A stretch of DNA of 64,000 bases, taken from positions 1 to 64,000 of the forward strand of contig NZ_MTAW01000238.1 in the NCBI RefSeq assembly GCF_002154725.1. The letters are read 5' to 3'. The first letter of the stretch is position 1. Each line of letters starts with the position of its first letter. The translations under genes and the position numbers were made by a program. Shown piece by piece: positions 1-64,000 of the stretch. Under the pieces are notes generated by a model. The model was not told the DNA's origin. It searched no databases and was given only the letters and a program-made list of their open reading frames with translations. Source of the DNA: Nostoc sp. 106C (GTDB lineage Bacteria > Cyanobacteriota > Cyanobacteriia > Cyanobacteriales > Nostocaceae).

Positions 1-507
1 CGTCGTTCCTCCTCTCTACGAGACGCTACGCGCTAAGCGAAGCTATGCCGTAGGCTTTACGCAATGACAGTTATTCTCTAGTTGCAAAATAAAAACTGGG
101 ATGGCAGTTGTAAAGCGAGCCTAGGATAAATTATCGATTATCTAACTTGAATATAGGGAACAGGATTTTCCTGTGATTGACGGTTATGTAAATTATGTTT
201 TTGAGGTGTTAGCCAGAAATACTCAGAATTTCCTCATAATTAACCTTTACATTTATAACCAGTTAGTTGGGACACAGTAACAAACAAGAGACAACGAAAT
301 AGTTTGGCTGACTATTTTATCTCTTTTCTCGGCAAAAAACAATATAGTGGTTCTTAATTACATTAAACACAGGGCATATTTTGAAGGATATGTATTTTGC
401 TTGTTCTAGGAGAGCAAAACGCTTACTCCGACAGAAAAAACTGTCTTGTACTCAATTAAGAACTGTTGACTCTCTGGTATTTCGATCTTTAAAATTGACA
501 TTTTGAT
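1..507. other. Gene-free start of window
   Basis: No credible coding region is seen. Positions about 20-72 hold a repeat-like stretch (gagacgctacgcgctaagcg and following) of the kind scattered between genes in Nostocales. The rest is AT-rich and probably holds the promoter and leader of the receiver gene at 508, but no clear -10/-35 pair can be defended. Confidence 0.5.
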
Positions 508-885
508 ATGTCCAGCAAGCGTATTCTTTTGATTGATGACGAAAAATCTTTATCCACAGTAATTCAGGCCTGTTTGGAAAACTTAGCTGATTGGACAGTG
601 CTGAAGGCTGAATCTGGTAGAGAAGGGTTACTCAAAGCCCAAACTGAAAGGCTAAATGCCATTTTGCTTGATGTAATGATGCCAGATATAGATGGATTTA
701 CAGTATTACAAGAGTTAAAAAATAATCCTGTGACTCAAAGTATTCCAGTAATGTTAATCACTGCCAAAGTCGAACCTACCAAACATAACAAATATACTGA
801 GTTGGGAATTATGGGTGTAATTAATAAACCTTTTGATCCTTTGAAGTTGGCGGAACAAGTAGCAGCTATGATGGGTTGGAAATAA
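508..885 (+). CDS. Stand-alone response regulator (receiver domain only)
   Basis: This 125-residue protein is a single REC domain. It has the acidic pair D10/D11, the phospho-acceptor D55 in LLDVMMPDIDGF, a conserved Thr in VMLITAK and the Lys of NKPFDP. There is no DNA-binding or enzymatic output domain, so it probably acts as a CheY/Spo0F-like phosphate carrier or by protein contact. The large hybrid-type sensor kinase at 1503-5711 lies nearby on the opposite strand and is a possible but unproven partner. The ATG start puts the first beta strand (KRILLIDDE) at residue 4, as is normal for the family. Confidence 0.93.
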   Translation: MSSKRILLIDDEKSLSTVIQACLENLADWTVLKAESGREGLLKAQTERLNAILLDVMMPDIDGFTVLQELKNNPVTQSIPVMLITAKVEPTKHNKYTELGIMGVINKPFDPLKLAEQVAAMMGWK

Positions 886-970
886 TTATATTTCAGAAAT
901 GTGCACTCAAAGCTAAAGTACACATGGTATTAGTAAGTCAATAATTTATTATAAGTAAAAAATATTAGTT

Positions 971-1195
971 ATGGAAGATTATTTTATTCATTATCAAAGC
1001 TATAAATATGATGAAAAACAAGCAGAAAATGCAATTTTCCAAGCATATTTATATGCTTTTTGTCGACATGCAGCATACGTTTGGAGATTATATAACTCTG
1101 GTGATATCTGTGAATTACAGGCAAGTGAAAGAATTTTTACGGCTTGGGAGAGACTGAAACTTATGCAGAATAATAAGCTAAGTAGGTCGGCGTGA
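971..1195 (+). CDS. Small protein of unknown function, 3' end supplied by a MITE
   Basis: The reading frame encodes 74 residues rich in Tyr, Phe and Ala (about residues 16-40) with no recognisable domain. It lies 85 bp after the receiver gene and could be co-transcribed with it. The last four codons (S-R-S-A) and the stop lie inside the inserted repeat element that begins at 1181, so the original gene probably had a different C-terminus. It is either a truncated gene or one that tolerates the new end. Function is unknown. Confidence 0.5.
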   Translation: MEDYFIHYQSYKYDEKQAENAIFQAYLYAFCRHAAYVWRLYNSGDICELQASERIFTAWERLKLMQNNKLSRSA

Positions 1196-1355
1196 ATATT
1201 TATCGTTGGGATGAGGCAGGAGGCAGAAGGTGAGCCAGCGCGGTCTTGGGGGTTTCCCCCATGAGCGACTGGCGAACCCGAAGGGCAGGAGGGAAGAGGG
1301 TTTAAGCCTATTTGATTTTTCAAAACATAGTTTTGTTTTTCCACACCGTTCTACT
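1181..1355. mobile_element. 175-bp MITE (copy A), TA-flanked
   Basis: The ends form an imperfect inverted repeat: AGTAGgtCGGcGTG at 1181 against CACaCCGttCTACT at 1355. A TA dinucleotide sits on each side (1179-1180 and 1356-1357), as expected for IS630/mariner-type transposition. No transposase is encoded. A nearly identical element lies at 61562-61733. The interior holds a 57-bp core (1230-1286) that also occurs alone at 28471-28528. The insertion cuts the 3' end of the upstream small ORF. Confidence 0.85.
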
Positions 1356-1502
1356 TAGAATACCAATTCAACATTCATAATTATGGCGCAAAAGTGGAGT
1401 TCCTCTAGTTAAAATTAACGATTTTGCTTTCAACGAAGAACATGAATTTGATTGAAAAAGCCACTAAAAAATTATTATCAAAATTGGCAAATAAGTTTTA
1501 TA

Positions 1503-4500
1503 TCACTTTTCTAAAATTTTAGGAATTGTAAAATAAAAAACACTACCTTTTCCTAAAACACTTTCTGCCCAAATTGCACCACCATGCTGTTGAATAATGC
1601 CACGACAGATAGCCAGCCCTAAACCTGTTCCGCCTTTTTGCCGTGAATCGCTAGCATCAACCTGTTGAAATCGTCCAAAAATACTTTCTAACATCTGGTT
1701 AGGTATCCCCCTCCCCTGGTCTTGCACTTTAAATAAAACGTGATCGCTGAAATTTTCTACACTCACTGTCACTGTGCTATTTGGTGTAGAAAATTTGATG
1801 GCATTACCAATTAAGTTGACTAAAGTTTGCATAATTCGATCGAAATCTACCCATATCTGCACAGAATTTAGCAACATAACTAAAGAAATATTATTTTCTG
1901 TTGCTAGAACCTTCACTGCTTCTACAGATTGGCGGATGAGTGTAGCAGCATCACACCACTGCCTAACTAAAGTAAATTTGTTTGATTCTAAATGTTCTAA
2001 ATCTAAAATGTCATTGACCAAGCGTACTAAACGTTCCGTATCACTGTAAGCAATATTTAACATTTGTTGAGCGGTTTCGGGTTGTGCTTGCAGCACTCCA
2101 GCCGCCAGCAATCCTAAAGCACCACGAATAGAAGCTAAGGGTGTTCTTAACTCATGGCTGACAATCGAGATAAATTCATTCTTCATCTTCTCGATTGCCC
2201 GACTTTCAGTAATATCTTCGATTGTACCCACGTACCCCATTAGCTCATTTTTGCCAGACAGAATCGGAACGATTATGATGCGACAAAAACGCAAGGTTGA
2301 ATTAGGAGGAATGTAACGTACTTCAGAGCAGAATTCTTGGTTAGCTGTTGCTAATGCCTGCCATTGTGGCAAAAATACTGCTAAATCATCTGGATGAATA
2401 AATTGCATCCAGTAATTGCCAAATGACTCTTCAATGCTCAATCCGCAAATTGCTTGAAAGCGAGGATTAGTATAAATATTTGTTCCTTGGGTATCGCTTC
2501 TAAAAATGCCTATTGGTGCAGACTCGCTAAGAGTCCGAAACAAAGCTTCGCTTTCTCGCAAAGCTTCTTCAGCTCGTTTGCGATCGGTAATATCCAAGGT
2601 TGTGCCAACAATACGAGTGATTTCTCCTTGGCTTCCTAAAATTGGTTCTCCGCGAACTTCAACATAGCGGACTTCTCCATTAGGGCGTATAATCCGCAAA
2701 TCAGTTTCAAATGGTAAGCCTGCTTGTACTGGTTCCCTAATCTTCTGTTGATAAAGTACCCAATCATCAGGATGAACTAGTTGAGAAATTGCCTCTGCTT
2801 TTGGTACAGGTTGGCTAGGGTCAATTCCTTGAATCCGGAATAGTTCTTCGCTCCAGATACCTGTCTGGGTGGTAATATCCCATTCCCAGCTGCCAATATG
2901 ACCCACTCTTTGAGCTTCCAACAGGTTGCGTTCGCTACGACGTAACGCATCTTCAATCTGTTTGCGATCGCTAATATCAAAAGCTAGCCCTTGAAGAATC
3001 TGAGTTTTCCCATCTGGCGCTAGTACAAGGCTGGATTGATCGCGAACCCAAATGATTCTACCGTCACCAGTGAACATGCGATATTCCGTAATTAAAGATT
3101 CTCCAGTCTGAATAGCATTTTGAACACTTTCAGTGATGCGATCGCGATCGTCAGGATGTACATATTTAGCCCAAGTATTTAAGTGACCAGCAGTCCATTC
3201 TTGGGCAGGAATGTTGAGAAACTGGTAAATTTGGGGACTAATGTAAGCGAATTCAGTAGTAGCAGTAATGGGTGCAGTATAGAAAATTCCGGGGATTTGT
3301 TCAACCAATGTTCGATATCGCAATTCCGCTTGTCTGAGCTTTTCTTCTGCTTGTTTGCGATCGCTAATTTCTATACTGCTACCGACAAGGCGATAAATAC
3401 GCGAATGTTCATTACACAAAGGAGTCAAGCTGGTGATCCACCATGTATCTTGTCCTTTTAAAGGTAAGTATTCTTCATAAAGAATAGTTTCTCTTGCGGT
3501 TACACAGGCTTGATAATGCTGTCGAACTGATAATGCCATTTCTGGAGGAAACAGTTCTTCTGGAGTTTTGCCTTGTATATCCACAGAACGCATACCTGTA
3601 AAGCGTTCCGCAACAGGATTCAGCCCCACGAAGTAAAATTCATTATCTTCGCGAATATCGACCACAAAAATACATTGTTCAACACCGTTATAAATACTAC
3701 GTAAAAACTTTTCTTTCTCTTGCAAAGCCTTCTCTGCTAAGAACCGTTCTGTAATATCCTGGGCAGTTCCGTAGAGACGAATCACCCGCCCATCTGCATT
3801 AAATTCTGCATTTCCGATGGCTTCATTGTAGCGGGGAGAATCATCTGGGTGAGTATTTACTCGTAGTATCAGTTTGTAAGATTCACCAGTAGTAATTGCT
3901 CGCTCAACAGCTTTGTACAATTTCTCTGCATCTTCTGGGTAATACATTTGCAGGTTCTCTGCATAAGTAGGTTCTCCCAAAGCTGGCTCTCGGTTCATGA
4001 TGTGAAAAAGTTCCTCTGTCCAAGTGATTTTTTGGGTAGCTAAATCAAAGTCCCAGTTACCAATCTTGGCAATGCGCTGAGCTTCTGTGAGTAAAGCTTT
4101 GCTCTTACGTAGAGTTTCTTCAGTATGTTTGAAGTCAGTAATGTCGAGTCGGATACCTTCCCAACAAATACGTCCATCGTCCATGCGGCGAGGGGTTGAG
4201 CTGAGGCGCACCCAACGGATATCTCCTCTAGGAGAATACTCCCGTAGCTGAACGTCAAATACTGACATATTTTGTATTGACTCCTCCTGTTTCTGGAGGA
4301 GGTAAGGTATATCTTCTGCTACAACGTTATTAAACAGCAGACTTGCATCAGCCAAGATTGCTTCAGCTTTTAATCCATTCGTTCGTTCAACACCAGCACT
4401 AATGTAGTAAAAGCGATTGCTACCATCTAATTCCCGAACCATCTGGTAGATGTAGCCATTAGGAATGCGATCTCCAATCGCTCGCAGAAAAGCTTTTCGC

Positions 4501-5711
4501 TCTCGTAAAGCTTGTTCCGCTAATTTGCGATCGTTGATATCTCGATGGATGCCGATCATGCGTAATGGCTGACCATTCTTATCTCTTGCTACAACTTTGC
4601 CGTGGTTAGCAATCCATTTGCAATCACCTGATTTGGTTTGCATTCGGTATTCAAAAGTGTAGGGAACAGAACTATCCTTGAGGTGAAACTGCAAAATATC
4701 CATTACCCAAGGTTTATCTTCTGGATAAATCAATTTCGCCCAAGTACTCAACGCACTTGTCAGCTCACCAGCAGCATAGCCTAGCATTTCATACCAGCGA
4801 GGATTAAGATAAACTTCTCCTGTAGAGATATTCCAGTCCCACAGTCCATCTCCAGACGCTTCCAATGCCAACTGCAATCGTTCTTCACTCTCGCGTAAGG
4901 CTGCTTGTGTTTGTTTACGCTCTGTGATGTTGGCTTTCACACTCATTACCACCCAACATTGGGTCGTTTCCTCCCACTCTGCACTGAAAGTATCACAAAT
5001 CCAGCATATTGACCCATTTTGATGGTGAAACCGATACTCAACAGTAACTGTTTGCTCAACAGCAACGGCATCCTGAAGATGTTTAAAGTACAAAGTCCTG
5101 TCTTCTGCTAAAAGTCGAGAACTCCAGAGGTTATGATCTGCTATGAATTCTTCTGGAGAGTAGCCTAAAATCTTTTGACAACTAGAAGAAATATATTCAT
5201 ACTCGAACTCTTGATGCGATCGCAGTCTAATTCTGCTCACAATTGTGCTTGTATTGCGGAGAATTGCATCAACCTGAGCCTGAGACTTTTCTTGCGTTTG
5301 TGCAAGATACTCGCAGCGATCCATTTCCTGTGACAATGCTTGCTGAATACTTTGAGGTGTGATGACACCTAATAGTTGTCCCTGCTCATCCAAAACTGGG
5401 AGGTAGGAAATTTGGTGCTGGTGCAGCAGGCGGATCATACTAAACAAATCGCCTAACTCTGATTCTTTGATAGTAATGACGTTATCAGCCATTACATCTG
5501 ATAGGGTAGCAACACTCAAGTTTTTCCCTGATGCGATCGCCTTTACCAAATCTCTTTCAGTAAAAATTCCCACTAACTTATCTTGCTCTAAGACCAAGAC
5601 ATAGCCTGTTCTTAGCTGGCTCATCACTTGAACTGCACACTCAACAGATATATCTGGCGATAGTGTTGTCGCACATTTTTGCATGAGTTGAGCTTGGGAT
5701 GATGGCAGCAT
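1503..5711 (-). CDS. CBS-pair, eight-PAS sensor histidine kinase
   Basis: This is a 1402-residue, apparently soluble sensor kinase. Residues about 10-130 form two CBS domains, which often bind adenosine nucleotides. Eight PAS/PAC units follow (about 165-1165), each closed by a motif such as DITERK, DINDRK or DISDRK. The phospho-acceptor helix has SHELRTPL (His near residue 1185). The ATPase domain carries NLIGNAIKF, GRGIPNQM and GGTGLGLAI. The C-terminus FYFTIPKILEK ends the kinase domain, so no receiver is fused. PAS units in such kinases bind haem, flavin or small molecules, but the ligands cannot be told here. The receiver protein at 508-885 is a candidate partner. Confidence 0.95.
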   Translation of the reverse strand: MLPSSQAQLMQKCATTLSPDISVECAVQVMSQLRTGYVLVLEQDKLVGIFTERDLVKAIASGKNLSVATLSDVMADNVITIKESELGDLFSMIRLLHQHQISYLPVLDEQGQLLGVITPQSIQQALSQEMDRCEYLAQTQEKSQAQVDAILRNTSTIVSRIRLRSHQEFEYEYISSSCQKILGYSPEEFIADHNLWSSRLLAEDRTLYFKHLQDAVAVEQTVTVEYRFHHQNGSICWICDTFSAEWEETTQCWVVMSVKANITERKQTQAALRESEERLQLALEASGDGLWDWNISTGEVYLNPRWYEMLGYAAGELTSALSTWAKLIYPEDKPWVMDILQFHLKDSSVPYTFEYRMQTKSGDCKWIANHGKVVARDKNGQPLRMIGIHRDINDRKLAEQALRERKAFLRAIGDRIPNGYIYQMVRELDGSNRFYYISAGVERTNGLKAEAILADASLLFNNVVAEDIPYLLQKQEESIQNMSVFDVQLREYSPRGDIRWVRLSSTPRRMDDGRICWEGIRLDITDFKHTEETLRKSKALLTEAQRIAKIGNWDFDLATQKITWTEELFHIMNREPALGEPTYAENLQMYYPEDAEKLYKAVERAITTGESYKLILRVNTHPDDSPRYNEAIGNAEFNADGRVIRLYGTAQDITERFLAEKALQEKEKFLRSIYNGVEQCIFVVDIREDNEFYFVGLNPVAERFTGMRSVDIQGKTPEELFPPEMALSVRQHYQACVTARETILYEEYLPLKGQDTWWITSLTPLCNEHSRIYRLVGSSIEISDRKQAEEKLRQAELRYRTLVEQIPGIFYTAPITATTEFAYISPQIYQFLNIPAQEWTAGHLNTWAKYVHPDDRDRITESVQNAIQTGESLITEYRMFTGDGRIIWVRDQSSLVLAPDGKTQILQGLAFDISDRKQIEDALRRSERNLLEAQRVGHIGSWEWDITTQTGIWSEELFRIQGIDPSQPVPKAEAISQLVHPDDWVLYQQKIREPVQAGLPFETDLRIIRPNGEVRYVEVRGEPILGSQGEITRIVGTTLDITDRKRAEEALRESEALFRTLSESAPIGIFRSDTQGTNIYTNPRFQAICGLSIEESFGNYWMQFIHPDDLAVFLPQWQALATANQEFCSEVRYIPPNSTLRFCRIIIVPILSGKNELMGYVGTIEDITESRAIEKMKNEFISIVSHELRTPLASIRGALGLLAAGVLQAQPETAQQMLNIAYSDTERLVRLVNDILDLEHLESNKFTLVRQWCDAATLIRQSVEAVKVLATENNISLVMLLNSVQIWVDFDRIMQTLVNLIGNAIKFSTPNSTVTVSVENFSDHVLFKVQDQGRGIPNQMLESIFGRFQQVDASDSRQKGGTGLGLAICRGIIQQHGGAIWAESVLGKGSVFYFTIPKILEK

Positions 5712-6470
5712 AATACTTGAGGTATTTTGAGTACAGCTAAGTGTCGGTGTAAAACAGGATGAGGCTATTTGATCTCAGATCGACATTTAGAAAATTTCAG
5801 AATAACTCAAGTAGAGAATAACTAAGCCTCAAGGTAGTTAGTAATTCTCAGCCTGTTCTATATAGTTCTGGTAGTTAGTACAGCCAGGCAAAATTAAAAG
5901 ATTATTTTACGTCATCAGTTTTTTATATTTTGAATGTCACCCATGCACTTTTGATATTTAATTCATTACTAAAATTTATGTATTGCATTAGACTTTTAAA
6001 TTAGCTTAACAATTAGCAAAGTAAACTATGTAACTTGATTTCCAAATATGGACTTTTATAAAATCTGTATCTTATAGAACAAAAAATTAATCTTAGATTT
6101 TAAGTATAAGTAACTTATCTAAAAAATGGCTTTTGTAACAAAATTAACCTTTAATTTCTTTCCATACAGCTTTTTAACCAATAAGTGATTCTATTCTCAC
6201 AATAATTAAGTGTAATATAATACTTAGTATTTAGAGATTACATAAGCAGAGCAGGCGTATATTTCTGAATATATATGTCAATTGGACTGCTGAAACTCAA
6301 ACTATATATTCAGTCGGAGTTTGTCTATCAAAAGCATTAAATCTAAATATAACAGCATATATATAAAGTAATTAAATATAAATACGGAGTTAAAAAGTTT
6401 ATTCCCCTCAGTAGATACATTAAAATATTTGATCTATTAAATTAAAATAAAGTTTAATTAAAGTTCTTAA
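5712..6470. other. 759-bp AT-rich intergenic region with an inverted repeat
   Basis: The region lies between the divergent kinase and glycosyltransferase genes, and no coding sequence is seen. An 11-bp perfect inverted repeat, CTGAATATATA (6265-6275) and TATATATTCAG (6303-6313), has a 27-nt loop about 160 bp before the glycosyltransferase. It could be a leader hairpin or a protein-binding site. The long leader suggests regulated transcription, but promoter elements cannot be assigned securely in such AT-rich DNA. Confidence 0.4.
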
Positions 6471-7886
6471 ATGTTTCCGGTAAAAGTGCTAAGTCGCAAA
6501 TTTGGAGCTGCTTTTGCAACTTTTTTTTACAATCAGCAACAACAAACTATGAACGCTACCACTGAAAAACGCATCGCTTTGATTTCAGTTCACGGAGACC
6601 CGGCGATTGAAATTGGTAAAGAAGAAGCCGGAGGACAAAATGTTTACGTTCGACAAGTGGGTGAAGCACTAGCGCGGTTAGGATGGCAAGTTGATATGTT
6701 TACCCGCAAAGTGAGTGCAGAGCAAGAAACGATTGTTCAGCACAGTGAAAATTGTCGAACTATCCGTTTCCAAGCAGGTTCTTTAGAGTTTGTACCGCGA
6801 GACAATCTTTTTGAGTATTTACCAGAATTTATAGATAAGTTTTTGCAATTTCAACGAGAAAATGGCATTACCTATGAGTTGGTTCACACTAACTACTGGC
6901 TCTCAAGCTGGGTAGGGATGCAATTGAAGAAAATTCAAGGATGTAAGCAGGTTCACACATACCACTCTTTAGGAGCAGTCAAGTACAACACGATAGAAAC
7001 AATTCCTGTAATTGCCAGTAAGCGATTAGCAGTAGAAAAACAAGTGTTGGAGACAGCAGAAACAATTGTGGCGACGAGTCCGCAAGAAAAGCAACATATG
7101 CGATCGCTCGTTTCTACTAAAGGTAATATTGATATTATTCCCTGCGGTACAGATATTCAGCAGTTTGGCTCTATTGATCGCCAAGCAGCACGGGCTAAAT
7201 TGGGTATCGAGCCAGATGCTAAAGTTGTATTGTACGTAGGACGTTTTGACCCGCGCAAAGGTATAGAAACTGTAGTTCGAGCCGTGGGAGCTTCAAAGTT
7301 GCGTGAGTCTCAAAAACTTCAGTTAATTATTGGTGGTGGTAGCACTCCAGGTAATAGCGACGGTATCGAGCGCGATCGCATCGAAGGTATTATTAATGAA
7401 TTGGGCATGAACGACATTACCACCTTACCTGGTCGTCTTTGCCAGAAAGTTCTGCCTACTTACTACGCTGCTGCTGATGTATGCGTTGTTCCCAGCCACT
7501 ACGAACCCTTTGGACTTGTGGCGATTGAAGCAATGGCTAGTGGTACACCAGTAGTAGCAAGTGATGTTGGTGGGCTTCAGTTTACTGTAGTTCCAGAAGA
7601 AACTGGTTTATTAGCACCGCCACAAGATGTACCCGCTTTTACAGATGCCATTGACCGAATTCTGATGAATCAAGAATGGCGCGATGAATTGGGTAAAGCT
7701 GCTAGGGAACGTGTGATCGGCAAGTTTAGTTGGGATGGTGTGGCATCTCAGCTTAGTGAACTTTACACCCAACTATTAGAACAGCCTGTAACACCCCCTG
7801 TAGTACAAACATTAAAGCAAACCTTAGTAAAACCTACTGTAAAAACTGCCGTAGAACCTACCAAACAACCAGCTTTACTGAGCTAA
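6471..7886 (+). CDS. GT4-family glycosyltransferase
   Basis: This is a retaining GT-B glycosyltransferase of 471 residues, or 445 if translation starts at the in-frame ATG at 6549. The N-terminal Rossmann domain opens with ALISVHGDP and has a glycine-rich GGQNVYVRQVGEAL loop, as in MshA and sucrose-phosphate-synthase relatives. The C-terminal domain has VLYVGRFDPRKG and the nucleotide-sugar motif EPFGLVAIE (E-x7-E). The family moves a sugar from a nucleotide donor to a small acceptor or glycan. The acceptor is unknown. Family similarity begins just after the 6549 ATG, and neither start has a Shine-Dalgarno match, so the start is unresolved. The gene stands alone and ends at a terminator. Confidence 0.9.
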   Translation: MFPVKVLSRKFGAAFATFFYNQQQQTMNATTEKRIALISVHGDPAIEIGKEEAGGQNVYVRQVGEALARLGWQVDMFTRKVSAEQETIVQHSENCRTIRFQAGSLEFVPRDNLFEYLPEFIDKFLQFQRENGITYELVHTNYWLSSWVGMQLKKIQGCKQVHTYHSLGAVKYNTIETIPVIASKRLAVEKQVLETAETIVATSPQEKQHMRSLVSTKGNIDIIPCGTDIQQFGSIDRQAARAKLGIEPDAKVVLYVGRFDPRKGIETVVRAVGASKLRESQKLQLIIGGGSTPGNSDGIERDRIEGIINELGMNDITTLPGRLCQKVLPTYYAAADVCVVPSHYEPFGLVAIEAMASGTPVVASDVGGLQFTVVPEETGLLAPPQDVPAFTDAIDRILMNQEWRDELGKAARERVIGKFSWDGVASQLSELYTQLLEQPVTPPVVQTLKQTLVKPTVKTAVEPTKQPALLS

Positions 7887-7933
7887 TTGAGCTACAACTA
7901 TTTTTGTGCCTAAGCAATCGTTAAAATCAAAAA

Positions 7934-7980
7934 GGAGAAGGTATTTCGCACAAATATGTGGTTTTACCTTTTCCTTTTAA
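7934..7980 (+). terminator. Rho-independent terminator of the glycosyltransferase
   Basis: A 9-bp stem, GGAGAAGGT (7934-7942) and ACCTTTTCC (7966-7974) with one G-U pair, is followed by a T-rich tail about 50 bp after the stop codon. Confidence 0.7.
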
Positions 7981-8075
7981 TTTTTCATCCTTGGCAAACG
8001 TAGACTATAAGATACTTGTCTATACATTTTGGCACTATACTTAGCATCGACGTTTAAAGCCAATGGCTAACTGTT

Positions 8076-9803
8076 GTGCAACCAGTTGACTTTACCACCC
8101 TCACAGCTGCTTGTAGCGAACTACGCGCTCACTGGCTACCATCCCGGACAGAACAGGTTTTCCAGCGCGATCGCTATACTATTTCTGTAGCATTACGTAC
8201 CTTAAAACAGCGGGGTTGGCTAGAGATTTCCTGGCATCCCCAAGCTGCACGCATTTGCATTGGCGATCCGCCACCGCGAACACCAGATACCTTTACTTTT
8301 AGCCAACAACTCATACACCAGTTAGGTGGTTTGGCACTGATAGGTATTGAAGCGATCGCTCCTTGGGAGCGTGTTATTGATTTACAATTTGCGCGTCGTC
8401 CAGGAGAAAGTCCTCTTTACCATGTCTACGCGGAAATCATGGGCAAGTATAGCAATGTCATTCTCACCGATGCCAGCAATTTGATTATCACCGCAGCTCA
8501 TCAAGTCAGCCAGCAACAATCTAGTGTCCGTCCGATTCAAACCGGACAACCCTATGAAACACCACCAAAACTTACTGGCCCAGTTCCTAGTTTGAGCGAA
8601 TCTCAAGAACGTTGGCAAGAACGAGTTAGTTTAGTACCAGGAGCGATCAAGCGTCAGTTGCTCAAAAGTTATAGCGGCTTGAGTGCTGCACTGGTAGAGT
8701 TAATGGTGCGATCGGCAAACATTGCACCAGATGCAACTACCGATAGTCTCACATCCGAGGATTGGCATCAATTATTTGAGCAATGGCAAGAATGGCTACA
8801 AGCTTTAAAAGATGAAAAATATCACCCAGCTTGGAGTTCTGAAGGCTATACGGTCATGGGTTGGGGCGGAGTTAAACCAGCAAAAGATATTCAAGAGTTA
8901 CTCAATCGTTACTATACCGATCAGCTAAATGAACAATTATTTTCCCAACTGCGCCATCAGCTGAGTCAAAAATTGAATAATATTTTGGCAAAATTACGGC
9001 TTAAGGCTAACACCTTTAGTGAACGCTTGCAGCAATCAGATCGAGCTGATGAATATCGCCAAAAAGCTGATTTGTTGATGGCTCACCTGCAAAACTGGGA
9101 AGCAGGGATGAAGGAAATTACCCTCCTGGATTTTGAGACTGGCTTACCAGTTGCGATCGCTCTGCAACCAGATAAAAATGCTGTACAAAATGCCCAAGGT
9201 CTTTATAAACAGCACCAAAAGCTCAAACGTGCTCGTGCTGCGGTAGAACCTTTACTGGCAGAAGTTAAGGCGGAAATTGAATATTTAGAACAAGTAGAAG
9301 CTGCGATCGCCCAAATAGACCAATACCAAATACCAGAGGATTTGCAAGCACTTGAAGAAATCCGCGATGAACTAATTGGACAAGGCTATCTAGAAGATCC
9401 AGAATACCGCAACCGCAGTAGCAATGAAGCTAGCTGCAACTTTCATCGTTACCGTACCCCCAGTGGTTTTGAAGTATTAATCGGTCGCAATAATCGTCAG
9501 AATGACCAATTGACCTTTCGAGTCGCTGGAGATTATGACCTGTGGTTCCACGCGCAAGAAATTCCCGGTAGCCATGTGTTACTTCGTTTGGAACCAGGCT
9601 CTGTCCCTGAAGAAACTGATTTACAATTTACTGCTAACCTTGCTTCTTACTACAGCCGCGCTCGCCAAAGTGAACAAGTACCAGTAGTGTATACTCAGCC
9701 AAAGCACGTCTATAAACCCAAGGGAGCTAAACCGGGAATTGCTATTTATAAGCAAGAGCGTATTCTTTGGGGAAAACCACAATCAATGGTCAATAGTAAA
9801 TAG
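8076..9803 (+). CDS. NFACT-family protein (RqcH/Tae2-like)
   Basis: This 575-residue protein belongs to the NFACT (FbpA/RqcH/Tae2/NEMF) family. In other bacteria RqcH binds obstructed 50S subunits and directs C-terminal alanine tailing of stalled nascent chains. The NFACT-N domain (about 1-200) includes EIMGKYSNVIL. A coiled-coil middle (about 280-440) is rich in Leu, Gln and Glu. NFACT-R near the C-terminus has GFEVLIGRNNRQND and DLWFHAQEIPGSHV. The start is a GTG at 8076, giving the usual N-terminus with a D-F-T pattern. Older annotations call such proteins fibronectin-binding. The ribosome quality-control role is inferred from the family. Confidence 0.92.
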   Translation: MQPVDFTTLTAACSELRAHWLPSRTEQVFQRDRYTISVALRTLKQRGWLEISWHPQAARICIGDPPPRTPDTFTFSQQLIHQLGGLALIGIEAIAPWERVIDLQFARRPGESPLYHVYAEIMGKYSNVILTDASNLIITAAHQVSQQQSSVRPIQTGQPYETPPKLTGPVPSLSESQERWQERVSLVPGAIKRQLLKSYSGLSAALVELMVRSANIAPDATTDSLTSEDWHQLFEQWQEWLQALKDEKYHPAWSSEGYTVMGWGGVKPAKDIQELLNRYYTDQLNEQLFSQLRHQLSQKLNNILAKLRLKANTFSERLQQSDRADEYRQKADLLMAHLQNWEAGMKEITLLDFETGLPVAIALQPDKNAVQNAQGLYKQHQKLKRARAAVEPLLAEVKAEIEYLEQVEAAIAQIDQYQIPEDLQALEEIRDELIGQGYLEDPEYRNRSSNEASCNFHRYRTPSGFEVLIGRNNRQNDQLTFRVAGDYDLWFHAQEIPGSHVLLRLEPGSVPEETDLQFTANLASYYSRARQSEQVPVVYTQPKHVYKPKGAKPGIAIYKQERILWGKPQSMVNSK

Positions 9804-9943
9804 TTATTCGCTGTCTGCTGTGTTCTTTATGTTGAGAGGAATATGTTGAATTCTCCACAAAGATAGAGGTTATTAACCTTTTACACAATCTTTTTTTGGT
9901 AAATTTTTACGAAAAAACTGTGTTGACTGCTACAATATTGTTA

Positions 9944-10054
9944 AGAAAAGTTGCCCGTTGCATTTTGGGAACGCGCAACTCGGTTTTAACTCTATTGAGA
10001 AGACAACGCGGAAAATATTTTTTAGACCAGCTGTGGGAGGCTGGTCATTTTTTT
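9944..10054 (+). ncRNA. Candidate structured small RNA with its own promoter and terminator
   Basis: An extended -10 (TGCTACAAT, hexamer 9932-9937) precedes a GC-richer stretch that stands out from AT-rich surroundings. An internal pairing is possible (CCGTTGC near 9956 with GCAACTCGG). The 3' end is a strong terminator: GACCAGC (10025-10031), GCTGGTC (10040-10046) and a T-run from 10048. There is no open reading frame of useful size. It lacks the ACTCCTCACAC motif of Yfr1 and the GGAAACA motif of Yfr2. No family is recognised. It could instead be a long 3' region of the NFACT mRNA. Confidence 0.5.
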
Positions 10055-10700
10055 GAGATTTATGCCAACTGACTTCTTATTTGGAATTTTCTTATTTTTC
10101 TCCATTGGTAGAGAGGTGACTAGCTACTTAAGTAAAAGTGCAGTTGTGATTGGTTGCTTTCAGGTATTCTTCCTGATATCTCTACAAAAACTAGCTCTCT
10201 AACTATTACATCACAAGGCAAAACTAAAATTTTTAGCTAGCTTGGAATACTAATCAGATTCCAAATTCCAGTAATTTCCACATGTTTTTTCTTGCATCTA
10301 AGTTAAATTTGCTATAGATTTTTTGGCTTATTCTGTTTACAGACTCTAGTAATAGTAGATTTACTTAATAATCAGCCGTGAATCTTGATTAATGATACAT
10401 TTAAGCTTTTTATCCTGGAGATAAATACTTAAAAATTTCTCAAAAATATAGTTTTATACCTATTTATAAATAAGTGCTTGATTGCATCTTTAGGCTCAGG
10501 CAAGATAAATCTTTTTTTTGTAAAAAAAATTGCTTTAATCTATACAGTCGAATCTTTTGTATGCGAAGGTATGGATAGGCAACTTGCAAAATTAATCCAA
10601 TCCCTACATTCTTTAAATGCAACAAAATTGGGGCAAACATTAGGTAAGATAATTGCCTGAGATCCAAAGAGAAACAACGGTTATTTGGTGTAAAAGATCT
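10055..10700. other. Gene-free, AT-rich stretch
   Basis: About 650 bp lie between the small-RNA terminator and the porin terminator. Short reading frames exist on both strands (such as 10478-10660) but overlap each other, have no ribosome-binding site and look like chance. Nothing else is seen. Confidence 0.5.
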
Positions 10701-10724
10701 AACCCAGCAGAAATGCTGGGTTTT
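10701..10724 (-). terminator. Terminator of the porin gene
   Basis: The perfect 8-bp stem AACCCAGC (10701-10708) and GCTGGGTT (10715-10722) has a 6-nt loop and lies 18 bp past the porin stop codon on the minus strand. The sequence after the hairpin has few T residues in either direction (TTTTC on the plus side), so it may be bidirectional and only moderately strong. Confidence 0.65.
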
Positions 10725-10740
10725 CACTTTAATCAGCTAG

Positions 10741-12387
10741 TTAGAAACTGAATGTAGTTCTTAAAGCACCAATCACAATATCATCATTTTGCTCATTGTG
10801 ATCTGGTGCTGTCAGCCAGATTACCCCAGGAGTAATAGTGATATTGTCGCTCACTTTGTACTGATAGAAAGCTTCAATGTGATAAGAAGTATCTTGGTCT
10901 CTGTCCAGTCCATTAATGTTGGAACTTGTAACTTGTGGTTCCATACCGAAGATGAAACCAGCTAAGTTACCTTTTTGACCAAGATCGGGTAATCCTAAAG
11001 TCACAGCCCAGTTCCAAATATCAACGCTGCCTCGGTTAATTGTATCTCCGGCTGTGGATAAGTTACGAGTATTGGTATATCCTACCCAACCACCAAGCAC
11101 AAATTTTTCACTAATGGCGAAAGATGCTTCTAAACCGTAAGAATTACTAGAAGTCGGTACGGGAAAAGCTTCTTCACTTCCTGTTAAATTTTGAACTACC
11201 CCACCCAGAAACGAGCCGACGTTTGCCCGATTACTACCAGTTGCCAATTCTTGATTGTAGGCATTAATGTAGGTGAAGCCAACTTTCAAGCGATCGCTTG
11301 GTTTAAAAGTGAGCTGTGCTAAAGCGCCGTACCCACCATTAAATAAACCATTTCCTGGAGTAGGGTCATTAGCCGCACCAGTCAAATACCCTAAACTAAG
11401 TGCTAATTGCTCGCTAAAATCATAGTTTACTCCCAACCCTGCACCATTCATCTGATAATAAATTGGGTTGCGTGTACCAAAGCTAGACAAAGCGCCCAAC
11501 CCACCATCTCCATCAAAAAGATTTATGGTATCGGTAATATCATCTGCGGCGGCGGCATTAGCAAGCGCGATCACTTGTAGTTTTTCACCAATCGGAAATT
11601 GGTAATATAGCGCATCAATAAAAGCATCATTCGTACCATCCCCAGCAAAAAACAAGTTACCCTCTGGTGTACCGATATTGGGGCTAAGAATATTGTTCAT
11701 TTGAATTCTGGTAAAGAGTGTATCTTTACCCGTGAAGCTGGTAACAAATTCAACTCGTGCCCGTGCCCCAAGACTTGTATTCTTGTCTGTAATTTCTCCA
11801 CCGTTAACTTGGTTACCTGATAAAACATCACTAACTACAGCAACAACTTCTCCTTGCAGTTTGGTAGTAGTAGAAAATTGATTTGCTTCTAACTCCGCAG
11901 TCTTGGCTTCCAACGCATCCACACGACCCCGTAATGTTGCCAGTTCTGCGGAAAACTCTTCTTGCAACCGTTGCAAGGTTGCCAAATCTTGTTTCGTTAC
12001 CAAATCAGCTGTTGCTGTAGCAATCAATTCGTTAACTCGGTCCAAACAAGCATTTAAACCAGCGGCAAATTCGTAACGGGTTAAAGCACGGTTACCGCGA
12101 TAGGTTCCATTGGGATAACCTGCGATACAGCCATAGCGCTCAACCAATGACTGCAATGCTTGGAAAGCCCAGTCAGTTGGTTGAACATCAGAAAATTGGG
12201 AAACCGATGTTACTTGAGACATTACCTGTTCTTGCGGGGAATTCTCAGCCTCTTGTTCTAAATCAGCTGCAACAAGCGGCTCACTAATTTCCCCCGCGAC
12301 TGCCGCTGCACTCAAAAATAGCATTGCGCCGCCAACTGCTGAACTAACCAGCAGAGACTTGCATACTTTCCGCATTTTTTTCCTCAC
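10741..12387 (-). CDS. SLH-domain/OprB-type outer-membrane porin
   Basis: This is a 548-residue cyanobacterial porin. It has an N-terminal signal peptide (hydrophobic about 10-32, ending AAAVAG), one SLH domain (about 65-120, FSDVQPTDWAFQAL to the ALTRYEF motif) that anchors to pyruvylated cell-wall polymer, a short coiled coil (about 125-170), and a beta-barrel of the OprB carbohydrate-porin family to the end, finishing with aromatic Phe-Ser-Phe as outer-membrane proteins do. Such porins carry small solutes and, in some cyanobacteria, iron or other ions. The gene is divergent from the zinc operon, with a Zur-like site between them, so metal-responsive expression is possible but unproven. An internal ATG at codon 5 is an alternative start. 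Confidence 0.93.
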   Translation of the reverse strand: MRKKMRKVCKSLLVSSAVGGAMLFLSAAAVAGEISEPLVAADLEQEAENSPQEQVMSQVTSVSQFSDVQPTDWAFQALQSLVERYGCIAGYPNGTYRGNRALTRYEFAAGLNACLDRVNELIATATADLVTKQDLATLQRLQEEFSAELATLRGRVDALEAKTAELEANQFSTTTKLQGEVVAVVSDVLSGNQVNGGEITDKNTSLGARARVEFVTSFTGKDTLFTRIQMNNILSPNIGTPEGNLFFAGDGTNDAFIDALYYQFPIGEKLQVIALANAAAADDITDTINLFDGDGGLGALSSFGTRNPIYYQMNGAGLGVNYDFSEQLALSLGYLTGAANDPTPGNGLFNGGYGALAQLTFKPSDRLKVGFTYINAYNQELATGSNRANVGSFLGGVVQNLTGSEEAFPVPTSSNSYGLEASFAISEKFVLGGWVGYTNTRNLSTAGDTINRGSVDIWNWAVTLGLPDLGQKGNLAGFIFGMEPQVTSSNINGLDRDQDTSYHIEAFYQYKVSDNITITPGVIWLTAPDHNEQNDDIVIGALRTTFSF

Positions 12388-12563
12388 ACCTATTGACAGT
12401 AAATGGCTACACTACCCTGCTTTGAAGTCGGAGTTATTAAAAACTATTCTCAATATCTTATCAGGAGCCGAGATTTTTTTTGAATAAAATTCAGTCAGGA
12501 AATCATCATTAATCAAATAACAAAAATTTTGAGGTGATGGCTTACACCCCAATTGCATGAGAA

Positions 12564-12578
12564 TGAGAATTATTATAA
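12564..12578 (+). promoter_or_regulatory. Zur-box-like operator upstream of znuA
   Basis: The 15-mer TGAGAATTATTATAA matches the cyanobacterial Zur palindrome TGATAATNATTATCA at all but two defined positions. It lies about 80 bp before the preferred znuA start and about 177 bp before the divergent porin start. The recalled consensus is from Anabaena work, and the match was made by eye. Zur with zinc would repress the operon. Confidence 0.6.
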
Positions 12579-12658
12579 TATGGGATTTAGAATCAATCTC
12601 ATTGTCAATAGGCATTTTAACGAAGACAGCGCCAGCTAGTTTTCGGAGGGGAAAAACT

Positions 12659-13642
12659 GTGGTTCGCACTCTTATAGAACCCAAAAAAGGCAGAACAACA
12701 AGCGCTATTCTGCTCCTAATTGTTTTGCTGATATTATCAATTGCTGGTTGCAACCAATCGCCTACAGATCGGAAAGCAGTTTCCCAAGAGTTACCATCTA
12801 CGGGAAAAACCAAAATAGTAACAACATTTTTACCTATATATTGGTTTACTAAAGCGGTAGCTGGGGACACAGCAGAGGTAGAAATTTTAGTACCACCAGG
12901 TACGGAAGTACATGAGTATCAAGCAAAACCAGAAAATGTCAGAGCGATCGCTACTGCTAATGTACTGGTTAAAAACGGTTTGGGATTAGAGACTTTTCTT
13001 GAACAAACAGTAAAAAATGCCCAAAATTCCAAATTAATTGAAATCGACACCAGTAAAAGTATTAAATCAATAGGTGCGATTTCACCCATCGTAAACACTG
13101 CTAAAGAGGAAAAAGACCACGACCACGAACATACTGAGGGTAATCCTCACATTTGGCTAGATCCTGTTTTAGCAAAACAACAAGTGACCAATATTCGGGA
13201 TGGGTTGATTGCAGCCGATTCTCGGAATAAAGGGACTTATGAAGCTAATGCAGCAGCTTATATTCAAGAATTAGAAAGTTTAAATAGTGAATTTCAGCAG
13301 ACTTTGCAGAAACATCCTAACTGCACCTTTGTCACCTTTCATGACGCCTATCCATATTTAGCCCAACGCTATAACCTCAAGCAAGTTGCAGTGGTAGAAA
13401 TTCCTGAAGATCAACTCTCACCAGCAGATGTACAAAATGCAATCAACGCTGTGAAGCAATATAAAGTTAAAGCTTTATTTAGCGAACCAGGGATAGATAA
13501 TAAATTGCTGAAAAGTCTCTCCCAAGACTTGAAGTTAAATTTGCAAACGCTAGATTCTTTAGAAAATGGCGAGACAGATCCGCAACAATATTTTAGAGCA
13601 ATGAAAGCTAATTTACAAACTTTGGAAACATCTTGTAAATAA
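12659..13642 (+). CDS. znuA: Zinc ABC transporter substrate-binding lipoprotein
   Basis: This is a cluster A-I (ZnuA/TroA) metal-binding protein. The preferred start is GTG at 12659, with GGAGGGG seven bases upstream (12645-12651). An ATG at 12557 lies in frame but would place the Zur-like operator inside the coding region. From 12659 the protein has a short basic N-terminus, a hydrophobic stretch and the lipobox SIAGC, so it is membrane-anchored. Metal-ligand histidines include VHEYQAKP, the HDHEH-containing flexible loop before NPHIWLDP, and TFHDAYPYL. The His-rich loop is typical of zinc rather than manganese carriers. It is the first gene of znuA-znuC-znuB. Confidence 0.94.
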   Translation: MVRTLIEPKKGRTTSAILLLIVLLILSIAGCNQSPTDRKAVSQELPSTGKTKIVTTFLPIYWFTKAVAGDTAEVEILVPPGTEVHEYQAKPENVRAIATANVLVKNGLGLETFLEQTVKNAQNSKLIEIDTSKSIKSIGAISPIVNTAKEEKDHDHEHTEGNPHIWLDPVLAKQQVTNIRDGLIAADSRNKGTYEANAAAYIQELESLNSEFQQTLQKHPNCTFVTFHDAYPYLAQRYNLKQVAVVEIPEDQLSPADVQNAINAVKQYKVKALFSEPGIDNKLLKSLSQDLKLNLQTLDSLENGETDPQQYFRAMKANLQTLETSCK

Positions 13643-13715
13643 GTTAATTTAGTGCTAAGAGCGATAATGCATTTTTTAGCCTTGATTCTTAAGCATTTAC
13701 CAATTCTAATTACTC

Positions 13716-14516
13716 ATGAACAATGACCAACGGCAAATGGCATTACCTATTTTAAAAGTAGAAGGATTAACTGTATATCAAGGCAATTATCTAGCTCTGC
13801 GGGATGTTTCTTTTGAATTATTGCCAGGGACAGATACAGCCATTGTTGGCCCTAATGGTGCAGGTAAAAGTACATTAGTAAAAGCACTTTTAGAATTAAT
13901 TCCGCACAATACCGGGAGAATTGAAATATTTGGTCGCCGAATTAAAAATTTAGGGAATTCACGTCATTTATTGGGCTATATGCCGCAAAATTTCATTTTT
14001 GACCGCAACTTTCCAATTTCTGTCAGCGAGTTAGTAGGGCTGGGATGGGCGAGAATTGCCAGACAAAACCAGCCCAAAAGTTCATTCTGGAAAAGCTTGT
14101 GGAGAAAAGATCAGGAAAAATCAGCAGCAATAGCGCAAGCTTTACAGCGAACTGATGCTTACCATCTGCGACATCAGGCTATTGGTACTCTTAGCGGTGG
14201 TCAACTCAAGCGGATATTATTGGCTTACTGTTTGGTGACGCCTCGGAAACTTTTGATATTAGATGAAGCATTTGCAGGAGTAGATGTACAAGGTGCAGCA
14301 GATTTTTATCTCTTGCTCAACGAGTTAAAGCGTGAGGAAGGTTGGACAATATTACAGGTTTCCCATGATATTGATATGGTTAACCGCCATTGCGATCGCG
14401 TACTTTGCCTTAACCAAACAGTTGTTTGTACTGGTAAACCAGAAATTGCCCTTTCACCACAAAATTTATTAGCAACTTATGGTCCTGGGTTTAGTCGCTA
14501 CCAGCATCACCACTAA
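13716..14516 (+). CDS. znuC: Zinc ABC transporter ATP-binding protein
   Basis: This 266-residue ABC ATPase powers zinc import with the permease at 14677. Motifs in order are Walker A GPNGAGKST (about 46-54), Q-loop MPQNF, signature LSGGQLKR, Walker B LLILDEAFAG and the switch His in VSHDID. The C-terminus YQHHH adds three histidines, possibly metal-binding. It lies 73 bp after znuA and 160 bp before znuB on the same strand. Family and operon context support zinc, though related ATPases serve manganese. Confidence 0.94.
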   Translation: MNNDQRQMALPILKVEGLTVYQGNYLALRDVSFELLPGTDTAIVGPNGAGKSTLVKALLELIPHNTGRIEIFGRRIKNLGNSRHLLGYMPQNFIFDRNFPISVSELVGLGWARIARQNQPKSSFWKSLWRKDQEKSAAIAQALQRTDAYHLRHQAIGTLSGGQLKRILLAYCLVTPRKLLILDEAFAGVDVQGAADFYLLLNELKREEGWTILQVSHDIDMVNRHCDRVLCLNQTVVCTGKPEIALSPQNLLATYGPGFSRYQHHH

Positions 14517-14676
14517 GAAATTCAAAATAAATTACTTCATCTTTTTCCTTTAGCTGTTTAGCTTTAGTCAATAAAAGTAGTTACAGAAGAACTCAGTAAA
14601 CTTTAATTAGTAATTTATAGAAAATTAGCGATTAATCTGTGATAAATAAAAGGCTAATCAGTTAAAAACCTTACAA

Positions 14677-15546
14677 ATGAATTTATTCACTGATTGCCAG
14701 ATAACTTGGCTCGGTATCACCAATAGCCAGGATTTGGTGAGTTTGTTGCAATTCCCTTTTATGCAGCGTGCGATCGCGGGTGCTATTTTGATGGGAATAC
14801 TTGGCGGTTTGTTAGGTTGTTTTGTCACCTTACGCCAGTTATCTTTTTTTAGCCATGCTGTCGGTCATGCAGCATTAGTAGGTGTGGCTTTAGGTGTAAT
14901 ACTACAGTTAAATCCTACGGCGATGTTGCTGCCATTTACCTTAATTTTTGGGATGATTGTCCTCTACTTTATCGATAAAACCGATTTAGCGAGCGATAGC
15001 GTACTCAGCATAGTTCTTTCAGGAGCATTAGCGATCGGCGTGATTCTTACTAGCCTGATCAAAGGATATCGCGGCAACTTAATGGGAGTGCTGTTTGGGG
15101 ATATTCTTGCTATTGATGCCACAGATTTAATATTGACACTGCTTGTCTTGGTAGCCAGCAGTATATTCTTGCTCTCAACCCTCAGACAGCAAATTTTGTT
15201 GACCCTCAACGCAGATGTAGCCCAGGTACAAGGTATTCCCGTCCAGCTGTATCGCTATGGGTTTGTGATATTGCTGTCATTAGCTGTGGCTGTGGCTATT
15301 AAGGCTGTCGGCGTTTTACTGGTCAACGCCTTTTTAGTAATTCCTGCTTCTACTGCCAAATTAATAAGTCACCATTTTACGCGTTTCCTAATCTTATCAG
15401 TGATTATCGGTTCTAGCAGCAGCGTTGTAGGTATGATGGTTTCGGGCATCTTTAACTTAGCCTCTGGCCCTAGTATCGTTTTGGTTCAGTTTCTCGTATT
15501 CGTAGCTGTATTCATTTGGATGAAGTTGACCATGAAAGCAGCATAA
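14677..15546 (+). CDS. znuB: Zinc ABC transporter permease
   Basis: This 289-residue polytopic inner-membrane protein of the ABC-3 family has about eight hydrophobic helices. Diagnostic stretches are GGLLGCFVTLRQLSFFSHAV, LSGALAIGV and a late VLLVNAFLVIPASTAKL helix. It forms the channel partner of the ATPase at 13716 and receives metal from the lipoprotein at 12659. The next feature is tRNA-Phe on the same strand. Confidence 0.94.
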   Translation: MNLFTDCQITWLGITNSQDLVSLLQFPFMQRAIAGAILMGILGGLLGCFVTLRQLSFFSHAVGHAALVGVALGVILQLNPTAMLLPFTLIFGMIVLYFIDKTDLASDSVLSIVLSGALAIGVILTSLIKGYRGNLMGVLFGDILAIDATDLILTLLVLVASSIFLLSTLRQQILLTLNADVAQVQGIPVQLYRYGFVILLSLAVAVAIKAVGVLLVNAFLVIPASTAKLISHHFTRFLILSVIIGSSSSVVGMMVSGIFNLASGPSIVLVQFLVFVAVFIWMKLTMKAA

Positions 15547-15621
15547 AATTTTTTCGTTCATGTACTTGCACAATCATTCTAGGTTTGCTACATTTATTAA
15601 TCGTGGCTAAGAAAAGTCCCA

Positions 15622-15694
<73 letters not shown>

Positions 15695-15701
15695 TTTACA
15701 A

Positions 15702-15735
15702 AAACCCCTTGGAATTCAACAATTTTAAGGGGTTT
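15702..15735 (+). terminator. Terminator after tRNA-Phe
   Basis: A perfect 9-bp stem, AAACCCCTT (15702-15710) and AAGGGGTTT (15727-15735), with a 16-nt loop and a T-rich tail, lies 7 nt past the tRNA. Confidence 0.75.
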
Positions 15736-15837
15736 CTAGTTTCTAAGTATTTGCTTAGTAAGAACAAATATTCTAATTCTGAGATGAATTTTGGGCGTTT
15801 TTGGACACCTTTGGACATAAAAATGGTGTAAATGGTG

Positions 15838-16050
15838 TAGAGCAGAGGATAATTACACCATGAATGATTGGTATTCAGGTACTGTGGCGAGGTTGGTTAA
15901 AATTACATGACCTCTGTGAAGGTTGGCAGCTTGCAAAAGAGACTTAAGGGGAAAAGTCAGCTTCTTGCACAACTTACCCCACAGATTGCTGCTTCCCTAA
16001 CTGGCTATGATTTCATTTTGAATGCCCTATCTGTCGCAAACATTTTTTGA
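15838..16050 (+). other. Remnant region after tRNA-Phe with partial tRNA repeat
   Basis: TAGAGCAGAGGA at 15838-15849 repeats 12 nt of tRNA-Phe (15641-15652) in direct orientation, as an attachment-site remnant would. Two tiny frames follow: 15861-15910, overlapping by ATGA with 15907-16050 (47 residues, containing VKVGSLQKRLKG). The second resembles the start of some integrases, but only weakly. There is no intact gene between the tRNA and 16132. Confidence 0.3.
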
Positions 16051-16149
16051 ATTGGTATTAGCTCCGTAAATGAGGCTCTGAACTCCATTAACGAGTGTTC
16101 GAGGCTATTACCGACAGTATAATGGGCAAAATTGCCATATTTAATACTT

Positions 16150-17475
16150 ATGCTTAATCATCCTGACTTACTTACTGAACTCTACAACGCCTTTAACCCC
16201 TTTGAACCCTTACCCGCCGATGATACAAGGTATGTAGATTGTCAGGATGTGCGCGGAGATGCGGATATTGTGCAAGAGTTGGGAAATCGGATGCGATTGG
16301 CAAACACTAATACCTGCCAATTATATTCTGGACATCGGGGTGCGGGGAAATCTACAGAATTACTCAAATTAAAGAAATACTTAGAAAATCGGCAATTCTA
16401 TGTTGTGTATTTTGCAGCTGATGAAGAAGATATTGATTCAGAAGATGCTCAATATACAGACATTCTCCTCGCCTGTACACGCCGCTTGCTTAAAGATTTA
16501 CAGAAAATTGCTAAACCCGATCCTATACTCAACTGGTTAAAAAGCCTTTGGGGAGAGTTGAAAGATTTGGCGCAGACTCCTATTGAGTTTGAAAAGCTAA
16601 CAGTAGAAGCGCAAATTGCTCAGTTTGCCAAACTGACAGCAAATTTAAGAGCCGTTCCGCAGTTACGTCAACAGATTCGCCAAAAAATTGATCCTCACAC
16701 TGTAACTCTAATTCAGGCGTTGAATGAATTTCTGATAGATGCCAAAAAGAATTTACCTAATGGCTACACTAAACTGGCGGTAATTGTCGATAACTTAGAC
16801 CGGATGGTGTTAGTAAAAGACGGAGATAGCACCAACTATGAGGAGGTTTTTGTAGACCGCAGCGGACAACTACAAGCGTTGGATTGCCATTTGATTTACA
16901 CTGCACCTATTTCTTTACTGTATTCTAAACGAGGCACAGATATTCGGGATATCTATGGTGAATGCCTAATTTTACCGATGATTATGGTGAAAACTCTCGA
17001 TGGAGAAATTCACCAGCCTGGGTTGAAGAAAGTTAAAGAAGTAATTAGCAAGCGAGTTCGGCAGATTGCACCAGAGTTATCGCTAGAAAAGGACATTTTT
17101 GATAGTTCTAACACCTTAGAAAGGCTTTGTTTGATGAGTGGAGGTCATGTGAGGAATTTGCTATTGTTAACTCAAGATGCTATTGGACGTACTGAAGAGT
17201 TACCAATTACAGAAAATGCTGTGCGACGTGCAATTACTCAAGCTAGAGATACCTATCGCCGCACTGTAGAAAACTCTCAATGGAGTTTGTTAGCTGAAGT
17301 GTCCCGCTCTAAAAAGCTTCCTGGTGATGACCTGTATCGAAGTTTGATGTATAATCGGTGTCTTTTAGAATACAAATATTTTGATGATGAGGGAGAGATG
17401 CAGCGCTGGTATGATATTCATCCATTAATTCAAGGAATTGCCGAATTTAAAGAAGCTGTAGCGAAACTTCCATGA
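16150..17475 (+). CDS. P-loop NTPase paired with a TPR protein
   Basis: This 441-residue AAA/STAND-like ATPase has Walker A GHRGAGKST (about 61-69), an acidic DEEDIDSEDAQ region, a probable Walker B LAVIVDNLDRM (about 213-223), and a C-terminal helical part with LERLCLMSGGHVRNLLLL and RWYDIHPLI, like the lid and winged-helix parts of such ATPases. A TTG at 16132 would add six residues, but ATG at 16150 is preferred. It overlaps the TPR gene by 4 nt (ATGA), so the two are translationally coupled. From memory, similar pairs recur in cyanobacteria with no assigned role. An ATP-driven sensor or defence role is only inference. Confidence 0.88.
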   Translation: MLNHPDLLTELYNAFNPFEPLPADDTRYVDCQDVRGDADIVQELGNRMRLANTNTCQLYSGHRGAGKSTELLKLKKYLENRQFYVVYFAADEEDIDSEDAQYTDILLACTRRLLKDLQKIAKPDPILNWLKSLWGELKDLAQTPIEFEKLTVEAQIAQFAKLTANLRAVPQLRQQIRQKIDPHTVTLIQALNEFLIDAKKNLPNGYTKLAVIVDNLDRMVLVKDGDSTNYEEVFVDRSGQLQALDCHLIYTAPISLLYSKRGTDIRDIYGECLILPMIMVKTLDGEIHQPGLKKVKEVISKRVRQIAPELSLEKDIFDSSNTLERLCLMSGGHVRNLLLLTQDAIGRTEELPITENAVRRAITQARDTYRRTVENSQWSLLAEVSRSKKLPGDDLYRSLMYNRCLLEYKYFDDEGEMQRWYDIHPLIQGIAEFKEAVAKLP

Positions 17476-19481
17476 ACCCAAATTTAACTGATTGGGATGA
17501 TGATTTACTCCCTGAACCAGAAGAAGTTTATCAAGATTTAGTTCGCGCACTGAAGCGAAAATCAGGATTTGGATTGTTTTTTGTACAATGTACACCTGTG
17601 GAAGCAGACAAGTTTATTACCAAACTTCCACAGGATATTCCCCAGAAGCATATAGAAGTTTTGCGCTTGGTTGAAGCGATTGATAATTTATATCAGCGAG
17701 TGGCTGAGTTTGTTAAACACAAGCAAGTTGATATTTTATTGATTAAAGGACTGGAATATTCTTTATATAAATATGAGAAAAGGACTTTTGGCCAAATTAC
17801 TGAAGGACAATTCAGCAATTTAACAAGCGTACCACATATTCTAAATCACTTAAACCAACAACGAGAAAGGTTTAGAGATGATTTTACGTTTTGCATTGTT
17901 TTTCTTTTGCGATCATTTTCGCTCAACTATTTTATCAACCGCGCCCCAGATTTTTTTGATTGGCGTTCGGGAGTATTTGAATTACCTACTACACCTGAAT
18001 TGGTAGAAAAAGAATCAACTCGTCTGATATTGGAAGGAGATTATGAAGAGTATTTAAAACTTGGACAAGAACAAAAAATTGAAAAAGTATTGGAATTCCA
18101 AGACTTGTTAGCAGAAAAATATCAGACAGAAGAAAGTAAGGTAAGTTTACTACTTGAACTGGCGAATTTGCTGTATTCGGCAAAAGAATACGAAGCTGCG
18201 ATCACCTCCTATGACAAAGCAGTGTCAATTCAACCTGATAAACACCAAGCTTGGAACAATCGAGGGAATGCGCTATTTAATTTAGGTCGTGATGAAGAAG
18301 CGATTACCTCCTATAACAAAGCAGTGAAAATTAAACTTGATTTATACGATGCTTGGTATAACCGAGGGATTGTGCTAGGGAATTTAGGATGCTATGAAGA
18401 AGTAATAGCCTCCTATGACAAAGCAGTATCGATTCAACCTGATTTACACGATGCTTGGTACAATCGGGGGAATGCGCTAGGGAATTTAGGATGCTATGAA
18501 GAAGCAATCGCATCCTATGACAAAGCGCTATCCATTAAACCTGATAAACACGAAGCTTGGAACAATCGGGGAAATACATTATTTAATTTAGGACACAATG
18601 AAGAAGCGATCGCATCCTATGACAAAGCGCTATCCATTAAACCGGATAAACACGAAGCTTGGTACAACCGGGGGATAGCGCTATTTAATTTAGAACGCTA
18701 TGAAGAAGCGATCGCATCCTATGACAAAGTACTCGCAATTCAGCCTGATAAACACGAAGCTTGGTACAACCGGGGGAATGCGCTAAATAATTTAGAACGC
18801 TATGAAGAAGCGATCGCATCCTATGACAAAGCACTCGCAATTCAACCTGATAACCAAGATGCTTGGAACAACCAGGGGAATGCGCTAGATAATTTAGAAC
18901 GCTACGAAGAAGCGATTGCATCCTATGATAAAGCAGTCGCAATTCAACCTGATAAACACGAAACTTGGAACAACCGGGGGATTGCGCTAAGGAAATTCGG
19001 ACGCTATGAAGAAGCGATCGCATCCTATGAAAAAGCACTCGCAATTCAGCCTGATGAACACGAAGCTTGGTACAACCGGGGGATTGCGCTAGATAATTTA
19101 GAACGCTACGAAGAAGCGATCGCATCCTATGACAAAGCACTCGCAATTCAACCTGATTACCAAGAAGCTTGGTACAACCGAGGGATTGTGCTAGGGAAAT
19201 TAGGACGCTATGAAGAAGCGATCGCATCCTATGATAAAGCCTTAGAAATTCAACCTGATTACCACTTAGCTTGGTACAACCGTGGTGGAGCATTAATAAA
19301 ATTAGGTCGTTGGAAAGAAGGAATTGCTAGTAGCAATAAAGCTGTTGAAATTAACCCTGACTTTGCTGAGGCTCAGATGAAGCAACTTATTGCTAGTATG
19401 CAACAAAAATTGGGATGGAATAAACTAACTCAGATATGGGCAGGATTATTGAAAATGATTAGTTGCAGAAATCTAAGTTAA
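17472..19481 (+). CDS. TPR-repeat protein, partner of the upstream NTPase
   Basis: A 669-residue protein. Residues 1-215 form a domain of unknown type (GLFFVQCTPVEADKFI, NHLNQQRERF, FFDWRSGVFELP), probably specific to this family. About 235-630 hold 12 TPR units of exactly 34 residues (EEAIASYDKALAIQPD...AWYNRGIAL), which make a solenoid for binding proteins or peptides. The last residues (GLLKMISCRNLS) look degenerate. Start is the ATG overlapping the NTPase stop. The repeats are very alike at the DNA level, pointing to recent expansion or gene conversion. Confidence 0.9.
   Translation: MNPNLTDWDDDLLPEPEEVYQDLVRALKRKSGFGLFFVQCTPVEADKFITKLPQDIPQKHIEVLRLVEAIDNLYQRVAEFVKHKQVDILLIKGLEYSLYKYEKRTFGQITEGQFSNLTSVPHILNHLNQQRERFRDDFTFCIVFLLRSFSLNYFINRAPDFFDWRSGVFELPTTPELVEKESTRLILEGDYEEYLKLGQEQKIEKVLEFQDLLAEKYQTEESKVSLLLELANLLYSAKEYEAAITSYDKAVSIQPDKHQAWNNRGNALFNLGRDEEAITSYNKAVKIKLDLYDAWYNRGIVLGNLGCYEEVIASYDKAVSIQPDLHDAWYNRGNALGNLGCYEEAIASYDKALSIKPDKHEAWNNRGNTLFNLGHNEEAIASYDKALSIKPDKHEAWYNRGIALFNLERYEEAIASYDKVLAIQPDKHEAWYNRGNALNNLERYEEAIASYDKALAIQPDNQDAWNNQGNALDNLERYEEAIASYDKAVAIQPDKHETWNNRGIALRKFGRYEEAIASYEKALAIQPDEHEAWYNRGIALDNLERYEEAIASYDKALAIQPDYQEAWYNRGIVLGKLGRYEEAIASYDKALEIQPDYHLAWYNRGGALIKLGRWKEGIASSNKAVEINPDFAEAQMKQLIASMQQKLGWNKLTQIWAGLLKMISCRNLS
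18190..19370 (+). repeat. 102-bp tandem coding repeat with periodic HIP1 sites
   Basis: About 11.5 units of 102 bp encode the TPRs. Most units from 18603 onward contain GAAGCGATCGCATCC, so a HIP1-type site recurs about every 102 bp (near 18603, 18705, 18807, 19011, 19113, 19215). Confidence 0.85.
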
Positions 19482-19828
19482 AAGTAATCACATTTCCTTT
19501 CTTCAGTAGGCTAATAGAATTAATAGAGGCGATTCTGGTAAACAAGTTTCCTAATTTGAGCAGGGAGGAGGTAAAAGCAATGTTAAGTATGGAATTAATC
19601 AAGGGTACAAAAGTATATGAAGAGTTAAAAGAAGAAGCTAGACAAGAAGTTAAAGAAGAACTTAGAGAAGAAGTCAAACAAGAAGTTAAGCAAGAACTCA
19701 AAGAAGAAGTCAAAACAGAAATGATTGCAAAACTTCTGCAACGTGGAATGAGTGTGCAAGAAGTGGCTGAGATATTAGAGTTAGACGTGGAAGTGATTAG
19801 AAATGTAGCCGGGGAGCAAAAAACGTAG
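19463..19828 (+). pseudogene. C-terminal fragment of an Rpn/DUF2887-type nuclease-family gene
   Basis: The 121-residue frame starts at a TTG and overlaps the TPR gene by 19 nt. It has LIELIEAILVNKFPNLSREEVKAML, split here over about residues 17-41, then a Lys/Glu coiled coil (EARQEVKEELREEVKQ) and a short helix-turn-helix-like tail. This matches the C-terminal half of a cyanobacterial PD-(D/E)XK family (Rpn/transposase_31 or DUF2887) that lies after the nuclease core. The catalytic N-terminal part is missing. It is probably a remnant, although a short helical protein could still be made. Confidence 0.65.
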
Positions 19829-19910
19829 ATGTGAAAGGGTTTCCTTTGGCTTAACTGTTGTGCGATCGCTATTAAAGGTGCGTTAGCCTTCGGCATAACA
19901 CACCCTACTG

Positions 19911-19936
19911 AACACGAATTACGAATTACGAATTAC
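19911..19936. repeat. Heptamer tandem repeat
   Basis: Tandem CGAATTA units lie at the 3' end of the minus-strand nuclease gene. The same heptamer recurs around 59711-59830. Short tandem repeats of this sort are typical of Nostocales. Confidence 0.7.
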
Positions 19937-20505
19937 AGCTTACTTAAAGTCCGATACTCCCAAGGATTAACAAACTTAGCATCACCCCAAATTCCGCGCT
20001 TTTGTTGCTGCGCTTCAGCTTCGGCTTGTTGTACTAAGTCTTTACTAGGACATTTATTTAAATAAGGACGATACACTTTTGCAAGTCCTTCTCGAAGTAA
20101 AACTTGTTGCACAAATGTGCCATCTTTTAAGCGAACTTCAGCAACTTTTCTGCCATAGCGATCGCTATCAGTAATATTCAAAGTTACGCGATCGCCTGCT
20201 TGTTTGACTAACTCCTGCACCCGTTCTTGCGCTTTCGCACCCCAAGTAAATTGATTGCGATCGCTGGCGCGTTTACTTTGCCTTTCTTTATTGGTATGTG
20301 GGACTTCTGGTGCATCCATGCAGGCAAAGCGGACGCTGAATTTATCGCCTTTGGAGTCTTTCACTGCTAAGGTATCGCCATCACTGACTCGCTCAACCAC
20401 ATCTCCAGAAGGAGCAAAAAAGGGCAGGCGATCGCATCCCATCAAACCCAAAATAATGATTCCTGCACACAGCCAAATCAGTGCTTGTTTATTTAAATTC
20501 CGCAT
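19933..20505 (-). CDS. Staphylococcal-nuclease-like lipoprotein
   Basis: A 190-residue secreted nuclease of the SNase/thermonuclease fold. The N-terminus is a lipoprotein signal with a hydrophobic run and IILGLMGC, so Cys is probably lipidated. The SNase domain starts at VERVSDGDTLAV. Catalytic residues are seen in VRFACMDAPE (Arg and Glu) and DRYGRKVAEV (second Arg). The final QKRGIWG...NPWEYR is typical of bacterial members. It would cut DNA or RNA outside the cytoplasm with calcium. It is divergent from the ferritin-like gene at 20621, and its 3' end touches a heptamer repeat. Confidence 0.92.
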   Translation of the reverse strand: MRNLNKQALIWLCAGIIILGLMGCDRLPFFAPSGDVVERVSDGDTLAVKDSKGDKFSVRFACMDAPEVPHTNKERQSKRASDRNQFTWGAKAQERVQELVKQAGDRVTLNITDSDRYGRKVAEVRLKDGTFVQQVLLREGLAKVYRPYLNKCPSKDLVQQAEAEAQQQKRGIWGDAKFVNPWEYRTLSKL

Positions 20506-20620
20506 TCCTATGCACCAAATTACCTCTGGAGGATGATACTAGCAAAACGCCAGGGCTATCCTTGGTTTTGCAAGATTAGTATAAGAAATGTAATCTCCCA
20601 TTAATCAGCGGGAATCTCCG

Positions 20621-21367
20621 ATGAACTTCTTGACTTACCTCATGCACCTAGCTGGTTCGGGTGCTAGTGCTTATTACTCCGCCGTCCAGATCCGCGATTC
20701 CAAAACTCGTCCCGACATTCTTGCCAGATTTCAATTAGCTGAATCTGGTTCCGTTCCGTTTCTCTCTGCACTAAGCGATCGCGCCGCTGCTGAAGGCGAT
20801 ACATGGCTAGCAGAAAAATTAGCAAAACACGCAGCAGACGAAACAAGACACGGTAAGATTTTTGCCCAGGCTTTAAAACAGCTAAATAAACAAGTTATAG
20901 ATTTTAAGAGTCAACCGCCAAGCACATCCGAACGCAAATCACCACAACAACGCAGTCCCTTCTTTGCGACATTCTTTGAAGGCTACACTCCAGAACAGCT
21001 AAAACCTGCTGTGATTGACTGGGATGTATTTATGGCTAGCACTTACATTCTAGAATTAGATGCCAGCAAAGACTTTGCACGCATGGCGAATGTCCTACCT
21101 GATACAGATCCCAAGACACGCAACCTAAAAATTGGTATGTTGAGCATTGCTCAAGATGAAACCGGTCATGCAGCTTACCTCTACGAAGCAATGACACGCA
21201 GAATGTCTGCTAACCAAGTGCAGAAATTAGTAGATGAGTGGCGCACCCGCAAAGTAAACGCCTTATTAGCAATGGTAGGTGGTATTCTCCAACGCAACAG
21301 CGAAACTCGTTCTTTAGTCCAAGATGGTGCGCCATCAGAAACCGATTCTGAGTTGATAGTTGCTTAA
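20621..21367 (+). CDS. Ferritin-like diiron-domain protein
   Basis: A 248-residue four-helix-bundle protein. Diiron ligands are spaced as in the ferritin/rubrerythrin/MiaE group: E41 (AESGSVPFL), E74 and H77 (DETRHGKIF), E145 (ILELDASKD), E180 and H183 (QDETGHAAYL). No signal peptide or membrane helix is evident. The substrate is unknown; such proteins include oxygenases and iron or peroxide-handling enzymes. The gene stands alone, with a terminator-like hairpin about 130 bp downstream. Confidence 0.85.
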   Translation: MNFLTYLMHLAGSGASAYYSAVQIRDSKTRPDILARFQLAESGSVPFLSALSDRAAAEGDTWLAEKLAKHAADETRHGKIFAQALKQLNKQVIDFKSQPPSTSERKSPQQRSPFFATFFEGYTPEQLKPAVIDWDVFMASTYILELDASKDFARMANVLPDTDPKTRNLKIGMLSIAQDETGHAAYLYEAMTRRMSANQVQKLVDEWRTRKVNALLAMVGGILQRNSETRSLVQDGAPSETDSELIVA

Positions 21368-21494
21368 AACTTTTCTTTTAAAAAACAGGCAGATGGCAGA
21401 ATTTAACAGAGGAAGAAGTTTTTTCCAAGATAATTTCTTGCCATTTTGTCTTCTTTACTGTCCTTCCAGCCTCTTTAGTTAGATTTATCTTTGT

Positions 21495-21528
21495 GACAAA
21501 AGTCATGGCTTTATTCGTGACTTTTGTC
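21495..21528 (+). terminator. Hairpin after the ferritin-like gene
   Basis: A perfect 11-bp stem, GACAAAAGTCA (21495-21505) and TGACTTTTGTC (21518-21528), is followed by a T-rich run after about 10 bases. It is probably a terminator. The rest of 21368-21819 shows no gene. Confidence 0.5.
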
Positions 21529-21751
21529 TGAATTAATTTTTTGCTAAAAGCGCTTTAATATAACTTGCATCTACCATTTGAAATTGAAGCTGTTACTAAC
21601 TTATAAGAGTCATAAACCAATAGTAACTGTCAATTGGCTAGGTCAATTTTAAAGGTGCTATCTGCTTAATTTCCTTCGCGACAATAGCTTACAAAATTAC
21701 AGCTATAGATAAGTCAACCAGCAATTACTTTTACCGTTCCTTATGCTCTTA

Positions 21752-21780
21752 GAAGCTACTTGATAGTGGCTTCTTTTTCT
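21752..21780 (+). terminator. Terminator-like hairpin in the leader before the Arg-rich gene
   Basis: GAAGCTACT (21752-21760) and AGTGGCTTC (21765-21773) form a 9-bp stem with a TGAT loop followed by TTTTTCTT. It lies 40 bp before the ATG at 21820, so it is either an attenuator of that gene or the end of a short upstream RNA. Confidence 0.55.
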
Positions 21781-21819
21781 TCCATTTCTAACAATATATT
21801 TCATCAACGGATTGTCTTT

Positions 21820-22134
21820 ATGAAAAGAATTCTGTCAACTTGTTTATTAGGTGTTGTGCTAGCTTCTAGTGCTTTAGCACAACCAGCCTCTGCTCAAATC
21901 CAAGTAATTCTTGGCGGAAATCAGCGACATGATTGGCGTGAACAACAATTAGAACGCGATCGCCAATATAGATTACAACTTGAGCGCGATCGCCAACATC
22001 GCTTGGAACTGGAACGCCAACGCCAACGTAGATTGGAACTGGAACGCGATCGCCAACGTAGGCTAGAAATTGAGCGTCAACGCCAACGACAAAATCGCTT
22101 GGAGGAACGACGCAACTATCGCGATCGCTATTAA
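21820..22134 (+). CDS. Secreted Arg-rich repeat protein
   Basis: The ATG at 21820 starts a clean signal peptide (MKRILSTCLLGVVLASSALA, ending PASAQ), so the 60-nt upstream extension is unlikely. The mature part is a charged repeat of ten residues (LERDRQ-Y/H-RL) repeated about six times, predicted to be helical or disordered and very basic. Many copies of E-R-D-R-Q are encoded by a HIP1 octamer (GCGATCGC) in the same frame. No domain is recognised. A role in the periplasm or envelope is inferred from the signal peptide only. Confidence 0.75.
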   Translation: MKRILSTCLLGVVLASSALAQPASAQIQVILGGNQRHDWREQQLERDRQYRLQLERDRQHRLELERQRQRRLELERDRQRRLEIERQRQRQNRLEERRNYRDRY

Positions 22135-22165
22135 TAAATGTTGAGTAACATTTAAAACTTACAAA

Positions 22166-22191
22166 GGGGAGGTTACAAGCCTCTCCTTTTT
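22166..22191 (+). terminator. Terminator of the Arg-rich gene
   Basis: GGGGAGG (22166-22172) pairs with CCTCTCC (22180-22186), followed by TTTTT. Confidence 0.75.
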
Positions 22192-22283
22192 GCGTTATTC
22201 AGGGGCGTAAAAGTATTGCGATCGCAACTATCAAATACTTAATATAGGGTTAATTTCTGCTGCTGACGATTCTACCTATAAGT

Positions 22284-22445
22284 CAATACAGTTCAGTTAA
22301 GAAAATTCATTGACAACAAAGCTCACAAATAATTACTAAACAAAAAACCGAACAATTATTTTGGAGGGGGCTTGGGGGATTCTCCCCCAAATCTTGGTTT
22401 TGTCCGACAGATGAGAACTCTTATCACCTTAACTGAACCGTATTG
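22284..22445. mobile_element. 162-bp MITE with 18-bp TIRs and a 10-bp target duplication
   Basis: The left end CAATACAGTTCAGTTAAG (22284-22301) and right end CTTAACTGAACCGTATTG (22428-22445) are inverted repeats with one mismatch. They are bracketed by the direct repeat ACCTATAAGT (22274-22283 and 22446-22455). If the ends are extended by one or more bases, the duplication becomes shorter (8-9 bp). No coding sequence lies inside. A G-rich stretch with an internal hairpin lies around 22362-22390. The transposase family is not identified. Confidence 0.85.
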
Positions 22446-22531
22446 ACCTATAAGTTTGTGTATTTTCCCTGACGGCAAAAGAAGAATGCGAAGTTAAACT
22501 TTTGGTAAATATTTATTATTAAATATATAAA

Positions 22532-22963
22532 ATGGAACTACCGATTCTCTTAATTCTTTGTACTGGTAATTCCTGTCGCAGCCAAATGGCAGAAGGGTTT
22601 TTGAGGGAATTAGCTGATGATTTATTCACAAGCCAAAGTGCAGGAATGAACCCAGCCAAAGAAGTGCATCCTTTAGCTATTAAGGTGATGCAAGAGATAG
22701 GAATAGACATCTCTACAAACTCTTGTAAGCATATCAACCAATTTCTTGACCAGAAAATTGATACGGTAATTACTGTGTGCGATCATGCAGACCAAAGTTG
22801 CCCGACATTACCATCATCGATTAAACGTCATCACTTTAGTTTTCCCGATCCTGCTGAAGCCATAGGAACTGAAACAGAAAAGCTGCAAGTATTTCGACAG
22901 GTTCGTGATGATATTAGTAAGCTGCTTTTAGCATATGTAGCAGGGAGACGTGATGCTCTCTAA
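22532..22963 (+). CDS. arsC: Arsenate reductase, low-molecular-weight phosphatase fold
   Basis: A 143-residue cytoplasmic enzyme reducing arsenate to arsenite. The P-loop is CTGNSCRSQMAEG (Cys-x5-Arg, about 10-22), the same fold as low-molecular-weight tyrosine phosphatases. Further Cys residues in NSCKHIN and VCDHADQSCP fit the multi-cysteine relay of this class, and FPDPAEAIG supplies the general-acid Asp. A histidine kinase follows after 17 nt, so they are probably co-transcribed. No ars repressor or efflux pump is seen in the window. Confidence 0.9.
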   Translation: MELPILLILCTGNSCRSQMAEGFLRELADDLFTSQSAGMNPAKEVHPLAIKVMQEIGIDISTNSCKHINQFLDQKIDTVITVCDHADQSCPTLPSSIKRHHFSFPDPAEAIGTETEKLQVFRQVRDDISKLLLAYVAGRRDAL

Positions 22964-22980
22964 TTCTTGTCACAGGAGTT

Positions 22981-24807
22981 ATGAGCATGGTAGTTAATTC
23001 ACTTAGTTTACCCTTAACTATGTTTACTGCCTTGGCAAATCGCGCGGATTTATTGATGGCATTGACGGATAGATCTGGACGTATTCAATGGGTAAATGGA
23101 GCATTAGCTAAACGTGCAGGTATCACCGCCGAACTGTTAATTGGAAAAAAGTTTTTTTATGTACTTACTTCTAATGCTCAAATCAATATTCAACAAGCTT
23201 ATATCCGTGAACAACTATTGAAAGGAGAAAGCTTTAAATTTGAGCTTTTTTATTTATCACAGCAGCAGAAAGAGCATTGCTTATTAGTAGATGGGCAGCC
23301 TATCCATAATGCAGAAGGCATAACTAGCCAATACGCTATTATGGCTAATGATATTACTTTACGTAAGCTTGCAGAAAAAGATTTAGAGCAAACTCGGCAG
23401 CGGTTGAAGCGCCTGGTAGAGAGTGTCAAGTTAGTGCCTTGGGAAGCGGATGCTATTACTCACCAGTTTACTTATGTAGGACCACAGGCAATAGATTTAT
23501 TTGGTTATGAGTTAGAAGAATGGTATGAACCTGAATTCTGGTATTCACACATTCATCCAGAAGATTTGCTTCAAGTTCTTAAGTATCACCAAGTCACATC
23601 AACAGAACAAGATGATTACATAGTCGAGTATCGGTTATTGACTGCTGATGGCAAGTGGGTTTGGGTAAAAGATATTGTGAATGTTGTGCGTACTCAAAAA
23701 GAGATAACACAATTACTTGGTTTTATTATTGATATTAGCGATGCCTATCGGCAAGCTGCGCAACGCAAACAAATAGAACTCTCTTTGCAAGAAGCTTTAA
23801 GTAAATTAGAACAAGCAAATCAGGATTTGGAAACGCGGGTACATCAACGTACTATTGCTTTAAGTAAAGAAAAAGAAAAACTAGAAAAAACTTTACAGCA
23901 ATTGCAGCAAGCCCAAAGCCAACTAATTCAGAGCGAAAAAATGTCCAGCTTAGGACAACTTGTGGCTGGTGTTGCCCATGAAATTAATAATCCGGTTAAC
24001 TTCATCTATGGCAATCTCAACCCTGCAACTGAATATGTTGAAGATTTACTTTATTTGTTGCAATGCTATCAGCAACATTACCCCAACCCCACCTCGACAC
24101 TACAAGCAGAAATTGAAGAGATAGATCTCGATTTCATCATTGATGATCTACCTCGGCTGCTATCTTCTATGAAGGTTGGAGCTAACCGCATTCGGGAAAT
24201 TGTTCTATCTCTTCGCACTTTCTCTCGCCTAGATGAAGCTGAAGTCAAAGAGGTGAATATTCACGATGGTATAGACAGTACTTTGATGATTCTGCAAAAC
24301 CGCCTCAAACCTAAAACTGGGTATGCGCAGATTCAAGTCATTCAAAAATACGGACAGCTACCCTTAGTAGAGTGCTATGCAGGACAACTTAACCAAGTGT
24401 TTATGAACATTCTTGTCAATGCTATAGACGCTTTAGAAGAACATGATCAAAAGCGATCGCCACAGGAAATAATAGAAAATCCTAGCCAGATCACCATCTG
24501 TACTGAATTTAGAGAGGGAGAGAAAGAAATTCAGAGTGGAGAGGAATCCTACACACCTAACTCTGCATCTTCTATTGTGATTCGGATTATAGACAATGGC
24601 CCTGGTATTACCGAAGCAGTCTGCAATCGTTTATTTGATCCATTTTTTACTACCAAAAGTATTGGTAAAGGCACAGGATTAGGCCTGTCTATTAGTTACC
24701 AAATTATTGTTGAAAGACATCAAGGGCAACTAGAATGTTACTCCACTCCCGGCCATACAGAATTTGCGATTATGATTCCGCAACAGCAGATAAAAACGAA
24801 AGTTTAG
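22981..24807 (+). CDS. PAS sensor histidine kinase next to arsC
   Basis: A 608-residue soluble kinase. PAS-1 is about 20-135 and PAS-2 (fold type 3, VPWEADAITHQFTYVG to LLGFIIDISD) about 140-260. A coiled coil (260-320) leads to the phospho-acceptor helix MSSLGQLVAGVAHEINNPVN with His near 332. The ATPase part has FMNILVNAIDAL, IDNGPGI and GKGTGLGLSISYQI. A Glu/Ser-rich insert lies between the N box and G1 box. ACAGGAGTT gives a good ribosome-binding site for the ATG at 22981. No regulator gene adjoins it. Link to arsenate is by position only. Confidence 0.93.
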   Translation: MSMVVNSLSLPLTMFTALANRADLLMALTDRSGRIQWVNGALAKRAGITAELLIGKKFFYVLTSNAQINIQQAYIREQLLKGESFKFELFYLSQQQKEHCLLVDGQPIHNAEGITSQYAIMANDITLRKLAEKDLEQTRQRLKRLVESVKLVPWEADAITHQFTYVGPQAIDLFGYELEEWYEPEFWYSHIHPEDLLQVLKYHQVTSTEQDDYIVEYRLLTADGKWVWVKDIVNVVRTQKEITQLLGFIIDISDAYRQAAQRKQIELSLQEALSKLEQANQDLETRVHQRTIALSKEKEKLEKTLQQLQQAQSQLIQSEKMSSLGQLVAGVAHEINNPVNFIYGNLNPATEYVEDLLYLLQCYQQHYPNPTSTLQAEIEEIDLDFIIDDLPRLLSSMKVGANRIREIVLSLRTFSRLDEAEVKEVNIHDGIDSTLMILQNRLKPKTGYAQIQVIQKYGQLPLVECYAGQLNQVFMNILVNAIDALEEHDQKRSPQEIIENPSQITICTEFREGEKEIQSGEESYTPNSASSIVIRIIDNGPGITEAVCNRLFDPFFTTKSIGKGTGLGLSISYQIIVERHQGQLECYSTPGHTEFAIMIPQQQIKTKV

Positions 24808-24812
24808 CCAGT

Positions 24813-27485
24813 TTATTCAACTACCTCATTCACGGGGAATCTATCAATTAGCTGCATAGCACGATAAGCATTGCGTTGCAGTGAGTCCGGTAAATTAGGC
24901 ACGTGGGGGATTTGGGATAATAAATCTAAAGTCCGACGTAATATTCTCACTACATCGCCTTCATCTAGGGTGGTATTTTCACATAGTTCTGTCCACTCTA
25001 TTCCTAGCGCCCATTTTTCAACTAGAGCAATTAACTCAAATTCTAACCATATAGGCAGCGCCACATTATACCGCCGTTGCATTTGGAACATCTGGCGGCG
25101 AATTCCCCGCAATTTTGCCAAAGCATCTACAACTTGATTGCTCAAATCGAAGCGCACCTTGCTATCTGGACGCGGAGTTTCTGTCACTAAAGCTGCAATT
25201 GCTGCTGCTAAGTGGTGCGGATCTAAATTATTCAATTCACCACTGGCGAGTACCAAACCTAACCACAATTCATTTTCTCCGCGGATGGCTGCGGCAACTT
25301 GTCCTAATGCTGTTGGTACTAAATTATCTAAGCAGCCAAAGTGCTGTAAAATTTCAATTAAATTGAGAAACTCTTCCCAATGATGTTGGGATTGTTGCTC
25401 TACGTGTTCTTGCAACAGTTGGAGTTCGGCTTCTAATTCAACGTAACGTGCCTTACGTTTGAAAATAGCTGCGGCATTGCCCGATTTATGAATCGGATGA
25501 GCTTCTAATTGCTCTTGGACAGCAGTCATCCGACTGAGCTGTTCTGCTACTTCCGGAGCCATGTATAGAGACTCCCCTGATTCGGGAATCTGTTGGGCAA
25601 CGGTTGCTGTTTGTTCGTCACCACGACGGATTTGTCCTGGTTTAAAAATCAAATCGGGTGGCGGTACGATCTCAGGCGGTACATCAATACGTGGTAGTTC
25701 TGCATACAAATCGACTATATCTTCAATTGTTGCTACATACCAGCGGTTATCCCGTCCCAAGCATACTAAGTAAGGTGTTTGCTCAGAATCAGAACTTTTT
25801 CCGATTAACACGGCTGGTACTGGTGAAGGAACTGTGATGTTTTTGCCCTTGAGACTCAACAGTGTCCCAGATACAGCAAAGCCCAACATCATTCCCAATT
25901 GCTCTTTTCGGTCTTCCTGTGCTTGTTGTTGCAGAGTCTTCAATATTTGGCGTTCTACTTTCAGGCGTTGTCGCAGTTTCTCATAAATAGCAATTTCATT
26001 TTCATCAACTGCGGCGATTTGCTCCTGAAGTTGCTCTAGTTGGGCTTGCAGTTCGGCAATCTCATCGTAATTTGGTCGTAAATGCAAGGTCGCCATATAC
26101 TGCCCAAAACTACGTTCTATTAGCTCTCTAGTTTGCTCCAAGGTGTGAGTTTGCAGCAGGTTCAGTACCATTCCGTAACTGGGGGTAAACTGGCTAACTA
26201 AAGGATCTGGTTTGGATGTTGCTAAATATGCAGCTTCTTTGGAGCCTTCAAAGGGAGTTTGTACTGTGACCACATGACCTTGTAGATCCATGCCTCGACG
26301 GCCAGCCCGTCCTGCCATTTGCAGGAATTCGGAAGCGTTCAACAGGCGGTGTCCGGTGTCGGTGCGCTTGGAAAGGGTAGATATGACAGTTGTACGGGCA
26401 GGCATATTAATTCCTGCTGCCAGTGTTTCGGTGGCAAAGACTACCTTAATTAGCCCCTGCTGAAATAGTTCTTCTACTAACACTTTCCATGCAGGTAAAA
26501 TCCCGGCATGGTGAGCAGCAATTCCTCGATAAAGGGGGGCAATTTGTCCAGAACGTCCGGCCTCTGGATTGCGGGTTAAAAAGTCATCAATTTGGCGGCG
26601 CAACACCTGGGATTCATCATTATTTACCAGCCACAAATCACCCACCTCTGCTACCGCTTTATCACATCCGCGGCGGCTAAAGATAAAGTAAATCGCTGGT
26701 AGCATATCCCTTTGCTGTAGCTGGCTCAAAGTATAAATGATACCAGGAGCTTCTGGTCTACCACCTCTGCCTTTGTCTCCTGGTCTTCTTTTTCCCCGAT
26801 TAGCAAGGCGAGGATTAATTTTAGTTTTGTTGTCGTTGAGTAGGGGAAACAGCCCTTTAGGATTGCAAAAGTGAAATTCTAGAGGTACAGGGCGAAAATC
26901 GGAGTAAATTAGGTCAGTTGGCCCGTGAACACGATTTAGCCAATCGGTAAGTTGATCGCTGTTAGCAACTGTTGCCGAAAGCGCTACTAATTGAACTTCA
27001 CGGGGGCAATAAATGATTGATTCTTCCCAAACAGTTCCCCGTTGGCGATCATTCATATAGTGGCACTCATCTAGTACCACAGCTTCTACATCTACCAGAG
27101 AAATGCCGATTTGCCCTATGGGTGTGCCATAAAGCATATTGCGGAAAATTTCTGTCGTCATCACAAGAATTGGTGCTTCTCTGTTAATGGAGGCATCTCC
27201 AGTTAACAGTCCGACGAGATCAAACCCGAATTTCTCGCGAAAGTCACGTAATTTTTGATTCGACAGCGCTTTTAAAGGAGTAGTGTAAAAAACACGTTTC
27301 CCTCGCGCCAGAGCACGATAAATAGCGTATTCGCCTACTAATGTTTTGCCCGAACCTGTGGGCGCACAGACGACTACAGATCGCCCAGCATTGAGGGAGG
27401 CGATCGCGTCTTTTTGGAATTGATCCAAATGAAACGGAAATATTGACCCTAGGTCAAGTTCTGGGGACGATGCGGGATAATTCAC
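24813..27485 (-). CDS. Ski2-like DEAD/DEAH-box RNA helicase
   Basis: An 890-residue superfamily 2 helicase. It shows Walker A APTGSGKTLVGEYAI (about 40-54), motif II DECHYMND, motif III ALSATVAN, motif V AAGINMPART and motif VI QMAGRAGRRGMD, then a long coiled-coil or arch-like middle and a C-terminal DSHCT-type domain (about 700-880) as in Mtr4/Ski2. It probably unwinds RNA during decay or rRNA processing. It converges with the histidine kinase, with only 5 bp between stop codons. Confidence 0.93.
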   Translation of the reverse strand: MNYPASSPELDLGSIFPFHLDQFQKDAIASLNAGRSVVVCAPTGSGKTLVGEYAIYRALARGKRVFYTTPLKALSNQKLRDFREKFGFDLVGLLTGDASINREAPILVMTTEIFRNMLYGTPIGQIGISLVDVEAVVLDECHYMNDRQRGTVWEESIIYCPREVQLVALSATVANSDQLTDWLNRVHGPTDLIYSDFRPVPLEFHFCNPKGLFPLLNDNKTKINPRLANRGKRRPGDKGRGGRPEAPGIIYTLSQLQQRDMLPAIYFIFSRRGCDKAVAEVGDLWLVNNDESQVLRRQIDDFLTRNPEAGRSGQIAPLYRGIAAHHAGILPAWKVLVEELFQQGLIKVVFATETLAAGINMPARTTVISTLSKRTDTGHRLLNASEFLQMAGRAGRRGMDLQGHVVTVQTPFEGSKEAAYLATSKPDPLVSQFTPSYGMVLNLLQTHTLEQTRELIERSFGQYMATLHLRPNYDEIAELQAQLEQLQEQIAAVDENEIAIYEKLRQRLKVERQILKTLQQQAQEDRKEQLGMMLGFAVSGTLLSLKGKNITVPSPVPAVLIGKSSDSEQTPYLVCLGRDNRWYVATIEDIVDLYAELPRIDVPPEIVPPPDLIFKPGQIRRGDEQTATVAQQIPESGESLYMAPEVAEQLSRMTAVQEQLEAHPIHKSGNAAAIFKRKARYVELEAELQLLQEHVEQQSQHHWEEFLNLIEILQHFGCLDNLVPTALGQVAAAIRGENELWLGLVLASGELNNLDPHHLAAAIAALVTETPRPDSKVRFDLSNQVVDALAKLRGIRRQMFQMQRRYNVALPIWLEFELIALVEKWALGIEWTELCENTTLDEGDVVRILRRTLDLLSQIPHVPNLPDSLQRNAYRAMQLIDRFPVNEVVE

Positions 27486-27549
27486 TCAATCACATTTGCA
27501 ACCAGACTGTTTACTATATTAACGGCTATATTGTCAACTTCGTCATTTA

Positions 27550-27625
27550 GTCAATAGTCAAGGGTCAAAGGGTCAAGAGTCAAGGGTTATTTGACTTTGA
27601 ACTTTGGACTTTGGACTTTGGACTA
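27550..27625. repeat. Heptamer-rich tandem repeat
   Basis: Units of the GGGTCAA/GAGTCAA type run into ACTTTGG units; the two halves are complementary enough to fold. The repeat lies between the helicase and proC and touches the 3' end of proC. Confidence 0.75.
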
Positions 27626-28444
27626 TTTACCAAGTTCTTGCGATCGCTCTGTAGCTGCTTTAACTGCTTGAATTAAAGCTGAGCGAAATGCTGCTTTTTC
27701 TAGCTGGGCAATACCAGCAATTGTCGTACCTCCTGGGCTTGTTACACGGTCTTTAAGTTCTGCTGGGTGCATTTTGCTTTCATGCAACAGCGTGGCTGTT
27801 CCTAGGACAGTTTGCAGGGCGAGTTGGTTGGCGATCACTCTAGGTAAACCTGCTGCTACTCCCCCATCGGCGAGTGCTTCTACCATCAGTGCCACGTAAG
27901 CAGGCCCACTCCCAGATAGTCCTGTAACTGCATCCATCAGGGTTTCGGCAACTTCTACAACTTCCCCAACAGCCGAAAAAACTTGCTGTGCTATTTGGTG
28001 GTGTTTGGCATTAGTGTAAGCACCCAAGCAAATTGCCGTAATTCCTGCTCCTACTGTGGCGGGTGTATTAGGCATGGCTCTAATTACTGGTAATTGCGGA
28101 AACGCAGCTTCTAGCTGGCTTAAAGTCACACCTGCCAAAATAGAGATTACTACGGGTGAATGTCCTTTCACTGTAATCTCGATGATCTCTGCCAATTCTT
28201 GGGCGATCGCACTGAACACCTGGGGTTTTACTGCTAACAATACAACTTCCTGACTTTCCGCCAAAATCAGGCGGTTATCTGTAGTCACGCTCACGTCGTA
28301 TTGCTGCTTTAAAAAATTTTGCCGCGAAGGTTGCGGTTCGCTGACTATGACTTCTGATGGGTGATAAATTCCACGCGCAATAAGGCGGGATAACAGCGCT
28401 TCTCCCATTACCCCACCACCGATTAAGCCAAATTTATTAGTCAT
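27623..28444 (-). CDS. proC: Pyrroline-5-carboxylate reductase
   Basis: A 273-residue enzyme for the last step of proline synthesis, NAD(P)H reduction of pyrroline-5-carboxylate. It has an N-terminal Rossmann motif GLIGGGVMGEALL, RAMPNTPATVGAG, and the signature region SGSGPAYVALMVEALADGGV, with GGTTIAGI near the end. It follows sepF on the same strand, as is common in cyanobacteria and Gram-positives (pipX-pipY-sepF-proC). Between sepF and proC lies a 57-bp dispersed repeat. proB, the first enzyme of the pathway, is 20 kb away at 47594. Confidence 0.96.
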   Translation of the reverse strand: MTNKFGLIGGGVMGEALLSRLIARGIYHPSEVIVSEPQPSRQNFLKQQYDVSVTTDNRLILAESQEVVLLAVKPQVFSAIAQELAEIIEITVKGHSPVVISILAGVTLSQLEAAFPQLPVIRAMPNTPATVGAGITAICLGAYTNAKHHQIAQQVFSAVGEVVEVAETLMDAVTGLSGSGPAYVALMVEALADGGVAAGLPRVIANQLALQTVLGTATLLHESKMHPAELKDRVTSPGGTTIAGIAQLEKAAFRSALIQAVKAATERSQELGK

Positions 28445-28470
28445 TAATTAGTCATTAGCCATTAGTCTAG

Positions 28471-28528
28471 GTGAGCCAGCGCGGTCTTCGGGGTTTCCCC
28501 CATGAGTGACTGGCGAACCCATAAGGGT
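28471..28528. repeat. Dispersed 57-bp repeat, third copy
   Basis: A diverged copy of the core found inside both TA-flanked MITEs (1230-1286 and 61611-61667), from GTGAGCCAGCGCGGTCTT to ACCCATAAGGGT. It can fold around GGGGTTTCCCCC. Here it lacks the MITE ends and is flanked by GTCATTAG-type heptamers, so the core spreads or is exchanged independently of the MITE. Confidence 0.8.
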
Positions 28529-28602
28529 CATTTGTCAATGGTCAATAGTCATTCGTTAAGGTAATCAGGACTATTAACTATAGACTAATGACTAATTTAA
28601 CT

Positions 28603-29196
28603 TTATTGTGCTGCCATCCGGTTAACTTCGGTGCCCCATGTTGGAGTTGCACCTGGTGTACGTGATGGACGTGCTGGTGGTTGGGGTACTTCATGAATGA
28701 CTCCACCGTGGGTGCTAACTTGCACACAGCTTGGTGTAAACAAAAAGATGCTTTCTCCAATGCGCTCTTGATGTCCATCTAATGCGTAAGTACCACCTGC
28801 TACAAAATCTACTGCCCGTTGAGCTTGATCCGGGTCCATAATAGTTAAATTTAATACTACAGACTTGCGCTCACGCAAAGCTTGAATTGCCTGGGGCATT
28901 TCTTCAAAGGTGCGTGGTTCAAGTACTAATACTTCAGAAATTCCGTTAATTGCTCCTGGCATACCTATCACATTCCCCATTGACTTTGACCCTGTTGCTA
29001 CATCATTACCCATTGTAGGCATGGGTTCCCGCCAACGTCGATTCTGAGTTGCAGGTTCTGGTGGCGCTGGTTGGATGTTCTCTTCTTGATATAGATTTTG
29101 GTAGCTTTCGGCTTCTGGTTCTTCTTCGTAGTATTCGTATTCTACTTGCTCATTGAGTCCTACAAAGTCTCTGAGTTTAGAAAATATATTGTTCAT
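28603..29196 (-). CDS. sepF: Cell division protein SepF
   Basis: A 197-residue FtsZ-ring protein. It has an N-terminal amphipathic helix ([14 protein letters not shown]) for membrane contact, an acidic Tyr/Glu-rich linker (about 18-60), then the SepF core (about 88-170) with [35 protein letters not shown] and [14 protein letters not shown]. It links FtsZ to the membrane and takes the place of FtsA, which cyanobacteria lack. It is downstream of pipY in a conserved order. Confidence 0.96.
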
Positions 29197-29590
29197 TTTG
29201 TTCGCTCCTGGTGCAAATTACTTCTATGTTTACCTGGCGATAAATCAGTGTAGCCGACTTTTATCGCTACACAAGGGGTTTATTCAGCAATTTTATTACT
29301 AGCTGTAGCTTCTATTACTTGTTTAAGTGAGGAACAGACGCTTTTAAAGCTATCTGAACATTACCTAGCAGCGATAATGAGTCAAGATTATATACTAATG
29401 TTTCTGCGAATGAAAGTTTTGTAACACTAATTTTATTAAGTATTGCATTTAGAAACACCAGATTTTTTGTTACTTATCGCAATAATTACTTTGAGAATTC
29501 TTCTCAAAAGCACGTGAAAGCTTATGATACCTAGCTTACAAATGGGTATAGGGCATCAGCAAGAAAACTGATGCCCAATGAAAGCTATAC
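29197..29590. other. Intergenic region upstream of sepF
   Basis: No gene is seen between sepF and the pipXY terminator. A perfect 9-bp inverted repeat, GGGCATCAG (29551-29559) and CTGATGCCC (29568-29576), lies at its far end. The 400 bp before sepF probably hold its own promoter. Confidence 0.5.
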
Positions 29591-29621
29591 AAAAAATCCC
29601 CCAGATGAAGCCCTAGGGGAT
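29591..29621 (-). terminator. Terminator of the pipX-pipY unit
   Basis: On the minus strand ATCCCC and GGGGAT (plus-strand 29616-29621 and 29596-29601) form a stem followed by a T-run, 28 bp past the pipY stop codon. Confidence 0.65.
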
Positions 29622-29648
29622 GAACTTACAAAAGCATTGACCAATTTT

Positions 29649-30317
29649 TTAAGGGCGATCCCCGAACAAGATGGTTCCCAACCTGACCATAGTTGTACCT
29701 GCTTGTACTGCTAGTTTATAGTCACTTGACATCCCCATCGATAGGTGATCCATTTTGATATGCGACCAGTTTTGATCTCTAATGGTTTTTGCTAATTTAG
29801 CAGTAGCATTAAATACATCCAAATTTTCCGCTTCATTTAATCCTAAAGGCGGAATTGTCATCAAACCCTGAATTTGTAAATTTTTATATTGATTGATTGC
29901 AGGTAAATCAGCTAAAAGTTCGGGTACAGTCCACCCTGACTTGCTGGGATCGGGGAGAATCTTGACCTGTAGGCAAATGTGGGGACTCACTCCCAACTGT
30001 GACGCTAAGTTATCTAAGCGCTGTGCCAACTGTAAATTGTCTACGGAGTGAATCCATTGAAATTGTTCTAAGGCTTTTTTGGCTTTATTGCTTTGTAAAT
30101 GTCCAATAAAGTGCCAGGTAATATCTGATAAATCTTTTAACTCTGCTTGTTTACTGGCAGCTTCTTGAATCCGGCTTTCGCCAAAATCACGTATTCCTGC
30201 GGCATACGCAGAACGGATGATTTCCGCAGGAACCGTTTTGCTGACTGCAATCAGCCGGACTGAAGATGGTATGGAGGAGCGAATTTGATCAATACGTTCG
30301 CTAATCGAACTACTCAT
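29649..30317 (-). CDS. pipY: PLP-binding protein PipY (YggS/PLPBP family)
   Basis: A 222-residue single-domain pyridoxal-phosphate protein of the COG0325 family. The PLP lysine is in LIAVSKTVP (near residue 26). Other family marks are FGESRIQEA, WHFIGHLQSNKAK, SVDNLQLA, and SMGMSSDYKLAVQAGTTMVRLG at the phosphate-binding end. It has a role in PLP and amino/keto-acid balance rather than a known catalytic reaction. The start overlaps the pipX stop by 4 nt, so the two genes are coupled, as in other cyanobacteria. Confidence 0.95.
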   Translation of the reverse strand: MSSSISERIDQIRSSIPSSVRLIAVSKTVPAEIIRSAYAAGIRDFGESRIQEAASKQAELKDLSDITWHFIGHLQSNKAKKALEQFQWIHSVDNLQLAQRLDNLASQLGVSPHICLQVKILPDPSKSGWTVPELLADLPAINQYKNLQIQGLMTIPPLGLNEAENLDVFNATAKLAKTIRDQNWSHIKMDHLSMGMSSDYKLAVQAGTTMVRLGTILFGDRP

Positions 30318-30592
30318 TGGAAGGTGCGTTGGAAAACACTCTGAAGCTGATCGTACTCCTGTGACTGCCCTGTACGACGCAGAGTACGCAAGCGATTTTC
30401 CAACATCATTCTTGCTTCAGTACGACCTATGGGCTGAAATTTTATACCTTTAATGTCATTTGTTACTAAAAAAAATAAGCGTTGGGCATAAAGTGTAGTG
30501 AACATATCCTGGGTCTCATCAACCATACAGATCCTGTAAAGTAAGCCCCAAGTTGGATGATTAATGTAAGTTTCTGCGTTTTCTGGATTCAT
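30314..30592 (-). CDS. pipX: PII/NtcA-interacting protein PipX
   Basis: A 92-residue protein of the usual PipX length. The N-terminal Tudor-like fold includes YINHPTWGLLYRICMVDE and LFFLVTNDIKGIKF, followed by C-terminal helices rich in Arg and Leu. In cyanobacteria it co-activates the nitrogen regulator NtcA and is sequestered by PII when 2-oxoglutarate is low. It is the first gene of the pipX-pipY pair. Confidence 0.95.
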   Translation of the reverse strand: MNPENAETYINHPTWGLLYRICMVDETQDMFTTLYAQRLFFLVTNDIKGIKFQPIGRTEARMMLENRLRTLRRTGQSQEYDQLQSVFQRTFQ

Positions 30593-31004
30593 TTAGGAGT
30601 CAAGGTTGGCGTCTGTAATATATTTTTTCGCAGTTTTAGTACCAACATTCAGACGATGATAACTCCCTTTCGTCAGAATATTTGTGCAAACTTATGCGAA
30701 ATTCAATAATGTTTGCTGTGTAGTGGCGGTTGTGAAGACCTTGATCTAGTTCCTCATGGACAGATGAAGCTAATAGTAGACAGAGAACGATAATGGCGAT
30801 TTGTCGTAGGGAAGGTACACTCATCTGCTATGCAGAACTAAGTTCAGAAAAGTTTCTGCCATCTATCTGCCGTTGAGAAGGTCTAGGAGATGCGCCGTGC
30901 GATGTTTCTCAAGGTAAAGGTCAGCCCTTAGACTTTTGTTGGCATAAACCTCTCTCTATGCTGCCATAATTTTCGTCGGTCGGCACACAATAGTCAAAGG
31001 TAGA
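30593..31004. other. Intergenic region upstream of pipX
   Basis: Holds the likely pipX promoter. A 62-codon minus-strand frame (30636-30824, MSVPSLRQIAIIVLCLLLAS at its start) has a hydrophobic beginning but no recognised family, and is left uncalled. No clear NtcA site (GTA-N8-TAC) was found by eye. Confidence 0.4.
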
Positions 31005-32531
31005 CTATTCATAATTTAGCGTGTTGAGTGCGATAAGTTGGGCTTGAGCTTTATGCAGAGATTCATACCATTCTCTCTCAGGATCGCTGTCTGCGACAAT
31101 ACCCGCGCCAACTTGTCCCCAAACGGTTCGGAGTGCTGAGTCAGAAGTCAGGAGTGAGTAGTTTCCCTTTTTTTCCTGTTTTTCTTCAAGGGGAGCGAGT
31201 AACAAGGTACGAATTAAGATATTTAAATCTAAGTTACCTCGCCAATCCAAATACCCACAGGAACCATAGAATAAACTGCGTCGCACAGGTTCTAGCTTTT
31301 CAATAATTTCCATGCAGCGAACTTTGGGACACCCTGTAATTGTGCCACCAGGGAAGAGAGCACGAATTAAATCAATGGCAGTGCGGTCGCATCTTAAGCG
31401 ACCTTTAACGTTGCTGACAAGGTGCATAACGTGACTATATCGCTCAATTGTCAATAATTCATCAACACGAACCGTACCCCATTCACAAACTCGCCCTAAA
31501 TCATTGCGTTCTAGATCCACCAGCATGATGTGTTCGGCGCGTTCTTTGCTATTGCTGAGTAAATCTTGTGCTAGCTGAATGTCTTGTTCTGGCGTGATCC
31601 CACGCGATCGCGTCCCAGCGATTGGTCTAGTTTCAGCTTCACCATTTTGCAACAGCACCAACCGTTCTGGAGAACAACTCATCACTTCTCCCCAAGGTGT
31701 TTGCCAATAGCTAGCAAAAGGTGAAGGATTGATACTTTGCAATGCTTGGTAAATTGACCAGCCGGAAGCTGCTGTTGTTGCTTCAAATCGTAATGAAAGA
31801 TTCGCCTGAAAAATGTCTCCCGCCTGAATGTATTTTTTCGCTTGGTTAACGGCTGTTTCATAATCTGCTTGGGATGTACAGAAATGAGGAGAGAGGCGGG
31901 AGGGGGGGACAAGGAGAGGGGGGGGTAAGGGGAGAGAGTTGTTTGTTTTTCCTGGCTCTAACTTTTTCTGTAACTCATCAATTCCACTTTCATCGCCAGC
32001 AGCTAGCCAAAGAGTTTGTTCGACGTGATCTAAAATGGCAAAACAATCTGGCTCATACCAAAAAGCTACAGGAAACGGTAAGCGATCGCATTTATTTTGG
32101 GGTAGTTGTTCAATTTCCCAAGCTACGTCATAACCCAACCATCCCAACCAACCGCCAGTGAAAGGAAGGTGGGAAGGATATGACACGGAGAGTGAGTGAC
32201 ACGGGGACGCAGGGACAACTATCTCTTTGCGTCCCCGCGTCTCCGTGTCTGTGTCTCCCCCCTGTCCTCGACTTCGCAGCAACTCCTCCAAAAACGGAAA
32301 AACTGTTCCTAATGCTGGTGTCCACATCTGAGGAACACCATCAACTATGCGGGGAGCGCCGGCACAGATAGAATAACGATTGAGTTGTGGATGTTCTTTT
32401 GGCGTTGGGTAGGTGCTTTCCAGTAAGCTAGCGATTCCAGATGCGGTAGTGGGGCGAAATAGAGCAGCGAAAATTTCAGAACCAGTACGATGTTCTAAAG
32501 GAAGCGATCGCCAGTACCAACCTTGGGTCAT
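31005..32531 (-). CDS. Chorismate-binding enzyme, PabB-like (aminodeoxychorismate/anthranilate synthase component I)
   Basis: A 508-residue enzyme that aminates chorismate. The N-terminal domain has GWLGWLGYD. The catalytic domain has FQANLSLRF, SCSPERLVLL, ETRPIAGTRSRG, ERAEHIMLVDLERNDLGRV and PGGTITGCPKVRCMEII. The PGGTITG and FYGSCGYL motifs favour PabB (folate pathway), while PIAGT rather than PIKGT is TrpE-like, so the product is uncertain. Repeat-like low-complexity segments interrupt it at about residues 86-122, 198-222 and 456-470, yet the frame stays open. It follows ecfT by 30 bp on the same strand. Confidence 0.88.
   Translation of the reverse strand: MTQGWYWRSLPLEHRTGSEIFAALFRPTTASGIASLLESTYPTPKEHPQLNRYSICAGAPRIVDGVPQMWTPALGTVFPFLEELLRSRGQGGDTDTETRGRKEIVVPASPCHSLSVSYPSHLPFTGGWLGWLGYDVAWEIEQLPQNKCDRLPFPVAFWYEPDCFAILDHVEQTLWLAAGDESGIDELQKKLEPGKTNNSLPLPPPLLVPPSRLSPHFCTSQADYETAVNQAKKYIQAGDIFQANLSLRFEATTAASGWSIYQALQSINPSPFASYWQTPWGEVMSCSPERLVLLQNGEAETRPIAGTRSRGITPEQDIQLAQDLLSNSKERAEHIMLVDLERNDLGRVCEWGTVRVDELLTIERYSHVMHLVSNVKGRLRCDRTAIDLIRALFPGGTITGCPKVRCMEIIEKLEPVRRSLFYGSCGYLDWRGNLDLNILIRTLLLAPLEEKQEKKGNYSLLTSDSALRTVWGQVGAGIVADSDPEREWYESLHKAQAQLIALNTLNYE
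32182..32249. repeat. Palindromic repeat inserted in frame in the pabB-like gene
   Basis: Two nested inverted repeats: GACACGGAGA (32182-32191) with TCTCCGTGTC (32240-32249), and GGGGACGCA (32203-32211) with TGCGTCCCC (32228-32236). It encodes about residues 94-117 of the enzyme, between conserved blocks. GACGCGG-type relatives occur at 43225 and 62083-62111. Confidence 0.75.
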
Positions 32532-32561
32532 AATTCATTCAAAATCTTAATTCCAAAATCT

Positions 32562-33488
32562 TCACACATCAGTGCCGATCGCTAGCCGCACGCCCCAAAA
32601 TAGAGTTAATGTGGCAATAGCCAGCCAGTCCCACCTTTTTAACCGTAAGTCATGCCAAGGTACTCGATGCTCATTTGGACTGGTAAAACCCCGCACCATC
32701 ATTGCACTCGCCATCTGTTCTGCTCTTAGTAGCAGATTTTCTAACAGTCGTTCTGCTACAATCATCCAAACTTTAACTGCTCCTTTAAGTCCCAGCTTTT
32801 TCCAATTAATTGCCCTAGTCATTACAGATCGTACTAAATTCTGTACTTCTTCTAAGACTAGAGGTATAAACCGCAAAGATAAAGTTAAAGTTAGAGCAAT
32901 TTCTGTAACAGGTAACTTCAGCCGCCGCAATGGTTGCATCAAGCTTTCCATCCCGGCTGTAATTTCTTCTGGTGCTGTGGTCAGCAGATAAAGGTTAGTG
33001 CTGTAAATGACAGTAAACAAAATCGTACTCAGCCGCACTGCCAAATCTAAAGAACGACGACTGACTTTAACAGGCCCTTTGTGAAATAGTACGTATCTAT
33101 ATTCTTTATTACCAAATACTGCTTGTTCATCAACATTGGCAGTATTCTTAGTTGCTTGGGGACTGAAAACCTGTTCGTTAGCTGGTAAGCGCGGCTGATA
33201 ATTGATCCCCAATCCATCCGGACTAATGGCTGCAATTGCAAAGACAAAAAAGGCTAAGATCAACAACCAACCCATTTGCTGCTGCCATACTCTCCTGGGA
33301 ATTCTCGCAATTAACGTCACAATAATTAATAGCGTTACCAATAGTAAACGCCATTCGTTCCTAGCAAAAGTGTAGCTTGTGAGAAAGCTCATCAACCAAG
33401 CAAACTTGACCCTGGGATCAATTTTATGTAGCCAAGTTTGAGGTTCTTCTAGGTAAAGTCCCAGTGGTAGAGATCGCAGTAAATCCAT
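32562..33488 (-). CDS. Energy-coupling factor transporter membrane protein EcfT (CbiQ family)
   Basis: A 308-residue inner-membrane protein of the CbiQ/EcfT family, which couples ATPases to vitamin or metal-binding S components. It has LHKIDPRVKFAWLMSF near the start (typical DPRxK motif), several membrane helices (about 30-90, 145-175, 275-305), and a cytoplasmic coupling part with ITAGMESLMQPLRRLKLP and MASAMMVRGF. A longer-than-usual loop (about 90-140) separates the second and third hydrophobic regions. It lies between der and the pabB-like gene on one strand. The substrate is unknown, and no cognate ATPase is in the window. Confidence 0.9.
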   Translation of the reverse strand: MDLLRSLPLGLYLEEPQTWLHKIDPRVKFAWLMSFLTSYTFARNEWRLLLVTLLIIVTLIARIPRRVWQQQMGWLLILAFFVFAIAAISPDGLGINYQPRLPANEQVFSPQATKNTANVDEQAVFGNKEYRYVLFHKGPVKVSRRSLDLAVRLSTILFTVIYSTNLYLLTTAPEEITAGMESLMQPLRRLKLPVTEIALTLTLSLRFIPLVLEEVQNLVRSVMTRAINWKKLGLKGAVKVWMIVAERLLENLLLRAEQMASAMMVRGFTSPNEHRVPWHDLRLKRWDWLAIATLTLFWGVRLAIGTDV

Positions 33489-33650
33489 TTCTAAGTGCTA
33501 AGTTCTGAGGTTCGAGTGCTAAGTGATGGAAAGTTTGGGTAGAGCAAGCCTAAAATCAAGATTTTGTTCTACCTACTGATTCTTGACTATTGTGCCTTGA
33601 CATAAGAGACTTAGCACACTCTACTTTTTCTTACTCAGGACTCAGAACTA

Positions 33651-35012
33651 TTAAACACGAGTGGCACGATTGAGATTACCACTTTCGACATCACGGACTT
33701 TCTTACTGCGCCACAACAAACGAATTGGGGAGCCTTTAAATCCTAATTGTTGCCGAAATTGCCGTTCAACATAGCGGCGGTAGTTTTCATTAAAGCGTTT
33801 GGCATCGTTGACAAACAGAGCGATCGTTGGCGGTTGGGTACTGACTTGTGTACCATAATAAATTTTACCTTGACGCCCGCCACGTGATGTTGGTGGGGAA
33901 TGCCAACTCACCGCATCTTCTAGAACTTCGTTAATTACTGCTGTGCTGACACGACGTTTGTGTGACTCAGCAGCTTGATTTACCAATTCTAAAATTTTCT
34001 CTACCCGCTGTCCTGTTAAAGCACTAACAAAAATAGTGTCTGCCCATTCGGTAAAATGCAGCCGTGCTTGCATATTTTTTTCGTAGTCGTAGATTGTGTA
34101 AGAGTCTTTTTCGACTGCATCCCACTTATTGACTACAACTATACAAGCGCGACCTTCCTCAAGAATCCGCCCTGCTAATTTTTGGTCTTGTTCGGTGACT
34201 CCATCTAAGGCGTCTATTACCATTAACACTACATCGGCGCGGCGAATAGCTTTAAAAGCACGGTTAATACTAAAGAATTCTGTGCCGTAATCTATGCTTT
34301 TCTTTTTACGAATGCCAGCGGTATCAATCAAGCGATAGGTTTGTCCATCTCGTTCGACCACTGTATCAATCGCATCGCGTGTTGTGCCTGAGATCGGACT
34401 AACGATCGCCCTTTCTTCCCCAACAAAAGCATTTAATAAACTAGACTTACCAACATTGGGGCGTCCGATTATTGCTACTTTAATTTCGTTAGTTTCCGGT
34501 ACTTCAGTTACATGGGGAATGTGCTTAATTAACTCATCAAGTAGTTCTCCCGTACCGCCGCCATGAATCGCAGAAATAGGGTAAGGTTCACCCAATCCTA
34601 ATTGCCAAAATTCCGCCGCTTGGATCAAGCCTTGGTCGGGGGATTCACATTTATTTACAGCCAACAGGACAGGTACAGGTTGTTGACGTAACCACTCCGC
34701 AATTTCTTCATCAGCATGTGTAGGACCAGTTTGACCATCCACAACAAAAATAGCAGCACTAGCTTCAGTAAGTGCTGTCATCGCCTGTTGACGAATCAGA
34801 GGTAAAAATTCGGTGTCATCATTAAAGACTAAGCCACCTGTATCCACAACCAAAAACTCACGATCGCTCCAGTAAGATGGCAGATAAGTGCGATCGCGTG
34901 TCACTCCCGGTTCATCGTGCACAATCGCCGTTTGTGCCCCGGCGAGACGATTAACCAGGGTGGATTTGCCCACATTTGGGCGTCCGATAATAGCAACAAT
35001 TGGCAGTCCCAT
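33651..35012 (-). CDS. der: Ribosome biogenesis GTPase Der (EngA)
   Basis: A 453-residue double-GTPase needed for 50S ribosome assembly. The first G domain has [16 protein letters not shown] (about 10-25), DTGG and NKCE. The second has [16 protein letters not shown] (about 183), DTAGIRKK and NKWD. The C-terminal KH-like domain runs from about 355 and ends with a basic tail. The order der-ecfT continues toward pipX on the same strand. Confidence 0.97.
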
Positions 35013-35346
35013 AAACTCAGGGTAACGTAGAGACGTAATATATCATGATCATGTCTCTACATTTTAGCTACTTTAAGTCTTTCTTTAATTTATATACCGC
35101 CAAGATAACTGTCAGCCAAATTTGAACATACTAAGACCAAAAATCTGGCAGTCGTGTCGATGGAGATTTTGCCTTGATGCTGACGATGGGGCTGTCTATT
35201 GATAATTTGTACCTTATTATACGTCCGGTTGATTGAACCGAATTGAATTGAGATCAATTATTTGCAATTGCCCTTACCACATTTAGCATCAAAATTTAAT
35301 GATATGGTTGTATGAGTTTTGTGCACAGAGCGATCGCATAATTCAT
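35013..35346. other. Intergenic region between der and the DUF4870 gene
   Basis: About 330 bp without a gene. TAGAGAC (about 35028) and GTCTCTA (about 35052) form an inverted repeat around a CATGATCATG palindrome just upstream of der, possibly in its leader. Nothing else is seen. Confidence 0.4.
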
Positions 35347-35377
35347 AAAAAAAGGGATGATACTCTCAATCCCTTTT
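35347..35377 (-). terminator. Terminator of the DUF4870 gene
   Basis: On the minus strand AAAAGGGAT and ATCCCTTTT (plus-strand arms about 35350-35358 and 35369-35377) are followed by a T-run. The hairpin lies 33 bp beyond the stop codon. Confidence 0.75.
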
Positions 35378-35409
35378 GCAAACATAAATTATATCTCTAG
35401 TCAATGTGA

Positions 35410-35784
35410 TTAAAAAACTCTAAAAATAAATGGATAACGGAATGGTTCATCTGGGTTAGTAAGACAGTGAAACAGCGCCCAAATTGTCAACCCCCAATGC
35501 AGGGCAAAGCCCAAAGCAACAACAGGGAAAAACAAAATTCCACCAAGACCAAAGGTCAGCCAAGATAAAATCGCAATTGGTACTCCAATTACAGTTGCCC
35601 AGAACCAAACATTGAAGTGAAAATTAATCGATTCTTTGGCATTGCTTTTCACAACTGGGTCATCAGAAATTAAGTTAATTACAATTGGAACCCCAATCGA
35701 TAACAATGTTGTACTAAAGAAAATCGCCCCATGAGATAGAGAGGATAGCAATTTACGCTTATCAGAATCGTATGTAACTTGCAT
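35410..35784 (-). CDS. DUF4870 small membrane protein
   Basis: A 124-residue protein with about three hydrophobic segments (about 18-40, 58-80, 85-112). The NAKESINFHFNVWFW motif is typical of DUF4870/Tic20-like small membrane proteins (the N-x-x-Q/E-A-x-N-F pattern). Function is unknown. It stands alone, between der and small hypothetical genes. Confidence 0.85.
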   Translation of the reverse strand: MQVTYDSDKRKLLSSLSHGAIFFSTTLLSIGVPIVINLISDDPVVKSNAKESINFHFNVWFWATVIGVPIAILSWLTFGLGGILFFPVVALGFALHWGLTIWALFHCLTNPDEPFRYPFIFRVF

Positions 35785-35919
35785 CCTGCTGGTTCCTCCA
35801 CTTGCTTTATAGCTTTAATTGTAACGGTTGCTTAATAGATATAGTATTGGAGTTTACCGTACTCAAGGTATTGTACCGCTTACCCTTAAGATAAGTTGAC
35901 TTTGACTCGTACGCATCAA

Positions 35920-36123
35920 CTATAGATTATGAGGTTTACCGTACCCCATACTAAAGTAAAGTTGAAAGCGATCGCTTCGTGGTCGATTATGTACTGAGTA
36001 GCAAGTTTTATGTTCGTGCAGCTTTCCTTCCAAAGGAGAACTCATTTGCCAAAGTCGTTCTTCTAGGGTAGTTGGGGCATTTGATGGGAAAGAAGTTTCT
36101 TTTCCCCATACTGTATGATGCAC
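35920..36123 (-). CDS. Hypothetical small protein
   Basis: A 67-codon frame, divergent from the gene at 36263. The composition is protein-like (RLWQMSSPLEGKLHEHKTCY, then RPRSDRFQLYF) with one Cys and many aromatic and basic residues. No domain or signal peptide is evident and no family is recognised. It may be a real small gene or chance. Confidence 0.35.
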   Translation of the reverse strand: MHHTVWGKETSFPSNAPTTLEERLWQMSSPLEGKLHEHKTCYSVHNRPRSDRFQLYFSMGYGKPHNL

Positions 36124-36262
36124 AGTAGCTTGCCTTTAAATTATGAAGTTTGAGTTAATATCTTGTAGAGTAGGAATCTTGCTTGTGATACAACTAACAT
36201 AAATGTATCCAGTAGGGTAGGCAACGCTAAACCTACGAATTATTTTAGAAAGGTGGTAGAAA

Positions 36263-36523
36263 ATGGGTCGTATAAATCCCTACACGCTACAGATGCAGAT
36301 TACTCGTATGTTTGAGCAAGGGCAATCATTCTTCGCCACAACCAAAGTGCAGGATTGGTTGAAAGAACGCAATCACGAGCCACTGGACTATAACATTATT
36401 TTCCATAAAAAACCTGCTCCTCCTGGCTCTAAAGAAGTCATGGTAGTAGAAATTGAATTACGTCGTAAAGATGGACAGCCTGTAGACCCCTGGTTACTAG
36501 AACAAGTGAATCTTCATGCCTAA
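36263..36523 (+). CDS. Conserved-looking small cyanobacterial protein
   Basis: An 86-residue soluble protein, MGRINPYTLQMQITRMFE at the start, then SFFATTKVQDWLKERN and VEIELRRKDGQPVDPWLLEQ. AAGGTGG upstream of the ATG is a plausible ribosome-binding site, and a terminator follows at 36603. I believe similar proteins occur across cyanobacteria, but I cannot name a function or domain. Confidence 0.75.
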   Translation: MGRINPYTLQMQITRMFEQGQSFFATTKVQDWLKERNHEPLDYNIIFHKKPAPPGSKEVMVVEIELRRKDGQPVDPWLLEQVNLHA

Positions 36524-36602
36524 TTTTGTGATAAATTAGGTATCTTGCTCATGTCAAATCTTCAACTAAACTTCTCATTATCTTAATAATTTATCTTAAA
36601 AT

Positions 36603-36635
36603 AGAGCGTTCCCAATTATGGAATGCTCTTTGTTG
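36603..36635 (+). terminator. Terminator of the 36263 gene
   Basis: AGAGCGTTCC (36603-36612) and GGAATGCTCT (36620-36629), a 10-bp stem with one G-T pair, are followed by a T-rich tail. Confidence 0.75.
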
Positions 36636-36785
36636 TTTTTTAAGCTATAAATATTACGTTTTCCAGTGCTCACAATGAAATTTAATCAGCCTTGGGTTTT
36701 TGCATTTTGGCTTTACTTCGGACGAAATTTTGATATCGATCTCTGTATCAGCCGATCTTAAAATTATCCCAACTGAGCTAAGTAG

Positions 36786-36983
36786 CTAGACATGATTAAA
36801 TATAAAACGCTTTACAGAGTAATTACTTTTGTGTGCACTATTTTGAATAGCATGAATCACAGCAAGCGCAAGTTCATACTCATCATCAAAAATTTGTGAA
36901 AAAAGCTCGTCTCGTTTGAGGTGCGCCCTATTCTTAGATATCTGCATTCCAATATCAGGGTTTCCATTGATTCGCCTCCACAT
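36786..36983 (-). CDS. Hypothetical small protein
   Basis: A 65-codon frame with protein-like composition (KRDELFSQIFDDEYELALA, then VIHAIQNSAH) and an AGGAG sequence about 12 bases before its ATG. It has no recognised domain. It lies between two unrelated genes and could be chance. Confidence 0.3.
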   Translation of the reverse strand: MWRRINGNPDIGMQISKNRAHLKRDELFSQIFDDEYELALAVIHAIQNSAHKSNYSVKRFIFNHV

Positions 36984-37066
36984 TATTAGTAGAGACTCCT
37001 GGAGTTTGAAAGCCTTGAAATAAATAGCTTATTTATAAAGACTGTTTCTGCTCATCTGCTCCAAAA

Positions 37067-37465
37067 TTACCGTTTTTTACTTGCGTAAAATTCAACAGAA
37101 ACTTCCTCTATTTCCGGTTCAATTACCGTTAGATGTTGCTCTAAAATTTCTAAATTGCGAATATTAGATTTATAGAAAGCATCAAACAAATCACCTATTA
37201 AAGGCACAGTACCAACGACTGCTTCTAAACCAACATTAAATATCATTTTGGTTAAGTCTTGGCGTGGTATACCGAAGCGAGTAGCTAAATATATGATGTA
37301 AGCTGAAAACGCTGTACTAATTAAATCACCAGCACCTGGAACTAGGCCAATAATTGGGTCTATTCCAATACGAAAACCGATGCCAGGAATGCGTATAGAT
37401 GTATCCATAAGGCGGCTGAGTTTGCGGATGCGGTTAAGCGTAGCAAGGCGTTTGGCAGCGTCCAT
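37067..37465 (-). CDS. DUF4112 membrane protein
   Basis: A 132-residue protein. The LMDTSIRIPGIGFRIGIDPI and GLVPGAGDLISTAFSAYII blocks and VVGTVPLIGDLFDAFYKSN are diagnostic of DUF4112, a family of small proteins with two hydrophobic segments and GxVPxxGD loops. Function is unknown. It lies upstream of pgk on the same strand, with its stop codon near a short terminator-free gap. Confidence 0.88.
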   Translation of the reverse strand: MDAAKRLATLNRIRKLSRLMDTSIRIPGIGFRIGIDPIIGLVPGAGDLISTAFSAYIIYLATRFGIPRQDLTKMIFNVGLEAVVGTVPLIGDLFDAFYKSNIRNLEILEQHLTVIEPEIEEVSVEFYASKKR

Positions 37466-37667
37466 AATTTACGATATTTATACTACATTTAGATTGCACC
37501 AGTTTGAATTGCTTGTCTTGTACCGTTAGAAAGAACAAAATTAGAAAATTTACGGCAGAGGTAATACTAATTTGGATTTTAGATTTAAAGTTTATTCTTA
37601 ATAAGAGAGTAAGGGCACGATCGCACCCTTACAAAATTTGTCAAAAATTAGCTGACACGCTAATTAT

Positions 37668-38870
37668 TTAAGCATCATCTAAAGCAGCAATACCAGGTAA
37701 TACCTTACCTTCGAGTAACTCCAAGCTAGCGCCGCCGCCGGTGGAGATGTGGCTCATTTGATCGGCTAAACCGACTTTTTCCACAGCCGCTACAGAGTCG
37801 CCACCGCCAATGATGGTGGTAGCGCCAGTTTTGCCAATTTCAGCGAGGGTATGAGCGATCGCTTCTGTACCTACTGCAAATTTATCAAACTCGAACACAC
37901 CCATTGGCCCGTTCCAAATTACTGATTTGCAATCTGCAAGAGCTTCTTGGAATACTTTTACTGAGTCTGGGCCAATATCCAAACCCATGCCATCATCGGG
38001 AATGTTGTCAATGCTGACAGTTGTAGCATTGGCATCAGGGGCAAACTTATCTGCCACTACCACATCTGTGGGGAACAGTAAGGTTACACCGCGTTCTTTA
38101 GCCTTGGCTTCTAAAGATTTCGCTAGTTCTAGCTTGTCTTCTTCAACTAGAGACTTACCAACATTCAAACCACGGGCTTTGTAGAAGGTGAAAATCATCC
38201 CACCGCCGATGATTAGCTTGTCGCACTTCTCTAGCAGTGTTTCAATTACACCAATCTTGCTAGAAACTTTGGAACCGCCAATAATTGCTGCCAAAGGACG
38301 TTGGGGATTTTCAATTGCGTTTTGCAGATACTGCAATTCCTTCTCAACCAAATATCCAGCCACAGAAGGACTGAGGAATTTAGTTACACCTTCAGTAGAA
38401 GCATGGGCGCGGTGTGCAGTACCAAAAGCATCATTTACATAAAAATCAGCATTGGCTGCCAATTTTTTGGCAAATTCTGGGTCATTTTTCTCTTCTTCTT
38501 TATAGAAGCGGACATTTTCGAGCAAAAGCACTTGGCCGTTTTGTAAAGCCCCAACTTTGGCAGTAACTTCATCACCGATAGAGTCATCAGTTTTAATGAC
38601 TTCTTGCCCCAGTAATTCTGACAGCCTCTTAGCAACCGGAGTCAAACGCAATTTGTCATCCACGCCCTTGGGACGACCAAAATGGCTTGCTAGAATTACC
38701 TTAGCTCCCTTCTGCGTTAAATCTTGGATAGTTGGCAAAGCTGCACGAATACGGGTATCGTCTGTGATGTTGCCTTGGTCATCTACAGGCACATTAAAAT
38801 CCACCCGCACTAAGGCACGTTTACCAGATACATCTGTTGCAGATAAATTTGCTAAAGTTTTTTTGGACAC
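37668..38870 (-). CDS. pgk: Phosphoglycerate kinase
   Basis: A 400-residue enzyme of full family length that interconverts 1,3-bisphosphoglycerate/ADP and 3-phosphoglycerate/ATP in the Calvin cycle and glycolysis. It has the signature RVDFNVPVD (about 22-30), the substrate-binding [26 protein letters not shown] and [14 protein letters not shown], and the nucleotide-binding [20 protein letters not shown] and [12 protein letters not shown] short perfect stem GTAAGGG/CCCTTAC (37609-37632) follows the stop but lacks a T-run. Confidence 0.97.
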
Positions 38871-38960
38871 AGCCAGACCCTCCTGATCGCCTTTTTGTTA
38901 TTGTTTTGAAAGTAGAACCATCCAGATTTTACCGGAGTCAGGGGTACGGAGGTGAGAGAG

Positions 38961-39368
38961 ATGTTTAAGACAGTTCTATTTCCCATCGATCAAAGTCGGG
39001 AAGCGCGAGAAGCCGCTGACGTGGTTAGCAACGTTGTACAAAAGTATGGTAGTCGTTTGGTACTGCTATCCGTAGTTGAAGAACCGCCCGCAGACGCACC
39101 TGTTGCCGATCCAATGGTGTCACCAGAGGTAGTTGCTAAACTACTCGAAAGTGCCCAAACTTTATTTTCTCAACAAGGAATTAAAGCCGAAATCTTGGAA
39201 AGGCAAGGTAAGCCAGCTTTTACTATTTGTGATGTGGCTGATGAAATTGGGGCAGATTTAATCATTATGGGTTGTCGCGGTTTAGGCTTGACTGAAGAAG
39301 GCGCAACTGATAGCGTCACCACCCGCGTGATAAATCTTTCACCATGTCCGGTGTTGATTGTGCCTTAA
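38961..39368 (+). CDS. Universal stress protein (UspA family)
   Basis: A 135-residue single Usp domain. The ATG at 38961 has GGAGG (38948-38952) eight bases upstream, so it is preferred over the in-frame GTG at 38952, which overlaps that site. It has VLFPIDQSREAREAADVV at the N-terminus, and the ATP-binding pattern GADLIIMGCRGLG with a later SVTTRVINLSPCPVLIVP (G-x2-G-x9-G(S/T)-like). It is divergent from pgk with about 90 bp between. Confidence 0.9.
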   Translation: MFKTVLFPIDQSREAREAADVVSNVVQKYGSRLVLLSVVEEPPADAPVADPMVSPEVVAKLLESAQTLFSQQGIKAEILERQGKPAFTICDVADEIGADLIIMGCRGLGLTEEGATDSVTTRVINLSPCPVLIVP

Positions 39369-39552
39369 GAAATTTATAACGCAAAGGCAGGAGACAGAAG
39401 GTTGATACTCTGTCTCTTTTCCTTACTTAGTATTGTGAAAAATTAGACTCAGAAAAAGCGATCGCTAACTTTCGATTAAATTTGATAAAACTCATAATAT
39501 TGCCTGAAAACTTATAAAGTTAATCTCGACTTGGCGTTAGCGGTGTAATCCA

Positions 39553-42500
39553 ATGGAATCGCATAAGCAAAGACGCAGGCGTGGAATTATTCTCAGTCTC
39601 CCAGGATTTCAAAAGCTTCAGGAGGCTAGATATCAGGCAGAAATTCTAGAAAATGATGGCGCTAGATTTACTCTAGAAGAATTGAGTTACCGCACCCAAT
39701 TAGCGCCCTTTACAGTTTCCAAAGTCTTGGCGCGAGCCGAAGGTGTTGATAAGCAAACCCTAGAATGCTTCTTTAGAGCTTTTGGATTAGATTTAACACC
39801 AAGCGATTATCAGCGGGTAGGGAGAACTGAGGAGCAGAGGAGCAGAGGAGCAGAGGAAGCAGAGGAGGTTGGGGAAGAAATTACTTCCTCATCTGCGTAC
39901 TCAGGACTCAAAACTCACAACTCAGCACTCAAAGTTGATTGGGGTGAGGCTGTTGATGTCTCAATTTTTTTTGGACGCGCCGATGAAATTAGCAAGTTAG
40001 AGTATTGGATTGTAAACGATCGCTGTCGCTTAGTAGCACTCCTAGGAATGGGTGGAATTGGTAAGACTTCCCTAGGAGTAAAACTGGCACAGCAGATTCA
40101 AGAACAGTTTGAGTTTGTAGTGTGGCGGAGTCTACGCAACAGTCCACCTCTAGAAGAATTGCTAGTAAACTTGCTTCAGTTCTTTGCTTGCGGACAGCCA
40201 GTTAATTTATCTGAAAATGTGGGGGATTTATGCTCACGATTCATGACGCATTTGCGATCGCATCGTTGCCTAGTAATCCTGGATAATGCAGAATCTATTT
40301 TCGCTAGTGGAGATCAATCGGGACGCTATCAATCTGGATATGAAAACTACGGACAACTCTTCAAACAACTGGGAGAAACAGCTCATCAAAGTTGTATCTT
40401 GCTCACCAGTCGGGAAAAACCCCAGGAAGTAGCTGCTTTAGAAGGCGATAATTTACCAGTTCGTTCATGGCAACTCACAGGTTTAAGTGCGATCGCTGCT
40501 TTAGAATTAGTCAGAACCAAAAGTTTCTTTTGTGGCTCAGATGCAGATTGGCAAAATCTAATTCAACACTATACAGGTAATCCTCTAGCGCTCAAGATTA
40601 TTGCCACCACGATTCAAGAGTTATTTGATGGTAATATTGCAGAGTTTTTCGCTCACGGCTCTACAGTTTTTGGTAGTATTTACGACTTAATTAACCAGCA
40701 GTTTCACCGCCTTTCTGACCTCGAAAAAGAATTGATTTTCTGGCTAGCAATCAATCGCGAACCAGTAAATTTGGCAGAGTTACGTGCTGATTTAGTTTTA
40801 CCTGTAGCTTCGATGAAGTTGTTGGAGGCGTTAGAATCTCTCAACAGGCGCAGTCTGATTGAAAAAAAATCAGTTCCGCAAAACCCCGTTCGCTTCATCT
40901 TGCAACCTGTGGTGATGGAATATGTGACAGAGCAATTAATTCAGCAGGTATGTGCAGAAATTCTGGGGGAATCGTCGCCAAACTCCCTGCTTTACAGCCA
41001 TGCTTTAATTAAAGCCACATCCAAAGATTACATCCGGGTTGCGCAAACTAAACTAATTCTGCAACCTGTAATTGATCGCTTGCTGCAAAAGCTACGAACT
41101 AAACAAGCTATTGAAACTCGGCTGCAAGAGATTTTGCGATCGCTACAACACCAATCACTCAAGCAAAACACAGGGAGATTCCCGCCAGAACTCGAACCAA
41201 CATATACAGGTGGTAATATCCTGAATTTACTCTGTCACCTAGAAACTGACTTAACTGGATATGATTTCTCTCACCTAACGATTTGGCAGGCTTATCTTCA
41301 AGACACGCCGCTAAAAAAAGTTAACTTCGCTTACGCAGATTTATCAAATTCTGTATTTGCCAAAACCCTTTCCACAATCATATCCACTACATTTAGTCCA
41401 GATGGCAAGACTTTAGCTACAGCACACTTTGACGGCTATTTTCGTCTGTGGGATGTTAACAGCGGTCAACAATTAATTACTTATCAGGGGCATATTGGTT
41501 TTATCTGGAGTGTAGCTTTCAGTCCAGATGGTAGAATCTTAGCAACTGCGGGAGAGGACGCCAATATCAAGCTTTGGGATGTTGTAACTGGCCAGTGTAT
41601 TAGAACTATTCAAGGTCATGATCGCGGCGTACTTTGTATAAGATTTACTGGTGATGCTAAGACATTAGTTAGCAGCAGCGCCGACTTTAGCATTAAATTT
41701 TGGGAGCACAGCAGTGGGGAATGTACCAGAACATTACTAGGACATAGCAACCGAGTTTGGTCTGTAGCGTTGAGTCCAAAAAGTGGCATTCTTGCTAGCG
41801 GTAGCGAGGATCAGACTATCAAGCTTTGGAATCTAGCTACTGGCTCGTGCATCAAAACCTTACATGGTCATACTGATTGGATCAAATCCCTACAGTTTAG
41901 TTCCTCAGGACTGCTTGCCAGTGGTAGCTTAGACAAAACAATTCGGCTTTGGGATGTTGAGCGCAGTGTTTGTATTGGAGTTCTAGAAGGACATTTGAAT
42001 GGGATACTAGCGATCGCCTTTGTGGCTGACAGCAACATCCTGGCTAGCTGTAGCATAGATTGTACAATTCGGCTGTGGGATATTAGTACCCAACAATGCC
42101 TCAAGACTTTGCAAGGGCATAATAACTCTGTAAATGCGATCGCGGTTAACCCTCAAGGAAACCAAATAGCTAGCGGTGCAGATGACTTTTGCTTGCGCTT
42201 GTGGGGTGTGGCGAGTGGGGAGTGCTTCCGAGTTATCAAGGGTAGAAACAACTGGATTAAAGCGATCGCTTATCATCCCATTTTCCCTGACATGATTGCC
42301 ACTGGCAGTGAAGACCGAACTGTGCGTTTATGGACAAGTGATGGTCAATGTCGGATTCTGTATGGACACACAGATTTAATCTTCTCTGTTGACTTTACTC
42401 CTGATGGACGCACCATAGCCAGTGCCAGTGCTGACCGCACAATTAGGTTGTGGGATGTCGCAACTGGTCAGTGTACTAAAATCTTGCATGGGCATACAGG

Positions 42501-43221
42501 TATGGTAACAGGAGTCGCCTTTAGTCCTGATGGTCGTCTTTTAGCTAGTAGCTGCTACGATAACCAGATTAGACTGTGGGATGCTGCCACAGGGCAACTC
42601 CTCGATACTTTGCCAGTACATCTGGGAATGTCAATTGCCTTTAGTCCCGATGGCAAAAAGCTAGCAGCAGGTAGTTTTGACCAAACAGTGAGAATTTGGG
42701 ATTTAGAAACTCGGCAATGTTATCAAACTCTAACAGGTAATCATAATTGGGTTTGGAGTGTCGCCTTTAGTCCAGACAATCGAACTTTCGCCACAGGTAG
42801 CAGTTTTGAAGGCATAACGCGGCTGTGGGATATAGAAACAGGCGAATGTCTTCATGTTCTCCCAGGACATCAAGATTTACTCTGGGCGATCGCTTTTAGT
42901 CCCGATGGTAGGATGTTGGCTAGTTGCAGCAGTGACGGCACAATCAAACTTTGGGATGTAAGCAGTGGCGCTTGTCTTGCTACTTTGGAAGATCATCATA
43001 CCTGGGTAATGTGTCTTGCCTTTAATCCAGCAGGTAACACCCTGATTGCTGGAGACGCTGATGCGGCCATTAAATTCTGGGATTTCCAGACTAAACAGTG
43101 TGTCAACATCCTTAAGGCAGAACAAATTTATCACGAAATGAATATTTACGGAATTACAGGTTTGACAGCACCCCAAAAGTCTAATTTGTTAAGTTTGGGA
43201 GCGGTGGAAGCAGGGAAATGA
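39553..43221 (+). CDS. STAND-type NB-ARC protein with 14 WD40 repeats
   Basis: A 1222-residue signal-transduction ATPase. Residues 1-90 form a helical, HTH-like domain (LEELSYRTQLAPFTVSKVLAR). NB-ARC follows, with Walker A GMGGIGKTSLGV (about 165), Walker B RCLVILDNAE, and GNPLALKII. A pentapeptide-like stretch (about 590-612) precedes 14 WD40 blades (about 615-1205; LWDVATGQC...GHTD), enough for two propellers. Such proteins sense ligands with the WD40 part and oligomerise on ATP. Residues about 90-126 are a repeat-derived linker. Ligand and output are unknown. Confidence 0.93.
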   Translation: MESHKQRRRRGIILSLPGFQKLQEARYQAEILENDGARFTLEELSYRTQLAPFTVSKVLARAEGVDKQTLECFFRAFGLDLTPSDYQRVGRTEEQRSRGAEEAEEVGEEITSSSAYSGLKTHNSALKVDWGEAVDVSIFFGRADEISKLEYWIVNDRCRLVALLGMGGIGKTSLGVKLAQQIQEQFEFVVWRSLRNSPPLEELLVNLLQFFACGQPVNLSENVGDLCSRFMTHLRSHRCLVILDNAESIFASGDQSGRYQSGYENYGQLFKQLGETAHQSCILLTSREKPQEVAALEGDNLPVRSWQLTGLSAIAALELVRTKSFFCGSDADWQNLIQHYTGNPLALKIIATTIQELFDGNIAEFFAHGSTVFGSIYDLINQQFHRLSDLEKELIFWLAINREPVNLAELRADLVLPVASMKLLEALESLNRRSLIEKKSVPQNPVRFILQPVVMEYVTEQLIQQVCAEILGESSPNSLLYSHALIKATSKDYIRVAQTKLILQPVIDRLLQKLRTKQAIETRLQEILRSLQHQSLKQNTGRFPPELEPTYTGGNILNLLCHLETDLTGYDFSHLTIWQAYLQDTPLKKVNFAYADLSNSVFAKTLSTIISTTFSPDGKTLATAHFDGYFRLWDVNSGQQLITYQGHIGFIWSVAFSPDGRILATAGEDANIKLWDVVTGQCIRTIQGHDRGVLCIRFTGDAKTLVSSSADFSIKFWEHSSGECTRTLLGHSNRVWSVALSPKSGILASGSEDQTIKLWNLATGSCIKTLHGHTDWIKSLQFSSSGLLASGSLDKTIRLWDVERSVCIGVLEGHLNGILAIAFVADSNILASCSIDCTIRLWDISTQQCLKTLQGHNNSVNAIAVNPQGNQIASGADDFCLRLWGVASGECFRVIKGRNNWIKAIAYHPIFPDMIATGSEDRTVRLWTSDGQCRILYGHTDLIFSVDFTPDGRTIASASADRTIRLWDVATGQCTKILHGHTGMVTGVAFSPDGRLLASSCYDNQIRLWDAATGQLLDTLPVHLGMSIAFSPDGKKLAAGSFDQTVRIWDLETRQCYQTLTGNHNWVWSVAFSPDNRTFATGSSFEGITRLWDIETGECLHVLPGHQDLLWAIAFSPDGRMLASCSSDGTIKLWDVSSGACLATLEDHHTWVMCLAFNPAGNTLIAGDADAAIKFWDFQTKQCVNILKAEQIYHEMNIYGITGLTAPQKSNLLSLGAVEAGK

Positions 43222-43392
43222 CAAGACGCGGGGATGAAGGAGATGAGGAGGAGTGAATCACAAATAACAAATGACCAATGCCCAAACTAAGAACCGTTAA
43301 ACTTCATTGCAAAATAAAAAGTTAAGCAAAACAACATGATAGGTTTTGGTCATGTGAAAAAACTGCACAAGACTAATTAAAGGAGAATACCA

Positions 43393-43599
43393 GTGGCAAT
43401 GGAATCAAATCTCTTAACGGGCACAAGTGTAGTAAATGAAGATTTTAGCGAGTATGTTGCCCACCTACAGCTACACATGACTTTACAAGCTCGCAACCTG
43501 GTTCCACCCCTGAAGCCAAACTTGGAAGATAGTCGAGAGCAATTACTTCATCAAACCCAAGCTCACTTTGAAAAACTTGCATCTCGTCAAGGGTTGTAA
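43393..43599 (+). CDS. Small conserved-looking protein
   Basis: A 68-residue protein with a good ribosome-binding site (AAAGGAGA) seven bases before a GTG start at 43393; an ATG two codons later is an alternative. It has a long helical centre (EYVAHLQLHMTLQARNLVPP) and a Gln/His-rich helix at the end. No domain is recognised. A terminator follows 38 bp after the stop, which supports it as a separate expressed gene. Confidence 0.7.
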   Translation: MAMESNLLTGTSVVNEDFSEYVAHLQLHMTLQARNLVPPLKPNLEDSREQLLHQTQAHFEKLASRQGL

Positions 43600-43636
43600 A
43601 TTACACAATATTTTTATCTAAATTCACATAAAATAG

Positions 43637-43692
43637 AAGCAGATATGGTTGATTAATGCTAACGGTGTTATCATCAAATCTGCTTTTTTTAT
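43637..43692 (+). terminator. Terminator of the small gene at 43393
   Basis: AAGCAGAT (43637-43644) pairs with ATCTGCTT (43678-43685), followed by a T-run. Inner bases GGTTGAT and ATCATC extend the stem partly. Confidence 0.7.
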
Positions 43693-43807
43693 TTATTAGC
43701 GTATTTTAATTATCAAGATCACTCTTTTGGATCAATAGCAAGTGGCACAAAGCCGCTAATATTATTATTGCAGCACTTACTCAGCAAGAGCAGTTAATTA
43801 AGGCTTA

Positions 43808-45064
43808 ATGGCGGCTCGAATTAAAATGACTTCATTACTTCCTCGAAATCTCAGCGTTGTTATCCGACCAGTCCAATACCGGGATCTGGACGGAATTGAA
43901 CGCCTAACTCAAGAGTCATTCGCAGCCCAAACCCCAAAAGGAGTTGGTTTTGCCACACGCCAGATGCAATGGCTGCGAAGCTGGTATGGCTTTTTGAAAT
44001 TTTTGAGTTGGTTTCCTAACCCGTTACAGTACCTCTTCTGTTCCTATGTAGCAGAGCAGGGGCGGATGCTTCTAGGAATGATTCAAGTGTCTCCGTTCAA
44101 CCGCACGCGCAGTACTTGGCGAGTTGATCGGGTTATGCTAGACCGTGCTACCGATAAGCAAGTAACTGGTTCTCAACTTTTACGCCATTGCTTTGAGTCG
44201 GTAGTAGAAGCGCGTACTTGGATACTGGAAGTAAATGTCAACGATTTAGAGGCCCTAGCACTATATCGGCAAAATGGATTCCAACGTTTGGCTGAGATGA
44301 CCTACTGGGAAATCGAACCCGAATTGTTGACTGAGTTGGCACAAGCAGAGCCAGACTTGCCTAACCTTTTGCCTATAAGTAATGCTGATGCCCAATTGTT
44401 ATATCAATTAGATACGGCATCAATGCCGCCTTTGGTGCGTCAGGTCTTCGATCGCAACACCCGTGACTTCAAAACTAGTTTATTTGGGGCCTTAAGCGAT
44501 GCTGTCAAACAATGGGTCACTAAAACAGAAGTAGTGAGTGGCTACGTGTTTGAACCCCAACGCAAAGCAGCCATTGGACATTTTCAGGTACAACTAGATC
44601 GCAAGGGTATGACCCCTCACGTAGCAACGCTGACAGTTCACCCCGCCTATACTTGGCTTTATCCAGAGTTGCTGTCCCAACTAGCTCGCATTGTCCAAGA
44701 TTTTCCCCAGCAAGGGTTGCGACTAGCTTCCTCAGATTATCAGCCAGAGCGAGAAGAGTATTTAGAAAGAATTGGAGCCAAACGGACAGAACATACCCTG
44801 ATTATGTCTCGCTCAGTTTGGCATAAGTTACGGGAGTCTAAATTTGTCTCTTTAGAAGGAATTCAGTGGCCTGAAGTTTTACAAGGGCTGCAACCTGCTC
44901 GTAAACCAATACCAGGGGGTATGTCATGGACCCAACAAGTTCAAAAGCGATCGCAAGATAGATCGATACCCACGAAATCAGAACCTGCGGCTTTCGGCAG
45001 TAAACCCTCTAGTTTAGATGTATCTTGCCAGTCTGAGTCAGCAGATGCACAGCCAGAGAAGTAG
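43808..45064 (+). CDS. GNAT-family N-acetyltransferase with C-terminal extension
   Basis: A 418-residue protein. The N-terminal GNAT domain (about 15-165) has VVIRPVQYRDLDGIERL, and a late region ILEVNVNDLEALALYRQNGF typical of the acetyl-CoA fold. A second GNAT-like part (about 185-350) ends in a region with YLERIGAKRTEHTLIMSRSVW. The last 60 residues are polar and probably disordered. The substrate is unknown. ruvX starts 28 bp after the stop, so the two are likely in one operon. Confidence 0.85.
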   Translation: MAARIKMTSLLPRNLSVVIRPVQYRDLDGIERLTQESFAAQTPKGVGFATRQMQWLRSWYGFLKFLSWFPNPLQYLFCSYVAEQGRMLLGMIQVSPFNRTRSTWRVDRVMLDRATDKQVTGSQLLRHCFESVVEARTWILEVNVNDLEALALYRQNGFQRLAEMTYWEIEPELLTELAQAEPDLPNLLPISNADAQLLYQLDTASMPPLVRQVFDRNTRDFKTSLFGALSDAVKQWVTKTEVVSGYVFEPQRKAAIGHFQVQLDRKGMTPHVATLTVHPAYTWLYPELLSQLARIVQDFPQQGLRLASSDYQPEREEYLERIGAKRTEHTLIMSRSVWHKLRESKFVSLEGIQWPEVLQGLQPARKPIPGGMSWTQQVQKRSQDRSIPTKSEPAAFGSKPSSLDVSCQSESADAQPEK

Positions 45065-45092
45065 TGTGACACTCTAGGAGCAACCACAGCCA

Positions 45093-45542
45093 TTGATTTC
45101 AGCATTAGGATTAGATTTAGGAAGCAAGCGTATTGGGGTAGCAGGTTGTGATGGTACGGGCTTAATAGCTACAGGTATCACTACGATTGAGCGCACATCT
45201 TTTGCGCAAGATGTTGAGCTATTAAGACAAATAGTTCAGGAGCGCCAGGTACAATTGCTAGTCATTGGCTTACCTTATTCAATGGATGGCTCCTTAGGAT
45301 TTCAGGCACGTCACGTGCAAAAGTTGGCTACAAGGCTATCTAAAGCTCTAAAACTGCCAATGGAATATGTGGATGAGCGGCTAACTTCATTTCAAGCAGA
45401 ACAACTGCTAAAAGCGGAGAATCGCTCTCCATCACGCCACAAAGCTTTGATTGACCGGAAAGCAGCAGCCTTAATTTTGCAACAATGGCTAGATGCGCGG
45501 CGAGCTAAATCTCATAGTTCGGCATTAGCTATTGAGTATTGA
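45093..45542 (+). CDS. ruvX: Holliday junction resolvase-like RuvX (YqgF)
   Basis: A 149-residue RNase H-fold protein of YqgF/RuvX type, implicated in Holliday-junction resolution and in 16S rRNA end processing. Catalytic acidic residues lie in LGLDLGSKRIGVAGCD, VIGLPYSMDGSLG, and VDERLTSFQAEQLL. The conserved C-terminal D-x-x-AA-x-x-ILQ-x-WLD is present. The start is TTG at 45093, because the family motif begins within five residues and no ATG is near. Confidence 0.94.
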   Translation: MISALGLDLGSKRIGVAGCDGTGLIATGITTIERTSFAQDVELLRQIVQERQVQLLVIGLPYSMDGSLGFQARHVQKLATRLSKALKLPMEYVDERLTSFQAEQLLKAENRSPSRHKALIDRKAAALILQQWLDARRAKSHSSALAIEY

Positions 45543-45687
45543 TACCTTTTAACATGATATTCTGAAAACTGTTACCCGGCATTTGTATATATGACTCAAG
45601 CTATTTAGGAGACATCTTGTCATTAAATAGTTGTAAGATTTTCAAATTTCAAATTTGCTGGTATTTATAAAGTTCCACACCTCGGCT

Positions 45688-46260
45688 ATGTTTTCTTCTC
45701 AATTTCCCGACGAAAATGATAACGCTCACGCTGGCTCCATCAGTTTGACTGATGACAAAGGGCGCACCCTCGACTGTTATATTGAGCATTCTCTCTCAGT
45801 AGATGGGCAGGAATATGTTTTACTTCTACCTGTTGATTCACCTGTAGAAATTTTTGCTTGGCAAGGTGAAGACGAGGAAGAAGAAGCTGTTCTAGTAGAA
45901 GATGATTCGACTATTGAAAAAATTTTTGGCACTGCCCAAGCTGTCTTATCTGAGCAGAATCTGATATTAAAGAATACTGCCTATGCTCTCACAGTTGCGG
46001 GTGAATTACCTCCTGTAGAAGAATCTGAACTCTTCACCTTAGAAATCGAAGATGATGAAACAGATTTAGAGCCAGAGCAATTACAGCTACTTGCTAGCTT
46101 CTACGATGAAGAGCAGGAATATGCAATTTATACACCTCTTGATCCACTGCTGTTTTTTGCTCGGATATCAAAAACAGGTCAGCCAGAACTATTGTCTCCA
46201 GAAGAGTTTCGCAAAGTCCAACCATTGTTAGAAGAGCATCTTTTTAACGAAGTTGAATAA
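45688..46260 (+). CDS. DUF3727/DUF1292-type cyanobacterial protein
   Basis: A 190-residue acidic, soluble protein starting at the ATG at 45688 (MFSSQFPDEND). A longer frame from 45655 would add 11 residues. The N-terminal part (ISLTDDKGRTLDCYIEHSL, EYVLLLPVDSPVEIF) is DUF1292-like, and the C-terminal YDEEQEYAIYTPLDPLLFFAR is typical of DUF3727, a family confined to cyanobacteria and plastids. Function is unknown. It follows ruvX by about 145 bp in a commonly conserved neighbourhood. Confidence 0.88.
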   Translation: MFSSQFPDENDNAHAGSISLTDDKGRTLDCYIEHSLSVDGQEYVLLLPVDSPVEIFAWQGEDEEEEAVLVEDDSTIEKIFGTAQAVLSEQNLILKNTAYALTVAGELPPVEESELFTLEIEDDETDLEPEQLQLLASFYDEEQEYAIYTPLDPLLFFARISKTGQPELLSPEEFRKVQPLLEEHLFNEVE

Positions 46261-46792
46261 CATCAAAAGTTAGTTAAAATGTACGCTTTTAGACTTTTAA
46301 TTCGGATTCTTTAACTATAATTGCAAAAAAGCTCAATTTTTTGCAAAAGGAAAGGAAGACGTTTTAGCTGGTTAGCAATATCTAACGTTCAGCTAGCTTT
46401 GCTTTGCATAAGGAATTAATATCGGGTCTGAGTTATTTGCTTGATAGGGTAGCTGTCGAACAACTGCTTACCCAATAATTTAACCTTTATTCACAAACTT
46501 TATTTTATATATCTAAACTGTTTGTTGCTCTTAGTACCGCTACTTCGGAAGTCAAAAAAATTTGTTTTATAAACTCAAAACGGCTTTTCTCAGTAACCTA
46601 CTAGGTTGGCAAGTTCACAAGCCAAGCTTTATCCTAAAAAAACTAAAGTATTTGTATTTTGTGGACGTAAATCATAGCATATATGTGCTTTTTTAAATTT
46701 AACAAAATACTAAAAATTTGTTGTCAAAATTCACAAAGCAAAACAATATTCACTAATTCTCAGTAAATTGCCTCATCCATTGACTTTTAAAT
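46261..46792. other. Gene-free AT-rich stretch
   Basis: About 530 bp with no credible gene, strong terminator or repeat. It probably contains the promoter of the yqeG-like gene. Confidence 0.5.
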
Positions 46793-47332
46793 ATGACCTG
46801 GAACAACCTCTTGCAGCCTGACTTGATTTTAGAAGGTTCAATTCTAAACCTGACACCAGAAATTATCCAGCAATATGGATTAAAGGGATTGGTATTAGAT
46901 GTGGATGAAACATTGGTACCGATGAAAGTAGGGGCGGCTTCATTAGAATTACAACAGTGGGTAGAGCAAATCCGCGCCTGTACTGTACTTTGCTTGGTGA
47001 GCAATAACTTGAGTGAAATGCGGATTGGTGGAATTGCCCGCTCTCTTAACCTACCTTATTACCTAGGTGCAGCCAAACCTTCACGACGCAAAATTAGAGC
47101 AGCGCTGAGAGCGATGAATTTACCAGTTCACCAAGTGGGGATGGTAGGCGATCGCTTGTTTACTGATGTCTTAGCTGGTAATCGTTTGGGAATGTTTACC
47201 ATCTTGGTTGAACCTATAATTCACCCAGAAGTAGCTCTACGCTCTCACCCCATCAGAAACTTTGAAGTCTGGATATCAGAAGCCTTGGGAGCTTCGATCG
47301 CTCCAAAGTACACAAAAATTCACAAAGATTGA
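46793..47332 (+). CDS. YqeG-family HAD-IIIA phosphatase
   Basis: A 179-residue HAD-superfamily protein. Motif I is LVLDVDETLVP (about 34-44), motif II LVSNNLSEMR, motif III with a Lys in AAKPSRRKIRAAL and motif IV GDRLFTDVLAGNRLGM. The YqeG group is related to phosphatidylglycerophosphate phosphatases (Gep4-like). That activity is a family-level inference. It lies between the DUF3727 gene and proB on the same strand. Confidence 0.92.
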   Translation: MTWNNLLQPDLILEGSILNLTPEIIQQYGLKGLVLDVDETLVPMKVGAASLELQQWVEQIRACTVLCLVSNNLSEMRIGGIARSLNLPYYLGAAKPSRRKIRAALRAMNLPVHQVGMVGDRLFTDVLAGNRLGMFTILVEPIIHPEVALRSHPIRNFEVWISEALGASIAPKYTKIHKD

Positions 47333-47466
47333 TAATAAGTCAGGAAAATAAATCTAAAAAAATCATTAAGGAATCTTTCGCAATGAAAAAAATCTGGGAT
47401 CATAGGTATTAATAAGATGGGGTCAGCCAAAAAAGACCCTAGCCTATAACAAATAAATATAAAACC

Positions 47467-47517
47467 GTAGAGCGTCAGCCTTCACTTATAGAAGACCTGG
47501 CGCTTTACAATTTTTTT
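47467..47517 (+). terminator. Strong terminator before proB
   Basis: GTAGAGCGTCAG (47467-47478) pairs with CTGGCGCTTTAC (47497-47508), a 12-bp stem with two G-T pairs, followed by seven T. A smaller hairpin (GGGGTC with GACCC, about 47419-47443) precedes it, so a short RNA may end here. Confidence 0.7.
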
Positions 47518-47593
47518 AGTCCTTTGTGAGTTGTTCTTTGTCTGATAGCTAATGACCAATGACTCTTGACTAATGACTCTTGACCAATGACTA

Positions 47594-48703
47594 ATGACTA
47601 AAACAATCGTCGTCAAAATCGGCACTTCTAGCCTGACTCAACCAGAAACCGGACAACTGGCACTTTCCACTATTGCTACCTTAGCTGAAACACTTTCTGA
47701 TTTAAGACGCCAAGGTCATCGAGTGATTTTGGTTTCCTCTGGTGCTGTGGGAGTAGGTTGTGCGCGCTTGGGCTTAACGGAACGTCCCAAAGCGATCGCT
47801 CTCAAACAGGCGGTAGCAGCCATTGGGCAAGGGCGGTTAATGCGGGTTTACGACGATTTATTTACTACCCTGCAACAGCCGATCGCGCAAGTTTTGTTAA
47901 CTCGTAGCGATTTAGTACAGCGCAGCCGCTATCTCAACATCTACAACACCTTTCGGGAACTGCTGGGATTGGGAGTGATTCCGGTAGTTAATGAAAACGA
48001 TACGGTAGCGGTTGATGAGCTAAAATTTGGCGATAATGACACCCTTTCCGCATTAGTTGCCAGTCTCATAGAAGCAGATTGGCTATTTTTGCTGACTGAT
48101 GTTGATAGATTGTACTCAGCCGATCCCCGTTCCGTTCCGGATGCGCAACCGATCGCTTTGGTGAGTAGCATTAAAGAATTAGCTGAATTACAGGTACAAA
48201 CAGGCTCGCAAGGTTCTCAATGGGGTACTGGTGGGATGGTGACTAAAATTTCGGCGGCGAGAATCGCGATCGCGGCTGGCGTGCGTACTGTTATTACCCA
48301 AGGGCGATTTCCCCGCAATATCGAAAAAATCATCGCAGGCGAACCCATTGGTACACACTTTGAGCCGCAACCAGAACCAACCTCAGCGCGCAAACGCTGG
48401 ATAGCTTATGGCCTTATACCTGCTGGGAAATTGTATTTAGATGCTGGTGCGATCGCGGCAATTTCCCAAGCGGGAAAATCGTTATTGGCAGCTGGTATTA
48501 AAGCAGTAGAAGGAGAGTTTGATACTCAAGAAGCCGTGCAATTGTGTGATAGCACTGGTAACGAAATTGCTAGAGGACTGGTGAACTATAACAGCGAAGA
48601 TTTGCAAAAAATTCGCGGGTGTCATTCACGAGAAATTCCCGCAATTTTGGGCTATGGGGGTGCGGAAACTGTAGTCCACCGAGATAATTTAGTTTTGACC
48701 TAA
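47594..48703 (+). CDS. proB: Glutamate 5-kinase
   Basis: A 369-residue enzyme for the first step of proline synthesis, ATP-dependent phosphorylation of glutamate. The amino-acid-kinase domain (1-250) has [37 protein letters not shown] and [15 protein letters not shown]. The C-terminal PUA domain (about 275-365) has [13 protein letters not shown] and [21 protein letters not shown]. The DNA just upstream is made of TGACTAA/CAATGAC heptamers that run up to the ATG. Confidence 0.96.
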
Positions 48704-48743
48704 ATTGCAGATGCACCTGTGGAAGTTGATGTTTTGGATATCG

Positions 48744-48845
48744 AACCACAAATAAACACCGATGCACACCGATGTTTATCTGTCTTGAAAAGTTCTGAGC
48801 GCCGGAAGCCGGCGCTCCGACTTTTCGCTGTGTGCATCTGTGGTT
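48744..48845. repeat. 102-bp nested palindrome between convergent genes
   Basis: Four matched arm pairs in order: AACCACA/TGTGGTT (48744 and 48839), GATGCACAC/GTGTGCATC (48761 and 48830), GAAAAGT/ACTTTTC (48787 and 48820) and GCGCCGG/CCGGCGC (48799 and 48809). It sits between proB (plus) and the Hpt-CheW-REC gene (minus), and probably acts as a two-way terminator. It looks like a dispersed repeat element. Confidence 0.8.
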
Positions 48846-48863
48846 CCTTTTATTTCTATCCCT

Positions 48864-50582
48864 TTAGCAATAGCTTTTCTGTTCAACGATTAACTTCAGC
48901 GCCGCCAAAAATTCTTGCTCAACGTAAGGTTTTGTGAAATAGGTAGTGGCTCCTAATTGCATTGCTAACAGGCGGTGCTTATTAGTACTGCAAGAACTGA
49001 GCATTACCACTGGTATTTTTGTTAATTGTGGATTTTTAAGACGATAGCTGAGAAACTCAAAGCCATTCATATTAGGCATTTCAACATCACAGATTATCAG
49101 TTGGATGTGAGAATTTTGCTGCAACTGTGCGATTGCCTTCTGTCCATCTTCTGCCTGTAAAACTTTGTAACCTACTTTTTGCAAAGCCAGAGATACAATA
49201 TGTCGCACACTATTAGAATCATCTACGACCAGAACAGTAGGTTCTTGGCTCACGATTGCTGCGTTTGGAGAATCAAGCAATTTAGCAGTGACGCTAACCT
49301 CTTGACTTTGGTCAATCTTCTGCTGCAACAGCGCCGCAACATCAATTACTGGCAGCAAGCTATCTTTCCAACTGGTACAACCATAAACATAACTAGGCAG
49401 TTTACTTTGTGCTTCCAAAGGTTGGATAACTAGCTCTGGCTCTGCAATTAGAGACTCAATCTCTGGCTGTAAGGCAAAAATTTGCTGACCTAGGCTAAGT
49501 ACTAATATTGGCTCAGGCTGATGATTCCGATACTGAACTGCGATTAAAGTTTGTTCAGCAGTTTTCTCTGGCAGTAGATTGCCGTAGCTTAGTAGTTGTG
49601 ACAGTTGATAAGTTGGGATGATTTTTCCTTGCCAATGCAAAAACCATTGTTGTTGGGAATAGATAATTTGGTCGGCTTTGGCAACTAAAATTTCTTCAAC
49701 GCTGTTGGAATTGATGGTAAAAATATTACCATTCGCCACCCAGACAAATAACTGAGAAGTTTTTACTCGCCGTGGCAATGCAGTATTATGGGTGTCTTGG
49801 GTGACAGCGACAACCGAACTATGGACTTGCTTTCTCTGTTGAGAAAAATCTTTTTTCAAGATGACCTCGTAAGCTGCACGCCAGCCTACCAAGGCGATGT
49901 GTCCAATAGTTTGAGCAGCGTGCGGGCTTACTTTTAGGGTAGCGATCGTCATTTGAGCGATCGCGACAAACTCAGAGAGTTTTAATAATTCACCAAAGCC
50001 TAAAAACTCCTCTGCCTGTCTTATCAGTTGCTTTGCTAACTTATCAGCTGCCGATTCAGCCAGAATCATTTCTAGCTTTTCTAAAGCCTGGGACACCTCT
50101 GTAATCCGAATCAACTGGGATACATCTGTTTCTAGATTTGAGGTGTGAGCAGGAGTGGCTACTGCTGGTAGTTTATGGCTGAGTAGTCTAGCCTCTAAAT
50201 GCGCAAAAACTGGTTCTGCTTTAGCTAAGATACTAGCTGTATCATCAGGTTTTGCTTGAATTTGAGCTATTAAAAGTAACCGTAGACACTCATTAGCTTG
50301 TAGGAGCAAAGCCGCTAGCTCAGAGTCAATTTGAGTCTTTTCCAGCGACACAAACCGAAAGATCTTCTCCAAACGATGAGCTAGGATTTGGGTGTCAGTT
50401 AAATTAACCTGGGTTGCTGCACTTTTAATAGTATGAGCAGCTCGCACCAGGTTACGAATCTTGGAAGAAGTATAGTTATATGGAAGCTCTAGTAGTCCAT
50501 TGTGAATTTGCTGTAGAAGTCCTGAGGCTTCTTGAACAAAGTACTGGTCAATATTTTCTTGGATACCAAAGTCAAGGACCAT
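48864..50582 (-). CDS. Hpt-CheW-REC protein lacking a kinase domain (CheA-like)
   Basis: A 572-residue taxis-type signalling protein. The Hpt domain (about 1-115) has the phosphorylatable His in RAAHTIKSAATQ (near 49). A helical linker follows, then a CheW-like domain (about 265-415; ILPVIDVAALL-type end, written here as SLLPVIDVAALLQQ), then a receiver domain (about 448-572; VLVVDDSNSVRH, acceptor Asp in IICDVEMPNMNG, final Lys in YFTKPY). It has no dimerisation or ATPase part, so it cannot autophosphorylate and needs a kinase from elsewhere. It lies 156 bp downstream of the photoreceptor gene on the same strand. Confidence 0.92.
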   Translation of the reverse strand: MVLDFGIQENIDQYFVQEASGLLQQIHNGLLELPYNYTSSKIRNLVRAAHTIKSAATQVNLTDTQILAHRLEKIFRFVSLEKTQIDSELAALLLQANECLRLLLIAQIQAKPDDTASILAKAEPVFAHLEARLLSHKLPAVATPAHTSNLETDVSQLIRITEVSQALEKLEMILAESAADKLAKQLIRQAEEFLGFGELLKLSEFVAIAQMTIATLKVSPHAAQTIGHIALVGWRAAYEVILKKDFSQQRKQVHSSVVAVTQDTHNTALPRRVKTSQLFVWVANGNIFTINSNSVEEILVAKADQIIYSQQQWFLHWQGKIIPTYQLSQLLSYGNLLPEKTAEQTLIAVQYRNHQPEPILVLSLGQQIFALQPEIESLIAEPELVIQPLEAQSKLPSYVYGCTSWKDSLLPVIDVAALLQQKIDQSQEVSVTAKLLDSPNAAIVSQEPTVLVVDDSNSVRHIVSLALQKVGYKVLQAEDGQKAIAQLQQNSHIQLIICDVEMPNMNGFEFLSYRLKNPQLTKIPVVMLSSCSTNKHRLLAMQLGATTYFTKPYVEQEFLAALKLIVEQKSYC

Positions 50583-50738
50583 AGCTATGTTCCTATATTT
50601 ATGTAAGAGGAAACAAATGTTGAAATAAGTAAGACAAAATTCTCTAACATTGGGGTGTTGAGCTTATACCAATTTGAAAAATGATTGCAACAATTGGAAA
50701 TTTAAATGCAATCTAAAATTGTATAATTCACACTTTTC

Positions 50739-53711
50739 CTAAAAGTCTTGTGCAAATATTGCTAACTGGGCTAATGACTCTGCCATTGCTAGGGCTTGCT
50801 CTGAAGTCTGATTGGCAATAGTAGCAACTCCCAAAATAGATTCATTTGCAGAGGTAGAAGTTTGGGCTTGAACAGCCGCAGCTTGGGCAATCTCTGCCAC
50901 TAGCGTTTTCATTTGGTTACTAATAGCAATCATCTCATTTAATTGCTGCTGAGTTTCTTCTATCAATTCAGTACTGCTTTTTGCATATTCGGCTTTGGAC
51001 TCAATAGCAGCAATGATTTCGTGGCTTTCTGTCTGAATTTGTGCAACGAGTGGTTGAACTTCTGCAATATCAGAATCTAACTGTTGTACTAAAGAAAGCA
51101 TTTTTTGTGCGATCTCAGCAAATGGTTGACTCGCTTCTCCAGCACGAGATGCTTCAAGTGCCGTGTGCATGGCTTGCAGCTTCATCTGCGAGACAACATT
51201 ACTCATGAGACTTACTATTTCAGAGAGCTTTTGAGAAGGTTTTTCTATACAGTTAACTTTGGCGGCAGCTTCTACAACTGTTTGTTGGATAGTACAGATG
51301 CTATTTAAAATCCGATTTATCGACACATTTTCATCTTGTACTCTTTGACTAAGCTGCTGTTCTTGGAGTTCTATTCGTTGGGCAGAGATAATCATTTCCT
51401 GAGCTGAATCACCCAACAGTTGAATTTGATTGTAGATGGAATTAATGCATTGCATCTGCTCAAGAGCAACTCCTGTAGAAAAGGTTTGCACAACTGTATT
51501 GCTACTTTTGAGCAGTTCTGAGACTTGAATCCGGATCTGTTCTTGTTTTTGAGACTGTTGAACAGATGATGCTTCCGCAGCTTGGTATGCTTGATCTACT
51601 TGGTTGAGGAGTCTCGCATGGTCGAGAGCAAATCCGACTTGCATGGCGATCTGAGCGAACAAATCAATCTCAGACTGCTGCCAATCACGGGGAGCAGAAC
51701 ATTGATGTGCAATTAATAAGCCAAATAGTTGGTCGTCTTTAAGAATTGGTGCGACCAAATTTGCTTTGACTGCAAAAGGTTCGAGTTGGTTAATATGACA
51801 CCTGGTCAAACCTGCTTCATAAATATTGTTAGTAGCTTCGACTCTGCCAGCTTGGTACTTTTCTACATAGCCTTCTACAAAACAGGGATCTTTGATTTTG
51901 GCCCACAACGCTTTGGGAAAACCTGGAAGCACTGATTCTGCAATCACAGTGCCATACCAGTCGGCATCAAAACCATAAACTAGCACTCGGTCAGTACTAA
52001 TCGCTTTGCGGACTTCTTCAACAGTAGTTTTGAGCACATCCTCTTCATTGAGGGATTCTCGAATACGGCGCGTCAAGTCTGCCTGCAAATGAGTTCGCAC
52101 ACTTTCAGCATCAATTCGCTGAAGCAACCTTGCATGGTCAAGAGCAAATCCGGCTTGCATGGCGATCTGAGCGAACAAATCAATCTCGGATTGTCGCCAA
52201 TTACGAGGAGCGGAACATTGATGCGCAATTAATAAGCCAAATAGTTGGTCGTCTTTGAGAATTGGTGCGACCAAATTTGCTTTGACTGCAAAAGGTTCGA
52301 GTTGGTTAATGTGACACTCGGTCAAACCCGCTTCATAAATATTGTTAGTAGCTTGGACTCTACCAGCTTGATACCTTTCTACATAGCCTTCTACAAAACA
52401 GGGGTCTTTGATTTTGGCTCGCAACGCTTTGGGAAAACCTGGAAGCACTGATTCTGCAATCACAGTGCCATACCAGTCGGCATCAAAGTCATAAACTAGC
52501 ACTCGGTCAGCGCTAATTGCTTTACGGACTTCTTCAACAGTAGTTTTGAGCACATCCTCTTCATTGAGTGACTCTCGAATGCGGCGGATAATATCTACAA
52601 ATGTCTGAGTTTGATCGTTTTTCGTATCTATCTGGTCAATTAGGCTAGTGTAGTTGAGAACAAAGCCCACTTGTGTAGCTATCTGAGCGAACAAATCAAT
52701 CTCAGACTGCTGCCAAAAGCGAGGTTTAGAGCACTCATGGGCAATTAATAAGCCAAATAGTTGATCTTTTTTGAGAATGGGTGCAACTAAATTTGCTTTG
52801 ACAGCAAATCTTTCTAATAAGGCAATATGACAATCAGTGAGATCGGTTTGATAGATATCATCAATAGCAACGATGCGACCGTTCTGGTATTTTTCAACAT
52901 ATCCTTCCTCAAAACAGGGGTCTGAGACTGTAGCCCACAAAGTTTTTGGTAAACCGAATGCCACTGATTCGGCGACAAAGGTTCCTTCTCCATTGGGGTT
53001 GAAGCGAAAGATGGTGACGCGATCAGTACTTAAGGCTGTACGGACTTCTTCAACGGTGGTTTTGAGAACATCTTCTTCATTGAGGAATTCGTGAATGCGG
53101 CGAGTAATGTTCATCAAAACTTGGACATGTTCAGCTTCAAATTCTTGTTTCCAAAGCAAATCTGGAAGCTGTTTTTTGATTAAGCTAATGTTTTTTTCTA
53201 AAACAACCAGTTCATCTTTGCTAGCGATCGCAGCACGAGTACTCACATTTTCTGGAAGTAGCCTATGTACAATATTATTAGAGAGTGCAGCTGCATTCAC
53301 GAGTGGACGAATAGCGCGATTCGCCAAACTTGCCGCGATCGCACCTACCAACAAAGTCGTTCCCCCTGTCCCAATTAACAAAAGTGATAGCTGTTTTTGG
53401 AGTGCCAGTTTAGTTTCTGTTAAATCTTTAGTACTTAGTTGTTTCGCATTAGGAATCTGCTCGCTAATTAGCTGGTTCCCAATGCAATAGGTTGTAGCTC
53501 CGACTGTCAGTACGGGAAGCATACTGATGATACAAGACCAAACTGTTGCCTTGACCTTTAAACTCCAATCTCGCCGTTCCAGTCGTTGACCAGAAGCAAA
53601 CTGAATTATTGTTGGCCGTTTTGAACTAACGTTTCCTATGTCTTGCTGACTACCCTTTAACCGATCAATTTTTTTTTGCCCAGCTTGCTTTTGAGGAGAA
53701 GACTTAGTCAT
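50739..53711 (-). CDS. Methyl-accepting protein with three DXCF-type cyanobacteriochrome GAF domains (PixJ-like)
   Basis: A 990-residue membrane receptor. Two helices (about 53-78, 107-130) bracket a short loop and a HAMP-like segment follows. Three GAF domains (about 200-360, 375-535, 548-708) each carry the chromophore Cys in D/E/R-CHI (near 294, 465, 637) and the second Cys in a DPCF motif (near 265, 436, 608), the signature of blue/green dual-Cys cyanobacteriochromes. The C-terminal MA domain (about 715-990) has a diverged tip (ALEASRAGEASQPFAEIAQ). It is likely a phototaxis receptor. GAF2 and GAF3 are almost identical. Confidence 0.87.
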   Translation of the reverse strand: MTKSSPQKQAGQKKIDRLKGSQQDIGNVSSKRPTIIQFASGQRLERRDWSLKVKATVWSCIISMLPVLTVGATTYCIGNQLISEQIPNAKQLSTKDLTETKLALQKQLSLLLIGTGGTTLLVGAIAASLANRAIRPLVNAAALSNNIVHRLLPENVSTRAAIASKDELVVLEKNISLIKKQLPDLLWKQEFEAEHVQVLMNITRRIHEFLNEEDVLKTTVEEVRTALSTDRVTIFRFNPNGEGTFVAESVAFGLPKTLWATVSDPCFEEGYVEKYQNGRIVAIDDIYQTDLTDCHIALLERFAVKANLVAPILKKDQLFGLLIAHECSKPRFWQQSEIDLFAQIATQVGFVLNYTSLIDQIDTKNDQTQTFVDIIRRIRESLNEEDVLKTTVEEVRKAISADRVLVYDFDADWYGTVIAESVLPGFPKALRAKIKDPCFVEGYVERYQAGRVQATNNIYEAGLTECHINQLEPFAVKANLVAPILKDDQLFGLLIAHQCSAPRNWRQSEIDLFAQIAMQAGFALDHARLLQRIDAESVRTHLQADLTRRIRESLNEEDVLKTTVEEVRKAISTDRVLVYGFDADWYGTVIAESVLPGFPKALWAKIKDPCFVEGYVEKYQAGRVEATNNIYEAGLTRCHINQLEPFAVKANLVAPILKDDQLFGLLIAHQCSAPRDWQQSEIDLFAQIAMQVGFALDHARLLNQVDQAYQAAEASSVQQSQKQEQIRIQVSELLKSSNTVVQTFSTGVALEQMQCINSIYNQIQLLGDSAQEMIISAQRIELQEQQLSQRVQDENVSINRILNSICTIQQTVVEAAAKVNCIEKPSQKLSEIVSLMSNVVSQMKLQAMHTALEASRAGEASQPFAEIAQKMLSLVQQLDSDIAEVQPLVAQIQTESHEIIAAIESKAEYAKSSTELIEETQQQLNEMIAISNQMKTLVAEIAQAAAVQAQTSTSANESILGVATIANQTSEQALAMAESLAQLAIFAQDF

Positions 53712-54166
53712 AAATAAAGTCAGATAATTCTACAGAAATTATTCAAGAAAATCGCCAGATTCATTTCATCAACTTAGCTGCTAGGGTAGTGCACTTGTTG
53801 CGATCGCGGCTTTGTCTAAAGTCGAGCCAGAAAGCCCAAATTTGCTAGGGTTATATATGAGACTTCGGCTTAGGAGAGTATTTACTACAAATTGAGGTCT
53901 ACTAGAGTTTTGTCAGACTGTTACAAATTGCTCTCAAAACCTTAGATCGCGTTATTTTCACTCTTGAGACTTTTTGCCTGTTTTTAGAGATCTGATGCAC
54001 CGAATTTATACTTTTGTGTATTTAGTATATTAGTGCTTAATTGAGCAGAAGTATATTCCTTAAGTTTTTGAATTATTATATATACAGCAACTAGCTAGAT
54101 GTGTATATTAGAAAATCAAAGATTTTTCATCCCCTAAAAGATATATACTTAGCAACTATTAATGTA
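53712..54166. other. Gene-free stretch upstream of the photoreceptor
   Basis: No credible gene is seen. The region contains a HIP1 site near 53801 and AT-rich DNA that may hold the photoreceptor promoter. Confidence 0.45.
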
Positions 54167-54200
54167 TAAAAAAAATAGGTGCCAATCGAATTGAACACCT
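54167..54200 (-). terminator. Terminator of the periplasmic-binding protein gene
   Basis: On the minus strand AGGTG and CACCT (plus-strand 54196-54200 and 54177-54181) form a short stem followed by a run of T (plus-strand A at 54167-54175). Confidence 0.6.
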
Positions 54201-54242
54201 GCGAAAAATTCAAGAATTTTTAGTATAAATAGAAACAATATT

Positions 54243-55712
54243 TTATTGCAATAGTACAAAATCGTAGCCAGTACTAGAAGCGCAAGGCTTACCTGACTGA
54301 CAAGGCTCAATTTTGACTAAAAAGACTCCACCTTGGCGATCGCCTGATGATGAAAACTGAATTTTACCAGTTGCTCCCATCGCTGAAAAATTAGAATTTG
54401 CTAGCACCTTTTGCAAGCCTTGGCGAGTACTATCTTCTTTTAAACCAGCGATAATTACCTGAAGTGCATCGTAAGCTGTCGCCGTTCGCGGACTTACATC
54501 TCCACCCCAAAGTTTAGCAGCTTTATCAGCAAAGGAATTACCTTTACTCATATTACGGTTAGCATCCCGATGCCAAGGTACAGATACCACCATCCCTTTA
54601 ATATCCCCTTGCCCAAACTTTAAAACCTTTTCACCATAAAGCTGTTGAGAACCAAAAAGTGCTAATCTGCCTTTATTCTCTTTTGCGACATCAAGAGCAG
54701 GATTGATATTATCTGGTCTGGGGATAAGAAGTATAGCTTCTGCCCCATCGCTGGTGGCCTTAGCAATAAAATCGCTAGCTCTAAAATTTGCTGCCCCTAA
54801 ATCGCAATCTGTACCAGTAACTTTTCCCCCTGCTTTACTGATTAAATCACTATATTCTTTGACAAGTTCTTGATTTGCTTTTTCTTGACTAGATGTGTCT
54901 TGAGTTGTTCTAAATGATGAATCTCGGCAAATAGATATATTAGTACGGCGTTCTTTTTTAACAATATATTCAGCAAGAGCTTGATTGAAAATATTACGAT
55001 TGGGGCTGACATTGAAGACATATCTGGTATCCCCAAAAAACTGTGCCTGATTTTGTCCAGGCTGATTTCTACCACTACCTGGAGAGACTCTCACCAAACC
55101 ACTCTGTTTATAAAGCTTTTCGTTGCGCCCAAAGCCTACTACTGCCAGAAGATTAGAGTCTCTCGCCAACTCATTATCTATCGTTTCAAGCTGACCAAAG
55201 CTATTTAAATTGGCAATTTGCAGCTGCAATGGCACTCCATTAATACCTCCACTGCTATTAACTTCTTCTTGAGCTTGTGCTACTCCACGTAAAGTCTCTT
55301 TTGCCTCATTCAAGCTACTACCAATTGGGGCAATTACGGCTACCTTTAAGGCTTTTGATCTACCAATTTTAGCATTATTCAAATAAATTAATGTCTCTGG
55401 GTCATTGCGCTTGCTTTGCAGGGATGCTTGAAATTTGATAATAGCAGTGCCAAAATCTCCTGCTTTAAAAGCATTTACGCCAGCCGCTTTCTCATCTGTA
55501 TTATCTGCTGTTACCAAAATTTTATCACCTATACTCATCCACTCTGGAGAAGAGGCGATCGGTAATGTAGGCGAATTTACCATTGAGGGTGTTGAGGGTG
55601 TTGCGATTGGTTTAGAAGCAACTTTGCTGACTAACCATAAAATACCTGCTACCATCACACCCGCAATTCCCAGAGAGACCAGTAACCGTATATTCTCGTC
55701 CTTAACTGTCAT
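54243..55712 (-). CDS. Type-1 periplasmic-binding (Peripla_BP_6) protein with membrane anchor
   Basis: A 489-residue protein. An N-terminal membrane helix (about 10-30) is followed by a Ser/Pro-rich linker, a short TPR-like segment (VNAFKAGDFGTAIIKFQAS, about 80-110), and a type-1 periplasmic-binding fold (about 123-480) with VAVIAPIGSSLNEAKETLRG, NSSGGINGVPLQL and AVVGFGRNEKLY. These folds bind branched-chain amino acids and similar ligands. No ABC membrane or ATPase subunits lie nearby; instead it follows a Ser/Thr kinase by 72 bp, so it may be a sensor rather than a transporter part. Confidence 0.88.
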   Translation of the reverse strand: MTVKDENIRLLVSLGIAGVMVAGILWLVSKVASKPIATPSTPSMVNSPTLPIASSPEWMSIGDKILVTADNTDEKAAGVNAFKAGDFGTAIIKFQASLQSKRNDPETLIYLNNAKIGRSKALKVAVIAPIGSSLNEAKETLRGVAQAQEEVNSSGGINGVPLQLQIANLNSFGQLETIDNELARDSNLLAVVGFGRNEKLYKQSGLVRVSPGSGRNQPGQNQAQFFGDTRYVFNVSPNRNIFNQALAEYIVKKERRTNISICRDSSFRTTQDTSSQEKANQELVKEYSDLISKAGGKVTGTDCDLGAANFRASDFIAKATSDGAEAILLIPRPDNINPALDVAKENKGRLALFGSQQLYGEKVLKFGQGDIKGMVVSVPWHRDANRNMSKGNSFADKAAKLWGGDVSPRTATAYDALQVIIAGLKEDSTRQGLQKVLANSNFSAMGATGKIQFSSSGDRQGGVFLVKIEPCQSGKPCASSTGYDFVLLQ

Positions 55713-55784
55713 AAATAACTACCCCTATTAATTAGATAAATTTATCTAAATACGGTCTAACAAAAGGTAAAATTAATTACAAAA

Positions 55785-57164
55785 TCAAAAATGTTTAGTA
55801 ATTAATCTGTCCATAATCTGGGATATTCCCATGAGAATAAATGCCAATAAACCACCAAGTATGATTAATAAGACTACAACTATCAATCCATTAGTTCCAG
55901 ATTGTAAAGGATTATTGATTTGCCAACTCTGGAATATATAGAAAATGAATAAATTTGTAATCACAGCAATAATAAATAAATACGTCTTTTCAAATAAAGA
56001 GCGAGATTGAGTAAAGATTAAAGCTGCTAAAATTATCACCCATATTCCAGAACTAATTAAAGTAGTTCCTAAAAAACTTAGGAGAGTAATAGCTAAAAAC
56101 GAACTACCTGAACCTACAATCACACCGCCTGGTAATAATTTGCTGATAGAGAATTGTGAGGGGGAAGCAGAGGGAGAGGGAGTAGGTTGTGGGATTGGCA
56201 GCTGTGGTGATATTACTTGCTGCGGTGAGATGATAGTATGAGGCACAGTCCAATGTGGAGCCATCTGAGAATTCAAGTCTTGTAAAACTTCTCTAGCTGA
56301 CTGATAACGCTGTTCATGGTTTTCTTTTAATAACTTATCAAGAACTAGCTCTAATTCTTGACTGATCGGCTGCGGTATTTGGCTGCGCCAATTATTAGTC
56401 CAGCTAAAACCTTGTTTCATCCACAGTTGAGATGGCGAAATATTAGTCAGTAGATGAAAACAAGCTATTCCCAAACTGTAGAGATCGCTAGCAGGATAAG
56501 CTTCGCCAAACTGAATTTGTTCAATTGCTGCATATCCTAAAGAACCAATAATTGTCCCTGGTGCAGTGTTGATTGTTTCTGTCTTTTGTTTAGATACACC
56601 AAAATCAATCAGCACTAACTTACAATCACGTTGACGACGAATAATATTTTCTGGCTTAATATCTCGGTGAATTACTTGTTGCTGATGTATTAATTCCAGC
56701 ACAGGTAACAAATCACTTAATAATTGTCGAATTTTAATTTCATCAAATAAACCCTGCTGTTTTAGCTCCTGCAATAAATTTTGCCCTTCTATTAATTCTT
56801 GTACTAAATATAAGTAGTCGTATTCTTTAAAATAAGCAAATAGTGTAGGAATTTGGTCATGCTTTCCGAGTTCTTGCAGACGTTTTGCTTCTCGTTCAAA
56901 CAACTCAGTGGCTTTTTTCTGGGCTTCACTACCGCCACCACCATAAAATTGACCGCGAACTAGCTGTTTAACAACGCATTGTTCATTTAGCTTGTCTACA
57001 TCATCTGCCAGATAAGTACGCGCAAATCCCCCTCTACCCAGCGGTTGGATAATGCGATAACGATTTCTTAGTAGCGATACTAACCCTGTTCCACAACTGA
57101 GGCAAAAATTTGAACCGTCAGGATTTAAGGGATTTGGACAATCGGGATTTAGGCAGCAGATCAT
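55785..57164 (-). CDS. Serine/threonine protein kinase with zinc-ribbon N-terminus and membrane tail
   Basis: A 459-residue Hanks-type kinase. A four-Cys zinc-ribbon-like segment (CLNPDCPNP...FCLSCG, residues 4-25) precedes the kinase domain (about 35-290), with GRGGFARTYLA, catalytic VIHRDIKPENII, DFG in LIDFGVSK and an APG-type activation loop. A Pro/Ser linker leads to three or four C-terminal membrane helices (about 350-450). The zinc-ribbon form is common in cyanobacteria. It is upstream of the binding protein at 54243 on the same strand, suggesting a joint pathway. Confidence 0.92.
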   Translation of the reverse strand: MICCLNPDCPNPLNPDGSNFCLSCGTGLVSLLRNRYRIIQPLGRGGFARTYLADDVDKLNEQCVVKQLVRGQFYGGGGSEAQKKATELFEREAKRLQELGKHDQIPTLFAYFKEYDYLYLVQELIEGQNLLQELKQQGLFDEIKIRQLLSDLLPVLELIHQQQVIHRDIKPENIIRRQRDCKLVLIDFGVSKQKTETINTAPGTIIGSLGYAAIEQIQFGEAYPASDLYSLGIACFHLLTNISPSQLWMKQGFSWTNNWRSQIPQPISQELELVLDKLLKENHEQRYQSAREVLQDLNSQMAPHWTVPHTIISPQQVISPQLPIPQPTPSPSASPSQFSISKLLPGGVIVGSGSSFLAITLLSFLGTTLISSGIWVIILAALIFTQSRSLFEKTYLFIIAVITNLFIFYIFQSWQINNPLQSGTNGLIVVVLLIILGGLLAFILMGISQIMDRLITKHF

Positions 57165-57629
57165 ATAATTGTCGCTGTCATTTTATTAACAATTAAAATA
57201 TAGCTTAAATTCATTTGTTCTCTGAGCTTGGTCGTTTTTTACTAATAATTCTTATAGAAAGGCAGACAGCGCAAAGCAGATGGCGGAAGGCAGGTCTCAG
57301 CTAAAAGATGCGGCTACTCCTAAACTGTTGAGTCAGTCCGGCAAAGCCTTGCTATAAACCTGGTGAACCTTCTCTTGGCGACTAGTAATAAGCAATATAT
57401 TTATTTGACGAATGATTTAGGATTGATACATTGCCAATTAATCAATGCAATCCTTGAATATTGGTGAGCATTATGCAATGGAGTTTAAGCCAGAAAAAAT
57501 AAAAATCTACCGCAAAATTATCTGCTTATTATGAGCCGAGAATACGCTTAATTTAGTCTGATGATTTTTGATAGTGATTGTCTATAATGTCATATATAGA
57601 CATAATTATTATATGAGTTTCAGAAAAAT
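57165..57629. other. Gene-free stretch
   Basis: About 465 bp between divergent genes. No coding sequence, strong terminator or repeat is evident. Confidence 0.45.
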
Positions 57630-57869
57630 ATGAGCGATATTGAACGTATTGAGAAATTGATAGAATCTAACGCTAATTCAATTCAAGCTTTAACGGATTT
57701 AGCCAATAGTATTTTACCTAGGCTCGATGATATGCAACGGCAAATGGTGAATATGCAACGTCAAATGATTGATAATCAAAGAAGGATTGATGACAACACA
57801 GCAGATATTAGAGAGTTAACACTGGAAAATCAGAGAATTTTAAAATACTTAGAATCTCGTAATAAATAA
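57630..57869 (+). CDS. Small coiled-coil protein
   Basis: A 79-residue, almost wholly helical protein (IERIEKLIESNANSIQALTD, then MQRQMVNMQRQMIDNQRRID). The repeated MQRQM heptads point to a coiled-coil oligomer. Proteins of this kind are common near mobile or toxin-antitoxin loci in cyanobacteria, but none of those partners is seen here. Function is unknown. Confidence 0.65.
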   Translation: MSDIERIEKLIESNANSIQALTDLANSILPRLDDMQRQMVNMQRQMIDNQRRIDDNTADIRELTLENQRILKYLESRNK

Positions 57870-57887
57870 TTGGTATTACTGATTAAC

Positions 57888-58609
57888 TTACTTGAAGCTA
57901 GATTGAGCAATTGCAACAGCACCCCACAATGGCGCATCATCACCTAAATATGCTGGGACAATTTCAAAATCAACTTCTGGTAGTGCTGTCTCCCGTGCCA
58001 CCTGACGTAAAACTTCCTACCACCGAGTCCCAGCCTTTGTCACGCTTCCACCTGAGATAAAAATTGTGGGTTTACCAAATTCGCTACATTACCAATACCT
58101 ACACCTAGCGCCCAAGCAGATTTTCGTAAAATTTCCTGAGCTAGATCATCCCCAGCCACCGCAGCTTCACTTACCAATTGCCCTGTTAGTAACTCTAAAT
58201 TATGCCTATCAAATCCTGCAAGATTTTTCCTACTTTGCGTTCGTTTGTTAATACTTCCTGCGCATTGTGGGTTATATATGGTCTCGAAGCTAAACGTTCC
58301 ACACATCCCCTTTTACCGCTGCTCTAGCAAATGTTAGAGAGGAATATTTTCCCAGCCAGCAACATGATGGGAAAGTCTTACTGTTCCCACGGTAGCGTCT
58401 ACTGGTCCGCCAAAGCTGGCACCAATAACAGTCGGTTTTGTATCTTGCAGCAAAGAGTGAATGAGCGATCGCATATTTTCTAAATCAGTGTTCGCATCTG
58501 CATTCACTGAAGAAAAGAGACGTTCATAACGCAGCCATTGTCTAGAACCGAGATTTACCGTGGCTGCTGCTAATTTAGTTCCGCCATCGAGAGCTAATAT
58601 CAATGTCAC
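57888..58609 (-). pseudogene. Broken ROK-family sugar kinase
   Basis: The 5' part (58609-58334) has LILALDGGTKLAAATVN and VIGASFGGPVDATVG, ending HHVAGWENIPL at a stop. About 90 residues are then missing. The next piece reads VERLASRPYITHNAQEVL in another frame, then SEAAVAGDDLAQEILRKSAW in a third, then ISGGSVTKAGTRW-stop-EVLRQVA and a normal C-terminus (APLWGAVAIAQSS). So there are at least one deletion, two frameshifts and one in-frame TAG. It would have phosphorylated glucose or a related sugar. Confidence 0.9.
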
Positions 58610-58695
58610 TTGCTACTCCTGGTTTATTTCTTGGGAAAGATGTTTGCTAGCAAAATAAATTCAACACTAGAGAAAACTCCAGAATATAGTTACTC

Positions 58696-58938
58696 ATGAA
58701 TTCCGATCAGTCGCAACCACTCATCGATTTTTCCCATGCAAAGGAGCCTGCTCAATCTCTCGATATTCAGCAGGAAAAAGCTAGTCTGCAAACAGAAGAA
58801 GAGAACTTTGAGCAAGACCCACTTTCTGATGATTTAAATGAGCAAGAAAAAAGTGCAGATAATGTTGGAGAACGCCAAATAATTGCTGCTAATATTCCTG
58901 GTGGCTCGCCTTTTCATCTCAATGAGACTCATGACTGA
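58696..58938 (+). CDS. Small acidic hypothetical protein
   Basis: An 80-residue acidic, probably disordered protein (many Glu, Asp, Gln, Ser; one hydrophobic patch, ERQIIAANIPGGSPFHL, near the end). It has no recognised domain. It converges with the Mut7-C gene, with stop codons two bases apart, and is divergent from the ROK pseudogene. Its short length and composition leave some doubt. Confidence 0.5.
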   Translation: MNSDQSQPLIDFSHAKEPAQSLDIQQEKASLQTEEENFEQDPLSDDLNEQEKSADNVGERQIIAANIPGGSPFHLNETHD

Positions 58939-58939
58939 A

Positions 58940-59692
58940 TCACTCATTTTTTTGTGAGTCAAGTACACCATCAATAAACTGTTGCAAGCGTTCATAATGT
59001 GTTCCTTTCCAATAAATTTGCTTGCATTCTTGGCAATGATGAAATTCATGATTTTGTAATTGCACAGTTGCTGGCAATTGGTTAATTATTGTTTCCTTCT
59101 CTACAGTTTCTAATAATCCATTGCAGCGCAAACATCGTTGAAAGGGCGATACTAAATTAAATAACTCGAAGCGTCGGAGTACTTCCAATATTTGCTGCTG
59201 AGGATTAGTACTTCTGACGTAATAGCCATAAGTTACTAAACTCCGCATCAATAAACCCTTGTCACGAGTCAAAAGAATCCGTACTTGTGTATGGGATATC
59301 TCTGCTAATTCTTCATCTGCATAGTCATTACGATATAAAGTATCAAAACCTAGCAGTCTTAAAGATGTCGCTAGTTTTCCTAAATGAATATCAACAACGA
59401 AACGGATAATACTGAGGCTTTGGGGGCGAACTGAAACTGTTGGTTTAGTAGGAAAATTAGCAGAAATCGGGTAGACATTGATGATATCTCCATCCTGGAC
59501 AATATAAGAAAAATCTACATATTTGTCATTTACTTTTATAAAATCAACTTCTGGATGAGGAATGCCTAAAGACTCGATCATATCTTTAATTGAAGCTCTT
59601 TCTGCAAAAGAATGAACTATTTTTACTTGCCTTTTACTTCGTCGTAAAAAATCATTTAATTCAGCATAAAAATGGAAATGAGCTACAGCCAT
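58940..59692 (-). CDS. Mut7-C RNase-domain protein with ubiquitin-like N-terminus
   Basis: A 250-residue protein. Residues about 1-80 form a ubiquitin-like Mut7-C-ub domain (FHFYAELNDFLRR, VYPISANFP). Residues about 92-240 form the Mut7-C (PIN-like) domain with FVVDIHLGKLATSLRLLGFDT, ILLTRDKGLLMRS and a zinc ribbon with CLRC and CQEC pairs. PIN-like acidic residues (VVDIHLG, LLTRDK) suggest RNase activity; the exact substrate is unknown. Downstream heptamer repeats separate it from argJ. Confidence 0.9.
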   Translation of the reverse strand: MAVAHFHFYAELNDFLRRSKRQVKIVHSFAERASIKDMIESLGIPHPEVDFIKVNDKYVDFSYIVQDGDIINVYPISANFPTKPTVSVRPQSLSIIRFVVDIHLGKLATSLRLLGFDTLYRNDYADEELAEISHTQVRILLTRDKGLLMRSLVTYGYYVRSTNPQQQILEVLRRFELFNLVSPFQRCLRCNGLLETVEKETIINQLPATVQLQNHEFHHCQECKQIYWKGTHYERLQQFIDGVLDSQKNE

Positions 59693-59710
59693 AACTAGAT
59701 AATTAATTAC

Positions 59711-59830
59711 TAATTTGTAATTCGTAATTCGTAATTTTAGTCTACACTCATCTGTATGCGTTAGCGCCCATTTTGTTCCCTTTTTAAAAGTCTCTTGAAT
59801 TACGAATTACGAATTAAAAACTACGAATTT
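59711..59830. repeat. Heptamer repeats flanking a 50-bp spacer
   Basis: TTCGTAA-type heptamers (59713-59735) and CGAATTA heptamers (about 59798-59826) face each other and could pair as an inverted repeat between the Mut7-C gene and argJ. The same unit is seen at 19911-19936. Confidence 0.7.
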
Positions 59831-61072
59831 TTAAGTTGTATATTCGGCGTTAATCTTTACATAGTCATAACTTAAGTCACAACCCCAAGCTTTACCTGTA
59901 CCATGACCATTACCAACGCTAACAGAAATTAATACTGTATCTTCTTTAAGATACGCACCTTTAGATGCTCCTTTCAAATAAGCACTCGCTGCTGCACGGT
60001 CAAATGCTAGAGGTTGTCCATTTTCTAGTAGTAAAAAATTTCCTAGCTTGATTTGCAGATTTTCTTGCTCAAATGGTATACCTGCACGTCCGGCGGCAGC
60101 GGCAATGCGCCCCCAATTAGGATCGCGACCAAAAATTGCAGATTTCACTAGAGATGAACCTGCAATAGTTTTAGCTATTTGACGTGCTGATAGTTCATCA
60201 TGGGTGCCGGTAACTTGCACTTCAATCAAGCAAGTTGCACCTTCACCATCGCGAGCGATCGCTTTTGCTAAATGTTGACACACTGCTGTTAACATCGCCT
60301 CTAATTTTTCGGCTTCTGGCCCCATTTCTACAATTGCTGGGGTGCGGGATTGGCCATTTGCTAAGGCGATTAAGCTGTCATTGGTACTGGTATCACCATC
60401 CACAGTAATTGAGTTGAAACTTCTGTCAGCGGCGCGACTCAACATTTGTTGCCAAAGTCCTGGTGACACAGCAGCATCACAGGTAACAAATGCCAGCATA
60501 GTTGCCATGTTGGGATGTATCATCCCAGAACCTTTGGCAATACCACCAATGCGCACGGGGCGATCGCCTATAGTTGTCTCTAGCGCAATCGATTTAGTCA
60601 CTAAGTCTGTAGTAATAATTGCTCTTGCTGCTGCATCTGAGCCTGTGTCTGAGAGTGCTGCTACTAGTTGGGGAATTTCTGCTTTCAGTTTATCGATTCG
60701 GATTCGCTGCCCAATTACCCCAGTCGAAGCCAATAACACAGAGTCACTGGAGATATTCAGAGCTTGGGCTACTGCCATAGCTGATTCTAGGGCATCGAAC
60801 CAGCCTTGACTACCTGTGGCAGCATTTGCTTGCCCAGCATTGCAAAGAATGGCCCGAGTATTATGCTTGGCTTGTAAGCGTTGACGACAATAATCTACGC
60901 AGGCGGCTTTAACTTGACTAGTGGTGAATACACCCGCTGCGATCGCTTCTACATCTGACAATATCAAAGCTAAATCGGGCAATCCTGAAGGTTTTAAACC
61001 TGCGGTAATTCCTGCGGCCCGATATCCTCTTGGTGCTGTGATCCCACCTGTAATTTCCTGCCAATCCGCCAT
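59831..61072 (-). CDS. argJ: Glutamate N-acetyltransferase/amino-acid acetyltransferase
   Basis: A 413-residue arginine-pathway enzyme moving acetyl from acetylornithine to glutamate, which recycles the acetyl group. It has GFRAAGI-like GYRAAGITAGLK at the start, CNAGQANAATG, and the self-cleavage site in GMIHPNMATMLAF, where cleavage before Thr makes alpha and beta chains. VDGDTSTNDS and GRDPNWGRI are further family motifs. Complete at both ends. The small-RNA array lies upstream, with its last terminator 204 bp before the ATG. Confidence 0.96.
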   Translation of the reverse strand: MADWQEITGGITAPRGYRAAGITAGLKPSGLPDLALILSDVEAIAAGVFTTSQVKAACVDYCRQRLQAKHNTRAILCNAGQANAATGSQGWFDALESAMAVAQALNISSDSVLLASTGVIGQRIRIDKLKAEIPQLVAALSDTGSDAAARAIITTDLVTKSIALETTIGDRPVRIGGIAKGSGMIHPNMATMLAFVTCDAAVSPGLWQQMLSRAADRSFNSITVDGDTSTNDSLIALANGQSRTPAIVEMGPEAEKLEAMLTAVCQHLAKAIARDGEGATCLIEVQVTGTHDELSARQIAKTIAGSSLVKSAIFGRDPNWGRIAAAAGRAGIPFEQENLQIKLGNFLLLENGQPLAFDRAAASAYLKGASKGAYLKEDTVLISVSVGNGHGTGKAWGCDLSYDYVKINAEYTT

Positions 61073-61275
61073 AATTATTCCCCCGTAACTATACAGTGGC
61101 TCGACTGGCGATTATATCAAGTCTTAGGTAATTCAAAATTCAAACTTCAAGATTCAAAATACACTCTAGCGGGCGTTAGCATAGCTCCTCTGCAAGGAAG
61201 CTCAGACCCTCAATCAGAGCATAAAAATATTTTCCCTTCTGCTTTATCTTTCACTCAAAGCGCAGATAAAACGTG

Positions 61276-61326
61276 AAAAAGGAGAGCCACTTGGGCAGCT
61301 CTCCAGATCATCAGGGTGCATCTATA
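61276..61326 (-). ncRNA. Tandem small RNA, copy 1
   Basis: Minus-strand promoter: -35 TTGCCC (61355-61360), 16-nt spacer, -10 TATAAT (61333-61338). The RNA begins near 61326, contains ATGCACCCTGATGATCTGG, and ends with GGAGAGC/GCTCTCC (61298-61304 and 61281-61287) followed by five T. It is the copy closest to argJ and has the best -10. End positions are estimates. Confidence 0.75.
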
Positions 61327-61420
61327 TAGCATATTATAGCATCTCTTATGTGAGGGGCAATACCCCTTAGTTATAAATTTATAAAAAAATGATTAAGTTG
61401 GTTTTTAAGTTTAAACGAAA

Positions 61421-61473
61421 ATAAAATAGAGAGCCACTTAGGAAACTCTCCAGATCATCAGTGTGCATCTATC
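61421..61473 (-). ncRNA. Tandem small RNA, copy 2
   Basis: -35 TTGAGC (61502-61507), 16-nt spacer, -10 TAATAT (61480-61485). Conserved core ATGCACACTGATGATCTGG. The terminator stem CTCTC/GAGAG (61446-61450 and 61429-61433) is followed by a T-rich tail. Its hairpin is 147 bp from that of copy 1. Confidence 0.72.
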
Positions 61474-61561
61474 TAGCAGATATTAACATTTTCTGCATGA
61501 GGCTCAATACCCATTATTAAACTTTCTTTTTGCAAAGTTATGATGAAGACTTATCGAAGTA

Positions 61562-61733
61562 AGTAGGTCGGCTTGAATATTTATCGTTGGAATGAGGCAG
61601 AAGGCAAAAGGTGAGCCAGCGCGGTCTTGGGGGTTTCCCCCATGAGCGACTGGCGAACCCGAAGGGCAGAAGGGAAGAGGGTTTAAGCCTATTTTGTTTT
61701 TCTTAACATAGTTTTTTTCCACACCATTCTACT
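61562..61733. mobile_element. 172-bp MITE (copy B) inside the small-RNA array
   Basis: The sequence is nearly identical to the element at 1181-1355, with ends AGTAGGTCGGC (61562) and CACCATTCTACT (61733) and TA on both sides (61560-61561, 61734-61735). The 57-bp core lies at 61611-61667. It sits in the spacer between small-RNA copies 2 and 3. Removing it with one TA (174 bp) restores the 147-bp period of the array. Confidence 0.88.
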
Positions 61734-61740
61734 TATCACA

Positions 61741-61795
61741 AAAAAAAGAGAGAGCTACTTGGGCAGCTCTCCAGGTCATCAGGGTGCATCTATAT
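61741..61795 (-). ncRNA. Tandem small RNA, copy 3
   Basis: -35 TTGACC (61824-61829), 16-nt spacer, -10 TATAGT (61802-61807). The core ATGCACCCTGATGACCTGG is followed by a GAGAGC/GCTCTC stem (61766-61771, 61750-61755) and a long T-run. This has the best -35 of the four. Confidence 0.74.
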
Positions 61796-61891
61796 AACAT
61801 AACTATAACACTTTTGCCATGATGGTCAATACCCCCTAATGGATTTTTTTAGGTAAATTTTTCACAAATTTTTCATCTTGATTTGGCAAAG

Positions 61892-61942
61892 AAAAAGAAG
61901 AGGCTCTTAGAGCGCTCTCCAGAGCATTATGGTGCATCTAAA
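61892..61942 (-). ncRNA. Tandem small RNA, copy 4 (diverged)
   Basis: The -10 GATACT (61949-61954) is weak, and the -35 position reads ATACCC rather than TTGNCC. The core is ATGCACCATAATGCTCTGG. The terminator stem around AGAG/CTCT with a GC inner part is imperfect, followed by five T. It is the promoter-distal, oldest-looking copy, at 148 bp from copy 3, and may be inactive. Confidence 0.6.
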
Positions 61943-62082
61943 TAGCAGAGTATCGCATTTTTGGATTGAGGGGTATAACCCATCTTCACAATTTCTTTTT
62001 GTAACAATTTTGTGAAGCAGCTGCCAGAAATATATTGGTGGTTTTTCAATCAACAAAAGACGCAGGGATACAGAAACGCAAA

Positions 62083-62111
62083 GACGCGGAGAATAAAATT
62101 TTCCCCGCGTC
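62083..62111 (-). terminator. Hairpin after gatB
   Basis: GACGCGG (62083-62089) and CCGCGTC (62105-62111) flank an AT-rich loop that extends the pairing (GAGAA/TTCCC partly). It resembles the repeat inside the pabB-like gene. It may end gatB transcripts, whose stop is at 62218, but the T-run is poor. Confidence 0.45.
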
Positions 62112-62217
62112 CCCATCTCAGGCTAAACCTATTAATACAGGCGATTTCATTTGGGTGAATTACAGATCCTAGGTCTCAAAACCGCGCATAAAGCCTGTTG
62201 TATCGCTTAGTGAAAAG

Positions 62218-63693
62218 TTAAGAATTCAGTTTCTTCTCCACCAATTCATTAGTCAGCTTAGGATCGGCACGTTTTTCAGTCTTTTTCAAAACCTGCCCAA
62301 CAAAGAAGCCTTTAAGATTAGTGTTACCATTACGATACTTTTCTAGTTCTTTGGGATTGGCGGCGATCACTTCATCTACGATTGGTTCTAACACCGCAGG
62401 ATCGCTAATGAGTTCTTGTCCTGCAAAAGCTTTCTCAGGAGACACACCTGCAAGCAAGTCTGGTAACTTTTGCTTGGCTTGGGCGTTGCTGATTTTGCCT
62501 TGTTCAATCCGAACGATCACATCGGCTAAATTTTTGGGAGTCAAACCGATTTCGCTAATGCTGAGTTTTTGCTTATTGAGATAAGCTGCAATATCTTGAG
62601 TAATCCAGTTAGCGGCTGCTTTAGGATTTGCACCCGCCGCGATCGCATTTTCAAAATAGTCAGCAGATGGCCGATCTTCTGTTAAAACTCGCGTATCGTA
62701 AGCAGAAAGCCCCAATTCAGTTTCGTAACGATGGCGTTTTTGCGCGGGTAATTCTGGAAGTTCGCTGCGCCAAGCCTCTAATTGTTCTCTTGAAACTTCA
62801 ATTGGTGCTAAATCTGGTTCGGGGAAATAGCGGTAATCGCTAGAACCTTCTTTTGTCCGCATACTAATTGTACGTTGCGAACCTTCTTCCCACAGGCGAG
62901 TTTCTTGAATAATGCGATCGCCTGCAACTGTTGCTGCAATTTGCCGTTCAATCTCGTATTCAATCGCCCGTTGGATGGCGTTGAATGAGTTCATATTTTT
63001 AATTTCTACTTTCGTGCCAAACTCTTTTTGTCCCACTGGACGAATCGAGATGTTGACATCGCAACGTAAAGATCCCTCTTGCATGTTGCCGTCGCTGACG
63101 CCAAGATACCGTAAAATTCGGCGTAGTTCTTGAGCGTATTCAGCAGCTTCTTGTCCAGAACGCAGATCTGGTTCCGAAACAATTTCTACTAATGGCACAC
63201 CTGCGCGATTGTAATCTACCAGAGAATAGGTAGAACCGGAAAGACGCTCGCTACCCGCGTGTACTAATTTGCCTGCATCTTCTTCCATGTGCAAACGGGT
63301 GATCCCAATGCGTTTGCGAATCGGATTACCGTCAGCATCTACTAACTCAATTTCTAACCAACCATGTTCCGCTATTGGCAGGTCATATTGCGAAATTTGG
63401 TAATTTTTCGGTAAATCGGGATAGAAATACTGTTTACGGTCAAATTTGCTGTATTTAGCGATTTGACAATTTAGTGCTAAACCAGCTTTGACAGCATATT
63501 CTAGTACTTTTTGGTTGAGAACTGGTAAGACTCCAGGTAAACCCATACAAACTGGGTCGATGTTAGTATTGGGGTCTCCACCAAATGCCGTCGAGCTGGT
63601 AGAAAAAATCTTGGTATTAGTACTCAGCTGACAATGGGTTTCTAGACCAATAATCGCTTCGTACTCAGTTTTTACGGTTGTAGCAGAAGTCAT
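62218..63693 (-). CDS. gatB: Aspartyl/glutamyl-tRNA amidotransferase subunit B
   Basis: A 491-residue subunit of GatCAB, which turns Glu-tRNA(Gln) (and Asp-tRNA(Asn)) into the amidated form. Kinase-like N-terminal part with YEAIIGLETHCQLST, FDRKQYFYPDLPKNYQISQYD, LHMEEDAGKLVH and SLVDYNRAGVPLVEIVSEPD. The helical and YqeY-like tail runs from about 300 to the end (GNTNLKGFFVGQVLKKTEKRADPKL). It is complete, with a normal ATG. It is read toward the small-RNA array, but the two are 240 bp apart. Confidence 0.97.
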   Translation of the reverse strand: MTSATTVKTEYEAIIGLETHCQLSTNTKIFSTSSTAFGGDPNTNIDPVCMGLPGVLPVLNQKVLEYAVKAGLALNCQIAKYSKFDRKQYFYPDLPKNYQISQYDLPIAEHGWLEIELVDADGNPIRKRIGITRLHMEEDAGKLVHAGSERLSGSTYSLVDYNRAGVPLVEIVSEPDLRSGQEAAEYAQELRRILRYLGVSDGNMQEGSLRCDVNISIRPVGQKEFGTKVEIKNMNSFNAIQRAIEYEIERQIAATVAGDRIIQETRLWEEGSQRTISMRTKEGSSDYRYFPEPDLAPIEVSREQLEAWRSELPELPAQKRHRYETELGLSAYDTRVLTEDRPSADYFENAIAAGANPKAAANWITQDIAAYLNKQKLSISEIGLTPKNLADVIVRIEQGKISNAQAKQKLPDLLAGVSPEKAFAGQELISDPAVLEPIVDEVIAANPKELEKYRNGNTNLKGFFVGQVLKKTEKRADPKLTNELVEKKLNS

Positions 63694-63807
63694 AAAATCA
63701 AAAATCAGGCATAATCCTTATTTAGGGTACTATTGTAGCTGCCTTATCAGTGGCGCTAAATTCGGAAATAGTGGTGATTGCTGAGTTTGGTAGATAGGGA
63801 TTGCCGA

Positions 63808-64000
63808 TTAGATAGGTAGGCGATCGCGATTATGAGGCGCATCAAAATCAATTAACGGCCCTTTCGGTACAATCCTTGTGGGGTTAACCTTGTTATGACT
63901 CCGGTAATAATGCCGTTTGATATGGTCTAAATTACAAGTTTCCTTCACTCCCGGCACTTGGTAGAGTTCTTTGAGATAATTCCACAGATTAGGATACTCA
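63808..64000 (-). CDS. Glutathionyl-hydroquinone reductase, C-terminal end (partial)
   Basis: The stop is TAA at 63808-63810; the gene continues past the window. The 64 visible residues include YPNLWNYLKELYQVPGV, CNLDHIKRHYYRSHNKVNP and RIVPKGPLIDFDAPHNRDRL, which match the C-terminal end of ECM4/YqjG-type omega-class glutathione transferases. These reduce glutathionyl-hydroquinones using glutathione. The catalytic Cys domain is outside the window. Confidence 0.85.
   Translation of the reverse strand, partial: EYPNLWNYLKELYQVPGVKETCNLDHIKRHYYRSHNKVNPTRIVPKGPLIDFDAPHNRDRLPI

Follow-up and report, generated by a model that had tools for sequence, protein, structure and literature searches.

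Heterocyst differentiation is governed by the master regulator HetR, which is also present in filamentous cyanobacteria that do not form heterocysts. The closest described relative of the genes analysed here, the small RNA NsiR1 (RF02399), is encoded upstream of hetF by tandem multi-copy genes with individual promoters and a 5' seed UAGAUGCACCCUGAU, and has been published as acting on hetF and alr3234 (PMC9045159). An NsiR1-like RNA, RNA162, is found in Limnospira indica PCC 8005, a non-heterocystous strain with hetR (PMC8400943); it is likened here by description only, as its sequence and promoter class are not in the text consulted. Multi-copy sRNAs of the NsiR1 kind are already known, as is the occurrence of such an RNA outside heterocyst formers (PMC8400943). 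Another sRNA of similar size, 4547237r of PCC 7120 (51 nt), was detected in 12 of 27 genomes, all of them heterocystous, in a study that required a distance of 200 nt or more between an sRNA start site and the gene downstream (PMC4734099). The HetR site is described as an inverted repeat, GAGGGGTCTAACCCCTC at hetP, with a minimal form GGGN5CCC and, in the ChIP consensus, a conserved A two bases before GGG (PMC4192349). Statements attributed to these papers refer to the portions of their text that were available.

The window, that is, the whole 64,000-nt stretch of contig NZ_MTAW01000238.1 of Nostoc sp. 106C, carries four direct sRNA units of ~50 nt in the minus-strand intergenic space between gatB and argJ (Table 1). 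The first-pass annotation had described a four-copy minus-strand array of self-contained sRNA genes located between argJ and gatB, not at hetF, and both statements were confirmed: an 18-base core pattern matches four times at three or fewer mismatches, against a mean of 0.02 in shuffled sequences, and the neighbours read as argJ and gatB. Each unit comprises ~95 conserved bases in the order palindrome, -10-like box, 5' stretch, hairpin, and T-run. Common to all four are GGGT, TAGATGCAC, ATG, CTGGAGAG, and the final CTCT with the T-run, with variable spacers, and the identity to copy 1 is 100, 79, 67, and 72% for copies 1 to 4. Tandem Repeats Finder at its threshold reported no array, which is expected because the copies are only 67-79% alike.

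Several details of the original description held for some of the copies. The unit length of ~147 bp fits the first and third spacings (147 and 148 bp), but the middle spacing is 321 bp, with a dispersed repeat of ~178 bp separating copy 2 from copy 3; the array of G006, a close relative, has no such gap (spacings 149, 144, and 147). A promoter of the TTGNCC-TATAAT type had been assigned to every unit, but the sigma-70 promoter scan is satisfied by copies 1 and 3 only (4 matches in total versus 3.7 in shuffles), and TTGNCC overlaps the right half of a GGGN5CCC palindrome. As to the terminator hairpins, the terminator scan gives a terminator-like match in copies 1, 2, and 3 and none in copy 4, whereas folding (z = -2.6, -0.4, -3.4, and -2.1 for copies 1-4) supports the hairpin in copies 1, 3, and 4; the hairpin of copy 2 is weak. 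Copy 4, reported as diverged, is so in the seed and the stem but keeps an exact GGGN5CCC. The gene layout (promoter, ~50-nt RNA, terminator) is complete in each unit, if weak in copy 2, and, judging from these sequence features, the array almost certainly consists of sRNA genes.

Table 1. Features of the gatB-argJ intergenic array and its surroundings (positions within the window)
Feature	Position	Strand	Basis or remark
Copy 1 repeat unit	61276-61369	(-)	
Copy 1 sRNA	61276..61325	(-)	approximate 5' end to T-run
Copy 1 seed UAGAUGCACCCUGAU	61310-61324	(-)	sequence
Copy 1 terminator hairpin	61281-61304	(-)	terminator scan and folding
Copy 1 -10 box TATAAT	61333-61338	(-)	sequence
Copy 1 palindrome AGGGGTATTGCCCCT	61353..61367	(-)	exact GGGN5CCC, HetR-site-like (definition in the available part of PMC4192349)
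Copy 2 repeat unit	61423-61516	(-)	
Copy 2 sRNA	61423..61472	(-)	one seed change: CACACTGAT
Copy 2 weak hairpin	61427-61452	(-)	folding
Copy 2 palindrome ATGGGTATTGAGCCT, degraded	61500..61514	(-)	two misses versus GGGN5CCC
Dispersed repeat, ~178 bp, between copies 2 and 3	61560..61738	.	outside sRNA unit
Copy 3 repeat unit	61744-61837	(-)	
Copy 3 sRNA	61742..61793	(-)	seed intact at 61778-61792
Copy 3 hairpin	61749-61772	(-)	terminator scan and folding
Copy 3 -10 box TATAGT	61802-61807	(-)	sequence
Copy 3 palindrome GGGGGTATTGACCAT	61822..61836	(-)	one miss versus GGGN5CCC
Copy 4 repeat unit	61892-61985	(-)	
Copy 4 sRNA	61892..61941	(-)	seed (CACCATAATGC) and stem diverged
Copy 4 hairpin	61897-61920	(-)	folding
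Copy 4 palindrome ATGGGTTATACCCCT	61969..61983	(-)	exact GGGN5CCC
argJ, downstream neighbour, synteny marker	59831..61072	(-)	name from reading of the sequence
gatB, upstream neighbour, synteny marker	62218..63693	(-)	name from reading of the sequence

The dispersed repeat recurs in the genome as four further copies of nearly full length (92-93% identical), one of which lies within the window at 1179-1357, and as shorter pieces on other contigs.

The core pattern was detected in 167 of the 217 genomes of the window's family (Nostocaceae), representing 44 of 56 genera, with no match for the reversed-pattern control. At least 115 stretches contain the core, including those from Fischerella, Scytonema, Calothrix, Nostoc, Anabaena, Nodularia, Richelia, and one Coleofasciculus. 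Among the 115 matches listed, both gatB and argJ were seen in 53, only argJ in 29, only gatB in 22, and neither in 11, on stretches many of which are cut at 8 kb. Among the same listed matches, the units invariably share the strand of their neighbour (argJ, 154 of 154 unit-gene pairs; gatB, 141 of 141), and the number of copies per stretch is 1 (57 stretches), 2 (38), 3 (16), 4 (3), or 6 (1). The range of 12 of 27 genomes given for 4547237r, an RNA of similar size compared by description only, is narrower than that of the array core (PMC4734099, in part). Under the 200-nt rule of that study, a unit close to argJ might have been scored as an argJ start. In genome G123, a unit near 1,709,213 on the minus strand precedes argJ by 137 nt.

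The location of the units upstream of argJ on the same strand wherever both are seen, with the nearest unit 124-505 nt before the argJ start (within 200 nt in 34 of the 82 such stretches among the matches listed), would be compatible with a cis effect of the array on argJ, for instance that of a leader containing a series of terminators. This is very unlikely given the 22 listed stretches with gatB but no argJ and the 11 with neither in 8 kb, the promoter-seed units that sit on many different contigs outside the family, and the pairing data. The argJ and gatB leaders had been put forward as the first target candidates, and this proposal found no support: seed pairing is not enriched in either argJ leaders (mean z +0.84, n=33) or gatB leaders (mean z -0.55, n=52; four at -15 kcal/mol or better), in a test from which leaders were dropped if their 180-base region contained a unit.

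The changed seeds of copies 2 and 4, together with a copy number that ranges from 1 to 6 per stretch among the matches listed, could be taken to indicate decaying tandem duplicates without a present role, which we regard as even less probable, as the core is kept across the family while the spacers vary. The 14 columns from AUG onward are each 94-100% identical in 219 units, an identity partly built in by the selection of these units for similarity to the core. The AUG at the 5' end of the core raises the further possibility that the product is a tiny leaderless ORF (AUG CAC CCU GAU ...); that is exceedingly improbable, considering that in the 219 units the third codon positions show roughly the same invariance as the first and second and that the downstream sequence differs between the classes described below.

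A resemblance to NsiR1 had been noted on the basis of layout. It extends to the sequence in that copies 1 and 3 match the RF02399 consensus at all of the first 15 nt, which are changed in copies 2 and 4. The Rfam comparison suggested for the core bore out the seed match but not membership of the family. At the gathering threshold, Rfam identified one tRNA only in the whole window, and in a permissive scan RF02399 matched copies 3, 2, and 1 with 22.2, 18.8, and 14.8 bits (E = 0.07, 0.45, and 4.4), against a cut-off of 39, with copy 4 unmatched. These E-values are weak, and the kinship with NsiR1 rests on the 15-nt identity. The array is also distinct from the NsiR1 arrays proper, true NsiR1 copies above the cut-off being located on contigs C19 and C162 of the same genome. 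Its place is between gatB and argJ instead of upstream of hetF, its promoter consists of a palindrome and a -10 box where NsiR1 has TCCGGA, and its terminator hairpin is different and shorter (GAGAGC...GCTCTC). We file the array apart from NsiR1 because three defining NsiR1 features, namely, a score above the RF02399 cut-off of 39 bits, a TCCGGA (DIF) motif near -35, and a position upstream of hetF, were tested and not found; very probably, it represents a sister class that shares the NsiR1 seed.

The window's genome contains the 14-base seed AGATGCACCCTGAT at 10 places, nine of which belong to the gatB-argJ array and the NsiR1 sets. The tenth, on contig C141 (L260, L261, and L262), occupies a conserved place in the genus, has neither promoter class upstream, and is probably not an sRNA gene.

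The two kinds of units differ consistently in their promoters. In the window-type units, GGGN5CCC is exact in 99 of 219 and has one miss in 97 more (196 of 219 altogether), in a fixed register centred ~37 bases upstream of AGATG, counted from its first A. Five alternative registers give the palindrome within one miss in 0-1 of the 219 units, and shuffles in a mean of 1.1 (maximum 5). None of 130 NsiR1-type units has it within one miss, and 125 of 129 carry TCCGGA within one mismatch. Among the 220 units initially assigned to the window's type, TCCGGA was found in L050 only, which is of the NsiR1 type and was reassigned. The palindrome of the units fits the published HetR site (PMC4192349, in part), including the A two bases before GGG in 162 of the 219 units: GGGN5CCC is common to the hetP site and the units (exact in copies 1 and 4), whereas the central bases differ and the palindrome of copy 2 is degraded. 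As a pattern, GGGN5CCC is only loosely specified. None of the 26 HetR ChIP regions of PCC 7120 in Table 1 of that paper is named for argJ or gatB, a comparison made by names, with locus tags unmapped.

Both classes extend well beyond the family. Among 388 genomes of the order to which the window's organism belongs, 194 carry the palindrome class (searched as GGGGN5CCC, then 18-40 bases, then GATGCACCCTG) and 229 carry the TCCGGA class, with no match for either reversed control. Palindrome units from the loci fetched outside the family have the same build, often GGGGTGACACCCCTCA...TATAnT...AGATGCACCCTGATGAT.GGGAGAGT...; one locus (L290, on contig C57 of G418) is an eight-copy tandem array, so palindrome-class arrays are not confined to the window's family. 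At the level of the wider class, the 15-base seed was found in 205 of 388 genomes, nearly all-or-none by family. Eleven units from four families of the class outside the order, taken from the top of the class-level list of seed matches, comprise four with the palindrome (no miss), six with TCCGGA, and one, L410, with TCCTGA; L407 has TCCGGA plus an overlapping one-miss palindrome-like site.

A second palindrome subclass, with the same seed, shorter promoter spacing, and a GCCC/GGGC terminator, was observed at L218, L275, L276, L280, and L282-L284. TCCGGA units of the NsiR1 class are also present outside the window's family in HetR-positive genomes (L036, L037, L041, L042, and L047), the hosts of which we take to be non-heterocystous from the layout of GTDB.

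HetR (PF03574) was identified in 236 of the 388 genomes of the order. A promoter-plus-seed combination of either class is present in 234 of the 236 HetR-positive genomes versus 7 of the 152 HetR-negative ones, in a 2x2 table compiled manually, with margins that agree with the tallies of 194, 229, and 236. Counted by family, the combination is present in 17 of 18 versus 1 of 15 (p = 2.6e-7); genomes, like the leaders analysed below, are related by descent, so that p-values are optimistic. The two HetR-positive genomes without the combination are G027, which still has an NsiR1 match of 53.6 bits, and G532, which is 55% complete. The seven HetR-negative genomes with it are G030, G247, G269, G353, G404, G454, and G527, three of them under 90% complete; G030, with five palindrome-plus-seed matches and no HetR match at 99% completeness, is a real exception. 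On contig C200 of G030 (L420), there are five seed units, four of which have TCCCGA or TCCTGA replacing TCCGGA.

Three HetR-negative genomes (G233, G307, and G323) have the bare seed in the class-level scan and keep the terminator type of the window's class. At the usual place of the palindrome, they show 3-4 misses of 6: G233 has nothing nearer to the palindrome than two misses, and in G307 and G323, two members of one genus, a one-miss GGGAGTAACCT is found displaced to -55. The loss of the palindrome alongside the absence of HetR in these genomes, representing two lineages, is suggestive. The HetR-negative G318, which lies inside a HetR-positive family, has neither promoter-seed combination. 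Taken with the fit to the HetR site, these patterns indicate that HetR probably controls the units of the array via the palindrome; our confidence is lowered because two of the three palindrome-loss genomes keep the shifted one-miss site.

Alternatively, the palindrome could be read by another regulator or be a general promoter feature, the link to HetR then reflecting only the common descent of the filamentous lineages. Co-inheritance of HetR and the seed would be possible, G030 combines palindrome-plus-seed matches with the lack of a HetR match, and the TCCGGA class persists in the HetR-negative G247 and G269. We consider this alternative unlikely, although by no means negligible, because the palindrome matches the HetR site down to the A before GGG, G233 keeps the RNA without the palindrome, G307 and G323 have only the shifted site, and G318 lacks both combinations within a HetR-positive family.

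The leader of hetR itself is, in our assessment, the likeliest candidate target of the seed, with a probability somewhat above even. A first set of hetR loci (60 fetched, 56 with starts found after L323, L336, L355, and L360 were dropped) yielded 42 non-redundant leaders. In the region -150..+30, the mean best duplex is -12.8 kcal/mol versus -9.6 for permuted seeds, none of 1000 of which is as good. Control seeds give -9.5 (reversed), -9.8 (complemented), and -11.8 (reverse complement); some of the signal may be compositional, as the last value is nearer to that of the real seed than are those of the permuted seeds. The hetR leaders differ from other-gene leaders (p = 4.6e-9; G+C 0.41 versus 0.37 in the background), the comparison being conservative because the background of 409 leaders includes loci chosen for the seed complement, which are omitted from the background of 307 used for motifs. 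Compared with dinucleotide shuffles, the leaders give a combined p of 6e-17; 14 of the 42 reach p<0.05 singly, and in many the site is weak or absent. The mean z is -1.43 in -330..-150 and -1.11 in -150..+30; the stretch -390..-210, which overlaps the former, gives -0.61, and values elsewhere in the leaders range from -0.4 to +0.5.

The sites in hetR leaders are often bipartite, consisting of AGGGTGC, a variable loop, and ATCTAC, which are complementary to the GUAGAU-GCACCCU halves; the element of Nostocaceae hetR leaders is GGGTGTATACTAC near -70. The strict bipartite motif, which was defined after inspection of the first set, is found in 10 of 42 leaders, from three families only (f1, f2, and f9), and is absent in the other 32, compared with 0.005 in shuffles, 0 of 307 other leaders, and no antisense match. 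In 17 of 42 leaders, the half motif AGGGTG[CT] is found (shuffles 1.3, antisense 6 of 42). Sites of the strict motif are located 40-245 nt upstream of the start codon, except for one near -313.

A second set (40 fetched, 39 starts found, 38 usable) added 20 leaders that a comparison of shared 8-mers showed to be new and non-redundant; 14 of these are from Nostocaceae. The strict motif is present in 7 of these 20 (15 of all 38 usable) and absent in 13, with none in shuffles or antisense; six of the seven are from Nostocaceae, where the conserved element recurs by descent. The mean energy is -14.0 versus -10.4 in shuffles, and 1 of 300 permuted seeds is as good. The half motif was not replicated in this set (3 of 20, antisense 3). 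The second set speaks for conservation of the element and for its match to the seed, but it is not an independent sample of lineages, and we have lowered our confidence in the target because its leaders are mostly relatives of those in the first set.

A substantial but lesser possibility is that the true targets lie elsewhere (hetF, hetP-like, or other mRNAs) and that the complementarity in hetR leaders is a DNA element or due to chance. The Nostocaceae hetR element contains TATACT, which could be a promoter box. Furthermore, in presumed hetF leaders, GATGCATCTAA is found near -245 in three of four genomes (z -2.0, -2.7, and -3.3), where hetF is presumed from a long ORF beside the NsiR1 array; this accords with the report that NsiR1 acts on hetF (PMC9045159, in part). 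Conversely, both seed-complement halves of the hetR site are kept in f1, f2, and f9 despite differing flanks, loops, and positions, and the bipartite motif is confined to the sense strand of hetR leaders in the comparison with antisense and the 307 other-gene leaders. The leaders of hetP-like genes are not enriched among the 11 scored of 13, except L213 (z -1.9), several of the starts being doubtful. On balance, we retain the hetR leader as the candidate.

The leaders of presumed hetF genes with the seed-complementary GATGCATCTAA are those of L248, L258, and L259; in L248, the site is apart from the nearest antisense NsiR1 copy. A search for the seed complement TCAGGGTGCATD in seven genomes gave 11 matches in five. 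At L196, L199, and L203, from three genomes of the genus, an exact 11-base seed complement lies ~58 nt before a predicted ORF, and this ORF, which encodes a putative helix-turn-helix protein, is a possible further target.

Combining these lines of evidence, we moderately favour an explanation in which the units are HetR-linked, trans-acting sister sRNAs of NsiR1 with feedback on the hetR leader. HetR would bind the palindrome and set the transcription of each copy, and the ~50-nt RNA would use its 5' seed to pair with the hetR mRNA leader, perhaps also with that of hetF. The predicted site is GGGUGUAU-A-CUAC ~70 nt before the start codon in Nostocaceae and AGGGUGY-N1-9-AUCUAC or variants in other families. 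The output of HetR would thereby feed back on hetR; the palindrome centre near -37 would suit activation or repression alike. Several copies could raise the dosage and permit drift, copies 1 and 3 keeping the seed and copies 2 and 4 having changed it. NsiR1 would use the same seed from TCCGGA promoters, so that one targeting sequence is served by two kinds of switch. More tentatively, and with a likelihood that we put somewhat below even, the loop may be ancient in filamentous cyanobacteria and predate heterocysts, the seed under both promoters targeting the hetR mRNA and HetR driving the palindrome copies.

If correct, this explanation implies a direct output of HetR and a candidate feedback circuit in heterocystous and non-heterocystous groups alike, and an ancient loop would give HetR a regulon in non-heterocystous lineages. 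NsiR1 would be recast as one promoter class within a larger sRNA family, and multi-copy sRNAs could put one targeting sequence under two types of control. The gatB-argJ class, its palindrome promoter, the co-occurrence with HetR, and the match in the hetR leader appear to be new: none of these, nor the gatB-argJ place, is described in the literature searched, the coverage of which includes some papers in part and does not extend to the main NsiR1 papers. A text search for the seed string retrieved no paper, and NsiR1 together with argJ gave only argJ2 in a table, in the available portion of the source.

Two minor observations concern related elements outside the array. An NsiR1-like gene with AGATGCACCCTGGTT is found away from the main arrays in several genera (L249, L250, L251, and L253), with TCCGGA in the promoter of the first three and TCCGGG in that of L253. 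Within the window, a further HetR-like palindrome, AAGGGTATGACCCCT, is located at 44603-44617.
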